Of a stretch of 64,000 bases of DNA, positions 1-64,000 are shown one piece after another (within the stretch, counting starts at the first letter, position 1; every line of letters starts with the position of its first letter). The notes beneath the pieces are model-generated. The model ran no database searches. It was given only the letters and a program-made list of their open reading frames with translations, and had not been told where the DNA came from. Origin of the DNA: Thuidium tamariscinum. Its lineage: Eukaryota; Streptophyta; Bryopsida; Hypnales; Thuidiaceae. The translations under genes were made by a program, and so were the position numbers. The stretch spans positions 28,784,347 to 28,848,346 of the forward strand of contig OX344753.2 in the NCBI GenBank assembly GCA_947034885.2, written 5' to 3'.

Positions 1-195
1 GCTTCTTTGAGTGTATGTGTGTGACAACAGATGGTGATAGAAATTTTGTAATTGAGGTGATATTAGTCTTTTTATAGAAAAAGATGTGTTAAAAATAAAT
101 CCTCAAAAAAAATTTCTTAGTGTATTTTGTTACTTTTCTACCTACTTGTTTTGGATCTCAAATTTAGATGTTAAAATGGTTTTTATTTAATTTAA

Positions 196-1124
196 TACCT
201 AAAGGACCATTGATCCTTTGGGGGATAAATGGAATTTTGGGTAGGTACCTACAGTCTCAATTTTTGTTTTGATTTTTTATAACTTTATTTGAAAATAGAA
301 AAATTGCTTAGTTCTATCACTCTATAGGAATATAATTTCTTTTTCATTTGATTATCGGGAACAAAAGTTTTGCTCAAATAAGCTCAAAATAGGAGAAAGG
401 AGGTAGCCCAAAAAAATTTGAATTTGAATTTGAATAAATATAAAGTTTTTTTTCATAGATTATATTTTTTTTCTACATGGAAGGTTTTAATTCACTTCAT
501 TTGGTATTGTTATGAGAAAGTTATAGACAATCTTGTTTTGGGGGCAATTTGATTGTCTTTTTGAAAAAAATTGTACATAATTCAGTTCTTAATGCAATTT
601 TAACAATTTTTCAATAAAAAAATTTCCATATAGTTTATTAGATTGTTTGAAACAATCTCACCATTGATATTAATGTATTTTAATTTTTATCTTAGAGATA
701 TTAATAATTAAGATTTTCCTTCTATCTTGTACCTACTTCTATTCAATAATTTCTTAAAGAATAAAAATTAGGTTGTTTAATATTTTTATCTTTTTTTTGT
801 GGACTCTCAAGTGAATTCTCCACAATAGATATTTAAAGCTTAGAACCATATAGTGCAAAAATTAAAGTTAAGAAGGTTCAAATTCAAATAATCTAATCCC
901 ACAATGTGTTGAAAATCTTTCTTTTTTTCTTTAAACAAAGATATCTTGCAATTTGTGTAGTCAAAAGTTTGAAATTTTTTGTACACACTTTCATACTAAT
1001 AAGGTACATGATCCTATGTTTAGATATTCGAAAAAATAGATGTCAAAATTATTTTACTCTTTGAAATAGAAGTGGAACTTCTAAGTGTTTTTTGGCCAAA
1101 AAAAAGGCCTTGTCCCTATAGGGA
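196..1124. mobile_element. TTAA-bounded non-autonomous DNA element, copy 1
   Basis: The block is flanked by TTAA on both sides (192-195 and 1125-1128). Its ends are imperfect inverted repeats: the left starts TACCTAAAGGACC and the right, read inward, starts TCCCTATAGGGAC. A TTAA target with ends of this type is the hallmark of piggyBac-like transposons. No transposase is encoded. Its interior reappears in inverted orientation at 29212-29921 and more distantly at about 31.8-32.5 kb. The superfamily call is an inference from the ends only. Confidence 0.5.
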
Positions 1125-1633
1125 TTAAATTCATTTGACTTTAAACCAAAAGGATGTGTTGGATAAATCTAACTACAGAAAAAGATGGACAATTTAATTT
1201 GTCAAAGGATCATTTCAAGTACACCTTCATCTAATTATTTTCTTAAATAGAAAAAACAAACCAAAGTGACTATACTTTAGTCATTCAAAAAATTAAGGGT
1301 AAAATGGTTAACTAATTACTTCTTGTTTCATATTGCTTTTGAATTTGATTTAAGTTTTTTTTTGCATATTGCATGTTTTCTTGCCAAACATTCATCCTAA
1401 AATCCTTCATTATTAAACAAAACTAAATTCCTAAAGTTTATAAGTTCTATAGCGTGTCAAAAATTAAGCTAAATTTTCATTTATAATAGCCCATAGGGTG
1501 CTTAAAATTAAGACTAAATAGATTTTATTCTACTAGAAGGATCTCTTAAAATCATAATTACTAGGTAAATAACAAATTAAATATCTGATTAATGCACGGG
1601 GTTACCAAATTTAAGGGGAAGTAAACTCCTTAA

Positions 1634-2559
1634 CCCCTAAAGGACCAACATGCCTTTTTTGGCAACATAGCGATTTTGGGCAGGTACGTGTGGCTACAGA
1701 TTTTCACATTTTGGAACCAAAATTTAATAGAAGGTGTAGATGAGGAGTATCTTCAAAGCCCAACAATTTTCGTGACTTTTGACTACATGGTTGAAAAGTT
1801 ATCGCATAAAACGTTGTTTATTTCGCAACTCGGACAGTTTGGGCAGATTAGAAAAAATCACTTTTTTTGAAAATAAAAATTTGAAATTGGTTTTATAGAT
1901 TTTCATATATATATGTAAAGCTTTGAATCATTCCATTTGGATTAATGAGTCAAAAGTTATGAAGGATTATAGTTTGCAGGTAGTTATGGATTCTCTTCTC
2001 TAAAATAAACTTTGAAATCCTTTATTTTACTCAATTTTCAATATTTTTGAAAAAAAATAAAAACATTGGGTGTAGATTGTTTATTACAACATTTGAACCA
2101 TTGGGATTGGCATTTTTCAATTCAATAAATAAATTGTTACCATTTTTGTATTTTGAATCATTCTCTACTTCTTTCTTCTTACTATTTTTTTTGTACATGT
2201 TGTACAATTCAAAATGATATGAAAATTTTCAAGCATGTAGCCAACTTGAATTGGAGAATAAATCCAAAGAGTTGCAACCATTTTGGACTTTTTGCATACA
2301 AATGTGACCTTCTGAAAGGCAGCTGCCCGGATTTTCACAGTGGGAAAAAAATGATTTTTGTAACTTCAAACACTAATATCTTGTAATTTACATGGCAGAA
2401 AATTCTGAAATTTTTTCTACATCTTCCCAAACTAGATCACTAAGAGATCTTATGGTTACATATGTCAAAAAATGTTTTTTTTCTGAAATTTGGTAGCTCT
2501 CCTAGAAATGACAGTTTTGGAGCACTTTTGGTGGAAACATAGTTGCAGTCCTTTAAGGA
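1634..2559 (-). mobile_element. TTAA-bounded non-autonomous DNA element, copy 2
   Basis: TTAA flanks lie at 1630-1633 and 2560-2563. The ends are inverted: CCCCTAAAGGACCAACATGCC on the left (first 20 bases count), and TCCTTAAAGGACTGCAACTATG-like on the right when read inward. The interior matches the elements at 9899-12249 and 27146-28784 in reverse orientation, for example the stretch about bases 2090-2200. Short ORFs inside it resemble no protein and are taken as chance. Confidence 0.5.
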
Positions 2560-2563
2560 TTAA

Positions 2564-5500
2564 GATAGTATCTTGGAGTAAACTAAGTTATTATGTCACT
2601 CTAAAAATAAAAATCAACAAACCATGGTTATGGACAAATGTCTATATTTTTATAAAATATTGATTTCTACAAATTTTACAAATTTTTAAATTAGTACACA
2701 AATTATACTTGATAAGTTTTGTTTCATTTGTTCAATTCAAATTCATAAAATATCATTCCTATAGCTAAAATTCACATCAAGAGTAACTAGTAAGAAATGG
2801 CCAATGAAAATACACTACAAGGAGAATCTATGGATTATCACAATGAAGGAATTATTTTACAATGCCATTCACTAAAAATGTATCAAAACAACTTCAAAAA
2901 AGATATTGGATGAAAAAATATATTTTACATGTGCTATAGTCTTAGATGAAGTCACCTAACTTGGGATATTTTACATCCTTAGCAATGTTTCAAGGTTAAA
3001 ATCAACACTACTAGCCTTTGGAGTGGTGAAAAATTCCAAAAGATTATTTTCACATCATTGAATACAAAGACTCAAATGTTCTCTCTACAATGCTATTATA
3101 TTTGGAATAATTTGGTGCCATGGAGAATTCTTGGTCAAGCTTGAATTTGATGAAAGGAAATTTGATGTTAGAGAAGTAAAGTATATTAAACTTAAAGGAT
3201 GCTACCAATACTAAATCTTTGTATTACTTTCTTGAATGAACCTTTAAACTTTCGTTGCACATATTTTGAAACATGATTATTAGAAAAGAAGGAGCTAATT
3301 GCAAATAGAGGTACCCAAATAGACATTTATAAAAATCTGTGAATTTTTTTTCCATATAATTTGTTGTATAAACCTTTATATAATTATTGAAAACCTACTT
3401 TATAATCTTAAAATAATTTAATTTCAAAACTTATAATTAAAAATCTTTATTTCTAAATAAATGGTTTAGTGGTTGGAATATGAAGGCAATTATTGTGCTT
3501 ATTTAAAATTAGGAGTGTGAATGGTGTCACCATAAGCTTCATACTCCTAATGGACCTTATATTGTAAAGCAACTATACATTCTTGAGGTAAATTGACATG
3601 AATAAAACAATGGAAATTGCAAGTATGAAAACATATCTTAGAAGAATATCTTTTCACTTCTACTAAAAAAAATTCTAGAAGGAAGATAACACAAATTAGA
3701 GCATTCAATATACAACTAGAATTAAAAAATTTCATTCTTAAAGAAATGTATTGATGTTTTTATCTTTAAATTTTTTTGTCTTTTTCAACAATTATCATAA
3801 CTAGTCACAAGAAAAAATGTAATTGAAATTGTATTTTCTTCATTGTGAAATGGAAATAGTATTTTAAGAGAAAATTGCTTCAAAAAATGCTTGAAATGGA
3901 TCAATAAATATTTTTCAAATTTTGACCATATTTATAATTTATAATTTAGATGCTTTATATCTTTTTTTTTATACAAATATTCAAAGCTTGGAAAAAAAAC
4001 ATATTAAAGAACACATTGAAGCTTTGTCCTAGAAACTTGCTTTGGGATCAAAAGAAGACCAACAAATACCTATATTATTGAGAATTCCTAAAGTAGAGCC
4101 TATAACCATGTAGTTAAACTTGAAAATCTTTCACTTTGTATCCTTCATTCTCTTTAGTTTTATAAGTGAATTTTTTTGGTTTTATTTTTGAGGGACAAAA
4201 TTACATGTCTAGTACACATCATAAAATTATGAGAATTTTTTGTGAAAATTTCAAATTACCATGATTTTTTGGAGGATAAAAAAAATTCATATCAAATACA
4301 AATCATACTTCAAAATTTTGAAACTTTAATTATATAAATAAATTAGTGTGAAGAACATTGCAATGTAAAGAAAATTTTCTTCATTTCATGTTTAGAAACA
4401 TGATTATGGACAAATCTCAATGAAATGTTTCTTTTTAGAAAATTTTCAAAATTTTTAAATGGCATAGAAACTAAATTCAATTAGAAGCTTCAATTTTTTG
4501 TGTGTATAAGAACAAAAGAAATCATTTTGAATGCCAAAATCAAGTTCTAAGGAAAAATCTCAAAATCAATTTTTAAAGTAATCAAATAATCTTGATAATA
4601 GACCATTATTTTGATACACTATCCCCAAGACTATCTTCCAAATAATATAAAAAAACTACATAAAATGCCTTAAATTTTAATCAATCATGTGGATATAGCG
4701 TCAAAGAAGTTGCATTGATTAAAAAATTGGACATAAATTATCCAATCTTCAATATACATGAAGCTTGTTTGAACATACAAATGATCCAAACCTCTTTGGC
4801 AAGCTAGTGTTAACTCCTAAATACTTGCAAGGCATTTTTTGACCTTTTTAGAATTTGATTTAAATTAAATTTCTTTAAAAGCATTTTGATAAGTTTTCCC
4901 AATTTTTTAAAATTATAAGTATAAGATTTCAAACTAAACATATCAGATATTACATTTTTTTTAAAAAATTCAACAATATGTCTTTTGTAGCAGTGGGTGC
5001 AATTTGTGGGACATTTATTATCTAGATAGGCTAGGTTCCATATCTAATTACCAAAGTTCAATCATTATTTTGTGGTAGTGGAGCAAAAGCATGAGCAAAA
5101 GGAGGAAAATTTTGATTTTTTGTGTTTAGTGAATACATAAATTTTATACCAAGAGAAGGTTAGAAGGGTTATACTATACAAGGGCAACAATGCTAGGATG
5201 TGAGTATATAAGCATGTGTCTGAAAAAGGTGAGTAGAGATTGTATGATCCAAGAGCCTAGAATATAGTGTAATTTCAAATTTTCTTTGGTTAAAAAATTA
5301 AAAGATTATCACCTCATAGATCTTATTTTGAATTTAGTGCATCTAAGTCAAATGATAATCCATGATTTGATATTTGATTTCTATTGTCTTGTTCCTTTGA
5401 GGAGGTCACACAAGATTTTTTAGCAAAAAATATGAGTCTTAATTCAGGAAGGCATTAATTCATAATGTTAAGAAATTAAAAAAACTTTGAAGTAATATAG

Positions 5501-6589
5501 GAAGTACAAATTATGCTACATTTACTTTTATAATACAAATGTAAATAATATATTGAATTTGATTTTTTTTTCCTACTTAAGATAGCATAGAAAGGATTAG
5601 TCCTAGAAATTTCTTTTGGATTCATTTGATTTAGTTTAGGGTATTGTGGACTTACATTGGTTGGATGACAAATTGAATAACTATTGCCTCTGTAGGACAT
5701 TTCTTATTTGTCTCCGCATGAGGTCTTCTCTTCTAGAAGAATGCAGATTTTTTGGATTTTTCATTTAGTGTGATGTAGAATTTAAGTGACCATAGATGCT
5801 TTGAATTTTTATTGATGCTAGACTCAACATTGGATTGAGAGTACTTTGTGGGTTTATGCATTCAAATATTTTTGTTACTATTTTTTAGAGTTTGTTTTAC
5901 ACTTTCGAACATATGTTCCATCTATGTGCTTAGTGCATTTCATAAGATTGTGTGTTTTGGGCTACCATTGTAATTTTGCCCCCAAATGTGCATGTTTTAA
6001 TTAAAGATTTGTTTCTTTCTTGCAAGCTATTAGCGTGAGTTTTAGTGAGGATCCAAGGTTCAAGTTTAGGTACAGCTAGTTTACAATTCTTTTTCAACAA
6101 TTCATGGTCTTAGATCCATTATGTTTGCTCTCATTTAGAGTAGAAGTGAGGGTTCAAGCCATGTGAAAAAATTCCAACTCTAGCAAGTGCTCTAGCACTA
6201 CAAATGTAGAGGAGATGCATTCATAGAGGACCAGTTCAACCCAAACATGACAATTTCTCAAAATCTTAGTAGCTTCAACGTCCAATTTTTTTATCATCTC
6301 CAAACTTTACTACTTTAAGATCTAAATGCTAATGAATTGGAGGAGCTTCATAACATTTAGTGTCATGGTTCAAAGCCTTCAAAGGTTCTTCTCATGCCTC
6401 AATACATTGGCAAAGTTCTTCACTCCTATAGGTTCCCTTTGGAATCCGCAAGTGATGGACTTCAATTTTATAGTGTAGCCTCCTAGCTTGGTGTGTTTTC
6501 CCTTGTTGTTGATAAAGTATATAGAGACTTTTTTGGATTCCATATAGTATATATAGGCAACAATTTATTTGGCAGCCATGAACTTTATG
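2564..6589. other. AT-rich intergenic desert, no gene seen
   Basis: Very AT-rich DNA with short random ORFs only. No splice-consistent coding exon, RNA gene or bounded transposon was found here. A block at about 4.2-4.4 kb resembles AT-rich blocks at about 23.3-23.6 and 45.15-45.5 kb and is probably an old dispersed repeat. Confidence 0.5.
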
Positions 6590-6591
6590 TA

Positions 6592-7987
6592 CAGTGGGGT
6601 ACCAATCAAAATGTCGTTTTCGAATTTGCAGTGAGAAAAATTTCAGTAGTGCCAACTTTGAAAGCCTCCTGAGAGCTCAAAAATTGGTATTTTACCACAA
6701 AATTTTTAACACAGCATCATCTTTTAAGTTAATTATATGTACACTAAATTTCAAGGCCAAAAAATTCACCAAAAAAAAGTTATACAAAATCTATCAACAT
6801 GGGTAGTGGTGAGAAACATTTCACTACTTTCATCTTTGACACCTTCCTAAGGATTGAGTTTGTTTTTTTTTGCCATGAAATTTTTTTCATGAAAAAATAA
6901 TTATGTTTCCAATATGTGTAAAAAATTTCAAGGTAAAAAAAAAGTTTTTTAAGAAGATATTTGAAATCTCCCAACAAGTGTAGTTTTGAGAAGATTTTCA
7001 TAATTGCCAACTTTGACACCCTCCCAAGGGCTGAAAATTTGGTTCCTTACCATGAATTTTGTTATGTGAAGTCATCTCTATGTTCATAATATGTTTTACA
7101 AATTTCAAGTTCAAATGAATTACCAAAAGAAAGATATACAAATCTCCCAACATGTGTAGTTGTGAGAAAATTTTCACTATTGCCGACTTTGACACCCTCC
7201 CAAGGGCTGAAAATTTGTCTATTTAACATGAAATTTTTTGTATAAGAACAACTTTATGTTGATAATATATTTTCCAAATTTCAAGTTCAAAAAACTTAAC
7301 CAGAAAAAGATATTCAAAATATTTCAACATGTGTCGTTGTGAGGTTGAGTTCTTACATTAGTGTCAAACTTTGCTCCACAAAATAACACTATACTAGGGC
7401 TCAAAAATTCCTCCTCACAACTATACATGTTGGGAGATTTTGTATATCTTTTTTTTGGTAATTAATTTGAACTTGAAATTTGGAAAACATATTATCAACA
7501 TATAGATGACTTCATAAAAAAATATTCATGGTAAGAAACCAATTTTTCAGCCCTTGGGAGGGTGTCAAAGTTGGCAATTGTGAAAGTTTTCTCAAAACTA
7601 CACTTGTTGGGAGATTTCAAATATCTTCTTAAGAAAAAAAATTATACCTTGACATTTTTTATACATATTGAAAACATAAATATTGTTTCACGAAAAAAAT
7701 TTCATGGCAAAAGAAAAAGAACTCAATCCTTAGGAAGGTGTCAAAGTTGAAAGTAGTGAAATGTTTTTCATCACTACCCATGTTGGTAGATTTTGAATAA
7801 CTTTTTTTTGGTGAATCTTTTGGCCTTGATATTTGGTATACATATAATTAACTTAAAGATGATGCTGTGTTAAAAATGTTGTGGTAAAATACCAATTTTT
7901 GAGTTCTCAAGAGGCTTTCAAAGTTGGTAGTACTGAAATTTTTCTCACTGCGAATTCGAAAACGACATTTTGATTGGTACCCCATTG
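6592..7987. mobile_element. Palindromic TA-flanked DNA transposon (pogo/Tc1-mariner-like MITE), copy 1
   Basis: The 1396-bp element starts CAGTGGGGTACCAATCAAAA and ends with its inverted complement. It is flanked by TA (6590-6591 and 7988-7989). The two halves are inverted copies of each other over almost their whole length, meeting near 7.3 kb, so it is a foldback with arms of about 0.7 kb. A TA target and CAGT ends fit the pogo/Tc1-mariner group. No transposase is present. Near-identical relatives lie at 10253-11649 and 13025-14422. Confidence 0.75.
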
Positions 7988-7989
7988 TA

Positions 7990-9021
7990 CATAGAATTTT
8001 GTTTCATTGATACATTTGAAGCTTTTTAGTGGCAAAAATCTATGATATTGTCTTTTGTGCATCATTCATATTGCAATACTTCATATTTAGTGTTGCTTTA
8101 CCATTTTTTTTCAAGTACTTTTCACATTTGTACCTTTTTAAAAATGTACCTTATTTTCAACTTTATTTTCATTTTTCCATTTTTCTTGGCTTCAAATGAG
8201 TTTGTCTTCTATAAATGTTTAATTTTTTATGCTTTCTTATTTATCTTTTATGCTTTGATATGAAAATGCCTTCTACAAATCATAGTTCATTTCACTTTTT
8301 CCAATTTTAGGAGCTTAAATCACTTTGGTATCTTTTTAAAATGTGAAAAGTATTAAGCTTTTTCCATTCAATTTTGTGCTTTGGGCATTTCTACCTTCTT
8401 GGAATCCTAGTTTGTTTGAGTTTTTCCCATTTTGAAGGGCTACTTTTGTATTTTTGTATTCCTTAAATGCTAATTCTATTTTGATTTAGATTTTCTGATT
8501 TGGCCAAAACATATATTTGCCTTTTGGAAATTATGGTTCATTTCAATTTTTCTATTTTGGAGGGCCTAAACAACGATTATGTCTTCTTTAAATGTAAAAT
8601 CTATTTTGTTTTTCTATTTTTTTTGGCCTTGCAAATTTTGGTGCATGCTTGTTTAACTATTATAGGCTTGATATATAAGAATGTTGTAGATATTCATGCT
8701 AGCAATTGCAACCTCAACTATTCTTATTTTTGTCTTTTGTTTCTTTTGTGTTTGGTTTTTCATTGTGTTATATTCATTGATTGGATTTAGGATTTAGTCT
8801 ATTATGTGTGTAGTTGTATTTGTTCCATTGTTTTGTATTTTATGTTTATCTTTGCTTATTTTAGACTATGATTTCTACATTCCCATATATATTTTATTTG
8901 TATAGTATAAGAAACTTTGCTTTCTGTCTTTGTTCTTTACTATTGGTTTAGTTTTCTTTTTTGCACACATCTTGTCTTTTGGGGTTTGTCTTTCCTAAAA
9001 CTTAGATTTATGAAGTGTAGA
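7990..9021. other. T-rich intergenic stretch
   Basis: The + strand is strongly pyrimidine-rich from about 8.04 to 8.99 kb, which produces Phe/Leu/Ile-rich chance ORFs. No conserved protein, splice structure or RNA gene is visible. Confidence 0.4.
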
Positions 9022-9393
9022 CATAAGAGGATTTTCAGCTCCTATACAAGACTGCGAGTTCCCAAACGCTGGGAACGCATTGGGAACTCTGGGAACGCGA
9101 TGCTGATGTGGTCAAGCAACTGCCACGTCAGAAAATAATAATTTTTTAATAATTTAAATTAAATTTTAAATTTAAAAAAAATTAATTAATTTAAAAAAAA
9201 ATTTAAATTAAATTTTTTTTTAAATCATTTTTTTTCTCTTTAATACATTCTGAAGTTTTTCGAAAAAAAAATTTTAATTTTTTTTTTTCGAAATTCAAAA
9301 AGTCAGACCAGCAGGGGGCTGGTCTGCAGCAGTGGGAACAATTTCGGGGAACACCCCTGAAACGGTCTTCTGGGGCCCAAAAATCCTCTTATG
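9022..9393. mobile_element. MITE-like element with CATAAGAGGATTTT ends
   Basis: A 372-bp block starts CATAAGAGGATTTTCAGC and ends with the complement of CATAAGAGGATTTTTGGG. The two ends are GC-richer and the centre is an A/T-only run (about 9.13-9.29 kb). No convincing target duplication is visible, so the superfamily is open. Confidence 0.45.
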
Positions 9394-9894
9394 TTCCATA
9401 TATACAACATACAATTATATAAAAGCAACAAGTTATGGTAAGTGCTTCAAATTGTACAAAGTGAATGTTGTGTTCTTAGCTCAAATAGGCTAGCTTTGTC
9501 TTTAATCTTGCAATTCAATTTTTTTCACTTCACTTTTTTTATTGTAAAAAGTGAGGGTGCTAGAAATTGACCCTATTTTAGAATTACAAGAAATTGTAGG
9601 GAGGTGTAAAATACTAAAAATGAGGAAATTAGGTAATTATAGGGACCACTTAATTGTTTATGGGGAGTTAAATACCTCTAATATTAAAAAAGCAAGCCAC
9701 ATTTGATGTACAAAACCCCATATTGAGTGCCCCCCTTTCCGTCGCATGTTCTTCAAATTGGATTTGCCTATATACAATGTGACAACAATTCCGATTGGTG
9801 GTCTAAAATTTCAACATCTGACTAAAATTGAACAATAAATTATGACCCTTGAAATGCACTATACTAAAATTTACGAAATTCCACTAGGCAAAGT
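9394..9894. other. AT-rich intergenic, nothing recognised
   Basis: AT-rich sequence between a MITE-like element and a TTAA-bounded element. It has no coding signature. Confidence 0.4.
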
Positions 9895-9898
9895 TTAA

Positions 9899-12249
9899 CT
9901 CCTAAATGGTTATGACTATGTTTTCACCAACTTGCCTCCAAAATTGCCATTTCTAATACATGTATTACAACTTTGAGAAAATAAAAAAAATTGACACATA
10001 AGATTGTAGGATCTTGTAGTACACTAGTTTGAAAATATGTAGAAAATATTTGAGGATTTTTCACCTTATAGATTGCAAGATATTAGCATTTGAATTGACA
10101 AAAATCATTTCTTTGACCTTACATAAAACCAGGCAATTGCACTTCATAAGGTCACATTTGTATGGAAAAAAAATTCAAATTGCTTCTTTGGATTCATTCT
10201 TCAAGGCAAGTTAGATACATTCTTGAAAATTTTCAAATCATTTTGAATTGTACAGTGGGGTACCAATCAAAATGTCGTTTTTGAATTCGCAGTGAAAAAA
10301 ATTTCAGTATTGCTAACTTTGAAAGCCTCCTGAGAGCTCAAAAATTGGTATTTTACCACAAAAATTTTACCACAAAATTACATTTAAGTTAATTATAGTT
10401 ATGCCAAATTTCAAGGCCAAAAGACTCACCAAAAAATAGTTATTCAAAATCTACCAACATAGGTAGTAGTGAGAAACATTTCACTACTTTCATCTTTGAC
10501 ACCTTCCTAAGGATTGAGTTGGGTTTTTTTGCCATGAATTTTTTTTCATGAAACAATAATTATGTTTCTAATATGTGTAAAAAATTTCAAGATAAAAAAT
10601 AAATTTATAAAAAGATATTTGAAATCTCCCAACAGGTGTAGTTTTGAGAAAATTTTCACAATTGCCAACTTTGACACCCTCCCAAGGGCTAAAAATTTGG
10701 TTTCTTTCCATGAAGTTTTTTTTGTGAAGTCATCTCTATATTGGTGATATGTGCTACAAATTTCAAGTTCAAATGAATTACCAAAACAAATATATACAAA
10801 ATCTCCCAACATGTGTTGCTGTGAGAAAATTTTCACTATTGCCGACTTTGACACCCTCCCAAGGGCTGAAAATTTGTCTATTTAATATGAATTTTTTTGA
10901 ATAAGATCAACTTTATGTTGGTAATATATATTCCAAATTTCAAGTTCAAAACACTTACCCAAAAAAAGATATTCAGAATCTCTCAACATGTATAGTTGTG
11001 AGGTTGAGTTTTTACATTCGTGTCAAACTTTGCTCCACAAAATAACATTATACTAAGGGCTCAAAAACTCCTCCTCACAACTACACATGTTGGGAGATTT
11101 TGTATATATTTGTTTTGGTAATTCATTTGAACTTGAAATTTGTAGCACATATTATCAACATAGAGATGACTTCACAAGAAAAAATTCATGGTAAGAAACC
11201 AAATCTTCAGCCCTTGGGAGGGTGTCAAAGTTGGCAATTGTGAAAATTTTTTCAAAACTACACATGTTGGGAGATTTCAAATTTATTTTTATAAATTTAT
11301 TTTTTTATCTTGGAGTTTTTTTATACATATTAAGAACATAGAGATTCTTCTATGACAAAAAATTCATGGAAAAAGAAAAAAAACTGAGTCCTTAGGAAGG
11401 TGTCAAAGTTGAAAATAGTGAAATGTTTCTCACTACTACCCATGTTGGTAGATATTGAATAATTTTTTTTTGGTGAATCTTTTGGCCTTGAAATTTGGCA
11501 TACATATAATTAACTTAAAGACAATGCTGTGGTAAAGTTTTTGTGGTAAAATACCAATTTTTGAGCTCTCGAGAGGCTTTCAAAGTTGGCAGTATTGAAA
11601 TTTTTTTCACTGCGAATTCAAAAACGACATTTTGATTTGTACCCCACTATACAACATTTGTATAGAAAAGAAAATAGTAAGTAGAAAGAAGTAGAAAATG
11701 ATCCAAAATACTAAATTGTAATACTAAATTCTATTTATTTATGGAATTGAAAAATGCCAATCCCAATGCTCAAAATGTTGTAATAAACAATATACACCTA
11801 CAATTCTGATTTTTTCCAAAAATATTAAAATTTGAATTAAACAAAGGTTTTCAGTTTTTTTTTGGTAGTATAGAAACTCTATAACTATCTACAAACTACC
11901 CCCAAATTAAAACTCCTCAAAACTTTTGATTCATTGATTAAAATGGAATGATTTAATGCTTCCTACTTAGATAAAAATCTAATGAACCAATTTCAAATTT
12001 TTATTTCGTAAAAAAAAATTTAGAGAATTTTTTTTTGTTTCTTGGCTACTTGCAAAATGAATGTAAACTACAAATTTTACAATATTTTTTAATTATTTAG
12101 TCAAAAGCTATGAAAATTGTTGGGCCTTAAAAGTACTTTTTGGATAAATGTTTTGGGAAAATTTCAAAGAAAAAAAAAATAATTTGTTTGCAGTGAGCTA
12201 CTTAGAATTGCTATATTGCTAAAGAAACGTAGGTTTAGGTGTTTAGAGG
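9899..12249 (+). mobile_element. TTAA-bounded element, copy 3, split by a palindromic element
   Basis: TTAA at 9895-9898 precedes a left end CTCCTAAATGG. The following 350 bp match the start of the copy at 27146 well (for example about 9905-10170 against 27152-27415). After an interruption at 10253-11649, homology resumes (11670-12249) and ends in a degenerate form of the AGGGGTTAA terminus. The palindromic element is therefore younger than this copy. The right boundary is approximate. Confidence 0.5.
10253..11649. mobile_element. Palindromic TA-flanked DNA transposon, copy 2
   Basis: The 1397-bp element has the same CAGTGGGGTACCAATC ends as copy 1, flanked by TA (10251-10252 and 11650-11651). 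The last base at the right end has drifted. It is a foldback of two roughly 0.7-kb inverted halves and has no transposase. It lies inside a TTAA-bounded element, so it inserted later. Confidence 0.75.
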
Positions 12250-13022
12250 GTAACTTAGAATTCAATGAAACTACTACCATTGGATTCATTATATAGTCTA
12301 GTTTTTAAACAATTTTCATTTAAATATAAAGTAAAATTTAAAAAAGAATAGCTTTCAAAAAGACATCAATTAGAAAAGTGGTTGTTTTGATCATAGGGGT
12401 TATTACATTTATTTGGTGTATAATTTATGCCTACTTAGTTACTTTTAATATTCATCGTCAAAGATATTTTTGTTTATGTTAAAAAGTATTATTATAAAAG
12501 TAATATAAAATAATTGGACCATTTCATCATTTAAATTTTTGTAAAGATCTATGATGAAGATTGTATTGATCATTTTATCATTCAAAAGCATTGTTCATGA
12601 TTTATTTCATGATTTATTCCTTGAAATGTTTAGAGCCTATACTTGTGACTACATTTATATTAGGCCTTTATAGTTGATTTTTTTATTCTCTTTCTATTTT
12701 AAATTTCATAGATGTCACCTCTATAAAGGGTTTATGATATATTGCAAATTCACATTTAATATGTGCTTCATACTTAAACATCTTAAATTACTACGTCTAT
12801 TTTCATCATGTATTTGCTTACACACATTGTCTATTTTGACTATATCTCAATTTATAAAAAATATTGGTTCAATTTTTTTTTACAAAACTTCATGGCAACA
12901 AATTTATTTGTTGTTCATTTGGACTGCAAATTTTTGCATTTGATTCCATGGTTATAGGTCCCGCCAATTTATAAACCTTAAATGGAAAACAAGTGGAATT
13001 TCAAATTAGGCTCATGTTCATG
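12250..13022. other. AT-rich intergenic, nothing recognised
   Basis: AT-rich sequence between two transposon copies. One chance ORF (12674-12943, Phe/Leu/Cys-rich) shows no family resemblance. Confidence 0.4.
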
Positions 13023-13024
13023 TA

Positions 13025-14422
13025 CAGTGGGGTACCAATCAAAATGTCGTTTTCGCATCCGCAGTGAGAAAAATTTCGGTACTGCCAACTTTGGAAGCCT
13101 CCCGCGAGCTCAAAAATTGGTATTTTACCACGAAATTTTTACCACAGCATAATCTTTAAGTTAACTATATGTATGCCAAAATTTCAAGTCCAAAAGACTC
13201 ACCAAAAAAAAGTTATTCAAAATCTACCAACATGGGTAGTGATGAAAAACATTTCACTACTTTCAACTTTGACACCTTCCTAAGAATTGAATTTTTTTTC
13301 TTTTGCCATGAAATTTTTGTCATGAAACAATATATATGTTTTTAATATGTATAAAAAATTTCAAGGTAAAAGAATTTTTTTTAAGAAGATATTTGAAATC
13401 TCCCAACAAGTGTAGTTTTGAGAAAATTTTCACAATTTCCAACTTTGACACCCTCCCAAGGGCTGAAAAATTGGTTTCTTACCATGAATTTTTTTGTGTG
13501 AAGTTAAATCTATGTTGATAATATGTGCTCCAAATTTCAAGTTCAAATGAATTACCAAAAAAAAGATATACAAAGTCTCCCAACATGTGTAGTTGTGAGG
13601 AGGAGTTTTTGAGCCCTTAGTGTAGTGTTATTTTGTGGAGCAAAGTTTGACACGAATGTAAAAACTCAACCTCACAACTACACATGTTGAGAGATTTTGA
13701 ATATCTTTCTTTGGGTAAGTGTTTTGAACTTGAAATTTGGAACATATATTATCAACATAAAGTTGATCTTATTCAAAAAAATTCATGTTAAATAGACAAA
13801 TTTTCAGCCCTTGGGAGGGTGTCAAAGTCAGCAATAGTGAAAATTTTCTCACAACTACACATGTTGAGAGATTATGTATATCTTTTTTTTGGTAATTCAT
13901 TTGAACTTGAAATTTAGAGAACATATTATCAACATATATTTAACTTCACAAAAAAAAAATTCATGGTAAGAAACCAATTTTTCAGCCCTTGGGAGGGTGT
14001 CAAAGTTGGAAATTGTGAAAATTTTCTCAAAACTACACTTGTTGGGAGATTTCAAATATCTTCTTAAGAAAAATTCTTTTACCTTGAAATTTTTTATACA
14101 TATTAAAAACATATAGATTGTTTCATGACAAAAATTTCATGGCAAAAGAAAAAAAACTCAATCCTTAGGAAGGTGTCAAAGATGAAAGTAGTGAAATGTT
14201 TCTCACCACTACCCATGTTGATAGATTTTGTATAACTTTTTTTTGGTGAATTTTTTGGCCTTGAAATTTAGTGTATATATAGTTAACTTAAAGATTATGC
14301 TGTGGTAAGAATTTCGTGGTAAAATACCAATTTTTGAGCTCGCGAGAGGCTTCCAAAGTTGGCAATTCCGAAATTTTTCTCACTGCGGATGCGAAAACGA
14401 CATTTTGATTGGTACCCCACTG
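13025..14422. mobile_element. Palindromic TA-flanked DNA transposon, copy 3
   Basis: The 1398-bp element has CAGTGGGGTACCAATC ends and TA flanks (13023-13024 and 14423-14424). Because it is a palindrome, the same short peptide is readable on + at 13336-13518 and on - at 13897-14112, which shows how closely the arms agree. It ends only about 50 bp before the minisatellite. Confidence 0.75.
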
Positions 14423-14469
14423 TACTAGTAGTTCTTGTTGAATAGTGATTATTCCAAAGATTCTATTGA

Positions 14470-15800
14470 TGTTGGAATGGGGTGTTTGAAAATTCAATCC
14501 AATTCATATTAGAATGAAATGGCTAATAATATAAACTTATTCATATTGAGATGGAAGGGTTGAAAAATACCATTTGATTTATACTAGGATAGGATAGTTG
14601 AGAACCTGATTTGCTTCATATCAAGATGGAATGGCTGATATGGTTGACAATCAAAACTTCTTGAGGTTGGAATGGACAGCTAAGATTCCTAACAACCTGA
14701 TATGCTTTATATAAAGGTGGGATGGCTCACCTAGTTGACAATCTAAACTTGGAATGGACAATTGAGATTCTTAACAACCTAATCTGTTTCATATCAAGAT
14801 GGGATGGCTGGAAGGGTTGACAATCTAAACTTCCTGAGGTTGGAATGGATAGCTGAGATTCCTAACAACCTAATCTGTTTCATATCAAGATGGGATGGCT
14901 GGTAGGGTTGACAATCTAAACTTCCTGAGGTTGGAATGGATAGCTGAGATTCCTAACAACCTAATCTATTTCATATCAAGATGGGATGGCTGGCAGGGTT
15001 GACAATCTAAACTTCCTGAGGTTGGAATGGATAGCTGAGATTCCTAACAACCTAATCTGTTTCATATCAAGATGGGATGGCTGGAAGGGTTGACAATCTA
15101 AACTTCCTGAGGTTGGAATGGATAGCTGAGATTCCTAACAACCTAATTTGTTTCATATCAAGATGGGATGGCTGGAAGGGTTGACAATCTAAACTTCCTG
15201 AGGTTGGAATGGATAGCTGAGAATCCTAACAACCTAATCTGTTTCATATGAAGATGGGATGGCTCACATGGTTGACAATCTAAACTTCCTAAGGTTGGAA
15301 TGGACAGTTGAGATTCCTAATAACCTGATCTACTCCATACTAAGATGCAATGGCTGCCATGGTTGACAATCTAAACTTTATGAAGTTAGAATGGATAACT
15401 AAGATTCCTAAGAAGTTGATTTGACTCAAACTACAATAGAATGGCTAACATGGCTAACAATCTAGCTTGCTTGTGTTGGAGATGGCTACAATACATGTAA
15501 TCCTTCAAAAATTAAGTTTGGCTTATACAAGAATGAGATGGTTGGCATGGTTGACAATCTAAGCTTGCTCATTTAAGATGGAATAATTGAGATTCTTGAG
15601 AAGTTGAATTTGGTTTGTACTACAATGGAATGGTTGACATGGGCTATCAATTTTAGCTTGCTTATTCTAGAATGGGATGGTTGAGATTCTATAGAAGATA
15701 AATTTAGCTCATGCTAATATGAGATGTTTTAGAGGAGTTGAAGCTTGTGATGGGATGTTTGAAAATTTGAATTGGCTTGTATTAGAATGATTGAGAATTT
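14470..15800. repeat. 91-bp tandem minisatellite
   Basis: A unit containing GGTTGACAATCTAAACTTCC and TTCATATCAAGATGGGATGG repeats head to tail. The marker CAATCTAAAC begins at 14821, 14912, 15003, 15094, 15185, 15276 and 15367, exactly 91 bp apart each time. Units are most alike at about 14.8-15.3 kb and decay on both sides, with degenerate traces from about 14.47 kb to 15.8 kb. The units share no continuous ORF. Confidence 0.85.
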
Positions 15801-16703
15801 GAGTTGACTTATGGATTTAAAACAATGTTCAATACTAATTTAATTTAATTTCTAAATTGAAGTCATGTCTTAGTTGGTTTATCTAGCATGCTAATTTTGT
15901 TATTGAGCTAAAGCCTATAGATGCATATATTCTTCATTTTTTTATAATCTTGTAAAGCATCCATGAACCACTTTCTAACCTCAATTTCTTGTACGTAAAA
16001 TTGTACAAAATTAGGAAAATTTGACACACTAAAAATGCTCTTATCAAATATGGGACATATCTTTTCAACATGGATTTTCCTTCTATTAAAACACATTAAC
16101 ACATATTTGTTTTCATGAAGAATGAAATGAAGTTGAAAATCTTCAAATTGCAGACAAGAGTCTCAACACCATTTAGTAAGGCACTAATTCTATTCGTCCC
16201 ACAACGAGCATCGACGTTCATCCTCCTGGCAACGTCGTTTCCGGAAGGGACGATTCTCGTCCGTCCCCTGACGGCCCGGAGTCCCCTCCCTTATCCTCTT
16301 ACCGCACCGTCCACCCTAAACCCTCTCCATTCCATTTGTGCACAGAAATCAGAACTGAGCCATCTGAATCACAATCTGGCAATTCGCCATGGTTTGCCCT
16401 AACATCTCCATTTCTACACATGCTGATCTACAAGGTTGTATCGGGGATTGGCCGCCCAGCATCGCAGCAACCTGTCCGAATCCCATTCCGAGTCGTATTT
16501 GTTCTAGCATGCCCGAGTTTGTACAGGCACTCGCTTGTGGGCTTCTAAGTTTTTAGTTTCTGTCGTCTTCATTCTGTTTCCGTTCAGAATTATGGCGTCA
16601 CTCGGGTTGTGGCGCTTAGTGATGGAATTCTTGTTTTCCGCTTAGAAGGTTTTCTCCAATTCAGCTCCTACTGGTGCTGGCTGGCGCGTTCTGTGACTGA
16701 GCT
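15801..16703. other. Desert-to-island transition and upstream region of the rhodanese gene
   Basis: Base composition changes abruptly at about 16.17 kb from AT-rich to roughly balanced. The stretch 16.18-16.70 kb is the probable promoter and 5' UTR of the rhodanese gene. No TATA box or upstream exon can be called with confidence. Confidence 0.4.
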
Positions 16704-18024
16704 ATGGAGGGTTTGGTGTTGAGATCGACTGTGACTGCTGCACAATTGAGCGGACGACCAGCTCGTGGTTTCCTTGGGCCGCTTTCACTCCGTGTAGGGC
16801 AGCAGCTGCAGCAGAGTCAGCAATGTGGGTCCGGTATGAGATTGAAGAAGCTCCGACTACGGCATTCGTGGCTGAGAGCGTCCATAAGGGTAAGTTGCTT
16901 TACTTGTGATTTAGAATTTTGTTTTTCATGTAGTTTCTTGCGCTTGTAAGCAAACAAGAATGAGTGTGAAGTGAAATAGAAGACAAGTTGTGAATAAATG
17001 ATTTTGTTCGGTGTGTGAATTGTCCGACTGCATCTGAGGTCTTCGCGAGCTCGCCTTGGAGTGAGTGAGCTAGTGAAAACCCTGTACTCTTTGTGTGCCA
17101 GAATTTTACTGACGAATTAGAGAAGAATGTTCTTTATCACCTCTGTTTAGCATCCACATGTTGGAAAGATCAATATACACAGAGTCGGAGTTGTTGTTCT
17201 GACATCAGAATCTGGACACGGCATATGTTACCTTGTGAGATTAGCAAGAAATGGTTGGAATAATGATTCCATAGCAATCTACAAGTAATGCAGGAATCAT
17301 AGAAAGGCTTCAAGGAACTTTAGTTTTTGAGTGTCTTTCCTTTTCTATGACACTCTGCAGGACGTGGAAAGGATGCTTCGATCGGGTGACATACAAATTA
17401 TTGCCCCTCAAAATGCCCAGCCATTGCTATCCGACGAAATCTCCGCGTACAAATTGCTGGATGTTCGACCGATGTGGGAACGGGAGAAAGCCTATGTTGC
17501 GGAATCCATCCACGTGCCTCTGTTTGTTGAAGACGAGGCCACAGACGCCTTGACGCTGTTGAAAAAGCAGATCCAGTTTGGCTTCGGTGGCGCATGGCTT
17601 GGACAACGGTTTACGAAACAGAACATGAGTTTCGTTGCTCAAGTCGAGGAAGTTCTCCCAAGGAAGAACGATAAGATTATGGTCGCATGCGGCGAGGGAA
17701 TGAGGTTAGTCACTCCCAACATTTGGGTCAGTCTTTCATCGCATTGGGAAACTCGGGCAAGACTGACCTGCATGTCTGGGATTTGTACGGGGCAGGTCCA
17801 TGATGGCAATCGAGGAGCTGCGGAAGGCTGGATATGGCGAACTGGCTTGGCTTGGGGGTGGTTTCAACAATGTGCGAGATGGTGACTTCATAACAGTTGA
17901 GAATGGCACGAAATTGCAATGGGCAACTGTAGGTGGTGCTTCGGAGCTTTTCCTGAAGTTTGCTGTGCTGTTGTCTGGTGTATCAAATTCAATATCCGGC
18001 TCCTCTGCCGTCAAAGACAAATGA
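16704..18024 (+). CDS. STR10: Rhodanese-like domain protein, STR10 type, plastid
   Basis: Three exons (16704-16889, 17361-17704, 17796-18024) with GT-AG introns join in frame to 252 codons. Residues 1-62 are rich in Arg, Ser, Leu and Gln with few acids, as in a chloroplast transit peptide. A single rhodanese domain follows: the LLDVRPMWEREKA segment, then HVPLFVEDE, then the active-site loop CGEGMR (Cys172 to Arg176, the CX4R pattern), then GWL-like AWLGGGFNNV. A hydrophobic stretch near the C-terminus (KFAVLLSGV) could be a membrane anchor. The order and wording of these motifs match Arabidopsis STR10 (At3g08920) as I remember it. Sulfurtransferase activity is plausible because the Cys is kept, but the substrate is unknown. 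The start is the first ATG giving a transit-like N-terminus. Confidence 0.88.
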
Positions 18025-20174
18025 AGCGAAACTGTTTCTTCTTCTGTAATTTTTGCACTGCCTCGGGTCCATTGCCATTCTGATTTGCACGCCGAATGAC
18101 ACCCCTCCATTCCATTTTTATTGGCCATTGTAAACATTTATCGCCCAGCATTTTATCTCTTGCACTACACGTCTTCTCTATTTTGAGGCATAATTGTGAC
18201 CCGGTCTTCCAGTCCATCCAAGCTCCATTTCTCCATTTTGAACATTCTCGGTGCAGCAGCAATTCTGCCAGAGTCTGACATAGAGCATTGGAACGTTTCG
18301 TCAGGCAGCATTCACTCCTCCCAACGAAAGACTGCGCGTGGTCTCCTCCGCTGTCGGATACCTCACGTAAATGTATCTATTCTTGGTAAAGAGACGCTCA
18401 CGATTTTGCCTCAAAATGTCATGACGAGTCAGCTTTCTCGACATCGAAAAACTTTTTCCACTTTTTATAAATGTTTTTCTGGTGGTGGATCCTAAATCCA
18501 GGCTCCGTTGCGCAACAGAAAAGTTATTTCGGATAGGTAGCCGTTCTAGAGTCATTTCGGTAACTGCCTCGAGGTAGGGTAAGGACGTAGGCACATCGAA
18601 GGAGTTGGAAGTGGGATGCCGGCGCTTCTAAATAAGATTGGACTGGCTAAGTTAGTGCAGGCAAGTGTTGATGATGCGAGCTTTGATGATTCCCGTACTG
18701 CCGTGAACTTCTGGCGCGAAGATCTGTGTATCTGTCGTTGCCGTCAGGTGACGTACTATTGGAGCTCATTGCAGCCCGGAGTTATGATGCGTCGGCTCGT
18801 GTTACTTCGTGCTTCTGCGTCGTCTTCGTGGCCATTCTTTCCCGCGTGACGGTGTGGTGTGGTGTGGTGTGGTTTGGCCGCCAAGATTCTGCGCTGTTCG
18901 TCGCGTTACAGGAGAGTGCTTTCCGCAAGACGTACTGACTCCAGCAACAGCCGCGAGTGTCTGATACTTCCGTCGTTCGATCGGTTTCACCGACTTGAAG
19001 CTGTCATGGTTGTGAAGACTATGTCGTTCTTTGTGGGTGGGAGCGACCTCTTCAGCGTGACACACACTGTTCGTTGAAGAGTCAAGTCATTCTGTGTCAC
19101 GAATATCGTTTACCGCTGACTCGAAGGCATTTTGGTTTTGTCGCGGTGAACTCGGCGAAACGGCACTCTCGCGCATTTCTCGTTAGTCGTCGATTTCTTA
19201 ATCTCTCTGCAACTAACTTCCCAGTGTGTCGGCCTCGAGTTCCTTCGTCGCGAGCGGCGGGTTTGTATGGTACAGTGAGACATTATTCGGTTTTAGGCTC
19301 GGAACTTCGCTTTCCTTCGAAGTGTGAGCCCAGTCTCTTTGTTTATCTCTTCAAGACAGCCACATTCAAGCCGTGGCACGCATTTCTCGAAAATTGAACT
19401 CATTAGGAGTGTTTCTTCCGCGCCAAGTGTTATTAGGGGTTCAGTGACGGCGGCACGGATACCTAGTCTATTGTCCAATTCGTTCGTTCACAGATACTTT
19501 CCAGTGGCTACACCTCTTCTCTCAAACCTCTCTGTTGCCTCAGTGAGTATCGGACGATCAAGAAATTCTTATCTCTGGTTTCAATGCATTTGATTTCTTA
19601 AAGTTTCTTCACATTTGTTACAAGATCCTTGCGGGGAAGTGATACCTAGTCAGAGAAGGTCTTGATTCTGATTAGCATAGTGTGTCTCCTGCCGAGTCAT
19701 TCTCTCCTTGGCTTCTAGAGCGACATAGTGCCTTTCGTACGAAACTCTGGAACTCGACTGTAGAGGCGCTCTTCGTGTCTTCTTCTGTTGAGAGCACCGT
19801 CTTTCTTCACGCGTGGGACTGCGAAGTGCTCTGAATTTCGGATACATCCGGTTGTCTCCAAGGTATCAATGGAACAGGTGAGTCCTCGATTCCGTAAGTC
19901 ATCTAATGGTTGGAAGAACGAGGGTTTGTGCGATCGGAATCTGTCACTAACGTCATTCTTAGTGTTCTTAGGTGACACGCTAGGATGTGCGTAAGTCTTT
20001 CAGACCCTTTCTATTTTCTTCTTTCTCGAGCGACGATAAAGTTCAATTAGATACTGAAGAGGTCAGAATCTCTTAAATTTCTCTTTGCCGTCTTCTTCGA
20101 GAATGTCATTTCTGTTCATTTCGAGGAAGCGCATGTGTTCCTCGCAGTATCTCATCAGTGTGCCGGCAATTTTG
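18025..20174. other. Intergenic region and probable 5' region of CDKA
   Basis: GC-richer, pyrimidine-leaning DNA between the rhodanese stop and the CDKA start. It includes a short GTGTG run near 18.85 kb. Many ORFs overlap in several frames but none resembles a protein. Plant CDKA genes often have an intron in the 5' UTR, so part of 19.0-20.1 kb may be transcribed, but I cannot place the splice sites. Confidence 0.35.
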
Positions 20175-22626
<2,452 letters not shown>

Positions 22627-23243
22627 TCTGTGCTTTCGCTCTTGTACGATATTGCTTCAACTCTAGTGTAAACAATCACCTTTTTGTCTCCCTTTCACAG
22701 ATGCAGGTGAATGTCCTTCGCACGGAAGAGTTTCAATTGCCTCAATGCGTCATGAACTCTTTGCTTAGTGCATGTAGATCCTAGAGCCTTTCAAATCCTT
22801 TATCCGGTTTGAGAGGGTCTTGTCCTTGACATATCTTGATACCGGAAGTTTTAGTCAAATTTTGCAATTGATATAGGCAGCGTGAAAAAGAGAGACGAGC
22901 TTGGAACTATGAACTCGGTTTCCAGTCCCCTGTTCTTATCGTTTGTTTCAACTGAATCGGTTTCGTGATTGTATACACCTACACAGGAAACATTATATGG
23001 GTCTGTCTCTGAGCATTCTGTGTGATTGTACCCTGTTTGAGTTGTGGAGCAGGATGCTCTTCTACATTCATAATTTTATTCATCGTGACCTTGAATACCG
23101 CAGCCGTTGATGGAGGATTCATCCACTCTCTCTGGTGATGGCCATGTCAATTCATTGATGTCAATTTGTTCTACATCTGAATTTGATATCTACAGGGAAA
23201 TAACGCTGGGTAATTACTAATAAATTAACCCTCAAACGATGTC
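22627..23243. other. CDKA 3' region
   Basis: This is the non-coding 3' flank of CDKA, balanced in base composition and presumably containing its 3' UTR. No further gene is seen. The island ends at the TTAA motif at 23244-23247. Confidence 0.4.
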
Positions 23244-23247
23244 TTAA

Positions 23248-24132
23248 CCCTTAAAGGACGGACCTATTTCCACTGGTTTGAAGCTCAGTTTGTTACCATT
23301 TTGGAAGCAGATATGTCTGAAATTTTTATTTTTTATTTTTCAGAGATGAAAGTACATGTCTTCTACACTTCACAAAAAATTTAAATTTTTTGGAGGGAAA
23401 TTGATTTTTCTGAAAATTTTTGAAGAAAAAATGAAGAAAAAACCATATCAAATAGAAAATCATCTCTAAAAATCTGAAAATTTTGCCATATGTGTACATT
23501 ATAGTGACAAACATCATGTGGAAACTCAATTTCCGTGTACTTCTAGAAATAGGATATAATGGACATTAAAAATGCAGTCAAAGTTCAGAATGCAATAAAA
23601 TATTCATTTTTACAAATTTTTACAAATTTTCAATTGGAGTAGAAATTGGAGTAGAGAACCTTCATTTCATTAGTGGGGCTCAAACTCAAAAAATGTCATT
23701 TTCAAGGAGAAATTTCAGATTTAGTCAATTTCTCAAAGTACACTAAAATGGCAAATTTTGTCATCCGTTTTCTCTAATTACTTCTCAACTACATGAAAAC
23801 AAGCATCAAGGTAGACTAAAAATTCAATTGGAGACTCTATACAACTCAATATGAAAGGTCATTAAAATAAAGTGAAGGAAAAAAACTACTATTGAGGTCA
23901 TTTTGGGCCCCTTGAAGCCTACCAAACACCAAAAATTTGTATTGGTGGCACTTAGGGAGTAAGCAATACGAGTGTACTTTGTGCTATTGCTACAATCAAA
24001 ACAAGAGTAAAAGGAATTTTCTACTTTTTTTTCATATTAACTTTGAAATTCAGTATCTTTCACACACTGAAGGTTTAAACACCATAAAACAAAGTCTATA
24101 CAATCTTCCTTGTATAGATCTTTCCAACAACA
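23248..24132. other. AT-rich repeat block opening with a solitary TTAA-element end
   Basis: TTAA (23244-23247) followed by CCCTTAAAGGACGG is a left end of the TTAA-bounded family, but no matching right end is visible before the next element. The body resembles AT-rich blocks near 4.2, 35.7 and 45.2 kb. No coding potential is seen. Confidence 0.35.
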
Positions 24133-24136
24133 TTAA

Positions 24137-24676
24137 CCCCTAAGAGCCCAAGCGACCATTTTTTGGTCGCTGCCCAAAGTCGAGCAGCATTTTCGGGCAG
24201 AAAAAAAACTTTTTTCAAATTTTTTTTTTTTCAAATTTTGAAAAGATTGTATTGCCTTTCAACATTTATATTCCAAACTAAGATTGGTACGGTCAAACAA
24301 AAGATATAAGAAAAATAGAATAAAGTGTTTAATATTTCTTGGTGTTGAAAAATATACTATTTGGGGAAAGTATTGATGCTCTCATTACTAAATATTTTGC
24401 ATTTTTTTATGAATCAATGAAAATTATAATTTTGACCAATCAAAAAAAATTTCAAATCCTAAAAATAGAAATTATTTTTTTAGTGAATTTTTGAAGTTAT
24501 ATCTTCAAAATTCATTTGAAGAGAATCTAAAAATAATTTTAAAATTTTGACCATACGGATACTTTCTACTTTTTGTGCTTTACATTATCTTCTTTGATGC
24601 TAACTTCAAAAAAGTTATAGAGCTTGTATTTTATAACACATTTGTGTTTTGTGCTAACCCCTTGGGCTTTTAGGGG
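24137..24676. mobile_element. TTAA-bounded short MITE (piggyBac-like ends)
   Basis: A 540-bp element is flanked by perfect TTAA (24133-24136 and 24677-24680). Its inverted ends, CCCCTAAGAGCCCAAG and CCCCTAAAAGCCCAAG, match at 15 of 16 bases. Ends beginning CCC directly inside TTAA are typical of piggyBac-like elements. It is non-coding. Confidence 0.65.
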
Positions 24677-24680
24677 TTAA

Positions 24681-27145
24681 GAATGCAATTGGGGGATGTA
24701 TAGTTTCAAAGATTTCACCATAACAAATGATATGAACAAGACAAAACAAGCACCTAACCTTAACCCTATAAAGATGTTGTAGACTAGAATGGTTGAATGG
24801 ATGACTTTATTTGGCATTGTAGGATGGAAAAATATTTTTCATTCACTTTATTACTTGGAGGGCATTTGAGTAAACTTTTAATGAATAGTATTGCAAAATT
24901 CTTTATTATAGTTTTATTGACTTTTCTGAAGAAAAAGATGTTCAATTTATTGAAATCATCTTTGTAGTATATTTTAGACATTTTTTTAATATCTATTCTT
25001 CATGTGAAATTCAATCTTAAAAATGATGTTATTTGAATTTGAGTTCAACTAATGAAATGAAGTTTATTGAGCATACTTCTTAAACCAATTGGAAATTTTG
25101 AAAAATTTGTGAATTTCAATGTTTTAGAGCAATATGAACTTTGTATGCTATGGTTTATTTATTTTCTAACTTTAGAGTGACACGGCAACTTTGGTATATA
25201 CATTGATGTTCTCTACTATAATGTACATGTATGGTCAGAAATTCATGATTTTTAAGTAAATTTCATATTTGATATAAATTTCCTTCATATTTTCTTTAAG
25301 ATTTCATTGTGATATCAAATTTTTCCAAAAAATTTGAGAATTCAATTTGAAAATTTGAAAATTCAATAAATTGCTATAGATATATGACTTCATTTTTTTA
25401 AATGAATTAAAAAATTTTCATTTGTATTTAATTGCAAAATGGTAGCAAATAGAACAATGACAATTCAAGCTTGAAACTAATGGTCATGGACACATCCAAG
25501 TTACAAAGTTAGGATATAGACCAACATTTTTTTAGTGATTTAGCTTTTTCAAAGTAGCAATGATAATTTTAGATGAACTTTCAATGAAGTAGCTACTTCT
25601 ATTTATTCTAGGGAAAAAATAATTTCACCAAGCAAATGAACAATACTAAATTCTAGCTATACATAAATTTTGATGAGAAAGCAAAAGCAACAATATATCC
25701 ATCTTTGTAGTAAATGTATACTAGCAAGAATTGGAAATGTGATCTAATGGCTAAGATTTGGTGACTTTTTTGGGAATGTATGGCGATAATGAGAGTAGTA
25801 TAGACAATTACTAACTTGTTCTTTTCAAATTTAGTGGCAATGTTAACTTTTGGCAAGAGGCTAGATGTCTTAATACAATTTGTGGATAGTAAAATTTGGA
25901 AAAAAAAATACAATTTCTACTCCTTAAATTCCTTTAGTAAAATCGAAGTACATAGACGATTGGTGAATTTTGGCAATTTTTAGCCAATAAAAAAATCACT
26001 AGTATAGACTAGTCTACCTTGTGTTATTTCCATGGCTAAAATAAAAGTAAGTGTGATTTTCTAATTTTTTAATTTATAAATACTTTGAAATTCCATAACT
26101 TTCACTTTTTAGAACCCAAGACCACAAAACTAAGCTTGTGCACCTTTCTTCATATAGAGCTTTCCAACAAATGAACAAATACTAAGAATGCAACCAAAAG
26201 ACACACCAAAAGACACACAATTCAAGACATCGCACTATAATAGACAAAATTAAAAAACTTTATTTAAAGGTATAAATTTGGATCCTAGTTTGAAATGAAC
26301 TAATTTGCTACATATTTAGAACAAAAAATTTCCATTTTTAGATGTGTGTATACTTTTTTGGATAAATAATTTCATTTTCATTTTCAATTTTCATAATTCA
26401 TCCATTTATATAGATGCAACAATTTCAACAAAGATCATTTTTTGCACTACCCAAATTGGAAATTGGAAAAATATTTTTTTGGTAGTACAAATGACCAATC
26501 AATAATGAGCAATTCCCCTCCCAAAGAGTCTTGGTAGGCTTCATTAAAAGAATTTTGAACCTTCAAAAGACTCTTTGAAAAATTGATGTGTAAAACTATT
26601 CAATGAAGGCTAGAGATGAAAGCCTAGGTACATAAATATGTATTGTAGATAAATGTGTGACCACCTTATATATATAATAAATTTCATCAACTACTCATGT
26701 ACTTGTCATATAAAGAATTCATGTACATGGCACCAAGGACTTGAATGACAAAAAGTACCTAATGACTTATTGCCTAATAAAAAGTATTTCATTGTGCTAA
26801 CATCATGAACATCAAGTATCTATAGTCTTTTTATAATAAAATATTCATTTATAGTACTAAAAATTGAATGACAAGAAACACCTAATTTCTTGTTGTGTGA
26901 TGATAAGCATATCATTGTAGAAACATCATAAGTCATTAGTACTTAGCTACACCAAATTTGTCCTTTTTCATACAAAGTGTTCATATATATTATTAAGATT
27001 TGAATGACAAGAAGTACATAATGTCCCATTGTCCAATAAAAAGAGTACAAGCTTATAAGCATCATGGAAAAAATGGAAAAAATAAGTGAAAATAGTGTAA
27101 GAACATCATTCCTTCTTTAAAATGTATGCATTTGAATTCCACCAA
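24681..27145. other. AT-rich intergenic desert, no gene seen
   Basis: Very AT-rich DNA with chance ORFs only. Short repeated motifs such as CATCATGAACATCAAGTA-like phrases recur loosely at 26.7-27.0 kb. I could not bound any element. Confidence 0.4.
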
Positions 27146-28784
27146 CCCTTAAAGATCTTTGACTATGTTTTCATCCAAAATACTCCAAATTGCCATTTTT
27201 AGTACAAGTTTCAAATTTTAGGGGGGAAAAACATTTTTGGACACATATAATTATAGGATCTTATAATACACCAGTTTGAGAAGATGGAGAAAAAATTTCA
27301 AAAAATTTCATGATATGGATTGTAAGATATTAACAATTGAACTACCAAAAAAAATTGGCCTTGTGAAAACAAAGTAGTTGTATTTTACAAGGTCACATTT
27401 TTGAAAAACTATCTATATTTGTTTTGCATCTTTAGATTCATTATTCAAGGAAAAATTGCTATATGCTTGAATTAAATATCAAATCATTTGGAATTGTACA
27501 ACATATAGGATACCACAAGATATATAAATGAGTGTTTTGAATTTTTAACCATAGTCCTAGGCTTAAAATATGTATTTAGGTTTTACACTTTTGGGGGGTT
27601 TCTTGTACTATTTTACACACTATATTTTGCAAATTTTTTTATTGAAAATACCCTTAAAGGTCATTATTTACAATCTTGTGTAGGTCTGTAGGATTGGACC
27701 TAAAAACTCACTTAAAACACCCATGTCTTTTGTAGTAGGGAAAAGATAGTAAGTAGAAAGTAGAGAATGAATCAAAATACTAAATTGTTTAGAATTTAAT
27801 TTATGAAACTGAAAAATGCCAATCCAATGGTTATAATATTTTAATAAACAATCTACATCCTATGATTTCTTTTTTCAAAAAAAGTTGAAAATACAATTAA
27901 TTAAAGGACTTCAAAGTTTATTTTAGAGTATCAAATCTATAACTATTTGGGGTGACTTGCCTATCACCTCCAGGTTTTCAATTTGTGGTCCCCCCCTCTC
28001 CAAAAATCAAGAGCTGTTGGATGGGGGAAAAAAAATGCCTCCCCCTCAACGAAAAATCAAGAGCTGTTGGATGGGGATACGCATATGTATATGTATATAG
28101 AATACATATATGTATATGTATACAGATACAATACAATACAGATATGAAATACGAAATACGAATACAGAATATATATACAGATATGTACATGAATACAGAC
28201 ACACATTTATCCCATAATGTTTGCAACTCCCCACACACCTTGAAAATTACAAGAGGGGGGGTGGGTAGGTAAAAAAACATTTAATTTTTAATTTTTAATT
28301 CCCCCCCCCCCCCTCCCCCCCAAAATTAAAATTTTCAAATTTTTTGTGAGGGGGGAGAAGGGGTGAATTAAAAATTAAAATTTTTTAAATTAATCATGGT
28401 ACATATGTAGTTCTTACTATGCACCATGAAGTGGCTATAACACCTAGCCTCTGTCTACTTGCAAACTAAAATTTCCATAAGTTTCCACTCATTAATTAAA
28501 ATGGAATGATTCAAATTTATATATATATATATATATATATAATTTAAAATTTTTGTTTTTGAAAAAAGTGATTTTTTTATCCACCCAAACTACCTAGGGC
28601 AAGAAAAAAATATCATACAATGACTTTTTAACTATATAGTCAATAGCCATGAAAGTTGTTGGGCGTTTAAGAAAAAACTCATCTCCATGTTGTGTGAAAG
28701 TTTCAAAGGAAAAAAAAATTTGTTCATAGTAAGTTGTCCAAAATTGCTATGTTGCCAAAAAAACGCACCTTGGTCCATTAGGGG
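27146..28784 (+). mobile_element. TTAA-bounded element, copy 4, with a foreign low-complexity insert
   Basis: The left end CCCTTAAAGATCTTTGACTATG follows a decayed target (its first 20 bases are diagnostic). The right end reads TTAACCCCTAATGGACC inward, with TTAA at 28785-28788. It matches the copies at 9899-12249 and, inverted, at 1634-2559. By comparison with those copies, about 27947-28452 is extra. That stretch holds a duplicated AAATCAAGAGCTGTTGGATG, a TATG/TACA-rich tract at 28.08-28.20 kb, and homopolymer G and C runs at 28.25-28.36 kb. A TA dinucleotide tract lies at about 28516-28541. Confidence 0.5.
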
Positions 28785-29211
28785 TTAAAGTCTCCAATCA
28801 AGGCCATTCTAGATGGCTCTTAGAGGGCTCAAATTTCTTCTAATGGAAGTTGTCATGCAAAGCATATTTATTAAATTTTATAGAGCATAAATTATTCTTT
28901 CAAATTCAAATTTTAAAAATAAAATGGAGCTTGATAGATACATTTGTTTTAGACAAAGAAAATTCAATTTGAGTGATTGGGTATTAGAGATGTATCCTAC
29001 AAGATTCTATAAAATCCAAGACCTTTTGATTGTTTGGGGCATTGAACCTCATAAATGCAAGGGTTTTGGACACACTACAATTAAGATAATTGAAGTTTGC
29101 ATATGGTAGAAGAGGAGAATGCTACACATTATTAATAGATATCATGTACAGTATAGTGCCAAGCTTAGAAAGAAACTTATACATATATTTGACTACTTAA
29201 TTCATGTTTAA

Positions 29212-29921
29212 CCCTTGAAGTTAGTTTTTTTTACATCTAACTACAAGATCTTATACCTAACTAATATGAAAATAGGTGAAAAAAATTATTATTTTTCTTG
29301 AATTATAGAGTTTATTTCAAGAATTGACCAAGAACAAATGGTAGACAACAAAAGGCAAAGCCCTAGAGACAATAAAATAAATGAATTAAAAAAAATTGAC
29401 CACACAAAGTGCAAGATATATGCATTGAAGTGAAAAAAATAAGTTTTATTCTTTAAAAATTATTATATAGAATTAGGTACAAGATAGAAGAAAATGTTAA
29501 ATAATTAATATCTCTAAGATGGAATTAAAATGCACTAATCCCAATGGCAAGATTGTTCTAAAAAAAAAAATAAACCATGTAGAAATCTCTTTTGAGAAAT
29601 TGTAAAAATTGCATTTAGAAATGAATTCTACAAGTTATTTTTTCAAGAAGATGATTAAAGTGCCTCCAAAACAAGATTGTCCATAACTTTCTCATAACAA
29701 ATCCAAATGGAATGAATCAAAGCTTTCCATGTAGAGTTGTAGACAATAATATAATCTATGAGAAGATATTTTCTTAAATATCAAATTTAAAAATATTTTG
29801 GGCTGCCCCCTCTCCTTTGTTTTGAGCTTATTTGGACATATCTTTTGTTCATGGGTTCTAATTAGAAAAAATCAGCCTAAAATCCCATATTTCCCTTGAA
29901 GGGACAATGATCTCTTAGGGG
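29212..29921 (-). mobile_element. TTAA-bounded element, copy 5 (inverted relative of copy 1)
   Basis: TTAA flanks lie at 29208-29211 and 29922-29925. The ends CCCTTGAAG and, inward from the right, CCCCTAAGAG belong to the same family. The interior is the reverse complement of much of 196-1124, for example the segment on Arg-poor AT-rich DNA around 29.6-29.8 kb. It is non-coding. Confidence 0.5.
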
Positions 29922-29925
29922 TTAA

Positions 29926-32563
29926 ATTTTTTTGATTATTCAAAATTCTATTTTCAATTGATTTGTGAAAGCCAAAAATTCAATCATTGGATTGTTTTGT
30001 TTTTAGTTTTGAATATATGAAAACATTGACATTCCAATCAAGTTTGTATATAAAAATAAAACTTTGAAAGAAAATTAAGAAATTCTAGATATCACTATCT
30101 AAAATTGTGCATCAACTATAAAATGATCATTTTGGAGTTAATTTCTAAAAGACCAAAACATTTAATTTTGGAACAATAGATGAACTCTAATACATCCAAA
30201 ACACTCAAAATCTTTGTTTTCACATCCTTCTAATTATTGTGGATTCTTCTATTAGTATTCTTGCACAACTTTTAAAAAATATTAAGAATGTTTAGGCCAA
30301 AAGCTAACTAGTAAAGAGTAGTTGCATCCAAACCTTGATTTCATTTGGTTCTTGCATTTTTCCATCCAATGAAAGAAGTCATTTCCCTTTGGTAGTGAAT
30401 TTGAATGAGCTAATTTTCTTTTCATCTTATACATGACCTTGGTTCATTTTCTTCTTGTGTAACACATCAATCAATTGAATGTCCTTTCACATTTAATTTG
30501 AATCAGCCAGTAACCAAGATTTCAATTCTACAAATACATATACATACCAAAACCTTGTCAAAATTTTTAACTACTACAAAATTTCAAGTCTCATAATATA
30601 TGTTTAGCTATTAGCTTCTAAATTTATATGATGCTGTGTGTTTGGAGATGAGAATACAATCTCTTTATACAAGTGGGGTAGTATGAGGCAAAACAACCTA
30701 TGTAGGATAGATAAGTAGGAGCTCAATCACTCATAGTTAAATCAAAAGCAAGAATTGTGCTTAAAGTAGGATTTTAGACTTCATTTAGCATCGAGGAATA
30801 ACTATTTGAAATTTTTTTTGATCCTATTTAATTTAGAAAATCAATCTAAATTTCATCTTCAAAAATCCTTTTGGGATTTAGAGTCTTCAATCAAAAGTTA
30901 TAGATAAATTTCAAATGGGTTGGAAGGGACAAAATACTCTTAGATTTCCAAACATCCTTTCTAAATTGTGTTCATAACTTTTTTTTAGAAAGATTGAAAT
31001 TACAAATGGATTTTTGAAGACAAAAATTAGCTTGATTTTTCAATTTCTTTTGGACCAAATTTATAAAAAAATTGTTCTACTATTCTAAAATGGGGCTTGA
31101 AATTCTACCTTGAAAACAAGTCTTGTGTTTTGATAATGAATGATTAAGCTTTTATGGCTTCAAATTAAACCATACCCTTTGTGGATTCATGATGGGCAAT
31201 GGATTTCACTATCAAAAGGACCTCTCAACCGTCATCACTCATTGAATAGCAATCAAGTAATTATTTCACAGTGCCATCTAGTATCCTTTTGATGGTAGAT
31301 GGTAATTGCCATAAATAAATTGTAGTTATTTAAATGTACAATACTTGATTAGTCATATGTGAGGGTTGTTAACTTTAATTAGCAATTTTTTGTCTAGTAT
31401 ATGGAGTCTCCCACTAATCCTACCATTAATAACATATTATTTTGAGTGTCATCAATTGAAATCCAACCATACCTATAGGAGATCCTTTCATAGCTATTAA
31501 TTCCTAGTTTGAAACAATCAATTTTTGACTTATTTTGAAGAGGTGGAGATCATTTTCTAGCTTGTTTTTTATTGTCCATTCAATTTTTGCATTATTTTAT
31601 ATGCATCTAGTTTTAATGCCTAATAATTTGAATTTCAACCAGTCAAGTTTCAATTCTTCCTGGTTCTTTTCAAACATTGATCTTACTATTGTTTGATATA
31701 GATTTGCACAACTTAATATTACAAACATTCCATAATTTATAAATTTGAAATAAGTATGTCAAACCTCATAAACTAACTTTGTCTAGTTCAAAAAATAACC
31801 CTTCAAAGACAACATGAACAAAGAAATATAATAAATTGTCAAAAATCCCAAAGGACCAAGGATATTCTTTTGTAAAAAACAAGTCAAAATTGCCACTTTT
31901 GCTACATTTATATAAGAAAAAAATAAAAAAAGATTTATAAGCTAATTGTAAGATCTTCTATATAATCTGTCTTAAATTACATGGTAAGAATTTGACTAAG
32001 TTGAAGATATTAGCATTCCAAGTTATCAAACATATTTTTTTCTTAACACTAATCTCCAATTTCAAATGACTTTGACTACTACTTGTAGAAATCTTTAACA
32101 CTATGAACTTTGAATTCAAAAAATTGTGTTGAAGAATTAAATTAAAAGTTTAGGATAAACATTTGAAAAATAACATACTTGCATTTCATTCTTTAAAAAA
32201 ATATTAAGTAGAATTAGGTCAAAGATTAAAGAAAAATTAATTTGTTAATAACTCCAAGATGGGATTGAAACACAATAATTGCAATAGTAATATTTTCTAG
32301 CAAATAAACTTAACCTTTTCAAAAAGAAACTGAAAAATTGTGAAAATTGCATTAAAAAATGAATCCTAGAAGTTATTTTTTGAAAAGGATGCTCAAATAG
32401 GCCTAAAAATAAGATTGTTCATAACTTTTGCATGACTAATCCAAATGGAATAAAACAAATCTTCACATGTAAACAAAAATTTGTTTTATAAGAAGTAAAA
32501 ATTTAAATTTAATTTCAAATTTTTATAGACTTTTTTTTACGTACCATGTTGAAATTTGGGCTT
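29926..32563. other. AT-rich desert with a further decayed TTAA-family relative
   Basis: No gene is seen. About 31.83-32.54 kb resembles the interior of copies 1 and 5 (shared order of phrases such as AATCCAAATGGAATAAA). It is probably an older, less bounded copy of that family. Confidence 0.35.
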
Positions 32564-32566
32564 ATT

Positions 32567-32815
32567 CACTAGAAGAAAAACGCAGAAATCCTTGTTAATT
32601 TCAACAAAACACGTCAGGTAGATTGTGTTGAGACTGCGTTGCTGAAAACGCAGGAAAACGCTGAAAATGTTGAAAACGCAGAAAAACACAGAAAACGCGT
32701 TTTTTTTGTGTGTTTTTTATGTTTTTTTTGTGTTTTTTCCGCGTTTTCTGCAACGTAGTCTCAACACAATCTACCTGACGTGTTTTGTTGAAATTAACAG
32801 GGATTTCTTCTAGTG
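32567..32815. mobile_element. CACTA-type MITE
   Basis: The 249-bp element begins CACTAGAAGAAA and ends TTTCTTCTAGTG. It is flanked by the 3-bp direct repeat ATT (32564-32566 and 32816-32818). The outer roughly 75 bp on each side are inverted repeats that include GTCAGGTAGATTGTGTTGAG and its complement. The centre is a GCGTTTT-rich low-complexity tract. CACTA ends plus a 3-bp duplication fit the CACTA (En/Spm) superfamily. A short minus-strand ORF across it is an artefact of the repeat. Confidence 0.7.
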
Positions 32816-32818
32816 ATT

Positions 32819-33812
32819 GTGGTAAAAATTTTGTTCCCATGCACCAATCTCGGGGGGAGCACTACTTGAAATGTTTGAAGATCACGTGCGTTCAAGCCTT
32901 TATAACATGAGGGCTATGTAGGTAAATTTTCAGAATTTATATAGGCCTATATTTACCTAAATTTCTAAAGTATGATAATTTGAGATACCCTATCCTTCAT
33001 TTTAAATTGAAATTCACTACAATTAATTGTATACTATATTATTTATAAATAGAGAGTTTTAGAATGATGATTCACACATGTATAAGGTTTTAGGGTCAAG
33101 GTTTACGTACAATTGTGTATATTCTAGGGTATAGGGTTTAGGTACTGAGAATGAAATTAGACTATAGAATTTAGCACTAAACATTCGAGGGTTGCTATTA
33201 TGTGAGTATAAAAGTGTGAATTTGTAAACCTATTAGCTTAGAAGACTATACACCTATGATATAAATGTCTATATTATAGTAACCTTTTATATTAATAGTG
33301 CATATATATGCTATAAGTACCTATATTATAGGTGATTATGTTATAAATACCTTCAATGGTTGCATGATGCATACTTATGTATATGCTCAAGGATCACATG
33401 CTCACACTTTCATGCTCACATACTAGCACCGTTGCTGAGCATTCCAAGTTCAAGGTTTACAATTCTTCCAATACCAAACAAAAATGGCAATAGAAAAAAT
33501 CTGCAACAATACATTTTACAACAAACATGTATTCAAAAGTCCAAACCATAGGTTATGTAGAAAGAAAGCGTCAACTAGAAGTTTGAACTTCATCAACAAG
33601 CATTTATCCATGACTAGTATAAAAAAATAGTTAGAATACTATCAAAACACAATACTTGGGATCCTTCTAGCAAGTTAGGAGAACATAATACTTAGAATCT
33701 TTCTTGGCAAGTTAAGAGAATACAATACTTGGGATCAATGGGATCCTTCTATAAAAGCAAGCCTTAATTGTTGCATTTCTTGTTTTTATTCTTGTTTTTT
33801 CTTTTTCACAAT
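32819..33812. other. AT-rich intergenic, nothing recognised
   Basis: Non-coding AT-rich sequence. A loose repeat of phrases ending in TACTTGGGATC occurs at about 33.65-33.74 kb. Confidence 0.35.
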
Positions 33813-34540
33813 GGGGTCATTGCAAAAAACACCTATTGATTTTAGTGCGTTTTGCAACAATATTCATGACTTTTTCAAGAGTACTATAAAATTAGAAAAT
33901 TAATTTAAAAATTAAAAAAAATATGAATAATGTATACACCTCTAAATGAAGGTTTTCATTGAAGGAAATTGATAGAAAAATTCTTTAAGTAGAACTTGAA
34001 AAGTGCCAAATCTCAAGAAAATAGGTATTTTGATTCAAAAATGAGGGAAAAATAGTAAAATTAAGTATTTTCAAAAAATAAAAAGTAACAATTTGCAACA
34101 ACTTTATGGAGATGGTCAATCACCAAAAAACCCACCAAAATCATATTTTATATGTTTCAAAATGCAAGTAGAAAGAAGCTCACTTTGTAGACCTCCACAC
34201 CACACAAAATTAACTATTTTTGAAAATCCTTCTCTAGAAAGCTATAAGTCTACTAGAAGACAATCTCATATAAATTTCATCTCAAAATAATTAAAAAAAG
34301 GTATTCCATAGTACTAAAAAACCCTAAATTGCAAAGTGTGACATTCAATTGAGGGCTATTTTTGGATATTAAAAGTTTTTTGAAAAATATGAAAAAATTA
34401 AGGAAGGTGTATGATAGTTATGAGTAGCTTCCATATAAATCTTGAGTCATTTGAAGTCAAAACACAAAAGTTATGGCTAAAAACCAGATCAACATGCAAC
34501 GTGTGACACAAAATATTACAAGTGTTTCTGGCAATGATCC
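33813..34540 (+). mobile_element. About 730-bp inverted-end repeat family, copy 1
   Basis: The left end GGGGTCATTGCAAAAAACAC and the right end (inward) GGATCATTGCCAGAAACACTTG are inverted repeats. The interior matches 39009-39740 in the same orientation (for example the AGAAGCTCACTTTGTAGAC segment near 34.17 and 39.37 kb) and 37209-37933 inverted. It has no coding capacity and is a DNA-transposon-like MITE family of unknown superfamily. Confidence 0.5.
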
Positions 34541-37208
34541 AATGTTGTTGTACAAAAAAAATAAAACATATTTGAATATTTTTTTATACCCTTAATTCTT
34601 TATAAATTTTATTTTTCCATTCTAATGGTGCTATTTTACTTTGAAAAAAATTCTAAATTTTAGGTGCAAGGTAACTATAATATTTCTTCATTTGATCACA
34701 TGTAAATAAAAAAATAAAATGGAAGTGTGCCCCTTAGGGCACTAATTGAAATAAAGCTAATACATTTTTCTATTTTATGAATAAATTCATCAAAGTTTCA
34801 CTAGAAATTGAGGTCAACGAAACCTTTCACAAGTCTATTTTGTCCCTTGAAGAGACAATGGTTCATTAGACCACTATATAACTAAAACTTAGTGTTTTAA
34901 AACAAAAAAAATCTTGTAGAAATTACAAATACTCAATCTATATTCAGTTTTAGGAAAAAAAATTTGGATTCAAGTAATGTAGAAATATATTGAATAATGC
35001 AACAATTGATTCAATCATATAGATTTGATCTCTGAATTGTATTTTCTAACATTATTTTGAAATGTACCTTTGATTTATCATTCTAAATTTCATATTGTAG
35101 AGTACATTATAATTTTGAAACTTGGACTATTATAAAGCTTTAGGACCGATGCATAGTATAAAATTTCCAAAATTATATGATGTATTATAAAACAAATTTT
35201 GGAATGATAATCTCATGATGAATCAAATAATAGTTGTAAAATATGATCATAAGATCATATGGTTAGATTAACTAATACAACAAATGAAAATTTTTCAATA
35301 AAATTGTAGCCAAAAATTTGAAAGTCATTCTAAATTGATTGTAAATCCAATTTTTTAAAAAAATTTCATAAAATTAATTCTATGTTTGAAATATAAATTT
35401 CTAATAATAGTGATTTTTGAATTTATTTTAATTCTTTAATTGAAGTCCTTTTTTAAGGTTCTTTATTCAAATTGAATAAATTATTTTTCAAGGCCAAACC
35501 TACCTATATCTTTTCACTATTAGAATATTTGAAAAGCAAAGGCTTTGGAATGTGTATTATACAAATGTTAAAGATGAAAAGAAGAAATTGAGAAAAAAAT
35601 TTATGGATGAAAAAAGTCACCTAGAGGTTATGTGTTAGCTTTGACAAGATGGTTGGCCAAAGTTATATTTTAAAATATTTCAGTCTTTAATTTTTAATTT
35701 TGTGACTGTTTTTACTTTTGAAAATGAAATCAGGCGTATTCTATAACTCACAAAAAATCTAGATTTTTTTGTAAAAACTCTAAAACCATCACTTTTTGAA
35801 GAAAATTTGATGAAATTTCATATCATACACAAAATGTTATCAAGAATTTTGAATTTTTTGTATAGATGTCAATAATAGTGAAATAATCATTGGAGAAAAC
35901 CAAATTTCTAAATCATTTCATAATTAGAAAGTCAAGACATCATGGTTTTAGGCCTGAAATTCAAATTGCAATACATTATTCTATAATAGAAATTTTTTAG
36001 TCTTCCAAACTAAAATAGAGATTAAATTATGCTTTATAAATTTCATTTTACTAGTTAGACTCAAATTCAAAAAAGATGATCAAAATAATGCTAAAAGGTA
36101 CCAAAATACATCGGAATAGTGATTTGTAGATTTAAATATCTTATTTTGTAGAAAGTCAATAATACCACAAATGAATAAAGCATTTTCCAACATCAGCTAC
36201 TACAGATGCATTTAATCAATTCCCTCCAAAATGGATGAATATTATTTTTTTCTCATTTTATTCAAAGGAAAAAAAAATTCTTATTTGTAGTCACATGCTT
36301 AATCTTAGAAGAACTATTTAAAAACTTAGGAATGCAAAAAGTCACTTATTTTTGGGCTCATTTTCAAGGAAATAAAATTAATTATGAAGTAGTGTATTCA
36401 AATAAAGAAGAAGATTCACCATTTAAGAATTTATAAAAAATTCCAAAGCATAAGTGGTCTCAAAGTAAAGAGTCAACTATAGTGGAAACACCCAAAACCG
36501 TCCAAATAAGGAATTCAGCATAGTTGGAGGCAAAGTTTTCTTATAATGATATTTTTGTAGTATTAGCGAGTGAAAATCATGAATATTAAAAAAAAATTAG
36601 ATTTTTCGGACACAGTATGTAATTTCTACAAATTTTCAAAGTGTTGGCTCCCTAGACCTGCGGAACCGTCCTGTAGGTGCCCCCAAAACTGAATCTTGCG
36701 AAAATCAGCTCTGAGCCAACCACATTTTCTTATGTGTCCTTCAACTGTGTCAGCAAATTACAATCACACATGTGGCAAACACATTAACTACACTCTAGGG
36801 ACATATTTGGGTGAATCTATGGTCCACTAGAAGGAATAGGTGCGGGAATGGGTGTTTTGCCCTTAGTCATCTGATAGGGAATTCTAGTCAATGCGAGAGT
36901 CAATGAGGTTGACGAATGTGTTTTTTAATCTCTTTTTTGGTCTGTATCTAGCAACAACCACTAGAATATACATCTTGCACTTGGATTTGAGCCATTTTTC
37001 AATTTTTTTTTAATCTCATACTGCATCTTTTCTTGTCTTCTTTCATTGTACCATATTTGTTCTTGAATTTTGGCTTCAAATTTATAGCAAATCTTTCATT
37101 CTTCTAATATTTTTTTGAAATTTAACAATGGAACAATTACTATTGCAAGATGCTAACTTTCTAAAATATTATGTGTCCAAAGATCAATTTCAATTTCACT
37201 TAAACAAG
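34541..37208. other. AT-rich intergenic desert, no gene seen
   Basis: Non-coding AT-rich sequence. A GC-richer patch at about 36.64-36.93 kb holds no ORF of note. Confidence 0.4.
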
Positions 37209-37933
37209 TGATTGCATGAAACTTCTTGTACTATTTTTTGTCACATATCTCATGCTGATCTATTTTTTGACCACAAATTCTATATTTTCTCTCCAAATTA
37301 CTCAAGATTTTTAGAATTGGTACTCATGACTATCATACACATTTCGTAATTTTTTCATAATTTTCAAAAATAATTTAATATTAAAATAGTACTAGTGATT
37401 GAATGTCACAAATGACAATTTGGAGGTTTTTAGTACTAACGAGTACCTTTTTTTTTAATGATTTTAAGATGAAATTTAGATGAGATGGTCTTCTAGTAGA
37501 CTTCTAGCTCTCCAAGGAAGGATTTTTGAAAATAGATAATTTTATGTGGTGTGGAAGTCTACAAAGTGAGCTTCTTTCTACTTGTATTTTGAAACATATA
37601 AAATATTATTTTGGATTTTTTTTGGTGAATGACCATCTCCATAGAGTTGTTTCAAATGAACGGTTTTTATTTTTTGTATTTATTTATTTTTATTATTTTT
37701 TCCTAATTAAAACATAGAAGTATGTATTTTCTTGAGACTTAGCACTTTTCAAGTTCTCCTACTTAGAGTATTTTTTCATGGAATTCCTTCCTTGGATACC
37801 TTCATCTTAAAGGTATATACATTAGTTATATATATTTTTTTAATTTAAAAATTGATTTTCTAATTTTAAAGTACTCCCTAAAAGATCATGAAAATGCAAC
37901 AAAATTGATACTTTTGTGTTTCTTGCAATTGCC
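37209..37933 (-). mobile_element. About 730-bp inverted-end repeat family, copy 2 (inverted)
   Basis: This is the reverse-complement copy of the family at 33813 and 39009. It contains GTCTACAAAGTGAGCTTC near 37.56 kb and ends in TTTCTTGCAATTGCC. The boundaries are approximate. Confidence 0.45.
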
Positions 37934-38448
37934 TAGTAGCACCTATAACTCTCACTGTATCCACAACCATCTCCTCTAAAATCTTGGAAAATCTTGGGAA
38001 GTGAATAGTTGTGATTACAAGGATGTACCGATGTACTTCATTTGAGTACCAAACCATGGTCTTGGTATTAGATACATTCATAGATGTCTCTTTAAAAATT
38101 CACAACTTATACTCACATTGTCCAAATAATACATTTGAAAGTACATTGGAATTATCTTTCTCTTGCTAATATATAGGGTTGAATAATTGTTGGATGTCTA
38201 TAGATAGAAATCATGTTCAAAATTCTTAAGTTCATGGTTATGGGTGTTGCTACCTTAATGTTGAATTAAATCTAACCCTCACCTCAAGTAGCTTTGGGGG
38301 GTCAAGGTGAACTCGCCCCCTCATTTAGCCATTTCAAGTCATTCAAGGGGTGCATGTAAGAAAAAAGCCCCCTATTTTTGCTCCATAAACCTTAAACATT
38401 AAGAAGGATGTTTTAAGTCTGATGAATGACAAAGAATCTTTCTTTGTA

Positions 38449-40245
38449 GGATAGGGTCATTGCAAGAAAGAGTGACCACTTTTGTGTCACTTTGCAAACT
38501 TGGCTCTTGTCCAAAGCCATAACTTTTGATTGATGAATCCAATGTCCAAAACAAAAAATTGTTTCTAGAATTTTTGATTGCATTTATATTCTATATTTTT
38601 AATTCTTTTTTAAAAATCATTTTATTCTTATAAGTTATTTTTGTTAATTTGTCACACTTTCAAGATTGAAGGTTCTTAATACTATTGAGTAGTTTAAATT
38701 AATGATTTTTAGTTGAATTTTTGTGGTATGTTTTTATAGTACGTAGACATGTCCCTAGCTAACAAAGGAAATCTAAAAAAACATAATTTTATTACCTCTA
38801 CTTTAGTACAAACAGGTGTCCCTTGCATGCACACTTCTAAACATTAATAATGGTTTTGAACTCATTTTTTTTATTAAACCTCATCACCAAGAAGTCTTCT
38901 CAAATGGCCAATTTTTTGTTTTGTTCAAAATTGCTTTTCCTATTTTTTACAAATTAAAATGTTAGTACATGTATTTTCTAAGACATTTTCTTAGACACTG
39001 AAATGTAATATAGGGTGAATGCAAGAAATACCTGTACTATTTGTTGCGTTTTACTACAGTATACATGACTTTTTCAGGAGAACTTTAAAATTAGAAAATT
39101 TATTTGAAAAAAATTTGAAAAATATGAACAATGTATATACCTCTAATTTCACCGAAGGAAATTGATAGAAAAATTCTCTAAGTAGGAGAATTTAAAAAGC
39201 ACCAAACCTCAAGAAAACACATATCTTCATGTTTTAATTCGGGAAAAATAATAAAAATAAGAAAATACAAAAAATAAAAAGTGGCCATTTGCAACAATTC
39301 TATGGATATCGTCATTCACAAAAGAACACCCCAAAATAATATTTTATATGTTTCAAATTTCAAACAAAAAGAAGCTCACTTTGTAGACTTCCACACCACA
39401 TAAAAATAACTTTAAGAAAAATACCTCACATAGATAGATGTAAATCTACTAGAAGACTATTTCATCCAAATTTCATCTCAAATTCATTAAAAAAAAGTTC
39501 TCCTTAGTACTAAAAACCTCCAAATTGTCATTTGTGACATTTAATCACTAGTATTATTTTAATATTAAAATATTTTTGAAAATTATGAAAAAATCGTGTA
39601 AGGTGTATGATAGACACGAGTACCTTCTCTAGAAATCTCGAGTCATTTCGAGAAAAAATGCAAAAGTTATGGCCAAAAAACAAATTAGCACTTACCTTGT
39701 GATGGAAAATAGTACAAGTGTTTCTTGCATTCACCCTATAGAAAATACATGCACTAACATTTCAATTTGTAAAAAATAGGAAAAGAAATTTTGAATAAAA
39801 CAAAAAATTGGCCATTTGAAAAGACTTCTTGGTGATGGGCTACAACAAAAAAAATGAGTTCAAAATCATTTTTAATGTTTAGAAGTGTGCGCGCAAGGGA
39901 CACTTGGTTGTACTAATATAGAGGTCATAAAATTATGTTTTTTTAGATTTCCTTTGGTAGGGACATGTCTACCTACTATAAAAACATACCACAAAAATTT
40001 CAAAATCATTAATTTAAACTACTCAATAGTATAAAAAACCTTCAATCTTGATTTTTGAAAGTGTGACAAATTAACAAAAATAACTTATAAATATAAAATG
40101 ATTTTTAAATTTTTTTGAAAAATATAGAATATAAATGAAATCAAAAACTCTAAAAATTTAGTTTGTTTTGGGCATTGAATTCACCAATCAAAAGTTATGG
40201 CTTTGGACAAGAGTCAAGTTTGGAAAGTGCTATAATAGTAATTTA
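38449..40245. repeat. Large palindrome split by a nested repeat copy
   Basis: About 38449-38985 and 39741-40245 are inverted copies of each other. For example, ACCAAGAAGTCTTCTCAAAT on the left answers the complementary stretch near 39.82 kb, and GACAAGAGTCAAG near 40.21 kb answers CTTGGCTCTTGTC near 38.51 kb. Between the arms sits the 39009-39740 element. The left end again carries the GGGTCATTGCAAGAAA motif of that family. Confidence 0.55.
39009..39740 (+). mobile_element. About 730-bp inverted-end repeat family, copy 3
   Basis: It starts TATAGGGTGAATGCAAGAAA and ends with the complement, so it has clean inverted ends of roughly 30 bp with two or three mismatches. It matches 33813-34540 along its length. 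It occupies the loop of the larger palindrome 38449-40245, so it is the younger insertion there or the palindrome's own centre. Confidence 0.5.
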
Positions 40246-40739
40246 ACTTTCAATGAGTATATTTGGCCTATTCAAAGTAGATGATGTCATACGATATCAA
40301 GATGCATGATTACCATAGCCACTAGTCCATCCTTCAAGGATTAACCTAGAAAGGATGCTGCAATGTTACATGTAGTGTGTGTTTGATTCTTCAAAGGAAG
40401 ACAAAGATGCAACTATTCATCCTCACGATTAGGGGTAGAAAGTAGAATTCTTCTAGAGTACTTTGACTTCAAATGAGTTCTTTTGCTTTTTTTAATACCA
40501 ATGATTCCACGATTTTAGAAAGGATGATTTTCACAGGGACCCTGCAATCCTGCATCCTTCCACGGTTAATTTAAATTGAACACCCCGTCCAACAATTTTG
40601 TAGCCTATGTTTGCAAACACGAATTCAAAATTTGCAAATTTTGTCATGCTTGGAAAATAAAAAATTTCAGCAATTTCATGAGGGACCAAGCGCCGAGGGG
40701 ATCAGTTCACCCCGGTCGCTTCGGGGCTACTGTGGGCCG

Positions 40740-41840
40740 CAAGGCATAAATTTGACACCCTAGCCAAATTTCTAGGGGACACCCTGGTCAAAATTTTAGG
40801 TGTCAAAAGGACACCCTTGTCCAATTTTTGGGTGTCCCTAATTTTCCATACATTTTTTTTGGTTAGTTAGAATATTCTCAATTTTGAAAAATTTGTAATA
40901 TCAATATAAATTTTTTGTTACAAATGAAAAGAGTCACTATATATCATAGCGTACAAAAGAAAACAAACCTACAAGCCGCGACCTTTCATGGCACACCATT
41001 TCACCCAAACTTGTTCAAAGTCAATGGCTTCTATAGGAATTTTTGCCATTGCAACTCTCATTTTTGCTTCCAAAGTCTCCAATACTAAACTAGAACGTAA
41101 ATTAGACTTAATATGATTTTGAGTAGAAAATCCCCTCTCACAAGAAGCTGTGCTAGCAGGAATTACAAGAATACTTTGCCACAGCTTGGACATGTGAGGA
41201 TATCTTCCAATATAGTCCAAATTGGAAGAGTACACCATCCAAGCTTGGTGCATTTTCAAACCACCACATGAAATTTGAAGAGTATCCAAAAAACCTCGAA
41301 GCTCGGATTTGAAACCACGCTCATCAAGAAAATTCCCTCCATTGGTACAAAAGTGCTCAATAAAAACTTTAAGCCATAAAGAAGCATTTCGGTGAAGAAG
41401 TGCCAAATCTGCTGAAAAAGAAATGGGGCTAAATAGCTTAGCTGCATTGAAGATCTTCAAATCTAGAAATCGTTGTTGCAATGACTCTAACACTTTGAGC
41501 ACATAAGCCAGTGCAATCACTCTACACCCGTGTAAGGTGCCATCACCACCAAATTCAAGTGCATGGGGCAATGGTGCATAATGCAATATATGTGAATGCA
41601 CAACTCTTGTGGAGTCTTGGAATTGAATTTGACCACCTCCCTGCCATATCCATGAATCTTCCAAACTTGGGGTCTTGGGGTCATGGGGTACGGGGGACAC
41701 CCTACAAAAATTTTGGGTGTCAAAAGGACACCCTTGTGAAAATTTTGGGTGTCCTCGGGGACACCCTGTTTGAGATTTGGGTGTCTCAGGACACCTTTGG
41801 AGACAAAATACACCCCCCAGGGTGTCAAATTTATGCCCTG
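40740..41840 (-). mobile_element. hAT transposon, internally deleted derivative with perfect 8-bp target duplication
   Basis: The 1101-bp element is bounded by inverted ends CAAGGCATAAATTTGACACC and CAGGGCATAAATTTGACACC. It is flanked by the identical 8-bp sequence GTGGGCCG (40732-40739 and 41841-41848), as hAT elements make. Both subterminal zones (about 40.75-40.85 and 41.69-41.83 kb) are packed with GGTGTC/GACACC motifs in both orientations, the kind of array hAT transposases bind. It carries only the C-terminal part of a transposase on the minus strand, so it is a deletion derivative. It lies 22 bp right of the candidate Mutator-like element and marks the edge of the gene island. Confidence 0.9.
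40969..41690 (-). pseudogene. hAT transposase, C-terminal fragment
   Basis: An open minus-strand frame ends at 40969 and carries the hAT C-terminal dimerisation region: PASTASCERGFSTQNHIKSN, then LRSSLVLETLEAKMRVAM. This is the ERxFS...KS..R pattern of plant and animal hAT proteins, including the ZNF862-like group. Upstream residues (SADLALLHRNASLWLKVFIE and the GFLDTLQIS region) look like the helical domain before it. The N-terminal zinc finger and the first catalytic Asp region are absent. The same frame runs on into the subterminal repeat to about 41865, but that part (Gly/Pro/His/Thr-rich) is repeat-derived and not protein-like. The reading frame is still open, so this copy is young or was deleted cleanly. 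Confidence 0.8.
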
Positions 41841-41848
41841 GTGGGCCG

Positions 41849-42270
41849 GTATCCCAGTGAGACATCCAGTGATCGAATTGGGTCAGATCGATTTCGTTGA
41901 TGTAATAAGCTTCAGGAGTGATGAGTTAGTCAGAATTGAACTGCAATGCCGAAGAGTCCTGCCCGCCGCCCGCGTTGCCCAGCTTCTCCGGAAGGACTGA
42001 ATCTGGATCTCTCTCGCAGTCTCGCACCATCCACTATTCCACTCAGATTCAAACACCAGGCACCGACCGCACATTCTGAGCCCTTCAGAAGCGGTATTCT
42101 CGCACCCGAAAATTTGCTCACGAACGTTGGCTCACACCACTGTCCTCCTTCTCCATGGAAAAGCCCTGGAACTGACTGCATTCGGCATTTCCGGTAAGTT
42201 CAGTTAATTACCACAGGCCCTCGCGAGAAGCTTAACGGACGCTGGCCCTGTGCGAAGGATCTTCCTGCCC
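41849..42270. other. Balanced-composition intergenic, nothing recognised
   Basis: GC-rich spacer between the hAT and the Mutator-like element. The overlapping ORFs here show no family resemblance. Confidence 0.35.
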
Positions 42271-42279
42271 GCTTAAGTT

Positions 42280-43467
42280 GGCCAGGGTGAATTGACCCCC
42301 TCATTGCCCCGAAAGTGGATGGATGGGGATGAGGGGGCCATTCCTCTGTGCTTTCCCTTCGTCCTCACTCCACCCTTCTTCCTCCCGCCTTCTTCCTCCT
42401 CCCTTCCCCCTCCGACCTCCCACTCGACCTCTGACCTGCCTCCCTGCCCTCCCACTCCCTGTGGATGCTTTGGGTTTCTATTTGTTTTTTGTAGAAGTAT
42501 CAATGTGTAGAGGAATTCTTGAGTTTTAGAGGAGTTCTTGAACGCATTTCTAATCCTGCTCACCTCAAATGTTGGTACACTGTTGTTGTGGTTGGTTAAG
42601 TCGAGCAAACAAGTGCGGTGTATTGAAATTCTCATTTTGTACTCTTGTTCCGACTTCGAAGAATGATTCAAATGCAGTTTCTGACAGATTCTAGTCAGCC
42701 AATGTGTTAATCTCAATGCCAAAGATTATAACATTCGATCAATGCAAGTGCATGTACACAATTCCACATGCCCAGTGCTCTAAAAACTCGGACTGGAATA
42801 GATCTCAAGTTTCAGTTTGGCAACTACAACTGTGTCGGTTTAATTAAAACCTGCCACTGACTGGTACAGATGTGAAGCTTGAACTGATTAAAGTCTGCTA
42901 GCACCCAATTAATGAACTGTTCTTGTTTTAACAAAGTTGTACTTTGGGTTCACTTGCAGAGTTGAAGAATTTCCAAGGGAGAGATTGAGAGCATTGAGAT
43001 ACAATACGTAAGTTCACGCTCTAATCATGTCAACTTGTTCGTTGGTTTTCTTGTTTCTTATATTAAACTCGAAATTTCAAACAGACCATACTTCTACGAA
43101 ACTCTAGATCCTCATTTCATGGAGCTTCAACAAGAATGAAAATAATGCAATTCCATAACAACAAGAAAGCTTTTGCAACAAAGCATCCAACGTTTTCAAA
43201 CATTCACAGAGCATAGACATTTGGAGCAGATTCGGTGAGGAAAAGGAAGGGAGCTTCAACATTTGAAAAACACTCGAGAGCAGGAGAAGAGCTTCCACGT
43301 TTGCAGCAAGCCGCAGGGAGGAAGCGGGAGGGCAGGGAGGCAGGGAGGCAGGTCGAGTGGGAAGTCGGAGGAAGAAGGCGGGAGGAGGAAGGGGATGCAC
43401 AGAGGATTGGCCCCTTCATCCTATCCATCCACTTTCGGGGCAATGAGGGGGTCAATTCACCCTGGCC
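42280..43467. mobile_element. Mutator-like element (non-autonomous) with long inverted ends and perfect 9-bp duplication
   Basis: The 1188-bp element starts GGCCAGGGTGAATTGACCCC and ends with its complement. The inverted ends run for about 170-190 bp (roughly 42280-42460 and 43315-43467) with small indels, and are rich in CCTCC/GGAGG. It is flanked by the identical 9-bp GCTTAAGTT (42271-42279 and 43468-43476). Long ends plus a 9-bp duplication are the signature of the Mutator superfamily. The AT-richer centre encodes no transposase. Proline/glycine-rich ORFs across the ends come from the repeat. Confidence 0.88.
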
Positions 43468-43476
43468 GCTTAAGTT

Positions 43477-46471
43477 GGGGTGGGTCTTGCATCGAAAAGA
43501 AAAGCTGACAGACAGACAGGCAGGCAGAAATAAGGTCTGTAATAACTTAACTGTGAGATATGGCCGGTTGCAGGAGTGAGTGGCTCTTGGGTGCAAGTGC
43601 GACTCCGCGCAGCGGTGGGATATGCCCCGCATATGCGGCCGGCCGTGGCGCTCTGCGCAGACTGGCACGGTCGCGTCTACAGGACTGCGACGAGCCGTTT
43701 GCGGAGGCCGTTTTGCCCCCCCGTTCTCAGCCTGGGGAAAACGCTGGAACGTTTTATTTGCAAATTCTGAATTCATATTTGCTATCGAAGACCCCAAGTC
43801 AGTCTATAAGGAGCTGCTAATGTCCGCACGAACACGGCACAAACTAGGGGGCCTTTTTTTTACTTTCGCCCTTGCCTGGAGCTCCGCAAACGGCTCGTCG
43901 CACTACTTTAGACAAAACCGACTGGCACGATGGGAGGCAAAAAAAAGCCCAGTCGGGCCCCGAAAGCACTCCCACCCTAGCCTGCCACTGCCCAGCCCCA
44001 GGCAGCAGCATCGTGAGCTGGGGTGGCCCTTTGTGGAGTCGCAGGGACTACTGGACTGTATCATAGGGAGGGGGTTCTGTTCATCGATGGACCCTAACAT
44101 GGCCAGCGGAATCTGCAGGCAAGTAGGGCAAGTGCGAAAGAAGGATTCCCGACGACAAGGACGGCCTGCCAGGGGGATGCCGCTATTCGGTAAGTTTAGC
44201 TGCACAAACTGCTCTAGGAACGGAAAACTGCAGCTGGCATGCCAAGTCTGGCTTAGGAATGCCTTCCCAATTCCACGGGGAGTTCACTTCGACGATATGT
44301 ACCGACTCTTGAAAGGTCTAGAATGGAACTTACAGTAAGTTACTGACTTACTGTAGTTTGCTTGGATGCGTGTTCAGTGGGATCGAAACGGGAAACGGGA
44401 ACTGGAACCAATCTTGAGTGGTCCCGGGAATGATCGATCTGTCAGAACCTAGCCAGGGTCATTGTTTCATTGCGGGATTGCCCACTCGTTCACATGCAAT
44501 TTAGGACTGGAGAAATAACCCCACATTCTAAATGTTAACTAGTGAAGGGTGGAACCTATAACCCTGGGAACAACAGGCTTCAATACATAACATTCTTTAC
44601 GTTCGCTGGGGGGTCCCTTTTGCTCCCCCCGAACTGAAAGCGGAGCCCCCCAGCCAAACCCGGCCTCTCCCACGGAAGCCCTGGCAAGGAAAGTCACCCA
44701 GCAGCCAATGGCGTGCATCTGATTATAACTAAACTTCCCCCAGGTATCTAGGGGGAATTCTACCTCCAGCTCAGAAGGAAGACAGAGGACCGGTTAACAA
44801 TGTTACTTGTATCCTTTGATTTGAATTTTCTATTTCTTCACCAAAAATGAGTGGACGTACATTCAGTTGTCGTTGTTTTATCTTGGGAGATGAAAGCACA
44901 TATTCTCCTGTGGGTTTTTAGCTTCCGGATTCTCTGTGGATTCGGCCTACGGTGTGTGAATCCGTTGCTGCGAATGCGTGTGCTGGGTCGGTTGGTAGGA
45001 GTAACTTAGATCTGCCAAATTGGAAGAAGTATTTGGATTGAGCTGTAGATTTAGATCGAGGTAAAAGCCAAAAAATGTTCTGCCGGAGCTATTGCCTTTG
45101 GTTCTTTGAACTTTTTCCCTTGCAATGGAAATTGTCCATGTGTTTTAAAAAAAAAGAAAATAAAGCCAAAAGATAAGCACATATTTCTTAGAAGTCACAA
45201 AATTTTCATATTTTTTTGTGAAAATTTGATATTACAATATTGTGAATTTTTAAAGAAAACACTATCTCATATGTATCAAATACAGTATTTGGTTGAATTT
45301 TTTTTAAAATTCATTGTAGTTGAATATTATAGTGTGGAACATCATGATGGCACAAGCAAATTTATTGTATCATTTAATAATTAGAAAATGAATAGATTGT
45401 TGTAGAGTTCAATGTGCAATAAGCAATTTAACATTAGGAAACCTTCAAATCTTCAAATTGGAGTACAAATTAGACTTGATAAACTTCATTTCATCAGTTG
45501 AATGAGAAACGTTAAATTCAAAAAAGAAACATTGAAATCATTTGTAGCCAGGGTCAATGTTTTGATGATGGACGTTGAGTGAAATTCTAAGTAGGGGATG
45601 TAGAATCTCAGCACCTAAACTGGGCAAGAAAGCTTCCGGTGAAACAGAATCTTTAGGGACGAATCTGACCTTTATAATTTATTTGGACGGTTTCCGTCAT
45701 TCCATTGACTCCGCCTCTTGCTCGAGATTCTGTCAGATTATCAGATACTCAGATTTCTGATTCAAGCAGTTTTGTTCCCAAACTATTGTCCAATAAGCTC
45801 ACTCCTAGATTATAACAGAGTCCCTCGCGGAGTCACGGACTGAACCTGCACGATCCAAGCTTTGTTTAGCGATTGCCCAATTTGTATTTAGCCTGCAAGT
45901 GGTGCAGTCTAGTCCTCCAATTTCCTTTCATTCATATTCCCTAGCCTGTGGACTCGTCCGGAACTTCAATCGCATGTCACGGCATGTCTCCTGCCGTGCA
46001 TCTGGTGGCAACCACATGGAAGCTTCCGCGCTTTCATCATCCCGAAGCTAAAGTATGCTCTCAGTTGTGCAAATTCCGCGAGCAAGACTGTTTCGATCAG
46101 TCGATAGTGAATTGGCGAGACGGGCTCACATCGCTGCAAGCATGCTATGTATCAGACTGACTAAAAGTGCAGGGAGAAAATTAAAGGATTGAACGTGTAT
46201 ACTTATTGCCAAAAGTTAGTTGAAAGACAAGTATTAATTGCTTTTCGATTGAGCACTGTTTTGGAGCTGAGTGATCGATGCGCACTCAGTGACGCAGGAC
46301 GAGATTGCAATGCTGGATCATAGTTGGAATCTGTGATGCTTGCCTAGTAGATCGAGCTAGTGCCAGCGGCAGCTCATGTGAGTGTACTGTAGCTGGGCGG
46401 CTGTTAAGCTGGCCTCCTCTACTTTGTTCAGCGGTTGTGTCTTCCCGAGTGTCGACGACTTGTACGGTGAC
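43477..46471. other. Upstream region of the USP-DHQS fusion gene
   Basis: Mixed composition. At 43686-43706 and 43882-43902 there is a perfect 21-bp GC-rich inverted repeat about 175 bp apart, inside a 252-codon ORF (43580-44338) that I do not recognise and do not call a gene. About 45.10-45.55 kb is an AT-rich insert resembling dispersed repeats at 4.2 and 23.3 kb. The last few hundred bases should hold the promoter and 5' UTR of the downstream gene. Confidence 0.4.
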
Positions 46472-49400
46472 ATGTCGCTCGAGAACCTGATCAAGATGCA
46501 AAGCTCTGGCGTGCGCAGCATCGAGGATCCCAACACGCCGCGGCCGGGGGGCGTGCCGCAAGGCGCAGTGCTGGTCGCATTGGATGTGACCAAGGAGATT
46601 GGCACCGCGGCCGTGTACTGGGCGCTGGGCAATGTCGTCCGCCGCGGGGACAACTTCAAGATCGTGGGCATCATCACGCACGTCTCCAATCCATGTACCT
46701 TCCTTCTCCTGCGCGAGATGATCATCGAGCTCGATTTTTAATGCCTGCTGAGTTGCGTACTCCAATGCTGGTCGTTGCTAACGGGATTGTTTGTTCCTGC
46801 AGTGGGATTTAGGACACGGGTCGACAAAAACAGTTGGATCGGCAACAATGGGATCATGCTGCAACACGAATTCAATCTGAAGCGCAACGTGCTGGAGAAT
46901 ATCCCTCATGTCAAGGAATGGTGTGAAAAAGCAGGAGTAAGATACATTACAATCCAGACTGTGGTATGTTCAAAATGCCGAGGTTTGTAGATTGATCGGT
47001 AATCACTCAAATTTTTTGGGTGCTGGATACATTGCAGGCGAAGCTAGAGGTGGAGGTGAAGGCTGGGTACCAAGTGAAGACGATCATTGTCGACGAAGCA
47101 AAAGCTCTTGGCGCCTATCACGTCGTCCTCGACAAGTAAGCTTTAAATTCTTAGTTTCAAGTATTACCGGAATTGACGACATTTTTGGGGTTTGAAATAT
47201 TGTCGATCGTATATATTTAATTCCTGAATTGATTGCTTCGCATCTTCTAACGACACACGCAACAATGTCGGGAAGTCATCAAATCCTTGTGGTGCGTGAA
47301 AACGCTTGAGGACAGCAATAGTATTAATAAATTGTCGTTCTCAGTACCTGCTCCCATTTGTGATCGATACAGGACAATGAAGAGCGATCGGAAGTACTAC
47401 GTGGATCATCTGACGTGCTTTGTGTCGAGGGCACGCAACAGTGGCGGCGTGGACACCATCCGCTCGTTCTCCGTTTCGAAGCAACTCCCGCCGCTGGTGC
47501 CGACCCCGCCCAACACCACACGCCACGGGCTGCCGTCGCCACCCCTGCCGCAGCAAATCCACACGTCAGGATCCAACGCCTCCATGGCGTCCCTGGGGTC
47601 GACGCACTCGGTCTCGTCGGGTTCCTTCGAAATGATTTCCAGTGACGACTTCCTCACTCAGGACAGTGATTTGTTCTCCGTAGCGCCCACGACGGAGGAG
47701 TCGCTCGATCGGCATCCCGTGATTCAGGAAGCTCTGACGCACCGCGCGTCTCTACCCCTGCGCAATGGCAACGGGAACAAGGCGGAACCCACAGGGTACA
47801 ACATGGTGAATCGGAAGCCCGCTCTGCACCAGGAGCTGGCGGAAGATTCATCAGATTCGCAGACTGAAGCACATTCAGAGTCCACTCCAAGCTCCTTCAT
47901 GGAGCCTCGACCTTACAAAATCCTGGGACCTGCGCCGGTCATCGATCAGCGCGAGCAAGTGCGACGGACCCCTGTGGAGAAAACGATGCACGCGGCGCCG
48001 CTGCCCCCGGCCCACGTCAAATTGCACCCTCCGCCAGGCAGGACCAACGCAGGAGCTCCGGTGCTCAAACCATTTGCGAAGGAGACAAGCATGGTGAGCA
48101 GCAGTGCGCTCCTCTCGAGGATGCCGTCACCGCCTTTTAGCAAAGTGTTGCAGAGCTTGTCGAAGACTGTGTGGGTTTGGACGCGCAGCAAGGAGGTGAT
48201 GCGATGTGCTGTGGAAGTAGGCTGGACCACGTTCATTTTCACTCCCGACACCAAGTTTATGGCCCCGCAATGGACTTGTACGTACAATCCAGCACCCAGG
48301 TCGGGTAGTCAATATAAAAATTAGGGTTTCAAGGATGAGCTCACTGTCGCTGCTAGCTCCGGATCAGAGTTTGATCCGCCATTGACGAAATGTGTTGTGT
48401 TATGCTTTTGGTTCCAGCGATCGAATGGATTAAGCCGTTGTTTTTGGAAGGGGGCCGGTTCTTGAACCAGGAGGGCAGGCAAGTGGCGCTTCTGGGTCAG
48501 GTCTACTCTGGCGAGCAGCTAGACTACCTGCCTGCAATGATGGGCGGGGCGGAGACCGTTGTCATTAACGACCTCGATTGGCAGGTTCGGAAATTGATCG
48601 ACTGCTCTAAATTCAACTTGACGGACGCAATCTCAGTGGTTCTTTTGGCAAATTGTGACATTTATGCGTTGAAATTAGGACTTTCCAGTTCTCAGTTGGG
48701 TTTTGGGTTTTCTGAGTCATTATACCTCCAAACTCTGCAGCTCAGGAGTCTGTAGTATAAACCTGAGATTTCAAATGAGTGTTTCAAGTCGCTTCAGTGC
48801 CATCGGGCTTCTTAACCGGCTCTGCTCCGGTTCGTAATTGAGAGCTCTGTTTTGGATGCGAATTATTTGTGAAATTAGGCCGATGTACCGTTTATGACTA
48901 TGCAGAGTAGGCCACAGGAAGATTGCGTCGTTTTGAAATTTCAGAGTTTTTCTTGGGATCACTCCAAGCTGACAATGCAGCGCCTCGTGCAGATTATTTC
49001 TCCTGAAGATGTGGTCGCCGCTTTCCAAGGTCGACGCACTCGACTCTTTGCTACCACCACCACCGCAGCCGACGCCCAAGTGTATCTGGAGGTACCGGTT
49101 CATTCATTCAAATCTTTGGATTGCAAATAGACTGATTCGCGATTGAGGATCCTGAAATAATTGAATCATGAGTTGGGAGAGCAGCTTCAATGGCATTCAG
49201 AATACGGCATTGGAATGTTGTTATCATCATACTGTTCACTGAAAGCACCTGAACACTAAACCAGATGAATGCGTTGGAATCTGCAATGTGCCTTATAATT
49301 AATGTCGTTAAAGTTGTGTTGATGTTAGCTTATTATTTGCTGGAGTCTATTATGATTCGTTCATCGGAGGTCTCCCTAAGGTCATAGTTATCATGCGGAC

Positions 49401-51146
49401 TCTGTTGCGATTGCAGGCTCTGGATGTAGGCATGGATGGCGTGGTGCTGCACACCGAAAACGTCTACGAAATCGGTACCCTGAGGGTAAGAGCTCAATTG
49501 TCACTCAAGATCTTGGTCGCCTCACACCGTCCAATTATTGATGAGAATGGAGAGCTTTGTTTTGATCGAATTCTACAAAACGGCCTGCTTCAGAGCGTCT
49601 AAATCGTGACATTCATTTGACTCAGAGCTCTAAAGACGACGACTGCTAGAGATTTGAGGTTCCATACATTCGTCTTAAAGTGCCTATCGCAATGTCGGAA
49701 TTTGACGTGGAATGGTCTGATTGCAGGACTATTTGATGAAGAAGAAGATGGAGAAGGAGCGTGCTATCGAGTGGGCAAACACAGAGCCACCCATCAAGGA
49801 AGTGGGTGAGGAGCCTGAAGTGACGGAGCAGCTTCCCGGATTAACGCCAGAGCCTTCGCTGTCGCGGTCTGAAACAACGAAATCAGACACCCACGGCAGC
49901 TTTCATCGAGTGGCGTCCTCCCCAAGATCTGATGCCAATCCCCTCAACCGTGTTGGCTCGTCGCCGCGGTTGGTAGACGACAGTCGTGCAAATCCCAGCT
50001 CAGCTGTGGGTCCGCTTTCGGCGTCGCAAGCGCCTCAACCCGGATTGAGATTCGTGAATGCCACCGTCAAGAGTGTCGTTTCTGTGGGCGAGGGCGATCG
50101 GGTGTCCGTGGACCTCTGCAATCTCTTGAATCCTGGCGAGGCTTTACTTGTAAGATAATTCCCCCACTTTCTCTCTTCCAAGGCGAATTCCCTGTATTTG
50201 TGGTTTCGATTGCAAGAGTGCTTTTGCAAATTCTTGTTCTAATTTGTAGCCTCTTGATTCGTGTTAGGTGGGCTCTTTTTCCAAAGGCATGTTTCTGGTG
50301 CATTCGGAGATCCTTGCCAACAACACAAGCCGGAAATCATTTCGTGTCAATGCGGTGAGTGATGATTGATGCCGTTACTGTCTGTTCGAGTTTGCGATTT
50401 CAGCGGTGCGATTATGTCTTACTTTCAACATCTAGCCCTACGTGATTCTGAGCCTCAGAATCTCATCTTTAAGTATTGGAGATTTCAAATCGTACTTCCT
50501 AAAGTCCCTCCACTCGTAAAGCAGAAATGTTGAAACTCCGGAATTCCGAGTATGCCAAGAACTGTAAAATGTATGCACCGAAAACTAATGGCTATAGCAG
50601 TTCCCAATTCCGGCGTAATAAACATGCGTCTGGAGCTAATGGCCGGCCGGCGAGTTCCTTTGGCAGGGTCCCGTGCATGCCTACACAGGCATGGCAGGAG
50701 GACGCATCACTTACTTGTCGGAACTGGAGTCGGGAGGGCAAGTGCTGGCGGTGGATGCGCTTGGCAACTTCCGCACAGTTCTCGTGGGCCGTGTTTGCAT
50801 CGAGTCCAAGCCTCTTGTGCTTGTGGTGGTGGAGTTTGGAGGAGACAGTTTTAGCGTCATGCTACAAGAGTCAGATTCAGTTCGCCTTGTTATCCCTTCA
50901 GGTGCGTTGATTAAACCGCATCCGCTCTCGCTCTGATTGTCTAAGATTTTCCTTCTGTTGCCGGTGGCCATTGCCATATTTTGAGCATCTACCATTGAAT
51001 ACATTTGGCAATCGCCTAACCAACGTGGATGTTCCTGTTCTTTAGAGCATCAAAGTCCAGGCAATGAAGCCATAGCCGTTACGAAGCTGCAACCAGGGGA
51101 CATTGTCGTCTTGAGTATGGAAGACGACGACGTACACGAACAGTAA
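46472..51146 (+). CDS. Fusion protein: USP-like domain + 3-dehydroquinate synthase II homologue
   Basis: Eleven exons (46472-46694, 46803-46963, 47038-47135, 47373-48277, 48418-48584, 48945-49091, 49417-49485, 49727-50149, 50268-50354, 50667-50901, 51046-51146) join in frame to 871 aa. Residues about 25-190 match the USP-like N-terminus of plant 'inactive kinase' receptor-like proteins: AVLVALDVTKEIGTAAVYWA, then ALGAYHVVLDKTMKSDRKYY. A Ser/Pro-rich linker follows (about 190-424). Residues 425-871 are DHQS-II: KTVWVWTRSKEVM, DGVVLHTENV, GEGDRVSVDLCNLLNPGEAL, FRVNAGPVHAY, YLSELESGGQVL, VGRVCIESKPLVLV. Archaeal DHQS-II makes 3-dehydroquinate from an amino-sugar precursor with NAD. Plant homologues exist, normally plastid-directed and of unknown role. 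Oddities are a Ser/Pro/Glu-rich insertion of about 90 residues (about 600-695) and a C-terminus that stops before the family's ARHxG tail. No kinase domain is present. The start is the first ATG in frame. Confidence 0.85.
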
Positions 51147-51515
51147 CAAGGGGTTTGAGAGCTGACTGGCGACTTCACAAAATTCTACAAGGATCTAGTA
51201 CTTTTCATGAGAAGAGGAGGAGCACGAGTCGCAAGGTCCGACACCCCCGAAGTATTCTTGAACCAGATCAGCTACTCGCTACAATTTATTTTTACCAGGA
51301 TTTATTCTTTCTTGCGAAGTTCATACTTGATTGAAACCTGGGCTTGTCAAGTGCTTACTATTCTCTGCGATTGAGAGCTGAATGGCCAAACTGTATCAGT
51401 AGAAAATGACACTGATTTCTCTTAGGACAACCGACGGTTTAATACATTTTTTCAAGAGCCGTTCAATACTGGCTTTAGTTGACCGTTGTGAAGCTTTTAG
51501 ACATTGGGCACAATA

Positions 51516-51566
51516 AAATTAAGATGAAATCTGTGGAATCAATGCACACAGATTTCATCTTAATTT
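51516..51566. repeat. Perfect 20-bp hairpin between converging genes
   Basis: The left arm 51516-51535 and right arm 51547-51566 are perfect inverted complements of 20 bp with an 11-base loop (51536-51546). It lies 370 bp after the fusion gene's stop and 72 bp from the dirigent gene's stop, so it is probably in the 3' UTR of one or both transcripts. AATAAA precedes the left arm by a few bases. Confidence 0.8.
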
Positions 51567-51638
51567 CAGGTACATGCGTATGTGCACACAAAACAAGCCC
51601 AAGTGCTGCTTTACAAGTGCGATACTATCAAATGACCT

Positions 51639-52319
51639 CTACTTACAGATGAAGACGTTCCAATGAAACTTGAAGCGGGCGCCTTCGTTAGGAACCTTCT
51701 CCACCAAGGCATAGCCGTGTGCTCCACGGAAATGGCCAGTGCCACCAAGGATGATGAGCTCATACGGCTTCACGACCCCGCCTACATTGCCGTTGAAGGT
51801 CAGCGAGGAGCCATTGTATTTCCCTTCCGTGAAGGAGATCTTGCTCAACAGCTGCAACGCTTCCTTGCTCTCTATATCCGAGACGACGCCCCAGCCACGC
51901 TCCCGCCCTAACAGCGTGGTGTCCGCGCCAATGCCCTCTCGCACTTCGTTGTCGAACACGAAGGAGGAGCCCCACTGCAGCGGCTTCGTGTTCACGGGCA
52001 GGTTGGCTACTTTCAAAGTGGCCGTGGTGTCGCTAGGATCTGCGGAGCGAATCTCGTGGATGTAAAACTCCAGCGTCTCCTTCACCTTCTCCTCGTCGCT
52101 GTGCGTGAGGAGCTCCTTCAGACCACTTCGAACTGCAACTCTTGATGACACACGGCGCTTGATTGGGGAGCTTCTTCCCAAACTGGTGAAGTCTCCGGAG
52201 CGTCCATAACTGGGCAGGGCCAGGGACGAGGACCGGAACATGGAAAAGAGCTGCTGGCGCGAGGATGTGATGGCTGCGACAGCCACGGAACTTCGTTGTA
52301 GGAGTAATGTGTTAGCCAT
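51639..52319 (-). CDS. Dirigent-domain protein with a plastid-type N-terminus
   Basis: This is a single-exon gene of 226 aa. The dirigent signature runs from about residue 82: LEFYIHEI, TTATLKVANLPVN, WGSSFVFDNEVREG, LLGRERGWGV, then SFTEGKYNGSSLTFNGN and the closing LGGTGHFRGAHGYALVE. Dirigent proteins form trimeric beta-barrels and steer the stereochemistry of phenoxy-radical coupling in lignan and related pathways. Most are secreted. Here residues 1-66 are rich in Ser, Arg and Ala with almost no acids and no clear signal-peptide core, which looks more like a chloroplast transit peptide. The usual VFDDPLT is VFDNEVR, so a conserved Asp is Asn. It shares the barrel fold with allene oxide cyclase, but the motifs are dirigent. 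It converges on the fusion gene (stops 493 bp apart). Confidence 0.82.
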   Translation of the reverse strand: MANTLLLQRSSVAVAAITSSRQQLFSMFRSSSLALPSYGRSGDFTSLGRSSPIKRRVSSRVAVRSGLKELLTHSDEEKVKETLEFYIHEIRSADPSDTTATLKVANLPVNTKPLQWGSSFVFDNEVREGIGADTTLLGRERGWGVVSDIESKEALQLLSKISFTEGKYNGSSLTFNGNVGGVVKPYELIILGGTGHFRGAHGYALVEKVPNEGARFKFHWNVFICK

Positions 52320-53918
52320 TGTGGCCTGGGTCGCGCACTTCACAATGGCTTGGAAATCAGTCCAGTCTGCAATCACTTGAGCATGCAAAATGTGGCTATG
52401 GTCGCTTCACAATGGCTGCAGTGGAATGCCTGTGTAACATGTCTCACTGGATAGAGAGCATACTATTGGTGTCAGAACACAAGATCGACTTACTTTCAAA
52501 ACTCTAGGTGAGCGCTGACATTTCTGAAGAGAAATTTGGGCTGAAAATCCCGCTGGCCTCAAAATAGAAGAATGAAGAGAATTTCGCACTTGATTTCCAG
52601 CATTCTGATGCCCCCCTACGACGAAGTATGTGCGGGTGGGTCCTTCTAAGGAAACTAGTGTACAAAATGCAGCAAGTCCACAAGCTCAATCGTCTCTACC
52701 TGGGTTCCGCCGACAAATCGAAGTAGTGTCTTCCGCTGATTGGAATTGCTTAACTACTGGGGTGCCCACATTGCTACAATAGCAGATCAACACTAACAAG
52801 GACAATGGAATTGATCACGCGATCAACACCCCAACAAAAGTTAATTATACAGTATATTGGAGACACTAGTAGATCCTCATCGATCCAAAGCAGCACTAAA
52901 ATTGCAATTCAAGAGGAGCCGCACGATCTCGAGGATAGATCGATCAATGTAACTGGGATCAATTGCAGGACGATCGATCAATACTAACGATCTTAACAGG
53001 GGAACAGCAATACAACGGGACCCACATACAGTCCCAGATTGACAGAATTGAAATGCACACCCCTAGACGACGTCGAGGAGCAGTGAGCGGAGATCCGTGA
53101 AGATCAAAAGGGCCGGGTGCAAGGAAGACGAACCTTGCAAAGCTAGGATCGATCAGCTAGCAGTGGAGCGAAGCCACAAGGCGTGTTCAGAACGAACGAA
53201 ACTTGCAATGCGTGATCTGGTCGGCATTCGGACACACAGAGGGAGCACCGTGTCGTTATATCCTTCATTCCGATCCCTGGAGAGCCGGCCAGAACAAAAC
53301 GTGGATTGCGTGGGAGCTGGAGACTGTCAAGGTCTGATCTGGTTAGCATTCGGACCAAGGGATCACTGTATGTCAGCCGCAATCGCGGCCGACCTCTCAT
53401 GAGTCATGACTGGCCAAATAGCATGGGCTCCCGTCCTGCACTGGCGGCCTGTGGAATCCACTGCAGGCCTGCAGCGAGAGAACTGCCCGTAAACGAGTAC
53501 GGAGTACAGCAGTGATCCCAGAACCCTTTTCCTGTAATTCGTGGAAAAGCTATACCCGCGGGAAAGGGGAGCTATTTCCGCGAAGTTTCCTTTTTTTCAG
53601 TGAAAAACGTCATATAAAACAAAAAAAAAAATTTGGCAATTTGTCTAAAGATTTTTTTTGTGCTAGCATGCTCTTGCGATCCCACACAAATTTAGGGAGT
53701 GAAATATGACTACATTTTTTTTTTTAATTGAAATTCGGCTAACTTTGCTAGCTTTTTTTCTTTGGACTTGCGAAAGTCTGTTTTTGAAAATTTGAACCAT
53801 TGGCGAATTAGTCATATTGTTCGGATTTGGGAAGTTTTGTGCAATTGATAACTTATGGACAAATTCTTACTTTGAAATTTAAAGCAATTTGGAGTTTTGT
53901 TTATGTGATTTCTTAATG
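52320..53918. other. Upstream region of the dirigent gene, no gene seen
   Basis: Balanced composition to about 53.5 kb, then AT-rich. A phrase GATCTGGT(C/T)(G/A)GCATTCGGAC occurs twice (about 53215 and 53336), suggesting a small tandem duplication. No coding exon is recognised. The first 300-500 bp are the likely promoter. Confidence 0.35.
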
Positions 53919-53982
53919 TCACTGACAAGGGGATTGAACCCTTCTTGCTGGTAGCAAGACTGCCCATGTGCAGTGTCAGTGA
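53919..53982 (-). ncRNA. tRNA-like cloverleaf, probably a degenerate tRNA or tRNA-derived repeat
   Basis: Read on the minus strand, a 9-bp closing stem (TCACTGACA/TGTCAGTGA) encloses three features. These are a short arm TGC...GCA; a 5-bp stem TCTTG/CAAGA with a 7-base loop CTACCAG that would put anticodon ACC after T33; and a stem AAGGG/CCCTT with loop TTCAATC, which includes a B-box-like GGTTCAATCC. The variable region and a normal D-loop are missing and the total is 64 nt, so it is not a standard functional tRNA. Confidence 0.35.
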
Positions 53983-54352
53983 TCTGCAAACAAAACAAAC
54001 AAGCCACATTAGTATGTTATGTTAGTATTTAGAAACAAGTTGTGGACTTGTGGCGAAGCTGCACTGTTGCAGAACATGGAGCTCCACGAATCCAGTAGCC
54101 TGCCCCCAGTCCCCCACAGCAAAGGCCACACCAATAGGCTGCAATCCCGCACTCCCGCACTCCACGCACTCCACGCAGGTACAGGGAAAAACTTCCCAAC
54201 ATTCTTCAATCACCGAAGATCAACTGCGAGCAGAGGTCGATGTCAAGGTAAACATAAGCTGCAAAGCTTGCAAAACCTCATGAAAACTAAGGTAAGCATA
54301 GAGACGCAAAGGATACTGAAGGCAGTTACAGGATACTAATCTGATGGCCGAT

Positions 54353-57300
54353 TCACACATCCCCTTGCCTGCCGACCTTCACTGCAGCTCTCCAAGAACT
54401 AATCGCATCCTTGTACGGGAAGTCCTCCAGAGAGAAATACTTTTGGCCGAACATGTGCACGACAAGGGGAAGGTGCTTCCCCAACCTATTTCTATGGCAT
54501 GACTTCAAGAACTTTAAACTTGAAAAGCACCTCTCGTCTTCAACAGACCCAAGGACTAGACAACATCCGATCTCCGCCACCTTAAAGTACTCCGAAATTA
54601 GTTTACAGAGATGCCGTGACTGAGACAGTCGGTGCAAGAGCTTAATAACCGGGTTCACGTCCAGTGGTGGGCCGCAAGCCAAGTCACAGTTCGCTTTCAT
54701 CGTGATCTTAAACAGGCCTTGCTAGAGGTCCAGATTCGAAGCACTGAGCATCTCCGGCGCAGCGAGAGGCTGGCCAGCTTTGGTGAAAGAGTGCCCATTA
54801 TTAACGAGCCTGGCCTTACAATAGAATTTCTTCAGAATTGCTAAATGGTATGAAAAGCTTGCCTCGGCCCCTTCCTGCCTCCAGTATTGTGGATAAATGA
54901 TGCCAAAAGCATCAAGAATATCTTGCTGGGGAAAGCATCGATCCAACTCGGAACACAAAGACTGAGCAATGTCTGACAAGAAACCGCAAGACACAGCAAT
55001 CAGTCGCTCATTCAATCACATTATATAACATCAATAGAAAAAACAAATCGCAGTACCAAAGCATGAGTGCAGCACCTGTGGCTTAAATGGAGAAAGCATG
55101 AACATAAGCCTAAAATCTGAAATCAAGAACAACAACGCTGCACAATACCGAATAGACAACTGAACAGACAGAGTGACCGACTGATCGCAGTTCAAGTACG
55201 GCACAATGACAAATAAAGGAAAGAAACAGGATTGGAACACTTTAAAGTTTCAACTTCACTAAACTGTCCATTCATAGCTGAAGAGAACTTCTGAATTTCT
55301 GATTAAGTGTTACTACATTCTAAATCCTTCACTGCACAGTGAAAAACACACAAAACTCACAGCACAATTTAAAGTTTAATCACATTAACAATTGAAGTAC
55401 ATCAAGAAATCTTAAACCAGTTTAGAAACATTGACATATACTTAGCTTCTTACCAATTTAAACACATTCAAACACATTGAAATCTTTAAATTACATTCTA
55501 AACTATTTGAAGAAGGATATAGAAAAAAAATGGGGAAAGTATGAACTCATTCAACCAACTAAAACACAACAAACACTTTGAATTGATTCCTAACTACACA
55601 ATGAAAGAAAAAAAAAATGGGGAAAGTGAAAGAAAACCCTCACCTGTAAACTGCCGTTCAATGTTGTCCTGTAGACGATGAAAGTCTTGCTGAGTAACAA
55701 AAATATGTTGCCCAGTTTGTTTATCATGGCAGCGGCCATAGACTTGTGTTACAGACAGATCAAAAAACAGATGTGCCCATCCCGTTGTGCCAGGTATCTC
55801 CTTCCATTGCAAAGGTATGTGCTTGCTTTGAAGAGATATGATCTCGTTATAGGCAGGAAAGTCGACCTTGTTGAAGGCAAAAGCACCATCAAGAAAAAGT
55901 CTGGCCAGCTCACTTTGACACACCTTAATTGCTTGCATAAAATCGCAGACAAAAATGTCTCGGGCCTGAAACAGCTTGATCAAAGAGTAAACTACATTTA
56001 CTAAAGGAATGAACAAAGCCAACAAAAGAAGCACTTCGATGTCAGCAAGCAAGTCAAAGTTATCGGCTGCCCCAGCGACAGTCTTGTGGCCAGGAGCAAG
56101 CGTCATATCGATGCCCATTTTCAAAAGCAGAGTACTATACTCAGCCAAGATCCGCTGCGCTGGACTCCTCATGGATATCCAGCGCGTTTCAACATTGCGG
56201 AGCATCTTTGCTCCCTTAGTTTCCATGAGATTTGCGAGCTTCTGCAGCTCAGCATGTCGTTTGCTACTACGGCAGAAGTATGAATAGATGGACTGAAAAA
56301 GCCCCTCCAGTCTAGAGACCATGGGATATTTGGAGAGAGTCTCCACGACCAAATTTATCCTATGACTCACACAACTAGCTCCCAACAAGAAGGGGGCCCA
56401 TTTCTCTCGGATTTGTACTGTAACACCGTTTTTGGAGCCCTGGAAGGTACTGACTCCATCGGCTCCAAAACAGACAAGTTTGGAAGCAATTTCCATGTAG
56501 CTCAAACCTCCCTCCTCTACCAATGCACGCATGATAACAGCAGTGAGCTGATCCGCAGTCCCACCGTCACTCAAACAGGACAAATGCAACAGATGCGGTT
56601 GTCTCTCCCAACTCTCAACGACATACACATGCACACAGACCCAACTCGTATTGTCTACAACAGTGACCTCATCTGTAGAAATGGAAAGGAACTTGGCAGA
56701 CTGGACAACAAGCTTCAAGGTAGACAAAACACAACCATGCAAATGCTCGCTCATTTTCCACCCTGTACTTTCGGACCAGTACTTTCTAGGCAAGTTTTTG
56801 ACCTTCAAGTGTCTAAGCAAGTATTGTTCTCTCTCATAATCACAAAAAGGTCAACCATGACAAAGAACTTGAAAGAGTGTAGAAAATTGAACCTCTTTCC
56901 TTTTGAAATCGCCCTCCACACCTGCACACAATTGATCAGCCACAGTACCACTTTGTTTCCAAGCGGCCCAGAGTTTGCACATTTTGGCGTGCTTGCAGTC
57001 GTCCTTCACGAAATAGTCTCATTTTTTCAAGTGCGGTAGGGGAACTCCATCCTCTTGGCATACTCGTTTGCCCTCATGCTTTTCGAGATTATCAGCCTTT
57101 GGAACAAGAACTTTCTTCCTCCCCGTGATTGCTGTACAGCTCAAGCAAATGACACCAGATAGATCTCCGTTGGAATCAAACTGCCCCTCCGCCCAGGCAA
57201 ACTTACACGCCCATACTTCTTGCCATCATCTGTTGATGGTGCCTGGTGCAATTTTCACCCTCTTGCGCTGCAAGTTCCCAGCCCCTCCCTTCTCCCTCTT

Positions 57301-57594
57301 CCGCTTAGCACGATGATCATCATCGCTGAGCACATCACAGGCGGAATCGGCAGGATCGATAGAAGTTGGTGACACAACGGTCTCTTCGGAAGGTGGATCG
57401 CGAGGCGATGGGCGGAAGACAGACTGCGACAAGCGCGTCTCCGAAACGTACGTGACATCGAGTTCTGACATGCCGATCACCAAGTCATCGTCAGCGCTGG
57501 AGTTTCGAACAACATATTTGCCGATGCCGTTTACGTTGCGACTGGAACCGAATGTGCGGACTCGGAAGTTCTCGAAAAGCTTCAACTTCGGCAT
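54353..57594 (-). pseudogene. hAT transposase (ZNF862-like), nearly complete, four in-frame stops
   Basis: Two exons, 57594-55644 and 54972-54353 with a GT-AG intron, keep one frame of about 856 codons. In order: a basic nuclear-localisation-like cluster (RAKRKREKGG, LQRKRVKI); a Cys-containing finger (VWACKFAWAE...ICLSC, with a later KHEGKRVC); the catalytic core SISTDEV, CFGADGVSTFQGSKNG, GASCVSHRINLV and NVETRWISM; and the dimerisation region VEDERCFSSLKFLKS. The frame has no frameshift but has in-frame TGA at 57226-57228, 57019-57021 and 56851-56853 and TAG at 54722-54724, so it is not translatable as it stands. The first exon begins just after an acceptor (GTGCAG), implying a 5' UTR intron. 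This transposase is not closely similar to the fragment at 40969. I could not find terminal repeats, so the element's limits are unknown. Confidence 0.82.
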
Positions 57595-58679
57595 TGTGAT
57601 ACCTGCACAACACACCACAAAAGAGCCAAACAGTACCAAGACAGAAGCAAGCAAAAGCGCACAATTGGAGATCAAAACTGCACCAAAACAGCAAACACGT
57701 TCAAGAAAAAAGCAAAAGCCTACAACATCAAATCGAACACAAAGGGAGTAGAAGGAACCAGAGATGATCAGATGAAAGAGTGATTGGAGCACTTGTGAGT
57801 CGTGCTTCGTGAATGACGAGGTGAGATCATCGGCCAAATGACCCCTTATATGGAGTGAAATCCGAAGCTTCCATCGCCGGGCCGCCACTTTAGAGCAATT
57901 CATAAAGCCAGTACCAGGCTAACGGCACTACGGTAGGAAATCGCAAACACACAATTCCACACAGGGAGTAAGGCACAAACAGCCTGATTTTTTGACTCTC
58001 CAAGCAATCTACACTTCTGCAATCTGCAGTTCTGCACTGCCTGCAAATTTGGAATTCTTGAGCAATTGAGCCTCCAATTCAGAAGTACAGTGAATGCAAT
58101 TTGAGACAGAAAGCAAAATTGCGCGCCTCCAAATTCTTCACCACAATCTAGAAGTGGCGCGCTCGAAGTCGGAAATCAAATGCCAGAACTCCAGAAGATG
58201 CCAATTTCAAAAACGCATCAACGAATAACTCAAGGAAATGCTGATTGCCGGCGCCCGGCGGGAAGGAAGCATTGAAGACAAGTTACGTACAGCACTTACA
58301 GCAGCGCTGCAGCGGAGGAGCCTTGATGGCGAAATTGAAAACTGGAGGAAGATTAGGGGAGCAAGCTTTGCTAATTGGCCCCCCAAAACTAGGTTATGAA
58401 CCCTAATTCAGCGCCGCTAATCAAGCGGCTCCGATGTTGCCAGCAGAAGACAGATCGGTGGCGGAGGGAGCGCCAGCGCGGTGACCACTTTCTGTTTGGA
58501 GCGGATGAATGCTATACCGCCTGTGGATGAAAAGACATCCTGGCCAACGAGGGCAAATTTCAATACGTACTTTGGCTCAAATTTTTATTTTGGAAAAAAA
58601 AAAGGCCATATCCAATTAGCACTCCATTTTTTTTGTTGAAATTTGGCTAATTTTAGCCAGTTTTACAAACGCTGGAGTA
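57595..58679. other. Upstream region of the hAT transposase gene, island edge
   Basis: Balanced composition falling to AT-rich after 58.55 kb. It probably includes the 5' UTR exon, its intron and the promoter of the transposase gene. An AAATT(T/C)GGCTAA phrase at about 58640 also occurs near 53740, beyond the other end of the gene, in the same orientation. Confidence 0.35.
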
Positions 58680-59110
58680 CAGTAAGGTAGAACCACCTAT
58701 ACCCGATCACTTAAGCAATTCTGGAACAGATCATGAGGAATATGAGGCTAAGCAAATTTTTCCCATGTAGCAAGATAAGAAAGATGGGGATTGCAATTTT
58801 TTCATAATTTTATTCCCAAAACTGAAATTATTATGATTTTTAGAAGCCAAAAAGTGCTTTGAACTCATAGCCAATGTCTAGAGTCTTCTAATTCGGATCA
58901 TAGCCAAGACTACTTTCCCAATCGGTACTTCCTACACATTTTATGACACTTTGGGACATGTGTCATGACCTTATTAGTCCCAACCTTGAAAATGGGGAAA
59001 AAATACATTCCAAGCTTTCATTGTAAATCTCTTCTAGCCTTGGTTGGAAATAGCCACATCCTATAGGTTGGATATAGGTCCTTGATCGGGAATAGGTGGT
59101 TCTACCTTAG
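58680..59110. mobile_element. TA-flanked MITE with CAGTAAGGTAGAACC ends
   Basis: The 431-bp element has the left end CAGTAAGGTAGAACCACC and an inward right end CTAAGGTAGAACCACC (two bases shorter), each continuing to CCCGATCA. TA flanks both sides (58678-58679 and 59111-59112). The inverted ends extend about 30 bp. A TA target and CAGT start again suggest the pogo/Tc1-mariner group. It sits on the boundary between gene island and AT-rich desert. Confidence 0.6.
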
Positions 59111-59112
59111 TA

Positions 59113-62100
59113 CCTCCCTAACTCAATAAGATTGGGACTGGTCTCATACATCAAGGAAGAAGTTATTGCAAGGTCCAAGAAGAACTGGCGGCTAATTCAA
59201 TGTTGGCCAGATGAATTTGAGGACAAATTGTTTGCAAATTGACAGAATTAGCAAAAAAACTAGTGAAAAATCTACAAAATTTTCTATCTTGAGTTAAAAA
59301 CAAAGTAAAGTATGGGGATTCCATATTTGAAAAACTAGTTTATTTTGGAAATAGAAGGAAGATAGCTGGTAGAACCCAAAATATTTCTTGGACCGTGGGT
59401 TATTGCATTAGAGAGGGACATGATCTTCGTATGTGGTTCATTTTGTTAAGGTAGGATTAATAGTCAATTTTTTTTGAGAGCACATTACTAAGTTAGAGAG
59501 GATAGAGTTAGGGAGGTTTTGTTGTAGATTGAATGCAAAAAAATCAAACATTGTGTAGAAACTAATTTTTCCTTTTAAAGTTTAAACTGATTCAAATATC
59601 AATCATATATTCTTATAATGTGAAACTATAAACTATAAATTGTCAAACATTATGAAAATTTTCACTTTATTTCATCAAAAATTGTCATAGTTTCTGTAAC
59701 TAAAAGTGAAAATGAATTTGTAAAAAGAGAAAAAAAACTCCAACTAAATTGAAATTAATTCAAAAGATACAAATAGAAATAGAGATAGTGTGAAAATTTC
59801 TTTATTAGTTGTTTTATTTTTACACCACAAAACATTGCTTTCAATGACCTCAAATCAAATTTCACTATTAAGCTAAATTTGCATTGTTATATAATTGATC
59901 TACACAATCTTAATATTTTTCACATGAGAAGAATTGTACTTTCTATTGAGACTAATTTTTCCAAATTTTTTGATGGAAATGTCAAATTATTATAATCTTT
60001 TTAACAAGATGTAGAAATAAAATTATATCAATTAGAATATAAAATCAAATAATTTGGAATTTTTACCAAAAATGCAATTTAGAATGAAGAACACAATTTT
60101 GTAGTTTAAGTTTCAAAAATCATTTTAAAATATTGTAGAAAATTCAAATGAAAAATATATAATATAGGGTGATAAGGATTTTGACATAGTTGGAGCTTAT
60201 AATTGCAATCATTCTTTCAATTTTTTGGTTTTTTTCAATTTTTCAAATGGTATAGAACTAAAACTTGTCAAGCTTTTTTTTTTTAGTTTTAAATATAGAC
60301 CAATTGTGAACCTATTGAAAGTTACAATTAAGGTTGACAAAGATGCATCTACTTTTTGGATGCACAAATCTTAAAGGGTTAAGCCTTAGGTCATTATTAG
60401 CTAGTGAAGTTGGGAAAAATTTTGGTTGCAAGTTGAAGACATAGGAAAGATAAAACCAAGGCAATAAGCTAATTATAATTAGGAATCAAAGAAAAATAGT
60501 TAGAAAAACTTTTAAAATATCTTGAACAATATAATGCAAGCCATGGTTTGAAAAATTGAAAAATATATTCGTAGTCAAGTTCAATACATGTATTGGCATT
60601 GTTTAGACCAATGCTTTAGAAAAAATGTTGGTTCAGTCACTGCTAGCTATTACCTTGGGAAAAACAACCAATTAGAGTGTGAAAATAGAAGATTCATAAC
60701 CAATCCAAAAATTTGAAGGACCAACATCCAACAAGTATACAAAAATAAAAGGTGGGTACAAAGTCATTGCATTCATAAAATTACCAAATTTTAGTTGCTT
60801 GCCATATATAATTCAAGGCCAATATTTGGGGGTTCAATAGGTGAGGCATAGCTTTAGAATTTGTTATAGCATCATCCCTTGATTGTTTGTCTATGTCTAC
60901 TCAATGTCCTAAAATTGGAGTTTAACTTAAAAAATAATGTCTTTGAAAAAAGAAAAGTGTACGTATGTAGCCTTTGCAAATTTGAAGGTGACTAATGAAA
61001 ATTTGATATTAGAAAGAAAGACATGAGAGATTTTGATAAAGAGAGGATGCACTTTGTGCCATTAGAAAAAACTTTGTCTCTTCTACAAGTAGGAAACACA
61101 TTAATTAGAGCAACTTTGAAATTTTTCCAAATGACTATCAAAGCATTCATTTGCTAATTAGGTCAAAGACTTAGTTCTTAGGTTCTATTGATTAACCAAC
61201 CAACATTATCAAGGTATTGTAAAAAATATATATATGGGATCTTCACCATTGGTACTAACATTTGCATATTAGAGACATAAGGGAATTGCCCTTAACCCTC
61301 GACCCTAAAAGGTTGGATTGATGACTGTAGAAATTATCCCTTTTTCTATAGTATGAATCATCGACTTAAAAATAATCCAAAAGTACTTAGTGAAAGTCAA
61401 TCTACTGTAGAAGGCTACACCTTTTTACACAAAATTATGAAGATGAATAGTTGCACTTCTATCTTGTGTAGAAGGATTTTCTATCATCCATTGCACACAA
61501 AACATTCTCTATGTTATTTATAGATTAAAGGAGATTTGAGGTCTTAGAAAGGGTATCCAAACTTGGATTTCAAAATCTTTTTTAAAAGGGTATCATATAG
61601 TTTATTCATTTATTGAAATGTCCAATCAATGATGAGTTATTTAAGCCCATTAGCAACTTGAAAGCCATTATTCAATATTTTTATCAATCTCTCTAAAGCA
61701 AAATCTACAAGTTCAAAGTGTTATTCAATATTCAAAAATAAGATTGCTAGTTGCATCTTCTAAAGACAAAGAGAATTATACCAAAGAGGTTCACATGTAA
61801 TTGAATGTTGGAGGAGTATTCTTGAAGATATTTTCAAATTCTAGCCCCTTAAGTTGGGTCACCATTATAGAGATAATTTTGAATTTGTGACTTCTTTACA
61901 ACTATCCTATCTAGATTTGTCCTAGAAATGTAAAGCCTCTAAACTTGAGAAGTTGAGAGCCTAGGATTTATTTCTAGTACACTCAATCTCAACACTTTAA
62001 AAAAAAATCATAGCTCTTTTGTAAATTGTTCAAAAAATGCATGCACAAGAAACCTTGAATCCCTTATTAATTTACAATAAGATTCAAATTAATTAAAGAG

Positions 62101-64000
62101 TACATACAAATTATCTTATTGAAATATTGAAAAATACTCAAAATCAATTTGATAATTTAGAAAAATAGCTTAATATATTACAATTGATTAATCTTTATTT
62201 GTAGATCTCTCTTGATTTATTGGGGATCTTTGATTCTAAATTGGAATTGAAATTTTCTATTTTCTTACCATCCCTAGTGAATATTAAGTTTTGTATTTTT
62301 CTTCAAGAGGTGATGTGAGTGAAATTTATGGTGAGGCAAAATTCACCACAAAAATTAGGCTAAGGAGAAGTAAGTAGAACCTCTAATCTAAATGCCACTA
62401 AACAATGGACTCCTATGAAGTAATGTGACAAGTTTGAGCATAAATGACACTAATTTGAGAAAGGCAATTCTTGTTCTTTTTTCCCAAAACACCCTCCTAA
62501 CCATTTCTCATCATATAGTCAAGCCATGGATTTGAGTAGGATCATACTTAGGACAATAACCACCTTAAATGTGCAAATTAAGGCCTCAAATGGTCAAAAT
62601 AAGGTCCTCCCATCTAATTCTAGCACGTCCTCATGTGATCCATACTTCAATTGCCATGCATTGTACTACATCTATCTCTTGCATTTAGTGTCCTCCATTA
62701 ATTTAATGTTGAAGAATTCTCCTTTTCTAACACTCACGATGTTTCTTTCATTTTAAGCATTTGATCCCTTCAAACCCTAATCTTGGTCCAATTAGGGCAG
62801 CGCTTCCGCATGTGCCCTAAAACTGTAAAACTCAACTTCGATGCATTCTCAATCACTCTCAAATATCCAATTTAACAACCCATGCACTTACAAAACATTT
62901 CTATTATCTAATGCAATGAAATTTGTGAGCATTCAATGACAATTGGGCAAAGTTACATCAAAAACCTTTAATTGAGCTTCTTCCTAAGAGGCAATTGACT
63001 TCTTGAAAAAATGACTTCCATGGCTTCTTCTTAGCTTCAAATAGCACAAGAATGATTCCATTGAAAAGCTAACTTCTCCATATAGTTTTTTCAAAATTTT
63101 AGGCTATTGTGCTTCATCACTCTCCACAATTGTCCTCCAAAGTTGTAGCTCCAAAATCTTGCAGCGGCAAACCTCTTGCCACAAAAACCATCACCACATG
63201 CAAGCTCCAACTTAGGTAAGATTGGTCTTATTCAAAAGTTGACTTGAAGACACAACTTTTGTCTAATTTGAAGCTTCAAATCTTGAATTGATTGTTTATA
63301 GCAACTTGTCAAAGTTGGCAGGATTTTTAGTCTTCTAAACCCTAACTCTCTATTTTTTTTCAAACCAACTTCCCATCTGACCTTCAATCTGACCTTGTTA
63401 ATATAGCTTTTTCACCCATCTTCCCTCATGAAATGATAAAAACCTACTCAACAAATCCTACCTTTGCCCCCTACTCATTCTATTTTTTAGGCTAGTAGTT
63501 TTCTTACATATTTTCTTTCAATACAGTCCCCATACACCTCAAAACACATTATACATACAAAAGTTGAGAAAAAAGAGCAAAAGATTTCCAAATCTAAAAC
63601 TCTCCTAATCTACAAATCCAACAAATTATTTAGTTGAATGACATTCATCTACCACTAAGTTAATGTATAAACATGACTTTTATTTATTTTTAAGTTATGA
63701 ATTATTGGAAACTACACTAATTTGGTGAAAACTGCACTAGTTCATTAGAAACTCCCTAAATTACTCTAAAAGCCTGTAAGTTACTACAAAATCCTATTTT
63801 AGTGTTTCCATCATTATTTTTGTGTTTTCTTCTTTATTTTAGTAGTCTTGTAGTAGTTTTCATTGTGCTAACTTGTTTTGTGTTTTTTGTATTTTTTTTT
63901 GTGGTTTATAATTCACATTTAGTTTCATATAGTTTTACTCCTAATCTCTTACTTTTAAACTTTGTATTATATCTTTTTATCTTTTATATTTTTTAATTTG
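59113..64000. other. AT-rich intergenic desert, no gene seen
   Basis: AT-rich DNA with chance ORFs only. Solitary TTAACCC-type motifs occur near 60.38 and 61.29 kb but do not pair into a bounded element. The last 3 kb are T- and C-rich on the + strand. No coding exon or RNA gene is recognised. Confidence 0.45.

Follow-up and report, generated by a model that had tools for sequence, protein, structure and literature searches.

The classical 3-dehydroquinate synthase (DHQS) of plants and the archaeal-type 3-dehydroquinate synthase II (DHQS-II), which converts amino-dideoxy-heptulosonate to dehydroquinate, belong to different families. One paper (PMC3608921), in a passage on the plant enzyme, describes plant DHQS as monofunctional and as single-copy in all species except soybean. 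The shikimate pathway should therefore not need the protein examined here. Elsewhere, a passage reports a gene annotated as DHQS-II in Corylus (PMC8921776), and another states that the M. maripaludis homologue was shown not to be involved (PMC4162585). Among the literature matches listed, no title dealt with a fusion between a universal stress protein (USP) and DHQS-II. Here, we analyzed a 64-kb stretch of moss DNA (Thuidium tamariscinum, contig OX344753.2; the window), in which a sequence-only reading had proposed such a fusion within a single gene.

Gene model and coding signal

The proposed chimeric gene forms one plus-strand chain of eleven exons from 46472 to 51146 (Table 1), and the model is largely right. 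As originally drawn, the eleven GT-AG exons ran in frame from ATG 46472 to TAA 51146, and that framework held except for one edge of exon 6, whose start at 48945 was replaced by 48993 on the basis of the homologue alignment and the Pfam score. This change drops 16 residues, SFSWDHSKLTMQRLVQ, a stretch whose counterpart is absent from all 86 prokaryotic homologues in the alignment, and raises the Pfam DHQS score from 246.1 to 265.3 bits (+19). The revised protein has 855 amino acids, its 855 codons contain no stop or frameshift, and every intron is GT-AG. Exons 1 to 3 are stop-free with a coding-type GC content by codon position, and they depend on splicing, since introns 1 to 3 each carry in-frame stops (five in intron 3 if it is retained).

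Table 1. Features of the plus-strand exon chain, in window coordinates
Feature	Position	Strand	Basis
Exon 1: start codon, beginning of the N-terminal, presumed USP-like region	46472..46694	+	Open frame, GT donor
Exon 2: presumed USP-like region	46803..46963	+	AG/GT sites, phase kept
Exon 3: presumed USP-like region	47038..47135	+	AG/GT sites, phase kept
Exon 4: end of presumed USP-like region, Ser/Pro-rich linker, DHQS-II homology from ~48160	47373..48277	+	ORF 47251-48324
In-frame ATG (agcATGg) and Ser-rich stretch without acidic residues	48091..48162	+	Sequence context
Exon 5: DHQS-II N-terminal half	48418..48584	+	Exon chain; Pfam DHQS
Exon 6, start corrected	48993..49091	+	86/86 homologues without the insertion; Pfam +19 bits
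Exon 7: DHQS-II N-terminal half	49417..49485	+	Exon chain
Exon 8: end of N-terminal half, 86-residue low-complexity insertion, start of C-terminal half	49727..50149	+	Alignment; Pfam
Exon 9: DHQS-II C-terminal half	50268..50354	+	Exon chain
Exon 10: DHQS-II C-terminal half, K to C and R to K in VGRxKxExRP	50667..50901	+	Exon chain; alignment
Exon 11 and stop; conserved tail after RH absent	51046..51146	+	Exon chain; alignment

The proposed joining of the two parts within one exon was borne out: exon 4, open throughout (ORF 47251-48324), completes the N-terminal region and runs on into the DHQS-II homology. Over the 250 codons of the linker, GC by codon position is 0.59/0.52/0.72, each of the other five frames contains four to six stops, and the frame stayed open in 2 of 5000 base shuffles of these 750 nt. 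The linker as a whole is coding in frame, and the signal is uneven along exon 4. GC is highest at the third codon position in 10 of 13 windows across the exon, with a tie in one and another position ahead in two. The first part of the exon has a clear coding bias, and the 99 codons preceding an internal ATG at 48091 (47794-48090) give a weak signal (GC 0.66/0.49/0.65 by codon position); here, the two remaining forward frames contain only one stop apiece.

The flank upstream of the gene contains the remnant of a hAT transposase as well as an inverted-repeat element. A neighbor on the minus strand was considered as an allene oxide cyclase and this was rejected, PDB searches giving no match and Pfam assigning it to Dirigent.

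A diverged DHQS-II homologue split by an insertion

The C-terminal half was confirmed as a DHQS-II homologue by Pfam (PF01959, DHQS), with an E value of 1.1e-72 for the earlier exon model and 8.8e-79 for the corrected part, whose 265.3 bits, spread over two stretches, compare with a gathering cut-off of 22.2; exon 8 alone matches the family at 5e-6. Across the exon chain, Pfam at E≤5 finds DHQS as the sole family and no kinase, in agreement with the claim that DHQS-II replaces the kinase. The DHQS-II part falls under the cut-off of all seven matched NCBIfam models (best 203.5 versus 485 bits), but this test is weak, because the bacterial homologue L005 also misses every cut-off; the archaeal control L007 passes three models.

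A tblastn self-search (E≤1) found no second copy within the 64-kb window, and there was no relative among viral contigs, among phages, or among genome contigs searched with a single DHQS-II sequence. When the genome contigs were searched with an alignment (A2), at least 570 relatives were obtained among 594 stretches, and the best 80 of these were combined with six plasmid loci (L001-L006, from 13 plasmid records with DHQS-II) into a comparison set of 86 prokaryotic homologues. Their N-terminal starts were picked by rule, and the first residues are approximate. Among PDB sequences, the plant part had two weak matches (best E 0.64); the family profile had nine at E≤1, none of them named DHQS, with PLZ2.3 as the best (6e-4), followed by designed TIM barrels and others.

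Since the homologues were recruited by means of a pattern that lies within the FRVNAG block, the ten pattern columns were excluded from the count of fully invariant columns. In the resulting count, which is biased by this search pattern and by keeping only the best 80 contig relatives, the plant domain keeps 13 of the 19 columns that are invariant in 86/86 homologues and loses six, and the worst prokaryote of the 86 keeps 19 of 20. At columns conserved in ≥97%, it keeps 25 of 36, and the next-lowest row, a prokaryotic one among the 86, keeps 35 of 38. The losses include three motif residues: in VGRxKxExRP the Lys is replaced by Cys, in RVCVD the Cys is replaced by Ser, and RHxG has lost its Gly. 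All three are kept by all 86 homologues, the six plasmid loci included. The plant sequence also has the longest end branch among the 87 rows (2.47). Retained are E116, R292, D296, FRVNAG, Y343, R379, E383, P386 and H446 (numbering of the 448-residue query), together with most invariant glycines. A working shikimate-type enzyme is doubtful because six of 19 invariant columns are lost, and the domain probably does not function as a DHQ synthase. Some catalysis is possible, many conserved residues being kept, and losses measured against prokaryotes may be common to active plant members.

Between the flanking alignment columns in exon 8 lie 103 residues, versus 5 to 20 in the 86 homologues. Taken by itself, the 86-residue insertion stayed open in 237 of 5000 shuffles; its codon signal is weak. 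Its site coincides with the boundary between the alpha/beta and beta halves in the structure predicted for an archaeal DHQS-II (L007, residues 177-181). In a fold search with the archaeal model, the leading matches were TIM-type barrels, with a best TM score of 0.38 when normalized to query length and 0.65 when normalized to target length; going by secondary structure, these matches would fall on the N-terminal half.

The N-terminal region

The N-terminal region is presumed to be USP-like and to resemble the front of plant USP-type receptor-like kinases. Profile tests did not recognize the USP domain that had been assigned to it. Residues 1-186 gave no Pfam family at E≤5 and no PDB sequence match at E≤10, and the region scored 0.6 bits against our own profile of 14 prokaryotic USPs, with 15 of 300 shuffles scoring higher. 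An hhalign comparison with this profile paired 112 columns in the expected order at a probability of 0.2%. In a leave-one-out control, five of six held-out USPs (of the 14) scored 84-130 bits and one scored 1.2 bits; a divergent USP could therefore be missed by the profile. The USP ATP motif is G-2x-G-9x-G(S/T), and it is not present in all USPs. It is absent from the first 200 residues, and the nucleotide binding suggested for this region is therefore not supported. Searches for relatives of the N-terminal region found none among viral contigs and a single plasmid match (E 0.6), taken as chance.

Alternative interpretations

Our tentative preference is for a single nuclear gene encoding a chimera of about 855 residues, in which a degenerate DHQS-II would serve as a pseudoenzyme module outside the plastid. 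It is supported by the exon chain that closes, the linker that codes in frame, the lost columns and the long branch. The original proposal also had the plastid transit peptide removed; this may not hold, because the in-frame ATG at 48091 opens MVSSSALLSRMPSPPFSKVLQSLS directly before the DHQS-II homology. This ATG is flanked by A at -3 and G at +4, and the transit-like stretch following it (internal Met 401) has 8 Ser and no acidic residue among 24 residues; the first 40 residues of the long protein include four acidic ones and seem unlike a transit peptide. The stretch at 48091 may represent a plastid transit peptide, either a former or an alternative one. The locus might then yield a short plastid DHQS-II, begun at 48091, in addition to the long product, or consist of two adjacent genes overlapping in exon 4, and the USP-like part would have little bearing on the enzyme. 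We consider this unlikely. In its favor are the start context and Ser-rich, non-acidic composition, the small codon-position bias and the one stop per other forward frame over the preceding 99 codons, the in-frame stops that make exons 1 to 3 splicing-dependent, and the DHQS-II-annotated gene mentioned for Corylus in a passage of PMC8921776. The weak coding signal before the ATG makes it slightly likelier, and the single-chimera reading slightly less so, than the other evidence would. However, 239 codons of exon 4 are open upstream of that ATG and the first part of them is clearly coding-biased, neither of which a 5' UTR needs, and the exon has six further in-frame ATGs ahead of it.

An enzyme that is active on an altered substrate, carrying out NAD-linked reactions with a different sugar or amino-sugar under regulation by the USP-like domain, would be compatible with the two-stretch DHQS-II match and the many remaining invariant residues. 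Other roles within the family also point this way, as NCBIfam includes a model for 3,4-AHBA synthase and the M. maripaludis homologue was, in the passage cited, not involved (PMC4162585). The three altered motif residues, intact in 86/86 homologues and thus also at the plasmid loci, argue against it, and we find it rather doubtful. It is more improbable still that the locus is decaying or misassembled, or a chance chain of exons from which no such protein is made: no test gave homology for exons 1 to 3, the DHQS-II part has diverged strongly, and the transposase remnant and inverted-repeat element lie upstream, but a pseudogene this diverged would be expected to contain stops, whereas the frame is intact over its whole length with GT-AG introns and shows codon-position bias across most of the chain.

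Proposed origin and function

The single chimera that we prefer would start with a USP-like domain, followed by a flexible linker of ~240 residues; behind the linker would come a diverged DHQS-II in two parts, with a second flexible insertion between them. It would most likely have arisen when the N-terminus of a USP-type kinase gene was duplicated and recombined ahead of a DHQS-II gene. The DHQS-II fold may act as a ligand-binding or protein-docking module that no longer makes dehydroquinate, the USP-like domain may mediate dimerization or partner binding, and the linkers may be flexible tethers open to phosphorylation; the USP-like fold, the kinase-gene origin and this mode of working are what we infer. 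More broadly, and with little confidence, a land-plant lineage might have placed DHQS-II in the kinase position of a USP-type receptor-like kinase and turned it into a non-catalytic receiver, giving a signaling protein that would respond, outside the plastid, to a metabolite related to sugars or aromatics. If one protein is made, a degenerate shikimate-type enzyme family would occur within an apparent signaling-protein context, a plant DHQS-II annotation need not imply dehydroquinate synthesis, and the roles of DHQS-II-type genes annotated in plants become testable.

Comparison with known systems

The classical shikimate-pathway DHQS of plants shares only its product name with the protein described here. 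Plant USP-type receptor-like kinases would share the N-terminal region and Ser-rich linker, but the moss protein has DHQS-II where the kinase stands and no Pfam kinase. Likeness to universal stress proteins (PF00582) lies in the order of hydrophobic stretches, judged by eye, whereas the N-terminal region has no Pfam match, a profile score within the range of shuffles and no ATP motif. Compared with 3-dehydroquinate synthase II (MJ1249 / AroB' type, PF01959, PRK02290), the protein exceeds the Pfam gathering score and keeps FRVNAG, but it lies below every matched NCBIfam cut-off, has lost six of 19 invariant columns and the tail, and carries the 86-residue insertion. The bacterial plasmid relatives L001-L006, annotated as 3-dehydroquinate synthase II, are of the same family (two alignments give 24-32% identity) and differ in retaining the invariant Lys, Cys and RHxG; five of the six adjoin a gene annotated as 2-amino-3,7-dideoxy-D-threo-hept-6-ulosonate synthase.

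Gene model and corrected protein

The sequence-only reading had proposed an eleven-exon gene that joins a universal stress protein (USP) domain to an archaeal-type 3-dehydroquinate synthase II (DHQS-II), and the exon model is real apart from one wrong edge. The exons close in frame from ATG to TAA with GT-AG introns throughout, and retention of any one of the ten introns introduces at least one in-frame stop. Exons 1-3 alone show a clear coding bias (GC of 0.58/0.36/0.72 by codon position) and contain no in-frame stops, whereas the two alternative frames hold 7 and 2. As had been claimed, the N-terminal region ends, the linker runs, and the DHQS-II homology begins without a break within the single exon 4 (47373-48277), itself part of a 357-codon open frame.

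The edge that did not hold is the start of exon 6, which at 48945 inserts SFSWDHSKLTMQRLVQ between DW and IxPxE. Exactly two residues separate the conserved W from the I of IPLE in 86 of 86 prokaryotic homologues; a start at 48993 brings this spacing back without a frameshift, and the Pfam DHQS score is then 265.3 bits, up from 246.1. An acceptor at 48981 is a third candidate and would leave four additional residues in the protein. The form starting at 48993, encoding 855 residues, was taken as the main form.

Features of the window and of the corrected 855-residue protein
Feature	Position	Strand	Remarks
Rhodanese-like stretch	17331-17882	+	Pfam 20.2 bits, just below cut-off 22.2
318-aa ORF	40972-41925	-	hAT transposase dimerisation region, PF05699, 5e-9
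Eleven-exon fusion gene	46472-51146	+	GT-AG introns; open ATG to TAA
Dirigent-like gene	51642-52319	-	PF03018, 1e-25; tail to tail with fusion gene
418-aa open frame	55597-56850	-	No Pfam match at E<=0.1
USP-like region	residues 1-182
Linker	residues 183-423
DHQS-II N-terminal half	residues 424-593
Insertion	residues 594-679
DHQS-II C-terminal half	residues 680-855

Identity of the N-terminal region

The USP assignment fared less well. The N-terminal region has no Pfam family at E<=5 and no PDB sequence match at E<=10, and a profile built from 14 prokaryotic USPs gave it 0.6 bits, with 15 of 300 shuffles scoring higher; hhalign placed 112 columns in the expected order, at a probability of 0.2%. 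In a leave-one-out control, five of six held-out USPs scored 84-130 bits and one only 1.2, and therefore a divergent USP can escape the profile. Plant receptor-like kinases of the USP type may have an N-terminal domain similar to the stretch around VVLDKTMKSDRKYYVDHLTC, in agreement with the earlier reading. The G-2x-G-9x-G(S/T) motif was not found in the region. We therefore keep "USP-like" as a working label, and the proposed nucleotide binding is not supported. The gene encodes a plausible new domain combination with a putative N-terminal partner.

Ancestry and degeneration of the DHQS-II part

Judged by homology, the C-terminal part is a true DHQS-II relative: in its corrected form it matches Pfam PF01959 with an E-value of 8.8e-79. 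Among the best 80 of at least 570 relatives (tblastn), the closest are archaeal, with the best E-value in Methanocaldococcus and up to 40% identity in Altiarchaeales. In a tree of 87 rows the plant domain groups with four archaeal rows (support 93/77), a position that is unsure because it forms the longest end branch (2.47). The family was present in 3 of 14 control genomes, all three archaea, and was not found in the cyanobacterium Synechococcus elongatus, another of the 14. The predicted structure of an archaeal DHQS-II (L007; mean pLDDT 90.6, pTM 0.64) has one half that is alpha/beta and another that is all-beta, and TIM-type barrels head its list of PDB matches. In the plant protein, the 86-residue insertion sits where these halves meet (L007 residues 177-181); taken alone, it is open in 237 of 5000 shuffles, which is weak coding evidence.

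Relative to its homologues in an entirely prokaryotic comparison set, the plant domain is degenerate in sequence. Where columns were required to be >=97% conserved among homologues <50% identical to the tested row, it retains 25 of 36 (69%), and the lowest figure among the 86 prokaryotic rows is 35 of 38 (median 97%). A second count, restricted to fully invariant columns and excluding the ten search-pattern columns, gave 13 of 19 against 19 of 20 for the worst prokaryote. The lost invariant residues are P114, C294, G306, K381, R385 (numbered in the 448-residue query), and the Gly of RHxG, and the protein stops before the conserved tail. The Arabidopsis homologue may keep several of these residues. 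The best NCBIfam DHQS-II score is 203.5 bits (cut-off 485); L007 exceeds the cut-off of three such models, and this test is weak on its own because the bacterial homologue L005 also passes none.

One product or two

The linker (250 codons) has a GC of 0.59/0.52/0.72 by codon position, similar to neighbouring exons, with 4 to 6 stops in each of the other five frames, and its frame stayed open in 2 of 5000 base shuffles. Across exon 4, the third position was GC-richest in 10 of 13 windows of 150 nt, tied in 1, and not richest in 2. A weak stretch (47794-48090, 99 codons; GC 0.66/0.49/0.65, a single stop in each remaining forward frame) lies directly 5' of one of the in-frame ATGs of this exon, at 48091 (context agcATGg), which opens MVSSSALLSRMPSPPFSKVLQSLS, followed by SKTVWVW, where the DHQS-II homology begins. 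The 24 residues from this ATG include 8 Ser and no acidic residue, a composition as in a plastid transit peptide, for which the stretch is a candidate only. It could be (i) a relic of a pre-fusion DHQS-II gene or (ii) a live alternative start. All 239 exon 4 codons before this ATG are open, which favours the long protein, but the weak signal across the final 99 cautions against relying on the open frame.

Genomic neighbourhood

Between the convergent fusion and Dirigent-like genes, the latter with an N-terminal extension of ~80 residues ahead of its domain, lie perfect 20-nt hairpin arms AAATTAAGATGAAATCTGTG (51516-51535 and 51547-51566). The intron structure and the adjacent Dirigent-like gene both point to a plant origin, and the earlier reading suggested a non-seed plant. 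A few kilobases upstream of the fusion gene, a 62-nt inverted repeat (42280-42341/43406-43467; 89% complementary, 1064 nt apart, further inverted arms inside) likely delimits a small transposon. Four copies of a 48-nt repeat (40758-40837, 41707-41786) lie near the hAT ORF, and the 418-aa frame may encode a transposase-derived protein.

Function and comparison with known DHQS systems

The DHQS-II part probably lacks DHQ synthase function. Taking together the lost residues, the plant pathway's own DHQS, and comparisons with other DHQS-II proteins, we infer that it would most likely be a pseudoenzyme or a re-purposed ligand-binding module. PMC4162585 places archaeal DHQS-II after heptulosonate synthase, with OE1472F/OE1475F as the pair in H. 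salinarum, and adds that in M. maripaludis the homologue has been shown to take no part. In five of six bacterial plasmid loci examined (6 of 13 matching records), DHQS-II adjoins a gene annotated as 2-amino-3,7-dideoxy-D-threo-hept-6-ulosonate synthase, a pairing that perhaps serves specialised metabolism; the five are L001, L002, L004, L005, and L006, and Klebsiella michiganensis is among the hosts. PMC3608921 describes plant DHQS as a monofunctional enzyme with one gene copy in every species except soybean, so the shikimate pathway in plants has its own enzyme. A gene annotated as DHQS-II is also reported at the Corylus S-locus (PMC8921776).
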